This document shows, one piece after another, positions 1 through 21,408 of a stretch of 21,408 bases of DNA. The DNA is taken from positions 1 through 21,408 of IMG/VR virus record IMGVR_UViG_3300034101_005665. One strand, 5' to 3'. Source of the DNA: a virus. The first letter of the stretch is position 1, and each line of letters opens with the position of its first letter. A program made the position numbers and the translations under genes. Under the pieces are notes generated by a model, which worked only from the letters and a program-made list of their open reading frames with translations, did no database searches and was not told the DNA's origin.

Positions 1-1229
1 TTTTTGCTTATCATGCTTTCAGCATATCTAACATAATCGCTTCCACACTTCCAGTAATATATTCCAACAGTCGCACAAGTGCTAATTGGATTTTTTTCAG
101 CAACTTCAACAACAAACCCATCATCATCTACCTTTGCATAACTCCATTTTGGATGGGTTGATGTAAACGTCAAAATGCCTGCATCAACTCCATTGATGCC
201 ATCAGCAACCATGGAATGCATAAATTCTGAACTATTCCACTCAACATACTGATCTGAATTTGCAATAATAAGCGGATTACCGTTATTAATAAATTCTTTT
301 GCGAGAAGTGTTGTACATGCAGCACCTTCTGTGATGCCATTTACTAGAACAATTTTACAGCCAGGTGCAATTAAATTGAGAGTATTTTGTAAATTATATT
401 TTTTGTAGTGTTCTTCTTGAACAATAAAGATATAATTTGCATCCATGTTGATGTTATCAACAACTACTTGAATCATTGGCTGTCCGTTGACATCGATCAA
501 CGGCTTCGGAAATGTATATCCAGCTTGTGCAAAACGATTTCCTGCACCTGCCATTGGAATTAAAATATTAAGGGTATCACTTTGCCACTTGCACTTGGTT
601 TCTGATTTTTGGTTGTTCATATCAATGTAGGTATTTATCTTTTCTAGAGTAAGATCAAGTGGATTAACTACTGGGCATAAAAATGCGCCCGATTTACTCA
701 CTGCTTCTCTTCCAATAAAAGAATCTTCTATTATAAGTGTTTCTTTTGGATCAACATTAGCATCAATCATACACCTAAGATACATTTCAGTAGCTGGCTT
801 GGGTCTTTTTACATCTTCATTGGTATAGAAGATATCTATAAATTCTCTTAATCCTTTTCTAACGAGTTGATTTTCAGCTGTATTTCTAATTGAGTTAGTT
901 GCGCATGCAATCGTAAACCCCCGCGCTTTTAGTGTTTGCAAAATACTACGTATGCGGCTATCTACAGCAAAATTATCAATAAACTCATTAGTTTTTTCTT
1001 GTTTAGCCTGCCAAACAAAATCATGAGATGACGTCGGTAGCCCCTTTCTAGTGGATAACATCTCTAATTTTTTTCTTGTTGAAAGACCATCATATGTTGA
1101 AAGGTGCTCATTCCTTGTAATGACATAGTCTGCACCTACTAAAGAAAGTGCATGATTAAGAGACTCAAAATGAATTTCTCTTGCATCAACTAAAACACCA
1201 TCAAGATCAAAAATTATAAGTTTAATCAT
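1..1229 (-). CDS. HAD-family phosphatase fused to sugar-phosphate nucleotidyltransferase (C-terminus cut by window edge)
   Basis: Read on the minus strand from the ATG at 1229-1227, this frame stays open for 409 codons to the window edge, so its C-terminus is missing. Residues 1 to about 200 are a HAD hydrolase: FDLDGV at 7-12 (nucleophile D8, acid/base D10), motif II Thr111 in CATNS, Lys141/Lys144 in KRPKP and motif IV IIEDS at 166-170. Residues from about 220 are a nucleotidyltransferase: PMAGAGNRF (225-233) then FPKPLIDVNGQPM (240-252), the nucleotide-binding signature of sugar-phosphate and choline-phosphate nucleotidyltransferases. A hydrophilic linker (about 203-218) joins them. Such enzymes make activated sugars in surface glycan loci, which suits the glycosyltransferases upstream. 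The start overlaps the stop of the preceding gene by 8 bases, suggesting coupled translation. The substrate cannot be told from sequence. Confidence 0.85.
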   Translation of the reverse strand, partial: MIKLIIFDLDGVLVDAREIHFESLNHALSLVGADYVITRNEHLSTYDGLSTRKKLEMLSTRKGLPTSSHDFVWQAKQEKTNEFIDNFAVDSRIRSILQTLKARGFTIACATNSIRNTAENQLVRKGLREFIDIFYTNEDVKRPKPATEMYLRCMIDANVDPKETLIIEDSFIGREAVSKSGAFLCPVVNPLDLTLEKINTYIDMNNQKSETKCKWQSDTLNILIPMAGAGNRFAQAGYTFPKPLIDVNGQPMIQVVVDNINMDANYIFIVQEEHYKKYNLQNTLNLIAPGCKIVLVNGITEGAACTTLLAKEFINNGNPLIIANSDQYVEWNSSEFMHSMVADGINGVDAGILTFTSTHPKWSYAKVDDDGFVVEVAEKNPISTCATVGIYYWKCGSDYVRYAESMISK

Positions 1230-2055
1230 AGTAATATTCTCCTTGTGATTCGTAAAGACTAAACGGGTATTTCTTGTCTGCCATCTTTTCCCAGACAATA
1301 TTAACTCTTGGCATCACTTTAAAAATAAAGTCTCTTATTCTGTTACTTTCTTGCTGAGCCTCAAATCGGTTTGGTGCTCTATCAACTAGGTATTTTTTAT
1401 ACTCATTGATGTGTTTATTTGCTTCTTTAGAAAATAAACTACAAAAATGCGCACCTAAATATATGTTTGGTCTAATATCAGAATGTTCCCAATCAAGATT
1501 TGCATCTGCCTGCACATGGTGATTATTATATGCAACATAATTGCCTTTGCTAAAATCATTAGAAAGTGGGCATGAGAAAAACTTCTGCATAGTATCCTTA
1601 CTGCCCATAAAAAAGTGATCTTGTGGGCTATATGGAAAAATAGAATTAAGACCCCACACATATATTGGATCACACAAATCGATGCCATTTAATTGCATTA
1701 ATTTGCAATCTTTTTTTTGTGAAGATATGAAGAAATTATAAAGATTAAAAAAACAATCATCAGTAATTAACTGATCTGTTCTACATTTAACAATTGTATC
1801 GCTCTCACAAGCTTCAATTCCTGCTTTAGAGCTTACTATCTGCATATTAATGTTGCATTGCCCTCTATTTTCTAACTTCAAACTCGTAACAATCTGATCA
1901 TGCTTTATTGTCGATATCAATGGATCATCTAACCATGTTGAGAGAATTACTTTACGTACAAAAGGCAATTTTTTATAATTATCAATGCATCGCTGAGTAA
2001 TATTCCAAATACCACCTTGTATGACAACATCAATCATTTTTTGCCTATCACTCAT
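1222..2055 (-). CDS. WavE-like lipopolysaccharide biosynthesis protein (putative glycosyltransferase)
   Basis: A 277-residue protein. The N-terminus has IDVVIQGGI (8-16) and VRKVILSTW (33-41), and residues 89-95 read VKCRTDQ. This order (VVxQGP-like strand, ILSTW, then a K-x-R-x-D segment) is what I know from the WavE family (PF07507), named for Vibrio cholerae LPS core synthesis and generally taken to be glycosyltransferase-like. The third Gly in QGG replaces the usual Pro. The gene lies inside a run of overlapping glycosyltransferase genes, overlapping the next gene by 8 bases (start of one inside the stop of the other) and the previous one by 8. Acceptor and donor are unknown. Family assignment rests on motif memory only. 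Confidence 0.65.
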   Translation of the reverse strand: MSDRQKMIDVVIQGGIWNITQRCIDNYKKLPFVRKVILSTWLDDPLISTIKHDQIVTSLKLENRGQCNINMQIVSSKAGIEACESDTIVKCRTDQLITDDCFFNLYNFFISSQKKDCKLMQLNGIDLCDPIYVWGLNSIFPYSPQDHFFMGSKDTMQKFFSCPLSNDFSKGNYVAYNNHHVQADANLDWEHSDIRPNIYLGAHFCSLFSKEANKHINEYKKYLVDRAPNRFEAQQESNRIRDFIFKVMPRVNIVWEKMADKKYPFSLYESQGEYYYD

Positions 2056-2725
2056 AATACTTCCAAGGTTTCTTAAAAAGGTTTTTTATATGAAAAAAGT
2101 TTGCTGGATTCCACTTGGAATACATATGTAAATCGTTAGTTGTATTTACTTTTTCAATAATATAGTTGATTGATGTTTCAACAGTGTGAATTGTTTGAGC
2201 TCGTTCAATAACCTTTGACCAGTCTAGCAGTGTAAATCCAACAATATTAGACATGCATATTTCTTGCAATCCATTTACATTCGCCTGTCTAGCGGCTTCA
2301 CAAATTTGTTCATGCGGCGGCGATGCAAAATGGGAATTTTTTAACGCATATTTTGAATTATCTGTCAACTTTAAAACATCATAAAACAGAGCATCTTCTT
2401 TTCCGTCTACATTGCGATTAAATTTAAAATGATCGCACCAGTTGTCCCAGCGAAGATCCGCTAATTTATACTTAGCTTCCATAACTGATATATTTGGAAA
2501 TAGCTTATCTGCGTCTTCAAGGGAAAATATTATATCATACTCAAAAGGCCTTTGTTCATTTATATCGCAAAAGACTATACCATCAATATAGTTTTTAATC
2601 CATAAAAATTCTGGAATAACAGGCCAAATAATTTCATACCCTTGATCTTGTATTTTTTTTGCTATCTTTTGACAGAAAAATATATCACCAAGACCAGCAG
2701 GCTGTCTAATAACACATGTTTTCAT
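2048..2725 (-). CDS. Putative GT-B-fold glycosyltransferase-like protein
   Basis: A 225-residue protein that opens with RQPAGLGDIFFCQKIAKKI (7-25). This resembles the Gly-rich first loop of GT-B (GT9/heptosyltransferase-like) enzymes, where a GxGD segment follows the first strand. Near residues 165-190 it has WSKVIERAQTIHTVETS, resembling the donor-site strand-loop of GT-B enzymes (xVETS followed by a hydrophobic helix). It is shorter than usual two-domain GT-B enzymes (300-400 residues), so it may be a reduced form. It sits between the WavE-like gene (8-base overlap) and a GT2 gene (4-base ATGA overlap). Function is inferred from context and two weak motifs. Confidence 0.5.
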   Translation of the reverse strand: MKTCVIRQPAGLGDIFFCQKIAKKIQDQGYEIIWPVIPEFLWIKNYIDGIVFCDINEQRPFEYDIIFSLEDADKLFPNISVMEAKYKLADLRWDNWCDHFKFNRNVDGKEDALFYDVLKLTDNSKYALKNSHFASPPHEQICEAARQANVNGLQEICMSNIVGFTLLDWSKVIERAQTIHTVETSINYIIEKVNTTNDLHMYSKWNPANFFHIKNLFKKPWKYYE

Positions 2726-3306
2726 ATTTGTTTGTTTGTTCTCACTAAGTAATAATAAATTGGCTCATGTATAAAGACTTCTTTTAAGTCTGCTGTTATA
2801 ATTTTTTTCTGCAATGCTTGACTAAACAAATCATCCTCAGACATATTCTGATGTGGAAATCTTAAATCACCAATGAGATCTTTTTTGATTGGATTTATAT
2901 GATTTGGATTTCTGTAATAAAAAGTAAGTCGTTGATCCACATTACTTTTTCTATCAGACCATTCTTTGTATTGTAAAGAATGATAGGTGAGACCAGCTAA
3001 ATGAGAATCGTAATACATCAGTAAGTGAATACCTATAACATCTGGGTTTTGATCAATTGCCTTTAATACATACTCAATGTATTTGTCACTTACCATGTCA
3101 TCATCATCAACAAATGCTACATATTTACCAGTAGCTTGTTCAAGCAATTTATTACGCTTTTCACCAATGGTAATCTCGCCATCGTCCGCTGCAACCAACA
3201 CCTCAACACGACCATTTATTTGAGGCTTTAGACATTTAGCAAGACGATCGAGTAGACCCGATCGTCTGTTGAGTGTACATATTAAAATTGACAGATCTTT
3301 AGACAT
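2722..3306 (-). CDS. GT2-family (GT-A fold) glycosyltransferase
   Basis: A 194-residue protein with a family 2 glycosyltransferase core: LSILICTLNRR at 5-15 (first strand and nucleotide-binding loop), VEVLVAADDG at 34-43, an EKRNKLLEQATGKYVAFVDDDD stretch at 49-70 that ends in an acidic run equivalent to the DxD metal/nucleotide site, and a helix after it. The protein is short for GT2 (commonly 250-350 residues) and holds little more than the catalytic domain. No membrane segments are seen, so it would be cytoplasmic. It overlaps the downstream gene by 4 bases (ATGA) and the upstream gene by 8. Sugar and acceptor are unknown. Confidence 0.8.
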   Translation of the reverse strand: MSKDLSILICTLNRRSGLLDRLAKCLKPQINGRVEVLVAADDGEITIGEKRNKLLEQATGKYVAFVDDDDMVSDKYIEYVLKAIDQNPDVIGIHLLMYYDSHLAGLTYHSLQYKEWSDRKSNVDQRLTFYYRNPNHINPIKKDLIGDLRFPHQNMSEDDLFSQALQKKIITADLKEVFIHEPIYYYLVRTNKQI

Positions 3307-4024
3307 GAGCCATATCTGGAGTTATGTTGAGCATTTCAGCCCACATGTTGATTTCTGCAACGCGTTCAGCTCTTGTTACATCCCACATTCTGTCAGAAAA
3401 TTCCTTGTTGGGTCCTTCTCTTTTGATAAGATTTAAAGCAACATTATCAATTTCCATCTTTTTGTATATCCAATGATTATGAACAAGTTTAACATCTGCA
3501 AGATAATTGAGCCTGTCAAGAGCTTTGAATACATCATAAAGCCACTGATCAGCCCAATTTCTAATGAATTTTTCACTCAAAAAATATCCAGTGGTTTTAT
3601 AATATGAACGATGCACAAAAGCATTGACACAAAGAACATCCTTGTTGTAGTCATCATTGAGATAAACAAGCTGCATCTGCGGTCCTTTCTCAAACTCTTG
3701 AATGATGCGCTCGTCCCAGTTATCAGTCATAAACACCATATCATCACCTACCATAGAAATAATTTCTTCAGTAGATTCCTTGGCAAGAATATTCCAAAGC
3801 TTATGAATATTAGTTTTCTCGTGCATTGGTTCAAACTCAACAACTTTGAGGTTAGAAATTACAGATGTTAGTTTCTTGCAGCGATCAAGCGTAGGATCAT
3901 CTGAATCAATTCCAAGATACACAGTGAAGTTGTTAGGATCTTTGCATCTTGCAAGTGCAGACATTAAAAATCCCATTTTGAGATTCATTCTCTCTCTAGT
4001 TGGCAGTAGTAGGGCTATTTTCAT
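3299..4024 (-). CDS. GT-A-type glycosyltransferase-like protein
   Basis: A 241-residue protein. It begins KIALLLPTRERMN (2-14), a typical first strand and loop of GT-A enzymes, followed by VYLGIDSDDPT (35-45) and EEIISMVGDDMVFMTDNWD (86-104). The GDD at 93-95 occupies the DxD position, and the W after it matches the usual DxD-strand context of GT2-like enzymes. The C-terminal third carries His-rich segments (VKLVHNHWIYKK) that could form the acceptor side. It overlaps the upstream GT10-like gene by one base (TAATG) and the downstream GT2 gene by 8. Specificity is unknown. Confidence 0.7.
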   Translation of the reverse strand: MKIALLLPTRERMNLKMGFLMSALARCKDPNNFTVYLGIDSDDPTLDRCKKLTSVISNLKVVEFEPMHEKTNIHKLWNILAKESTEEIISMVGDDMVFMTDNWDERIIQEFEKGPQMQLVYLNDDYNKDVLCVNAFVHRSYYKTTGYFLSEKFIRNWADQWLYDVFKALDRLNYLADVKLVHNHWIYKKMEIDNVALNLIKREGPNKEFSDRMWDVTRAERVAEINMWAEMLNITPDMAHV

Positions 4025-4845
4025 TAGTTGAAAAGGAATGGATAATGAAGATACATCCAGTCTTCTGGAATGCGGTATTCATCAACTTTGTTAAAGTTTT
4101 CGTTGATTGCAAATTTTCTTGAATTGTAAAATTCATTACCATTTTTACGAATTTCATGCATAATGTCTTCAAGTTCAGCCATATTATTAAAGAACAAAAT
4201 ACCCTCTTCATTAAAATGATTACAAATGGATCTATCACCCCAGAAAATTGGAATAGTTTTAGTTGCAAAACAATCAACAATTTTTTCTGTCCAGTATCCA
4301 GGCTGAATGGAATTCTCAATAGTAATAGAAAACTTGTATGCATCAAGTGCTTCGCGTTTGCTTTCCACTGGTTTATAGCCATAACCATAAACATCAAGGT
4401 CATTATATTTTGACTGAATAATTTTGTGGCGCAGCTGGTGACCAGGTGTAAAGTTTTTGTTAGATGCAATGATGGAGCAAAGCTTGTTCTTTTCAGTTGT
4501 AGACGGTGCACCATTTATCCAGCAGCGACCATGTGGATAGTACAAGAAGTTTTCACCACGATTTACCAAGTCTGAATCAAATGTAAGTACAAAATCAAAC
4601 AAGCGATTATTTTTCTCAATCCAATTATATACTTGCGAGTGAATAGCACGTGGCTCAAGAATCCATGCAATTTTGCGCTTAACTCTAGATGCTTTAATTA
4701 CATCCAGTAAGCATAAATCAGTAATAAAGCAGCTTTTGCTGACAGGAATGTTGTCAAACTCCCACTCAACATATTTGTTTATACCTTTGTGGCAAGATGA
4801 AGGTTCGCCACCAAAATTTTGATCCCGAATGTTTACTTTTACCAT
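4024..4845 (-). CDS. GT10 alpha-1,3/4-fucosyltransferase-like glycosyltransferase
   Basis: A 273-residue protein. The signature of family GT10 (PF00852) lies at 170-204: YKFSITIENSIQPGYWTEK followed by IVDCFATKTIPIFWGD. The equivalent motif in bacterial and animal fucosyltransferases reads yKF-x-x-x-fENS, then Y-x-TEK, then PVv-x-G, and binds GDP-fucose. The N-terminal half has GT-B-like features (FDFVLTFDSDLV at 83-94, then YPHG). Helicobacter enzymes are longer and carry heptad repeats, which are absent here. Family-level transfer of a deoxysugar such as fucose is probable; the actual sugar could differ. No enzymes for making GDP-fucose are in the window, so the donor may come from the host or from other phage genes. 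Confidence 0.82.
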   Translation of the reverse strand: MVKVNIRDQNFGGEPSSCHKGINKYVEWEFDNIPVSKSCFITDLCLLDVIKASRVKRKIAWILEPRAIHSQVYNWIEKNNRLFDFVLTFDSDLVNRGENFLYYPHGRCWINGAPSTTEKNKLCSIIASNKNFTPGHQLRHKIIQSKYNDLDVYGYGYKPVESKREALDAYKFSITIENSIQPGYWTEKIVDCFATKTIPIFWGDRSICNHFNEEGILFFNNMAELEDIMHEIRKNGNEFYNSRKFAINENFNKVDEYRIPEDWMYLHYPFLFN

Positions 4846-5645
4846 TGTTTTATATAGTTGAGTATATGGTGCTTTTCAAGGGAATTTATTAGTTCATAAA
4901 TGCTTTTGTTTTGAGCATAATGATTGTGATGTGATTTATCTTTAGTAGGATCACTGTGTGGTAAATGATACAAGAAATGATCTACAATGTTACTTTTGGT
5001 TACATTCAATCCAAGTCTATGAGCACGGCAAATTATTTCATTATCCTCATAGCCCCATCCAATGAAAAATGGATTAAATCCATTAATTTGATTGAATGAT
5101 TTTTTGGTCATAATTAGACAACCTCCAACTGCTTTGGTGTTACCAAGCAAGGCAAATTCATTTGCATTGTTAGTTACAAGATGAAGATTTTTGATTCTGC
5201 TGTATAAATCTTCGACATTTAATGTATTGAGAAATTGTTTTTCACCTTGTTGAGTCATGTAGAAGGCACATCCATTGTAACCAATGAGACACTCAAGAGA
5301 ATCATTGTCTCTAGCGTCATTAATACATTCTAGTAACTTGTTGCAGTCTACAATGATGTCAACATCTAGGAAGATGAGAATATCTGTATCAGAATACTTT
5401 GCACCATGATTATATCCAGCACATTTTTTTACAAGATCATTGTTATATACTAGTGTATACTCATCTCTTGAATCAATGAAAGTAAAATCCAACAATTTTG
5501 TTTCTGCATCATCTTCAACAAAAACAAATCGACAATTTGGCAGATATTTCTTGTAATATTTGTAAATGGTCTTTACGTTTTTGATGCGTGATTCATTGTC
5601 GATTCTAAGATGACAGATGAATGTAATATCTTTGTCTTCAATCAT
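4839..5645 (-). CDS. GT-A glycosyltransferase with galactosyltransferase-like C-terminal domain
   Basis: A 268-residue protein. FLDVDIIVD at 93-101 supplies a DxD metal/nucleotide site (D94, D96). The C-terminal part reads GGCLIMTKKSFNQINGFN, then a W-G-Y-E-D segment and CRAHRLGL, which matches the Glyco_transf_7C/GT27-type block (GG-x-x-x-x-x-k-x-F-x-x-i-N-G-f-d followed by W-G-x-E-D) that shapes the acceptor site in beta-1,4-galactosyltransferases and polypeptide GalNAc-transferases. A His cluster follows (HFLYHLPHS). It overlaps the upstream GT2 gene by 4 bases and the downstream GT10-like gene by 7. Donor probably a UDP-hexose or UDP-HexNAc, inferred from the family only. Confidence 0.75.
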   Translation of the reverse strand: MIEDKDITFICHLRIDNESRIKNVKTIYKYYKKYLPNCRFVFVEDDAETKLLDFTFIDSRDEYTLVYNNDLVKKCAGYNHGAKYSDTDILIFLDVDIIVDCNKLLECINDARDNDSLECLIGYNGCAFYMTQQGEKQFLNTLNVEDLYSRIKNLHLVTNNANEFALLGNTKAVGGCLIMTKKSFNQINGFNPFFIGWGYEDNEIICRAHRLGLNVTKSNIVDHFLYHLPHSDPTKDKSHHNHYAQNKSIYELINSLEKHHILNYIKQW

Positions 5646-6430
5646 TGTTTAATAAGTTGTTTAAGTTTTGCTTTTACTCTCTCAATAGAAGCATCAGCAA
5701 TTTGAACTGGACTAACACCTTCTAGTTTTATAAAGTGTTCAAAGCCTTTTCTAATATTGTTTTGCCAGTCTGTGCGTGGTCGTATTGAACTATTATGTTC
5801 TGAGCATGCCTGTTCTTGAATATAATCAAGACTATTTGCTAAGTCTGGCCACCACCAATATTCCACGCAATAGTTCTTTTTGCAGAGGAGATAAGAATGA
5901 TGAACATGTTCAAAAGCATTGTGGAAGCTGCAATCAAACAATCCAGCATCTTGCAAGCTCTTGGCAGTATACATGCAAAATGCACCCACACAATGTTGAT
6001 TGAGAGCAACTTTAACACCATCAGGATATTCCATTACAGTTCTTGGAACAGGTGATCCACCAGAAACACCGTTTTTGTTGGCAGGACCGTGATATCCAAA
6101 TAGAAAATGCTGAATGCCTGTGCTTTTGCTTGCTTGAATATAAGCATCAAAAATATCATGACTTTTAATCAGCATATCATCTTCAATGAGAAAAATATAA
6201 TCACAACCAGCTTTCATTAAATGCTGCAGAGCTGTATTTTTCGCTACACCCACTCCGCTATTTTTAGTAAGAAAACACTTGATGCCATTAAACTCTTGCA
6301 AATCAAACTCATCACCATCATTAACAATTACAAGTTCATCGATTTTATTTTGCGGCAAACTTTTCATTAGTTTTTTGAACATGTCAGGTCTGTTGCACGT
6401 TATAACTCCAACACCAATTTTTATATTCAT
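5642..6430 (-). CDS. GT2-family glycosyltransferase, first gene of the glycan cassette
   Basis: A 262-residue protein when started at the ATG at 6430-6428. It then begins MNIKIGVGVITCNRPDMF, the usual opening of a GT2 enzyme. An in-frame ATG 36 bases upstream (6466) would add 12 residues, overlap the divergent gene and bury the promoter-like boxes, so I reject it. Downstream come ELVIVNDGD, a conserved N-S-G-V-G-V-A-K-N segment, and YIFLIEDDM, whose EDD is the DxD equivalent. A W-W-W cluster lies further on (CVEYWWWPDLAN). The gene leads the minus-strand run, with TATATT at 6443-6438, 7 bases before the start. Acceptor unknown. Confidence 0.8.
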   Translation of the reverse strand: MNIKIGVGVITCNRPDMFKKLMKSLPQNKIDELVIVNDGDEFDLQEFNGIKCFLTKNSGVGVAKNTALQHLMKAGCDYIFLIEDDMLIKSHDIFDAYIQASKSTGIQHFLFGYHGPANKNGVSGGSPVPRTVMEYPDGVKVALNQHCVGAFCMYTAKSLQDAGLFDCSFHNAFEHVHHSYLLCKKNYCVEYWWWPDLANSLDYIQEQACSEHNSSIRPRTDWQNNIRKGFEHFIKLEGVSPVQIADASIERVKAKLKQLIKQ

Positions 6431-6437
6431 TCCATTA

Positions 6438-6443
6438 AATATA
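6438..6443 (-). promoter_or_regulatory. -10-like box TATATT upstream of the glycan cassette
   Basis: TATATT on the minus strand ends 7 bases before the ATG at 6430. No clear -35 is seen. With sigma-70 geometry the transcript would begin at or next to the start codon. Its neighbour on the other strand is a late-type box only one base away. Supported by the same box and spacing at 16898-16903 (+), but AT-rich DNA makes such hexamers common. Confidence 0.35.
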
Positions 6444-6444
6444 G

Positions 6445-6452
6445 TATAAATA
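6445..6452 (+). promoter_or_regulatory. T4-type late promoter TATAAATA
   Basis: A perfect TATAAATA, the T4 late promoter consensus recognised by gp55, ends 7 bases before the ATG at 6460. A gp55-like sigma gene lies at 18784. The downstream gene looks like a virion protein, as expected for late expression. With T4 geometry (box at -13 to -6) transcription would start about two bases before the ATG. Confidence 0.65.
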
Positions 6453-6459
6453 CATACAA

Positions 6460-7305
6460 ATGGCAACTACATCTTTAGGAATAGATATCATACAGCTACC
6501 ACAAATTAACACTATACAAGGTGGTGATTATCTCATTGTTGAAACACCAGAAGGCACCGGCATCATTGATTTTGCAGATGTAGTCATTGATTTGGAACAG
6601 ACCTCCTTTGCACCAACAATTGTGGCACTAACTAGTGAAGTCATTGCATTGAGTGCAGACTTACAAGCACTAAAAACAGAATTATATGATGAGTTATCTT
6701 TGCTTTTAGTTGGTGATGTAGCAGTGTTTAAGAATATTTCACCTTTAACTGGTCTACAGGCTCTTGAAGGGACAGCAGTATCTTTACCTATAAACTACAT
6801 TGAAGTAAACAACATTTCAGAGCAACAAACTATAGGTCAATCTACAAGTATAGCTTGTGGTGATCTTACTGTATCTCAAGCTGCAAGTGCTTTTGTATTT
6901 GATGCAGGTACATACAAAGTAAGAGTTGATGCAAGAGTAACTTCTCTCTGCTCCACTCCAACATGGTTGCAACTTTATTTATATCAAGACACATTGCCAA
7001 TCCAAGTGCTGCAACATGGCAGCTCTTTTGTCGCTACTGATGCAAATCAAATAGGTAATTTATTCATTGATGGCTATTTTTATTTGTGCAGAACTTCACA
7101 GGTGAGCTTGCGTACAAATACTTATGGCAGATTTAATCTCGGATTACCCACTCAAACAATTTATTCAACTGCAAGTGCAAATAGAGCACTATCTGCAGAT
7201 TTGCTACGCAGCTTGCAGTTGAGCTCATGCAACATGAGCATGTATATTGAGAAAGTATCTGATGATGCAATTCCTGCCATCAACAAGCTCGGCGTCACAC
7301 TATAA
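6460..7305 (+). CDS. Probable virion structural or tail-fibre protein
   Basis: A 281-residue protein. Residues 11-40 (IQLPQINTIQGGDYLIVETP, then GTGIIDFADVV) follow the pattern of phage tail-fibre or baseplate N-termini: a QLP segment, a GxDYLIV-type strand and a G-T-x-x-x-x-F-A-D strand. A helical stretch (about 53-85) follows. The C-terminal half is beta-rich with GTYKVRVDARV and TWLQLYLYQDTLPIQV, similar in flavour to a C1q/TNF-type jelly roll, but I cannot confirm that fold. Codes on the plus strand behind a perfect TATAAATA box. Its 3' end overlaps the convergent kinase gene by 11 bases. No Shine-Dalgarno sequence is visible. Confidence 0.6.
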   Translation: MATTSLGIDIIQLPQINTIQGGDYLIVETPEGTGIIDFADVVIDLEQTSFAPTIVALTSEVIALSADLQALKTELYDELSLLLVGDVAVFKNISPLTGLQALEGTAVSLPINYIEVNNISEQQTIGQSTSIACGDLTVSQAASAFVFDAGTYKVRVDARVTSLCSTPTWLQLYLYQDTLPIQVLQHGSSFVATDANQIGNLFIDGYFYLCRTSQVSLRTNTYGRFNLGLPTQTIYSTASANRALSADLLRSLQLSSCNMSMYIEKVSDDAIPAINKLGVTL

Positions 7306-8041
7306 TTGAACCAGTAGTGGATAGCACTTCCTCTTTTTGCTGCTTGAGCAATTGCTCCACAGCTTCATGGGTAGGTTCACCATTAGAGTAAAGCTCTTCA
7401 CCAGCACTCAATGATTTTATCCATTGTTCGTCTGGATTTATAACTTCACCTTCAATGCTGATATAATTAGCAATCTCTACCAAGCGCTCATGACGAGCTG
7501 TACTGGTCAACTCAATCATAGCAGGCCTGTCTCGAGGATCAAACAAAGGAAATTTATCATTATAAATGAACTGCTTGTACACCATTTCAAAAATATTGTT
7601 TATTTCTCTGATGTACAGTTCATCTGTCTCCCGCATGTTGTCATTTTTGATAGCAATGCTTTCATTGAAAGGTAACCAAAAAATAATATCCAAATCCTTT
7701 ATAGACTCCCGCACAATGGGTATGCATTTGGCAATGAATTCATCGTCAATATCACCTTGCTGCTTTTCAGCAGCCCACATTGAATAGATGATGTTATCAA
7801 GCGGACACCTATCATAAACAACATTATCAGTTGGTGTCTTGCCTTTCATCTGCTCAACCATGAAGTCAAGAATCTGCTGCTGTCCATGCTGTGTTGCACC
7901 CTTGCTGTGACCCAAATCATTATTAACAATTACATCTCTGTAAGATGAATCAGGTGTGCTATACATATGCCACACTTGTAAGAAATCCCTAACAAGTGTG
8001 CTTTTGCCTGTATTGGCTGTGCCGCTAAATGCAATTCTCAT
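7295..8041 (-). CDS. P-loop nucleoside/nucleotide kinase-like protein (NadR/AAA_28 type)
   Basis: A 248-residue protein with a Walker A loop, FSGTANTGKSTL at 5-16. VVYDRCPLDNIIYSMW further on is a D-R-x-x-L-D segment typical of deoxynucleoside kinases and NadR-like kinases, where it binds the substrate side. RETDELYIREIN resembles a lid region. A C-terminal extension of about 60 residues, rich in Glu and Gln, follows the kinase core and contains LYSNGEPT. The start overlaps the stop of the small gene upstream by 4 bases (ATGA). Substrate unknown; nucleotide salvage for phage DNA synthesis is plausible. A 9-bp perfect inverted repeat lies early in the coding sequence (7971-8000). Confidence 0.7.
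   Translation of the reverse strand: MRIAFSGTANTGKSTLVRDFLQVWHMYSTPDSSYRDVIVNNDLGHSKGATQHGQQQILDFMVEQMKGKTPTDNVVYDRCPLDNIIYSMWAAEKQQGDIDDEFIAKCIPIVRESIKDLDIIFWLPFNESIAIKNDNMRETDELYIREINNIFEMVYKQFIYNDKFPLFDPRDRPAMIELTSTARHERLVEIANYISIEGEVINPDEQWIKSLSAGEELYSNGEPTHEAVEQLLKQQKEEVLSTTGSIIV
7971..8000. repeat. Perfect 9-bp inverted repeat early in the kinase gene
   Basis: Arms CACACTTGT (7971-7979) and ACAAGTGTG (7992-8000) with a 12-base loop. It lies 42-71 bases into the kinase coding sequence, overlapping the codons just after Walker A. It could fold as an mRNA hairpin; no T-run follows it, so it does not look like a terminator. Confidence 0.6.
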
Positions 8042-8265
8042 TTGTTTACAACACTCTTGAAATTGTCATTGGTCTTGTTGTATAGAGCTTGCAGAGCAGA
8101 TGCAATGGACTTGTTGGTTGCTTCTGATCCCTCTTTAAGAATTCGTTGAGCAATTTCATTAGAATCGATCCTTACTGCTGATTCAAGCGCTTCATCTTTG
8201 TAAGTAACTGTTGTCTTTATTTCAATGATGTTGTGTGCAAGTGCAGGTGTTTGTTGTTTTGACAT
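8038..8265 (-). CDS. Small hypothetical protein
   Basis: A 75-residue protein from the ATG at 8265-8263 (MSKQQTPALAHNIIEIKTT). An upstream in-frame TTG (8298) would add 11 residues and overlap the Nudix gene by 20 bases; the ATG is preferred, and CATAAATT ends 5 bases before it. The sequence is mostly polar and predicted helical (IAQRILKEGSEATNKSIAS then ALQALYNKTNDNFKSVV), with no Cys, no signal peptide and no membrane segment. It overlaps the kinase start by 4 bases, so it is probably co-transcribed and translationally coupled with it. I do not recognise a family. Confidence 0.65.
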   Translation of the reverse strand: MSKQQTPALAHNIIEIKTTVTYKDEALESAVRIDSNEIAQRILKEGSEATNKSIASALQALYNKTNDNFKSVVNK

Positions 8266-8270
8266 GTTGT

Positions 8271-8278
8271 AATTTATG
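8271..8278 (-). promoter_or_regulatory. Late-type box variant CATAAATT
   Basis: CATAAATT differs from the T4 late consensus at the last base and the first. It ends 5 bases before the ATG at 8265 and sits in the 13-base gap after the Nudix gene. The spacing equals that of the phoH, 13114 and 14202 boxes. On its own the match is weak. Confidence 0.3.
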
Positions 8279-8734
8279 CTACTCTTCAGGTTGTTCAACA
8301 GGCTTTGCTTTAATTTTTTTCACAGGCTGAGGCTTTTTATTGACTTTGAACCAATTTGCATATTTGGGCAAAGTTCTCAAAGCAATGACCAAATCACGCT
8401 TTGTTTCCTTGGTTATATTGCATTTTGTAATGGCTTCATCAAAATTCACCCACCTGTAAGATGTATGCTCACTGCTCAATTTTACATTGGAGCCATTGCA
8501 CCTGCACATCCACAAGTGAAACCCTGGTGCAGCATTGATTACAATGTATGCAGTGACTTTTAATGCAGTTTCTTCAAAAACCTCACGCATTAATCCTTGC
8601 AAATATGATTCACCTTGCTGCAAATGACCGCCCGGCAAATGCATTTTTGCCCTGGAAGCTGGCTGCAAAAGCAGCACCTTTCCATCAGTATTAATTACTA
8701 CAGCCTTGCTAACCTTATTTACATCTACATTCAT
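8279..8734 (-). CDS. Nudix-family pyrophosphohydrolase
   Basis: A 151-residue protein with a Nudix box at 36-58: G36, E42, R50, E51, E54, E55 in the order G-x5-E-x7-R-E-U-x-E-E-x-x-U. The final Gly of the usual box is Ala57, a tolerated change. E51/E54/E55 would bind the metal. LPGGHLQQGES precedes the helix. Nudix enzymes hydrolyse a nucleoside diphosphate linked to another group; the substrate here (modified dNTP, nucleotide sugar, dinucleotide) is unknown. A basic, Pro-rich C-terminal tail (NKKPQPVKKIKAKPVEQPEE) follows the domain. It lies 17 bases after queE, with TATACT exactly 6 bases before its ATG. Confidence 0.88.
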   Translation of the reverse strand: MNVDVNKVSKAVVINTDGKVLLLQPASRAKMHLPGGHLQQGESYLQGLMREVFEETALKVTAYIVINAAPGFHLWMCRCNGSNVKLSSEHTSYRWVNFDEAITKCNITKETKRDLVIALRTLPKYANWFKVNKKPQPVKKIKAKPVEQPEE

Positions 8735-8740
8735 CTGCTT

Positions 8741-8746
8741 AGTATA
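8741..8746 (-). promoter_or_regulatory. -10-like box TATACT upstream of the Nudix gene
   Basis: TATACT lies in the 17-base gap between queE and the Nudix gene and ends 6 bases before the ATG. Standard -10 geometry would place the transcript start on the A of the ATG. A TTGAAA lies only 11 bases upstream, too close for a normal -35. Confidence 0.35.
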
Positions 8747-8751
8747 TTGAA

Positions 8752-9516
8752 TTAAACTTTCAAAGCCTTGTTCCAGAGCAGCAAATGCAGTCTTGGACTA
8801 AAATTTACGCACATTGCTTTTGCATACTCTGCAACTGCAGGTGCTCTTTCAATGTGTTCTTCACGTGAACCACAGCACGGCATGAACCAAATTCTATTGG
8901 TTTCAACGCTTATGCCAAGCTTATCATTAACATAATGAGTCCAAATGTGCTCAATGTCTTTGTCAGAATTAATAACAAACTTGAAGCCAGAATAGTGATC
9001 AGCATGCCACCTGAGAACATCAGGAACATATGTCTTTTCAATGGGATCTCCATTGCTAGGCAACTTGGGTGATGTAGTGAAGCTTGCATTAAAATCAGTG
9101 AACCAGCGCTCATCTGGCAGCAATGTAGCATTTGTCTCAAAATCAATCTTTGGCACCATGCCAATCTTATCTGTAATGAATTCAGTGAATTTCAACAGCT
9201 GTTTTTGTCCTATGAGCGGCTCCCCGCCTGTGTATTTTAAAATAGCACCATCCTTGAGCTTTTGTGCATAATTGCATCTAACAAAGAATTCATCCCAAAT
9301 CTCCTGAAATGTATTTTTATTCTTGATGGACCATGAAATATATGAGTCACAACCGTGTGGTGACTCTGGTGAGGCAAATCCTTTGCATGTGAGGTTGCAC
9401 ATGGACATTCGCATGAATACAGATGGCTGACCAATGTATTCTCCTTCACCTTCAAGTGTGTAGAACACTTTGTCATCAGATAAAAAGATGGTTTCTTTTG
9501 TAGGATCAAAATTCAT
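8752..9516 (-). CDS. queE: QueE, 7-carboxy-7-deazaguanine synthase (radical SAM)
   Basis: A 254-residue radical SAM enzyme that converts 6-carboxy-5,6,7,8-tetrahydropterin to 7-carboxy-7-deazaguanine, the committed ring contraction of the preQ0 pathway. The N-terminus has YTLEGEGEYIGQPSVFMR (19-36), the substrate/SAM-facing QueE motif. The cluster cysteines are C40, C44 and C56 in CNLTC and GCDSY, spaced C-x3-C-x11-C rather than the textbook CxxxCxxC; a longer second gap is known in QueE enzymes. KYTGGEPLIG supplies the SAM-binding GGEP and DFETNAT follows. queD is at 11380 and folE at 13161 in the same window. It is separated from phoH by a 58-base divergent gap. Confidence 0.9.
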   Translation of the reverse strand: MNFDPTKETIFLSDDKVFYTLEGEGEYIGQPSVFMRMSMCNLTCKGFASPESPHGCDSYISWSIKNKNTFQEIWDEFFVRCNYAQKLKDGAILKYTGGEPLIGQKQLLKFTEFITDKIGMVPKIDFETNATLLPDERWFTDFNASFTTSPKLPSNGDPIEKTYVPDVLRWHADHYSGFKFVINSDKDIEHIWTHYVNDKLGISVETNRIWFMPCCGSREEHIERAPAVAEYAKAMCVNFSPRLHLLLWNKALKV

Positions 9517-9525
9517 AATGCATAT

Positions 9526-9531
9526 ATTGTA
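9526..9531 (-). promoter_or_regulatory. -10-like box TACAAT upstream of queE
   Basis: TACAAT on the minus strand ends 9 bases before the queE ATG. The nine bases TATATGCAT that follow it recur just upstream of queD. The 58-base gap 9517-9574 holds this box and the phoH late-type box, and nothing else that I can see. Confidence 0.3.
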
Positions 9532-9561
9532 ACATACACTTGTAGTATTTCAACACAAAAA

Positions 9562-9569
9562 GATAAATA
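9562..9569 (+). promoter_or_regulatory. T4-type late promoter-like box GATAAATA before phoH
   Basis: GATAAATA matches the NATAAATA form of the T4-like late consensus and ends exactly 5 bases before the phoH ATG at 9575. If the box occupies -13 to -6 as in T4, +1 is the A of the ATG. No Shine-Dalgarno sequence is present. Confidence 0.5.
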
Positions 9570-9574
9570 TATAC

Positions 9575-11383
9575 ATGAGCAAAAAGACGCGTTTGCGTAA
9601 GAGGCTTGCCGACATAGACCTAGATGAAAATGAGGTTGAACCAGTGGAATATTCATCTGCGCCGAGCAAGGGATTTGTAATCAAAAACAAATACAGCCTC
9701 AATGAGGTTCACAAAACATTCTTAGATTTGTGTTTGTATGAAAAAACAAAAATGGTGTTTGTGGATGGACCTGCTGGCACTGCAAAGGCTCAGCCGCTAG
9801 ATGCAAAAATACTGACACCACACGGATATACAACAATGGGTGAATTAAAAATAAATGATTTGGTATTTACGCAAAGTGGCAATACTACTAAGGTAGTGGG
9901 TATATATCCGCAAGGTATTAAGAAAATATTTAAAGTTTCGTTTTCTGACGGAACATCAACAGAGTGCTGTGATGATCATTTGTGGCTCACGCAGACATAT
10001 TATGATCGAACACATAGAGAAAAAATAAATGGAATACGTGCCAAACTCCCCAGACTGGGGACTGTTAAAACATTAAAAGAAATACGCAACACACTGCATG
10101 TTGGAAATTCTAATAATATTAATCACTCCATACCGGTGTGCATGCCTGTTAATTTTAACAAAAAAGAACATGTTATTCATCCGTATGTTTTGGGTGTGCT
10201 TCTCGGCGATGGATGTATAACACAGTCTGCAGTTTTTACTACAACGGATTCTGAAATTTTAGAGAAAATTAATGATTTATTGCCTGAAAACCATTCTATT
10301 AACAAAATAAAACATGACGATATTTCGTATAGAATTGTAGGTGATAAACAAAAAAATCTAGTACTTGAAGAGCTAAAAAGGCTCAACCTGCTGGGCTGCA
10401 ACTCTCTAACAAAATTTATACCTGATGAATATTTATACGATTCCACTGATAACAGGCTCCTATTGCTGCAGGGTCTCATGGATGCAGATGGTTGGGTGGA
10501 TAAACAAGGAGGTGTTGGTTTTAATTCAGTATCTCGTGAACTTGTAGAAGGTGTAAGATTTTTAGTTGAGTCATTAGGTGGATTATGCGGGTCTCTGAGA
10601 TTACATAACACATGGTTTACATACGCTGGTGTTAAAAAATCTGGCAAACCCTGCTATGCACTGACACTCAATTGTCCTGTAGCGCCGTTCTTATTATCTA
10701 GAAAAAAGAACCGGGTGCATCAAAGGCGCAAATATTTTCCTATAAGATACATAACTAATGTAGAAGAAGTTGGTGAAAAACAAGCTCAATGCATCATGGT
10801 TGAAGATGAATCACATTTGTATCTTACTAACAACTGCATTGTAACACACAACACATATTTAGCAGTTTTAGCTGCTTTAAATTTGCTGCAGCAAAAGAAA
10901 ATTAAAAAAATAGTTTACATTCGCAGCATTGTTGAATCAGCAGAAAAAAGCATAGGTGCTCTACCAGGTGAACTTGATGAAAAGTTCAAGCCTTGGTCGC
11001 TGCCTATGCTTGATAAACTGCATGAACTGTTGTCTGATGCTGCAACTGATGCATTGCTCAACAATGGCACAGTTCAATGCATTCCTGTGAACTTTGTTAG
11101 AGGCTTAACTTTTCATGATTCAGTAGTCATTGTTGATGAATCACAGAACCTTTCTCGCAAAGAATTGGTGTCAATTCTCACACGATTTGGTCACAACTCT
11201 CGCTTCATCATTGCTGGTGACCTCAAGCAAAATGACATTGCAAAATCAGGATACAAAGAAGTTTTAGAGCGATTCAATGATGAAGAAAGTGTGAATAATC
11301 ATATTCACTGCGTCCATTTTGGACAAAATGAAATTGTGAGATCGCACATTCTCAAGTTCATTGTGCGCAAACTGGAGTGTTAA
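9575..11383 (+). CDS. phoH: PhoH-like P-loop ATPase interrupted by an intein
   Basis: A 602-residue precursor. Exteins are residues 1-71 and 427-602; joined they give a 247-residue PhoH-like ATPase, the usual length for phage PhoH. The Walker A loop is split: VFVDGPAGTAK (61-71) ends the N-extein and TYLAVLAALN (427 onwards) resumes it, restoring GPAGTAKT. Walker B is VIVDESQN and the later IAGDLKQND is the third conserved block. The first 30 residues are basic then acidic and look disordered. PhoH is common in marine phages, but its role in infection is unsettled; RNA-related ATPase work is suggested by the family. The gene is on the plus strand between queE and queD and its stop overlaps the end of queD by 4 bases. 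Confidence 0.9.
   Translation: MSKKTRLRKRLADIDLDENEVEPVEYSSAPSKGFVIKNKYSLNEVHKTFLDLCLYEKTKMVFVDGPAGTAKAQPLDAKILTPHGYTTMGELKINDLVFTQSGNTTKVVGIYPQGIKKIFKVSFSDGTSTECCDDHLWLTQTYYDRTHREKINGIRAKLPRLGTVKTLKEIRNTLHVGNSNNINHSIPVCMPVNFNKKEHVIHPYVLGVLLGDGCITQSAVFTTTDSEILEKINDLLPENHSINKIKHDDISYRIVGDKQKNLVLEELKRLNLLGCNSLTKFIPDEYLYDSTDNRLLLLQGLMDADGWVDKQGGVGFNSVSRELVEGVRFLVESLGGLCGSLRLHNTWFTYAGVKKSGKPCYALTLNCPVAPFLLSRKKNRVHQRRKYFPIRYITNVEEVGEKQAQCIMVEDESHLYLTNNCIVTHNTYLAVLAALNLLQQKKIKKIVYIRSIVESAEKSIGALPGELDEKFKPWSLPMLDKLHELLSDAATDALLNNGTVQCIPVNFVRGLTFHDSVVIVDESQNLSRKELVSILTRFGHNSRFIIAGDLKQNDIAKSGYKEVLERFNDEESVNNHIHCVHFGQNEIVRSHILKFIVRKLEC
9788..10852 (+). mobile_element. Class 3-type intein with LAGLIDADG homing endonuclease in PhoH
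   Basis: The intein is residues 72-426 of the precursor (355 residues), from Ala72 to Asn426, followed by Thr427. Block A is AQPLDAKILTPHGY (72-85), block B ECCDDHLWLTQ (130-140), block F QCIMVEDESHLYLTNN (405-420) and block G CIVTHN (421-426). Position 1 is Ala, so it cannot act as the usual nucleophile. Trp137 two residues after the block B His, Cys406 at block F position 4 and Thr427 at +1 form the W-C-T set that defines class 3 inteins, in which the block F Cys attacks the N-terminal junction. The endonuclease has two LAGLIDADG motifs, LGVLLGDG (206-213) and LQGLMDADG (298-306), so it looks active. Insertion in the Walker A codons is a typical intein site. Confidence 0.92.
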
Positions 11384-11997
11384 CCCCAGGTTGTGCCTTG
11401 AAACCAACCACCTTTGCCAGTTGAAACGTTGCCTCCAACATGAGCAGCGCGTGGATTGTGCTGTGCAACATCTGGCAATGGCTGCGCTGCTTCTGCTACA
11501 ACAGGAGCAGAAACCTCATCAGCTGTCACTAAATTAGCATCAGCTGATGCAGTAGAGCGCACTGGTGCATAAACAGCTGAATTATCTTCATGTTCAAACA
11601 CTTCAACTTTTTCAACCCAGCAGCGATCGCCGTAATGAGACTGAACAAAGCTTGATGCAATGTTGTAGCATAGTTCTGATGCACGCTCAATGCCTACACC
11701 TTTTTCAAACACACGCAGTTTAACTGCATCGCGTTTCTCCAATTCCTTAAAAATATCCATGCAGGGATCATTTGCAGCTACGCACAGAGTATGATCAAAC
11801 ACATCCTGCAATTGTGCTCTCAGCTGTTTTAATCCACCAAAATCAACTGCCCAGTTTTTGCTGTCAAGTTCAGAGCACCCAAACCAAAACTTTGCTTTGA
11901 GCTGATATCCATGAATATAATGACAGTGACTATGATCTGCGCCCCACTGACGAAATGCACAAGATCCCAATTCAATTACTTTAGTACTAGTATACAT
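11380..11997 (-). CDS. queD: QueD-like 6-carboxytetrahydropterin synthase / PTPS family
   Basis: A 205-residue protein of the 6-pyruvoyltetrahydropterin synthase family. QueD turns dihydroneopterin triphosphate into 6-carboxytetrahydropterin, the substrate of QueE. Visible motifs: SCAFRQWGADHSHC (12-25) with candidate catalytic C25, HGY at 29-31 where classical enzymes have HGH, NWAVDFGGLK (48-57) and FDHTLC (67-72) with the H69 of the catalytic pair, and VEVFEHEDNSA, where the conserved Glu binds the pterin. The FRQW...HGY form is one I associate with proteobacterial and phage QueD-like proteins. A tail of about 55 residues, Ala-rich then Gly-rich (GGNVSTGKGGWFQGTTWG at the end), is extra to the family. 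TATAGT lies 6 bases before the ATG. Confidence 0.85.
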   Translation of the reverse strand: MYTSTKVIELGSCAFRQWGADHSHCHYIHGYQLKAKFWFGCSELDSKNWAVDFGGLKQLRAQLQDVFDHTLCVAANDPCMDIFKELEKRDAVKLRVFEKGVGIERASELCYNIASSFVQSHYGDRCWVEKVEVFEHEDNSAVYAPVRSTASADANLVTADEVSAPVVAEAAQPLPDVAQHNPRAAHVGGNVSTGKGGWFQGTTWG

Positions 11998-12003
11998 GCA
12001 TAT

Positions 12004-12009
12004 ACTATA
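12004..12009 (-). promoter_or_regulatory. -10-like box TATAGT upstream of queD
   Basis: TATAGT lies in the 22-base gap before queD and ends 6 bases before the ATG, the same spacing as the Nudix and folE boxes. TATAGTATA also occurs before the gp55 gene (18764-18772). Confidence 0.35.
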
Positions 12010-12019
12010 TCATCTGTTT

Positions 12020-13114
12020 TTATTTTTGCAACTGTGCAGGCATATATACAATACTATTACCGGATTTAGAAAAAAATCCTACGTCTTGATATAATACAGG
12101 CGGTGCCTGTGTTTGCTGCTTATTTGTTCCTGTAGCAAGATTGCCATAATCATAGTCAAGTAAACTTACAGTACATAAGTTGTTAAAAATTTTTGCACCT
12201 TCACTGTTTATTTTTTGTGTTGTTAATGGTTTTGCACCAGGCGCTGTTACAGCAGCGTTAATTGGCTGATTTGATGCAATATTAGGCTGTGTATTATATT
12301 GTTGCCGTATTTGAGCTGCTCTTGCAGCTTGGGTCACTGGTGCTGGCTGAATTTGGCCAGCACCAGTGATTGTAGTGGGCGCAGAAGTTCCTTGCATAGC
12401 TGCGGTTGTTTGAACGGCTGCTTCTAAAGTTAAATAACCATATTGCGTATGTAAAATATCGTCAAAACTTTCTGGTACTAATACAAAGCCACTGCTATTT
12501 ACTTGTATAGCTGTTATAACATATAGCTTATTATTGCCGAAATTTATAACTGCAACGTTGCCGCCGCCGAAAAATTTAGTACCTGTAATATCGCTTATAG
12601 GATATGTATTTGATCTATTAATTGTATTAGGCAGCGGTTTAATATTTGGATTAGCTGCAGCTGGCACTGGCTTTGCGCCAGCTGCAGCGTTAGGTTGTTG
12701 ATTTTGATTGGCACCTGCAGGAAACAATTGCTGTCCTGTATAAAGCATTGAGCCTAAATTTGCTGCACCTTTTAGAGCATTTCCTGCTAAACCCACACCT
12801 AAACCAACACCCTTATTTACCATTGTTCCAAGCGCTCCAGATACGCCTCCTTGCGCATTACCAACTGCTGATTGCATAAATCTTCTCATCCCAGTATTTT
12901 CCTGTTCAATAATTACTGCATTTTTTGGCAATGTTATAGTGTTGTTTTCATAGAAGAAATCAATGCTTTCATCAGTTTCTGCCAAAATATAGCCAACATA
13001 ACCATCATATTGCGCAAAATCCTCTGCATATTTTACATTGGGATCAACCCGAAGGCGCACTTTTTGCAAGCTTTTTTCTAAAATTGAGTTGAATTGATCA
13101 AAAAACTGAGACAT
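12020..13114 (-). CDS. Hypothetical, probably virion-associated protein with Ala/Gln/Pro-rich linkers
   Basis: A 364-residue protein that I do not recognise. The N-terminus [15 protein letters not shown] is an amphipathic helix of the sort seen at the start of phage head proteins. Residues about 37-68 ([11 protein letters not shown] then [13 protein letters not shown]) look like a small beta barrel. A Gly-rich hydrophobic stretch follows at about 87-125 ([20 protein letters not shown] then [13 protein letters not shown]), which could insert in a membrane or pack as a glycine zipper. Two Ala/Gln/Pro-rich linkers (about 130-160 and 240-300) flank a beta-rich domain with [28 protein letters not shown] lies 5 bases before the ATG. 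Two strong inverted repeats lie inside the gene. Confidence 0.6.
12334..12369. repeat. Perfect 14-bp inverted repeat inside a coding sequence
   Basis: Arms TCACTGGTGCTGGC (12334-12347) and GCCAGCACCAGTGA (12356-12369) with an 8-base loop. GC-rich in an AT-rich genome. It lies in the second Ala/Gln/Pro-rich linker of the 12020-13114 gene. No T-run follows on either strand. Confidence 0.85.
12654..12688. repeat. Perfect 12-bp inverted repeat inside a coding sequence
   Basis: Arms GCTGCAGCTGGC (12654-12665) and GCCAGCTGCAGC (12677-12688) with an 11-base loop, in the first Ala/Pro-rich linker of the 12020-13114 gene. It shares CTGGC...GCCAG next to the loop with the repeat at 12334. Confidence 0.85.
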
Positions 13115-13119
13115 GCAAT

Positions 13120-13127
13120 TATTTAGT
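13120..13127 (-). promoter_or_regulatory. Late-type box ACTAAATA before the 12020-13114 gene
   Basis: ACTAAATA, two mismatches from TATAAATA, ends 5 bases before the ATG at 13114. The same ACTAAATA occurs 6 bases before the gene at 15670. Confidence 0.4.
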
Positions 13128-13148
13128 AGAAATTGTTGCTTTTTACAT

Positions 13149-13154
13149 TATATT
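13149..13154 (+). promoter_or_regulatory. -10-like box TATATT upstream of folE
   Basis: TATATT ends exactly 6 bases before the folE ATG at 13161. No clear -35 is visible. It shares a 46-base divergent gap with the late-type box for the opposite gene. Confidence 0.35.
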
Positions 13155-13160
13155 AGCATC

Positions 13161-13808
13161 ATGGATAAATTAAAATACGCAAATTCGAATCTGCCACAAA
13201 AACAAGAGCAAAAGTATGAAATGATTGACAAGGCTGCAGCAGCATATGCAGACTTCATGGATGCTCTCAAGTTTGATTGGCGCAGTGATCCCAACAGTGC
13301 TGATACTCCACGTCGTGTTGCCAAGGCTTGGGTAAATGATCTCATTGCTGGGTGCTACACAGAACCGCCTAACATTACATCCTTTGATAATATTGATGGG
13401 TATGATGGCATGGTATGTCAAAACAATATTAAGGTTGTATCAATGTGCTCACATCATCATTTGCAGTTTACGGGTAAAGCTCATGTAGCATATATCCCCT
13501 CAAAAGAAGGTAAAGTTATTGGTCTTAGCAAACTTAATCGCATTGTTGATTGGTTTGCACGGCGCCCGCAAGTCCAAGAAGCACTAACTTCACAAATTTT
13601 CGAATACGTTGATAGGGTTTGCGAAAAGAATAACGGAGTTGCAGTAATGATCGAGTGCAATCATACATGTTGCAGCAATCGCGGAATAAGGCACGACTCA
13701 ACAATGCGTACGGCACGCGTAAGTGGCGCTTTTCATGATGAGAGTGGTGCAAGTAGAGCGGAGTTTTATAAGTTTATTGAGTTTGCACAAAATCGCAACC
13801 TCATGTGA
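13161..13808 (+). CDS. folE: GTP cyclohydrolase I (FolE), first step of 7-deazaguanine synthesis
   Basis: A 215-residue type I enzyme that opens GTP to dihydroneopterin triphosphate, feeding QueD. Zinc ligands are C96 and H99 in SMCSHHHL, and C170 in NHTCCSNRG, matching Cys110, His113 and Cys181 of the E. coli enzyme. [20 protein letters not shown] (121-140) is the family's most conserved block and RG at 174-175 follows the last ligand. The core spans the whole protein with no extension. I chose the ATG at 13161; an in-frame start at 13113 would add 16 non-family residues, overlap the divergent gene and include the promoter-like box. The 3' end overlaps the convergent retropepsin-like gene by 8 bases. 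Confidence 0.93.
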
Positions 13809-14202
13809 GGCTTGGATCAACCACGCTTTTCATTTGAGCAATGAAGTCTTTGCTCAATAGAACAGGTTCAGACATGCCTGTTCTATCAGAAATGGTAAAG
13901 GGTGTACCATGATACGTCTTGCCATTGACCGTCACGTCGAGCTTTATCACGTGACGGTCTTCTTTTAGTTGCGGGCCCTTGTTGATTGCCAACGTTCCAT
14001 TGCTGTTGGCACTGTGCTGCTTGTTGTTGCAAACAAATGTCACAATGCTTCCATCATCTTTGATGTCAGTGGCATGAAGAACGTTGTAGCCATCATTGCC
14101 TGTATCAGCTTTTGCTTTGAAATTGCCAACGCCGCTGATGTCTACGTCAATGGTTGGAGCAATGAGTTGCTTTTGCTCATAAAATTGTTGAAAGGTCTGC
14201 AC
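13801..14202 (-). CDS. Retropepsin-like aspartic protease (PF05618-type) with head-protein-like N-terminus
   Basis: A 133-residue protein with a GTG start. [15 protein letters not shown] (30-44) has the D-T-G catalytic triplet (33-35) of single-domain retropepsin-like proteases. [20 protein letters not shown] (83-102) and [16 protein letters not shown] (106-121) match the later blocks of the PF05618 family, historically called ATP-dependent zinc protease and related to RimB. Such enzymes work as dimers. The opening [10 protein letters not shown] resembles the MKTYQEFxAE start of T4 internal head proteins, whose leader targets them to the capsid. AATAAATA ends 5 bases before the GTG, fitting late expression. 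Three perfect inverted repeats lie in the 3' half, just beyond folE. Protease activity is inferred. Confidence 0.65.
13834..13886. repeat. Two adjacent perfect inverted repeats (8 bp and 10 bp)
   Basis: First: TTGAGCAA (13834-13841) and TTGCTCAA (13850-13857), 8-base loop. Second: ATAGAACAGG (13857-13866) and CCTGTTCTAT (13877-13886), 10-base loop. They begin 26 bases after the folE stop codon, within the convergent gene, and could help end the folE transcript. Confidence 0.7.
13927..13959 (+). terminator. Candidate terminator of folE: perfect 11-bp hairpin followed by TTCTTTT
   Basis: Arms GACCGTCACGT (13927-13937) and ACGTGACGGTC (13949-13959), 11-base loop, followed on the plus strand by TTCTTTTAG. 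A GC-rich stem plus a T-rich run is the form of an intrinsic terminator. It lies about 120 bases after the folE stop and inside the coding sequence of the opposite gene, since the two genes overlap and leave no other room. Confidence 0.4.
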
Positions 14203-14207
14203 CAGTC

Positions 14208-14215
14208 TATTTATT
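14208..14215 (-). promoter_or_regulatory. Late-type box AATAAATA before the retropepsin-like gene
   Basis: AATAAATA matches NATAAATA and ends exactly 5 bases before the GTG start at 14202. It overlaps the last codons of the upstream gene (stop at 14211). Confidence 0.45.
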
Positions 14216-15257
14216 TGGTGAATTTAATTTTGTAGCCACCATTGTCATAACACGGAGAAAAAGAAACATTGGCAGTTTTGCAAAGTTGCATGAGCATCAT
14301 CACATGTTCATTTGAAAGTTTATATTCTTTGCAATTGAGTATAAATGAAGTGCCAAATGGCGCAGTATTTTTGCCAGGGTGTTTGAACAAAACAAACCAA
14401 TCATCTGTCTTTGATTGCATGTATTCAATTAGTTGAATGCAGCCTATAAAAATTAATGCATCATTGCGAGTTTTTACAGCATTGTTGCTTGCACAATGCT
14501 TTGCTAGCTGCGATATTTGAAACGGCATCATGGAAAAATCCAAATGATCTAAACTTTGCTCAATTAAATTGCCAAAGTTAAATTCTGTTTGAGATTCAGC
14601 AACAGTTGCGCCCTTTTCATTAAATTGATTTAGGAATTTATCAATCAATTGCTTGCTGTTGCACCACTTGCTGTGCTCGCCTATTCTTCCACCTTCTCCC
14701 TTGATCTCAATCATTTGATCCAGCAACAACATATCACCCTTGTCAGCCTTGCAACCACCTGCAAACAAGAGCAAAGGCATTTCAGATGGACCAGAATACC
14801 CGCGAGTCTTGCCTTCATCAGACAAAGGTCTCATCTTTGTCCACACTTCTGCAGTTGCATCACTATTTTTTAAATCAACGCCATAAAATTCATTGAAGAA
14901 GTCAATGATGTTGCAACGATTGTTGCAGTTTCTGTTTATAAATTCCAAAAATAATGAAGATGCAGCACCATCATTGATTTTTTGCAAAATGCTGTAATAA
15001 CCATCACCACAAACATCTTTGATGTAGGCGTAAAATTTATTAATTTCAGACAATCTATCAATTACTCTGCCATTGAGCATGCTAGAACCACTTCTTTTGT
15101 GCAGATTATCATTGATGATCTTTAAACATTCACCAATGTTTGCATCTGTTTGACGCAGCTTTACATAATGGCACAGCACTTCACTCCATAGACATTCATC
15201 TATATCGTACTGTTCAATAATTTTTTTATTCTCATCTGCTATGATGAGATGCTTCAT
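14211..15257 (-). CDS. Putative PD-(D/E)XK nuclease-like phage protein
   Basis: A 348-residue protein that I cannot name. A conserved-looking core lies at 156-193: GPSE (156-159), KGDMLLLDQ (173-181) and IEIKGEGGRIG (183-193). The order E159, D175, E184-x-K186 fits the catalytic set of PD-(D/E)XK nucleases, and the KGxGGRIG that follows gives a basic patch next to the site. The N-terminal third is helical; the C-terminal third has FVLFKHPGKNTAPFG and no further motif. The upstream gene ends on its first base (one-base TAATG overlap), so translation is probably coupled. It could process DNA ends or be a virion protein; I favour nuclease-like fold with low certainty. Confidence 0.45.
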   Translation of the reverse strand: MKHLIIADENKKIIEQYDIDECLWSEVLCHYVKLRQTDANIGECLKIINDNLHKRSGSSMLNGRVIDRLSEINKFYAYIKDVCGDGYYSILQKINDGAASSLFLEFINRNCNNRCNIIDFFNEFYGVDLKNSDATAEVWTKMRPLSDEGKTRGYSGPSEMPLLLFAGGCKADKGDMLLLDQMIEIKGEGGRIGEHSKWCNSKQLIDKFLNQFNEKGATVAESQTEFNFGNLIEQSLDHLDFSMMPFQISQLAKHCASNNAVKTRNDALIFIGCIQLIEYMQSKTDDWFVLFKHPGKNTAPFGTSFILNCKEYKLSNEHVMMLMQLCKTANVSFSPCYDNGGYKIKFTK

Positions 15258-15670
15258 TAAGCTCCAGTGGGTGTTGGGTTGAGGCGTCCCAGCAGAGTAT
15301 TAACATTCTGAGCTACAACTGCAGGATCAGCAGTGGATATTTGACCAATGCTTTGATTTATTTGGGTAACAATGTCATCTGGAATAACCTTTTTCACTGC
15401 TTCCATCTGCTCAGTGTCATTGCTTTCAATGGCACCTGCAAGAGTTGCAAGTGATCTCATGAGTTGAATAACCATGTCCCTGTATACATCAAAGCCTGCT
15501 TGTATTTGACTCACATCTGGCTGCTGCTGAGCCATTGCTGCATCTTGTGGCTGTGCAGCATCAGGTGCAGGCTGTTGAGGTTGCTGTGCATTAGCTTGTG
15601 CAGCACCTTCTGGCTGTTCTAGATATATTCTACAAGCTTCACTTACAATTGAATCAAAAATTCGTTGCAT
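15257..15670 (-). CDS. Ala/Gln-rich hypothetical protein, possibly head-associated
   Basis: A 137-residue protein. MQRIFDSIVSEACRIYLEQ (1-19) is an amphipathic helix; then comes a low-complexity Ala/Gln/Pro segment (about 22-52), then a helical domain with FDVYRDMVIQLMRSLATL and two further helices. No known domain is recognised. The composition, a helix plus flexible linker plus helical bundle, would suit a scaffold, core or internal head protein. ACTAAATA lies 6 bases before the ATG, inside the end of the upstream gene, which stops one base before this start. A 7-bp perfect inverted repeat (TGCTGCA 15536-15542, TGCAGCA 15554-15560) falls in the linker. Confidence 0.6.
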   Translation of the reverse strand: MQRIFDSIVSEACRIYLEQPEGAAQANAQQPQQPAPDAAQPQDAAMAQQQPDVSQIQAGFDVYRDMVIQLMRSLATLAGAIESNDTEQMEAVKKVIPDDIVTQINQSIGQISTADPAVVAQNVNTLLGRLNPTPTGA

Positions 15671-15671
15671 T

Positions 15672-16190
15672 TCATGTATTTAGTAACAAGCAACGTGTTT
15701 TTAAACATGTAAAGTAATGATCATTTAAAAATGTTAATTGATTCTTATTGATGTAGCTTAGAGCCTTGTCGAAAGTATAATTGCTCTTGGTTTTATTACT
15801 TATTTGCAATAAAAATGAGTTGCCTTGCTGCTGCTCAATGATGTGCAGATAGTATTTGAGGGGCTTGCTGCTGCAGTACCATGAAATTGGCAGCTTTTTA
15901 GCACAAACTGCAATGGTCTTGTGCACAAACTCAGCAATTTCACCAGCATCATCTTGTATCTTCAAACATTCTTTGTTGTAATAGAATATAATCTTGCCTT
16001 GCTCAACGCTCAAAGCTACATCACAGCATGTTTGAATGATGCAATGTGTTAAAACTTGCTTTGCAGTTTTATTAAATGATGTAATATCATAGTCGCTGCA
16101 ATATTTCATGTAATTCTTAGCAATGATTGTGTTGAAAGCCTCACAAAAATCACATATGCTTACATTATAGAGGGGGAATGCATGTATCAT
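15672..16190 (-). CDS. Hypothetical protein
   Basis: A 172-residue protein that I do not recognise. It is rich in Cys (about ten, including CC in IQTCCDVALS) and in aromatic residues, and it alternates helix and strand without a signal peptide or membrane segment. The cysteines are scattered and do not form a clear zinc motif. The start overlaps the stop of the GIY-YIG-like gene by 4 bases (ATGA), so the two are probably translated together. It ends one base before the next gene. Confidence 0.6.
   Translation of the reverse strand: MIHAFPLYNVSICDFCEAFNTIIAKNYMKYCSDYDITSFNKTAKQVLTHCIIQTCCDVALSVEQGKIIFYYNKECLKIQDDAGEIAEFVHKTIAVCAKKLPISWYCSSKPLKYYLHIIEQQQGNSFLLQISNKTKSNYTFDKALSYINKNQLTFLNDHYFTCLKTRCLLLNT
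15677..15684 (-). promoter_or_regulatory. Late-type box ACTAAATA before the Ala/Gln-rich gene
   Basis: ACTAAATA ends 6 bases before the ATG at 15670 and lies in the last codons of the upstream gene. It is identical to the box before the gene at 13114. Confidence 0.4.
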
Positions 16191-16591
16191 CTGTACTGCT
16201 TTAGCTTACCAAGCCTGCAATTGATTATTCCGTTGTAGTATTCTGATGTTAATAGCACTTGTTTGAATATTTGTTCTTGAATTTCATAGTAACCCATCTC
16301 CCATTTGCTGTTGCAGAACCGTATAATTTCAAATGTAAAATTATCTTTGCCTATTTTTGCAATATCATCATTCAATTCATTGCAACTACCAGTGTACGTC
16401 ATCCAATCTGTTTCTTTAATTACTGATACTCTATTCTTTTTGCCTTTGCGCAATGGTTTCTTACGCTTAGATTTGCATTGTTTCTTTCCAATGTATTTGC
16501 GATTGTTGGTTTTATTTGTTATTAAATAAATAAAACCATAATATTCTTGAGGAATCTCAATATTACATGTCCAATGTCCTAAACTACTCAT
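16187..16591 (-). CDS. GIY-YIG-like endonuclease
   Basis: A 134-residue protein. YYGFIYLITNKTNNRKYIGK (17-36) matches the GIY-YIG opening: FIYLI stands for GIY and YIG is at 33-35, 10 residues after. A Lys/Arg-rich stretch (36-54) follows, then DWMTYTGSCNELNDDI and KIGKDNFTFEIIRFC, and YYEIQEQI (101-108) offers the metal-binding Glu. This arrangement is known from phage-encoded GIY-YIG nucleases, some of them homing enzymes. The usual Arg after YIG is not obvious among the many basic residues. No intron or split gene is seen beside it. The 54-base gap before it (16592-16645) shows no strong promoter box. Confidence 0.65.
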   Translation of the reverse strand: MSSLGHWTCNIEIPQEYYGFIYLITNKTNNRKYIGKKQCKSKRKKPLRKGKKNRVSVIKETDWMTYTGSCNELNDDIAKIGKDNFTFEIIRFCNSKWEMGYYEIQEQIFKQVLLTSEYYNGIINCRLGKLKQYR

Positions 16592-16645
16592 TTACTTCTT
16601 AATAGTAGTTATTCTTTCAATAATTATAAATCAACTAATGCAACA

Positions 16646-16885
16646 TTAGCTTTTTTTATTCTTTTTCAATTTGCCAGTTAAAAATACTGTTTCGGGAGCA
16701 GTTCTGCGGCTAACTTTTTTCTTTTTGCCTAATACTTTGGGCATTCTTGCATCATTAGTTGCATAAGCATCAGCAGTTGGTTCACCTAAATTGGAATAAA
16801 GTTGTGAATTTGGTCCAAAAGCGCCCATAGATGTATTATCTTCCATGAGTTGTTTATATAATTTATCAAAAATTGTTGCATTCAT
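16646..16885 (-). CDS. Small basic hypothetical protein
   Basis: A 79-residue protein. MNATIFDKLYKQLMED is an amphipathic N-terminal helix, residues 18-50 are Gly/Pro-rich and include LYSNLGEPTADAYATNDAR, and the C-terminal 30 residues are strongly basic (GKKKKVSRR and GKLKKNKKS), suited to nucleic acid binding. No family recognised. Its opening is like those of the genes at 13114, 14202 and 15670. GATAAATA lies 14 bases before the ATG. It might be an internal head protein, but this is inference from composition and promoter type. Confidence 0.6.
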   Translation of the reverse strand: MNATIFDKLYKQLMEDNTSMGAFGPNSQLYSNLGEPTADAYATNDARMPKVLGKKKKVSRRTAPETVFLTGKLKKNKKS

Positions 16886-16897
16886 ATGATGTTGTGT

Positions 16898-16903
16898 TAT
16901 ATT
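16898..16903 (+). promoter_or_regulatory. -10-like box TATATT before uvsY
   Basis: TATATT ends 7 bases before the ATG at 16911, the same box and spacing as for the glycan cassette. The 25-base divergent gap holds only this and the overlapping late-type box. Confidence 0.35.
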
Positions 16904-16907
16904 TATC
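16900..16907 (-). promoter_or_regulatory. Late-type box GATAAATA before the small basic gene
   Basis: GATAAATA matches NATAAATA and ends 14 bases before the ATG at 16885. It overlaps, on the other strand, the TATATT box for uvsY, so the two promoters could compete. Confidence 0.4.
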
Positions 16908-16910
16908 CAA

Positions 16911-17309
16911 ATGAATGAAGTGTTGAATAATTATATTCAGCAAATTAAAGCTGATTTAGAGATAAATCAAATAAACATAGCTGATGTTGCTCGCAAATTG
17001 CCAGCAAGAAGACATCACTGGGCTGCCCGTCTCATTGAACATAAAATAAAAATAAATGAGTTGGAGAAGCAAAAGAGCAACATCATAAAAGAGGTTTCTG
17101 CAAAGATTGGCAGAGACTCTCCAGTGTTGATGAGTAGCAAGACTATTCAAAATGCAGCAGAAAGCAGCAATGACATTCAGTCAATCAATGAACAAATAGC
17201 AACAAACAAGCTAATTGTTGAGTTTTTAGAGCAAGTTCAAAAGAACTTCTTTTCAGCATCTCATGATGTCCGCAACATTGTGGAAATTATGAAGCTTGAG
17301 CAGTTATGA
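16911..17309 (+). CDS. uvsY: UvsY-like recombination mediator
   Basis: A 132-residue, almost wholly helical protein, close to the 137 residues of T4 UvsY, which loads the UvsX recombinase onto single-stranded DNA covered by gp32. There are no catalytic motifs to check. Supporting features are the Trp-Ala-x-x-Leu helix with basic residues (HHWAARLIEHKIKINELEKQ, 35-54), a Ser-rich middle, and a C-terminal helix SHDVRNIVEIMKLEQ that resembles the C-terminus of T4 UvsY. It overlaps the uvsW start by 4 bases; uvsY and uvsW are also near neighbours in T4. The assignment rests on size, helix pattern and position more than on identity. Confidence 0.65.
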   Translation: MNEVLNNYIQQIKADLEINQINIADVARKLPARRHHWAARLIEHKIKINELEKQKSNIIKEVSAKIGRDSPVLMSSKTIQNAAESSNDIQSINEQIATNKLIVEFLEQVQKNFFSASHDVRNIVEIMKLEQL

Positions 17310-18757
17310 ATGTTTTGTTTGATGTTGTTAACAAGGATTGCAAGTTAATTTGTAGTGATGAGCAGGTTTTCGAGAGAATTCGCAGCGAATTCAGTACAGA
17401 AAATAAAGCTAAGAAATTTGCACGCAACAAACAGTTTATTCCCAGCAAGTTGTATGCAATTACACCAACTGGCATATTTGAGCCTGGGTTGGTTGATGAA
17501 ATTGAACACGTCATTGTTGCAAAGCAGTTGGCAAGCAGCATTCATCGCAGCGCTGCCTTTGATGCCATTGCCAAACCAGCTAACAATGCAAAATTCTACA
17601 ATCAATTGTCTCTTGAATTGAGAGACTATCAACAGCAAACTGTAAATTTATGCATTGAGCAGGGCCGAGGCGTGTGCTTGCTAGCAACTGGTGCAGGTAA
17701 AACACTGATAATGGCAAGTCTTGTGTCTAGCTTTTTTAAAGATGCAACATTCAAATGTTTAATCTTAGTTCCTGATCCTGGACTTGCTGTGCAGACATAC
17801 AATGACTTCAAGCAGTACAATGTACCTTTCAAGGTTTGTGCATGGACTGGCCAGCACAAGATGGATGAATCTGCTCATGTGATTATAGCAAATCATGACA
17901 TTGTGCTCAACAGATTTGATGAGCATGAATGGATAGAATATGTTGATGTGTTGATTGCTGATGAAGCACACACAATAAAGAAGAGTAACAAGATTAATAA
18001 AATTGTTGCAAAGATAAAAACCAGCAGCAAGTTTGGTTTTACAGGCACACTGCCAACAGATGCAGTTGATCGGTGGAATGTCATTGGCAAATTTGGTAAA
18101 ATTTTAATAAAGAGGACCAGCCATGAATTGCGCGAGCAGTCTTTTCTTGCAAATGTAAATGCTAAAATTTTAAAGTTGACATATGCCCAGCAGCCACCCA
18201 AGCCTACCATCACAACTGATAGCAAGGGCAACAAATTAACAACTGCTGTATACAGAGCTGAGCTTGATTTCATTTACAATTCATCTTTTCGCAACAAAAT
18301 AATACAACAAATATGCAATGGGTTCAACAACAATGTGCTCATTTTAGTAAATCATTTGCCACATGGAGATGCATTGCATCAACATTTGAAATTGCATTGC
18401 CCCAACAAGCATGTGGAATACATCAAAGGTGAAATTGAGATTGATGATAGAGAAATTGTAAAACAGCAAATGGAGATTAAAAATGATATGATTGTTGTTG
18501 CAATGAGCTCAATCTTCTCCACAGGCGTTAACATTAAAAACATTCACATGATTATTTTTGCTGCAGGAGGCAAGAGTTTTATTCGCGTGGTGCAGAGCAT
18601 TGGTCGCGGATTGAGAAAAAACGACAACAAGCAAAAATTAACAATCATTGATTTGTGTGATAATCTCAAATATGGCAATGAGCATGCAATGCATCGGCAA
18701 AAAATTTATGAACAGGAAAAGATTCAGTTTAATGTAGTTCCTTTCATTGAAAAGTAA
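17306..18757 (+). CDS. uvsW: UvsW-like superfamily 2 DNA/RNA helicase
   Basis: A 483-residue helicase (T4 UvsW is 503). UvsW unwinds branched DNA and R-loops and helps switch T4 replication from origin-dependent to recombination-dependent start. Motifs: Q-like LRDYQQQTV (105-113), Walker A LATGAGKT (126-133), Ib-like CLILVPDPGLAVQ (151-163), DEAH at 219-222, GFTGTLP (244-250), and in the second domain STGVNIK and VVQSIGRGLRK (motif VI, arginine finger). The first 100 residues form the N-terminal domain typical of UvsW. It is coupled by a 4-base overlap to the UvsY-like gene and followed 26 bases later by gp55. Confidence 0.92.
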   Translation: MNVLFDVVNKDCKLICSDEQVFERIRSEFSTENKAKKFARNKQFIPSKLYAITPTGIFEPGLVDEIEHVIVAKQLASSIHRSAAFDAIAKPANNAKFYNQLSLELRDYQQQTVNLCIEQGRGVCLLATGAGKTLIMASLVSSFFKDATFKCLILVPDPGLAVQTYNDFKQYNVPFKVCAWTGQHKMDESAHVIIANHDIVLNRFDEHEWIEYVDVLIADEAHTIKKSNKINKIVAKIKTSSKFGFTGTLPTDAVDRWNVIGKFGKILIKRTSHELREQSFLANVNAKILKLTYAQQPPKPTITTDSKGNKLTTAVYRAELDFIYNSSFRNKIIQQICNGFNNNVLILVNHLPHGDALHQHLKLHCPNKHVEYIKGEIEIDDREIVKQQMEIKNDMIVVAMSSIFSTGVNIKNIHMIIFAAGGKSFIRVVQSIGRGLRKNDNKQKLTIIDLCDNLKYGNEHAMHRQKIYEQEKIQFNVVPFIEK

Positions 18758-18768
18758 CAAGCCTATAG

Positions 18769-18774
18769 TATAAT
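18769..18774 (+). promoter_or_regulatory. -10 box TATAAT before the gp55-like gene
   Basis: A perfect TATAAT inside TATAGTATAAT (18764-18774) lies in the 26-base gap and ends 9 bases before the ATG at 18784. The predicted transcript would have a leader of about three bases. No convincing -35. Confidence 0.4.
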
Positions 18775-18783
18775 TACAACAAT

Positions 18784-19251
18784 ATGTCAACAGAAAAAAG
18801 ACAAACATCAACTATTCCCAAAGAGCAATTCTATGTGAATCCAGATGTACTGCGCAAGCAAATAGAGCAGTTTTATAAAGATGATATTTGCATCAATGAT
18901 TTGGGAAATAGTTTGAATAAAATTGCTGAGGGATTAAGTCACTCACCAAGTTTTCATAATTACACTTATCGAGATGAAATGGTGGGAGATGCACTGGTGA
19001 AGATGTACAGCGCATTAAAATTTAAAAAGTTTAACATAGAAGGAGATACAAATCCCTTCTCATATTTTACCACCATTGCATTCCATGCATTCATAAATCG
19101 CATCAAAAAAGAAAAGAAGCATCATGAAGCCTTGGAAGAGTACAAAGCTGAATGCTATGAAAAATTATTAACTGCAGGCGAAATTCATGATGAAAATTAC
19201 AACATCTATACACGCCCATGTGATGGTGAGGAAGAATATTTTAATGAATGA
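18784..19251 (+). CDS. 55: T4 gp55-like late sigma factor
   Basis: A 155-residue protein (T4 gp55 is 185). gp55 is the sigma-like factor that directs host RNA polymerase to TATAAATA late promoters. Residues about 38-105 carry the sigma-2-like core: LGNSLNKIAEGLSHSPSF, then YRDEMVGDALVKMYSALKFK, then FNIEGDTNPFSYFTTIAFHA and FINRIKKEKK, matching the same blocks of T4 gp55 ([34 protein letters not shown]). The T4 C-terminus carries a hydrophobic sliding-clamp-binding end; here the C-terminus is short and acidic (GEEEYFNE), so clamp contact may differ. Its end overlaps the nuclease start by 8 bases. Confidence 0.88.
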   Translation: MSTEKRQTSTIPKEQFYVNPDVLRKQIEQFYKDDICINDLGNSLNKIAEGLSHSPSFHNYTYRDEMVGDALVKMYSALKFKKFNIEGDTNPFSYFTTIAFHAFINRIKKEKKHHEALEEYKAECYEKLLTAGEIHDENYNIYTRPCDGEEEYFNE

Positions 19252-20287
19252 TCGGGTTGCAATTTTTAGTGATTTGCACATGGGTGTGCACTGCAATGCT
19301 ACACTTTGGCACAACACATCCAAGCAGTGGGCAAAATGGTTTGCAAATGAGCTCAAATCACACAACATCTCTGATGTAATTTTCTGCGGGGACTTTTTTC
19401 ATGATAGAGATTTTGTATCAGTAGATACAATGCATGCAGCATGTGATGTGCTGCAAGAATTATCTGAATTTAATCTGCATATGTTTCCAGGCAATCATGA
19501 CTGCTTTTATAAACAGCATGCTGGTGTCAATTCATTATCAATTTTGCAGGGCTGGAAAAACATCAACATTTATCATACACCGCAGAGCATCACTACATCA
19601 GGTGGCTATAAATTTATGTTGTGTCCATGGGGTACTATCCTTGAGGATATTGAACAGAGTGATGCAGTGTTTGGTCATTTTGAAATTCAGACTTTTAAAA
19701 TGAACACATTTAAGCTTTGTGATCATGGACTCACCATCAGAAAGCTTCTGGATAAATCACCTTTAATTTTTTCCGGTCATTTTCATTTTCATGAAGAGAG
19801 ATTATTTGAAATAGGCAAAATTATATATGTAGGCAATCCATTTCAAATGGACATGAATGATTCTGGCAATGCCAAGGGTTATTATATTTTTGATGCCAAC
19901 AACAAAAGCATTGATTTTTATGAAAATAAAATTTCACCATTGCTGTTCAAATACAAATTATCACAAATTAAAAATAGTGCAGCTGGTGAAGATGATCTCA
20001 ACAACATATGCAACAACATATGCAACAACATAATTCAGTTTATAGTTGATGAGCAGTTGCCAGAGCAGGAATTGGAAGATCTCAAAGCAAAAATTAAATT
20101 ATGCAACCCACTTGAGATAGAGTTCATTGAAGACATTTCAATGAGCATCAACAACCAGAAATGCACAATGAATTCTGATGGCATTGACATTGAGCAAGCG
20201 CTCATTGAATTCATTGATCTCATGCAATATCCTCACAAAAATAAACTGCAGGAGTATGCACTCAACATCTTTAGAAAGTATAAATGA
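19244..20287 (+). CDS. 47: T4 gp47-like SbcD/Mre11-type nuclease subunit
   Basis: A 347-residue protein (T4 gp47 is 339). Metallophosphoesterase motifs: VAIFSDLHMG with D10 and H12, IFCGDFFHDRDF, MFPGNHDCF and FSGHFHFHEE, which hold the two metal ions. With gp46 it forms the nuclease that resects DNA ends for recombination and replication. I chose the ATG at 19244, which gives MNDRVAIFSDLHMG and overlaps gp55 by 8 bases; an in-frame start at 19187 would add 19 residues inside gp55. GAGGAAG lies 9 bases upstream, one of few Shine-Dalgarno-like sites in the window. A 12-base tandem repeat encodes NNIC repeats late in the protein. It overlaps gp46 by 4 bases. Confidence 0.92.
   Translation: MNDRVAIFSDLHMGVHCNATLWHNTSKQWAKWFANELKSHNISDVIFCGDFFHDRDFVSVDTMHAACDVLQELSEFNLHMFPGNHDCFYKQHAGVNSLSILQGWKNINIYHTPQSITTSGGYKFMLCPWGTILEDIEQSDAVFGHFEIQTFKMNTFKLCDHGLTIRKLLDKSPLIFSGHFHFHEERLFEIGKIIYVGNPFQMDMNDSGNAKGYYIFDANNKSIDFYENKISPLLFKYKLSQIKNSAAGEDDLNNICNNICNNIIQFIVDEQLPEQELEDLKAKIKLCNPLEIEFIEDISMSINNQKCTMNSDGIDIEQALIEFIDLMQYPHKNKLQEYALNIFRKYK
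19999..20034 (+). repeat. 12-base tandem repeat, three copies, in the gp47-like gene
   Basis: CAACAACATATG repeats at 19999-20010 and 20011-20022, then CAACAACATAAT at 20023-20034 (two mismatches). It keeps the frame and encodes NNIC, NNIC, NNII. Probably a slippage expansion in the helical C-terminal domain. Confidence 0.9.
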
Positions 20288-21408
20288 AACAAGTCAATTT
20301 TAAGAAAATATCAATAACCAACTTCCTCTCCATTGGCAAAGAGCCTGTTTCAATTGATTTTGAAACAGGCACCAACATCATAACAGGTGTAAACAAGGAC
20401 ATGATGGATAGACGCAATGGTGTAGGCAAATCAACAATTGCTGATGCATTGTATTTTGCAATTTTTGGCACAACCATGCGTGAACTCAAAAAAGATTTAA
20501 TCATCAACAATTACACCAATGCAACATGCAGTGTAACGCTTGTGTTTGATGTCATTGATATTAACAACATCAATGAGTATAAAGTTGTGCGCACGCTCAA
20601 TCCAAGCAAATGCTTTTTGCTTAAAAACAATGAAGATGTCACAAGAGATTCCATTGTCAACACCACTCAAAGCATTTGTGATTTAATTGATGCTAGTCCC
20701 AGCATTTTTAAAAATTGCGTAATAATGACATTGAGTGAAACAGTGCCATTCATGGCACAGAGCAAGATTGACAAGCGCAAATTCATTGAAAACATTTTTA
20801 ATCTGCAGGTGTTTAGCAAAATGCTTGCACACGTCAGAGAAGAACACAATGAGTACAAAAAGAAGTATGAGATGGAATTATTCAAGTACAATGAAATCTC
20901 TGCAAGCATAAAGAAACTACAAGAGCAGCGCAATGCCATCATCAGAGAGAGACTCAGCAAGGTGGCACAGTTGGCTGAAAGAAAGCTCAAAAGCAATGAT
21001 GAGCTAGCATCACTTCAACAGCAACTGGATGTTTTATCACCAGTCAACTATGATCAAATAAATGAAACAATTCAAGAGTTGGAAGAATGCAAAAACAAAT
21101 GCCAGGAAAAAATCGATGCTTTGTTGCAAAAAATTGCTGTTGAAGAAATTCAACTTAAAAATTTAAAAGAGCAGCACAGCAATGCTGGTACAAATAATGA
21201 TGTGTGTCCCACTTGTCTTAGAGTTGTAGATGCAACTGATGTGAATCACATTGAAGCAGAAAAGCAAAAATTAACAAGTGCAGTCAATGAGTTGAAGCAA
21301 TTGCTTGAGGTGGATAAAAAAGACTTAACTCAGCAAAAAAACAACAAAGATTCCGTCAAGCACTTCATCAGCAAATACAATGCAAAAATAAATCAAGGCA
21401 AAGTTGAT
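20284..21408 (+). CDS. 46: T4 gp46-like SbcC/Rad50-type ATPase (C-terminus cut by window edge)
   Basis: Open for 375 codons from the ATG at 20284 to the window end, so the protein is incomplete (T4 gp46 is 560 residues). The N-terminal ATPase lobe opens with ISITNFLSIGKEPVSIDF; Walker A is NGVGKST at 45-51, preceded by an unusually long NKDMMDRR insertion between the usual Gly-x-Asn and the loop. From about residue 190 the sequence becomes a heptad-rich coiled coil that reaches the zinc-hook CPTC at 308-311, where two gp46 subunits meet, and the returning coil follows. The Walker B and signature motifs lie beyond the edge. It overlaps gp47 by 4 bases (ATGA), so the partners are made together. 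Confidence 0.92.
   Translation, partial: MKQVNFKKISITNFLSIGKEPVSIDFETGTNIITGVNKDMMDRRNGVGKSTIADALYFAIFGTTMRELKKDLIINNYTNATCSVTLVFDVIDINNINEYKVVRTLNPSKCFLLKNNEDVTRDSIVNTTQSICDLIDASPSIFKNCVIMTLSETVPFMAQSKIDKRKFIENIFNLQVFSKMLAHVREEHNEYKKKYEMELFKYNEISASIKKLQEQRNAIIRERLSKVAQLAERKLKSNDELASLQQQLDVLSPVNYDQINETIQELEECKNKCQEKIDALLQKIAVEEIQLKNLKEQHSNAGTNNDVCPTCLRVVDATDVNHIEAEKQKLTSAVNELKQLLEVDKKDLTQQKNNKDSVKHFISKYNAKINQGKVD
20343..20370 (+). repeat. Perfect 10-bp inverted repeat early in the gp46-like gene
   Basis: Arms GCCTGTTTCA (20343-20352) and TGAAACAGGC (20361-20370), 8-base loop, 60-87 bases into the coding sequence. It could fold in the mRNA near the start of translation. No T-run follows. Confidence 0.8.

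Follow-up and report, generated by a model that had tools for sequence, protein, structure and literature searches.

The window analysed here, i.e., the whole stretch of 21,408 nt corresponding to positions 1 to 21,408 of the virus record IMGVR_UViG_3300034101_005665, derives from a T4-like phage, of which it represents a fragment of 21 kb. Its G+C content is 36.5%. It carries T4-like genes (UvsY-like, late sigma factor, a segE-like GIY-YIG ORF and PhoH), a ResIII/helicase ORF whose phage matches include uvsW, a QueD-like gene and folE. No close named relative of the window was seen, and the best listed phage matches of the helicase ORF were less than 30% identical. The genes of the region under study are the following:

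Positions 13161-13808, plus strand: folE, encoding GTP cyclohydrolase I (PF01227, E 2e-49), convergent with the protease-like gene.
Positions 13801-14202, minus strand: ORF of 133 aa of the Zn_protease family (PF05618), with a GTG start, holding the stems H3 to H5.
Positions 12020-13114, minus strand: ORF of 364 aa holding the stems H1 and H2, with a conserved N-terminus and a hypervariable, Ala/Pro/Gln-rich remainder.

The start of folE was set from relatives, its ORF being open from position 13113. The convergent folE and protease-like gene overlap by eight bases (13801-13808). The 364-aa ORF gave no match in Pfam or PHROG, a search for its phage relatives returned none, and its C-terminal half matched nothing in any of the five related records G001-G005. 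These records were located via the protease-like protein and its neighbour: G001 (L003), G002 (L004/L002), G003 (L005, 203.8 kb), G004 (L006, 50.9 kb) and G005 (L034, 224.7 kb). Relatives of the 133-aa protease-like protein were also sought among genome contigs, and none was confirmed.

The initial annotation had described five perfect inverted repeats (H1 to H5) within two minus-strand genes around folE. All five were recovered with the same positions, arms and loops, inside the ORFs 12020-13114 and 13801-14202 on either side of the plus-strand folE. Three further stems of the window are relevant to the analysis, including two of 11 bp absent from that annotation:

Positions 12334-12369, no strand assigned: H1, perfect inverted repeat with arms of 14 bp and a loop of 8, in the 364-aa ORF.
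Positions 12654-12688, no strand assigned: H2, perfect inverted repeat with arms of 12 bp and a loop of 11, located in the 364-aa ORF within its Ala/Pro-rich linker.
Positions 13834-13857, no strand assigned: H3, perfect inverted repeat with arms of 8 bp and a loop of 8, 26 nt beyond the folE stop.
Positions 13857-13886, no strand assigned: H4, perfect inverted repeat with arms of 10 bp and a loop of 10, kept only in close relatives.
Positions 13927-13959, no strand assigned: H5, perfect inverted repeat with arms of 11 bp and a loop of 11, conserved in all six records.
Positions 20343-20370, no strand assigned: perfect stem with arms of 11 bp, newly found.
Positions 16507-16538, no strand assigned: perfect stem with arms of 11 bp in the segE-like ORF, newly found.
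Positions 7971-8000, no strand assigned: stem in a kinase-like ORF, 9 bp long here and extended to 12 bp in the sister record G001.

The view that such stems exceed chance was borne out. In the window, six arms of at least 10 bp with loops of 3-12 were observed, compared with a mean of 0.47 in dinucleotide shuffles, and none of 300 shuffles reached six; an arm of at least 14 bp arose in one of the 300. The control against which the initial annotation had set its claim was codon shuffling, which holds protein and codon usage fixed. Here, the mean was 0.61 and the maximum in 100 shuffles was three. When the 133-aa ORF, picked after its stems had been seen, was codon-shuffled 3000 times, an arm of at least 11 bp was obtained seven times and two arms of at least 10 bp were never obtained. 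The description of the stems as GC-rich stood for H1, H2 and H5, but not for H3 and H4, with arms of 38% and 40% G+C in a window of 36.5%. Likewise, their clustering was only moderately unusual, with four of the six arms of at least 10 bp lying within 1592 nt (P = 0.02). A cluster in the sense of one structured element was not upheld, since apparent mutational palindromes are mixed in it with one or two conserved stems.

For H1 and H2, the coding sequence itself may be considered as the source, i.e., the two stems would be by-products of low-complexity Ala/Pro/Gly coding sequence that arose without any special process. H2 lies within a low-complexity stretch, GCN codons yield self-complementary runs, and a palindrome, though not the same one, is also found in the Ala-rich linker of the G005 ortholog (G005 122669-122700). 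In 3000 codon shuffles of the 364-aa ORF, which was also picked after the stems had been seen, arms of at least 14 bp, otherwise rare, arose in 16 shuffles. However, two arms of at least 10 bp were found in only three of the 3000, the gene being one of about 27. This origin of H1 and H2 is conceivable, but doubtful.

In the phage group of the window, short exact inverted repeats within genes are in surplus across the whole genome. Coding arms of at least 10 bp exceeded the codon-shuffle mean in G003 (23 vs. 3.4), G005 (18 vs. 3.9), G004 (7 vs. 1.0) and G001 (6 vs. 0.6). Thus, the tie to the folE region suggested by the initial annotation was given up, and a surplus special to this region was rejected. 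Gene sets were greedy longest ORFs without curation, and some of the stems counted as coding in G003, G005 and the comparison phage XG4 may sit in false ORFs. Near close convergent gene ends, the density of stems with arms of at least 10 bp was higher, based on few stems (two in 5.8 kb in G003 and three in 8.7 kb in G005, with 20 and 14 stems, respectively, in the remaining coding sequence).

Seven other phages were compared, using parts of 48-100 kb each. Six showed little surplus (T4, 4 vs. 2.1; Mosig, 3 vs. 1.9; P-SSM2, 2 vs. 3.0; lambda, 0 vs. 0.5; phiKZ, 0 vs. 0.7; S-WAM1, 1 vs. 0.5), with 10 coding arms of at least 10 bp vs. 8.6 when pooled. The seventh, Pseudoalteromonas phage XG4, exhibited a surplus of 22 vs. 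2.8, which is partly due to one repeated hairpin at gene starts; in its ORFs of at least 150 aa, the count was still 13 vs. 1.8, four of these being the repeated hairpin. Since XG4 shows a surplus too, the surplus is a property of some phages, the window's group among them, and is not unique to this group.

The kind of pairing was analyzed in 341 ORFs of G003, G005 and the window, restricted to a length of at least 150 aa because some stems may lie in false ORFs. Relative to codon shuffles, exact 10-bp windows were enriched 5.6-fold (52 vs. 9.3 expected), where one long arm counts several times and the ORFs hold 34 stems with arms of at least 10 bp. Windows with one G-U on the sense strand were enriched 1.78-fold (41 vs. 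23.0), those with one A-C 1.94-fold (48 vs. 24.7) and those with another single mismatch 1.5-fold (154 vs. 105.1). RNA of the sense strand would tolerate G-U, but not A-C. Thus, the surplus sits in exact DNA complementarity and not in RNA pairing with G-U.

Most of the surplus may be attributed to template switching during replication. A polymerase that, at an imperfect palindrome, uses the opposite arm as template for a short time would turn the arms into exact complements and would sometimes invert the loop. Such palindromes would come and go, and no function would be needed for them. Records G003 and G004, which diverge by 3.7% over 48.6 kb, offered a view of recent events, the comparison being restricted to stems that blastn alignments covered in full. 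Of the 28 stems compared, two differed by an exact loop inversion. In one case, tttgt and acaaa stand between identical 11-bp arms (G003 40696-40722, outside called ORFs); in the other, tgta and taca occur together with a compensated pair in an 820-aa ORF (46611-46636). No loop inversion was seen among the 11 stems compared between the window and G001, nor at any of H1-H5.

Base pairs changed on both sides and still paired were in excess between G003 and G004 (4 of 257 pairs vs. 0.12 expected), and two of these four lie in stems that are otherwise scrambled. The 13-bp stem at 71113-71143 differs between the two records by one compensated pair. In G005, no more than 5 of the 13 pairs of this double-changed stem are present, so that it can be explained without long-term selection. 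In the window, the stem at 20343-20370 carries three arm substitutions that distinguish it from G001 and G005; two are adjacent and all three make pairs. By this comparison, its arms were evidently made exact on the window's branch.

The fate of the stems in the relatives was mixed. For H1, no aligned counterpart was found in the relatives, and H2 kept at most 2 of 12 pairs in those aligned, with the G001 alignment differing at seven arm and three loop positions; both stems were placed in a hypervariable linker. H4 is identical in the sister G001 (10/10 pairs) and kept 9/10 pairs in G002, 5/10 in G003, 5/10 in G004 and 7/10 in G005. Pairing lost while the protein is kept, an outcome named by the initial annotation as counting against its claim, was thus observed for H4 in three relatives (5/10, 5/10 and 7/10), but not for H5 or H3. 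H3 was identical in all 24 bases in G005 and, as read from the alignment, kept 7/8 pairs in G003 and G004 (L005 and L006) and 8/8 or 7/8 across the relatives. The stem at 16507-16538 was not kept in G003 or G005, and relatives show lost pairs at the window's stems 16507, 7971 and 20343.

Pooled over stems, with gapped ortholog rows dropped and H5 excluded, the fraction of pairs retained was 0.593 from G003 to G005 (30 stems) and 0.681 from G005 to G003 (17 stems), compared with identity-squared expectations of 0.503 and 0.471, respectively. Four window stems retained 0.439 of their pairs in G003 vs. 0.512 expected. Most stems thus appear to decay, while some further ones are perhaps selected.

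If all stems were instead mRNA structures selected in sense transcripts, acting in pausing, stability or translation control, G-U pairs should have been favoured; stems with one G-U (1.78-fold) were not favoured over those with one A-C (1.94-fold). This explanation finds some support in the strong coding-strand fold of each of H1-H5 (z -3.3 to -7.3), in the slight excess of pooled ortholog retention over expectation and in the conservation of H3 and H5. The loss of pairs in H4 and in the stems 16507, 7971 and 20343 does not fit it, nor do the missing counterparts of H1 and H2. Moreover, no Rfam family is present, as a search of the window at gathering score gave 0 matches; an Rfam structure or a tRNA as the identity of the stems was rejected after searches. 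Owing to the surplus of exact pairing without G-U preference, selection on sense mRNA was rejected as the main cause, and as an account of all stems it is improbable.

H5 stands out by its conservation. All 11 pairs are present in 5/5 relatives, at gene identities ranging from 0.97 to 0.70. At the outer pair, G003, G004 and G005 have A-T where the window, G001 and G002 have G-C, which amounts to one compensated pair. This is weak proof of selection, since template switching can also make compensated pairs. Among the six sequences, 6/6 codons of the H5 stem are invariant, compared with 28/88 other residues of the protein (Fisher p = 0.0017); for the whole hairpin, the corresponding values are 7/9 and 27/85 (p = 0.010). 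The invariant stem codons include ACG, which accounts for 5.9% of threonine codons. A degenerate scan of the viral collection for the H5-encoded peptide returned five contigs, all of them known records with exact H5.

The position and architecture of H5 suggest a role in ending folE transcripts. The stem starts 119 nt past the folE stop and, on the strand of folE, is predicted to fold with -23.5 kcal/mol (z -4.1; arm 64% G+C). It is followed by a T-rich tail:

Positions 13960-13968, plus strand: T-rich tail TTCTTTTAG, following H5 on the folE strand; TTCTTGTAA in G003 and G005.

The tail after H5 contains 6/8 T in the window and G001 and 5/8 in G003 and G005, is interrupted with no pure run, and is dictated partly by Lys/Glu codons. 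The perfect arms enclose a loop of 11, which is on the long side for a terminator, and the minimum-energy fold closes to a loop of 6 nt with a bulge; a terminator consensus scan with a loop limit of 3-8 did not list H5. Along the direction of the convergent gene, terminator-like stems were found in 6 of 104 zones, defined as the inside of genes adjoining a close convergent end, and in the opposite direction none was found. Codon shuffles of these zones gave a mean of 0.83, and 0/100 reached six. The six zones comprise H5 in four records, G005 43697-43724 with seven T, and G005 94326-94351, and thus represent only three independent loci. Over all 110 coding stems, 26 antisense T-rich tails were counted vs. 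about 14 expected (background 0.124); this count was not relied on because repeated orthologs inflate it. In G002, folE is separated from the protease-like gene by a GIY-YIG (homing) endonuclease-like ORF, with H5 intact, which speaks neither for nor against a folE terminator. H5 is thus terminator-like, not a proven terminator. It may be regarded, at roughly even odds, as a candidate intrinsic terminator of folE lying antisense in the protease-like gene.

The main rival to a terminator at H5 is a site acting as DNA, i.e., an operator with dyad symmetry, a site used in replication or packaging, or the target of a nuclease. Exact symmetry, the CACGT/ACGTG cores, invariance in six records and occurrence at one place per record would suit such a site. 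However, H5 is a single copy in mid-gene with no similar copy elsewhere in each record, and the T-rich tail on the folE strand, together with the like architecture at two other convergent loci, fits a terminator better, so a DNA site is rather improbable. Finally, short palindromes inside genes resemble REP- or RPE-like elements in outline, but in-frame insertion of copies of a mobile palindromic element is highly improbable and was refuted within the six records searched, in which stems of one genome mostly share no sequence, none of H1, H2 and H4 occurs a second time (allowing up to 6-7 mismatches), H5 matches only its orthologs, and H3 has, besides orthologs, only weak matches with six mismatches in G005.

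Template-switch palindromes for most of the stems, combined with H5 as a folE terminator, are the best joint explanation of the data, with a probability of about 60%. H1, H2 and H4 would belong to the template-switch class, their origin being assigned by analogy with other stems. H5 would act as the intrinsic terminator of folE from an antisense position inside the convergent protease-like gene, a placement that would follow from the end-to-end overlap of the two genes, with no space between them for a terminator. A supporting part may be played by H3, which lies shortly after the folE stop. A wider and more speculative scenario, considered unlikely, is that template switching is unusually frequent in this phage group, so that short palindromes within genes would constantly arise, become exact, have their loops inverted and disappear, with some being kept as antisense terminators that end overlapping convergent genes in each other's coding sequence.

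Most of the surplus would accordingly be ordinary in kind, as template-switch palindromes are known, but pronounced in its extent. One of the stems qualifies as a good candidate for a functional site that has been conserved. The phage group offers a natural case for asking which share of the hairpins in phage genes is due to mutation and which to selection, since numerous exact palindromes in decay occur side by side with a few conserved ones in these genomes, and since single events are marked by loop inversions. The candidate terminator suggests where compact phages may place terminators when convergent genes overlap. In addition, a single compensated base pair should be taken with caution as proof of RNA structure wherever template switching is common.

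The literature on inverted repeats inside genes is not uniform, as far as the available portions of the sources extend. There, Ripley (1982) is credited with first seeing the association with quasipalindromes, in phage T4 rIIB and in yeast (PMC7202029). Homogenisation of arms and inversion of spacers have been described in yeast coding genes (PMC8604942), and template switching has been argued to make and repair RNA stems (PMC8794818). The accessible text of one study reports an excess of palindromes in prokaryotic genomes, refers to Ladoukakis and Eyre-Walker for an interpretation by template switching and, in one comparison, finds coding regions generally normally represented for inverted repeats (PMC4060949). 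According to the part of another report that was available, inverted repeats in E. coli ORFs are rarer than in controls (PMC6060812). Within the literature retrieved in part, no report on in-gene palindromes of the window's phage group was found.

Compared with known systems, perfect inverted repeats with both arms coding have been described for Nematomorpha mitochondria (PMC6649704); in the portion of that source available, these are much longer (up to 284 bp) and belong to another kind of genome. H5 resembles an intrinsic (Rho-independent) terminator in its GC-rich stem followed by a T-rich tail, its location downstream of folE and its conservation, and differs from one in its loop of 11 (6 when folded), its impure tail and its site inside convergent coding sequence. 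The surplus of coding inverted repeats described earlier is, in the accessible parts of the reports, likewise made up of close repeats and attributed to template switching; it is small and concerns arms of 6-9 bp, whereas here arms of at least 10 bp are in excess by about 5-fold or more. Unlike in the known cases of quasipalindrome correction, the process in the window's group is read solely from sequence comparison of uncultivated phages, and the group's surplus of long arms is genome-wide. With quasipalindrome correction the group shares exact arms, loop inversion between sister records and multi-base pairing changes, all inside coding sequence.

The folE gene, encoding GTP cyclohydrolase I, seems to have been swapped between lineages, as judged from the sequences of the window and related loci. 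The following copies were compared:

Window 13161-13808, plus strand: folE
L003 5395-6042: folE of a related locus
L034 5203-5850: folE of a second related locus

By eye, the middle part of the window folE resembled the copies of two further related loci, L004 and L005. The L003 copy, likewise compared by eye, resembled that of L034, though L003 is otherwise the nearest relative of the window.

Beside folE lies a gene that also occurs as orthologs:

Window 12020-13114, minus strand: gene with a conserved N-terminus, flanked, like its orthologs, by folE and a queD-like gene

The N-terminal approximately 75 residues were conserved, and the remainder was of low complexity and quite different from lineage to lineage.

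Three further ORFs were noted:

Window 9575-11383: PhoH gene, 602 aa
L004 2156-2809: GIY-YIG homing endonuclease-like ORF (read by eye), between the protease-like gene and folE
Window 16187-16591: segE-like GIY-YIG ORF (PF19835)

A LAGLIDADG intein, judged by eye, appears to interrupt the nucleotide-binding loop of the window PhoH (GPAGTAK ... THN TYLA). PhoH of L003, L004 and L005 comprised 247-258 aa and lacked this intein-like insert. The L004 endonuclease-like ORF had no counterpart in the other records. Counterparts of the segE-like ORF were found at the same position, adjoining a uvsY-like gene, in L003, L005, L034 and the related locus L006.

An identical hairpin, GCGCTGGAG gattgcta CTCCAGCGC, recurred in three records, with two copies each in G003 (source of L005) and G004 (L006) and one in G005 (L034):

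G003 36065-36090 and 37925-37950
G004 5011-5036 and 6871-6896
G005 85413-85438

T-rich sequence follows the hairpin, and the combination looks like a repeated terminator. In one of the comparison genomes, Pseudoalteromonas phage XG4, a hairpin, TGATGATTCTATT, was present in many copies at ORF starts (L062, XG4 50001-100000), within a stretch that holds the same series again in inverted order.
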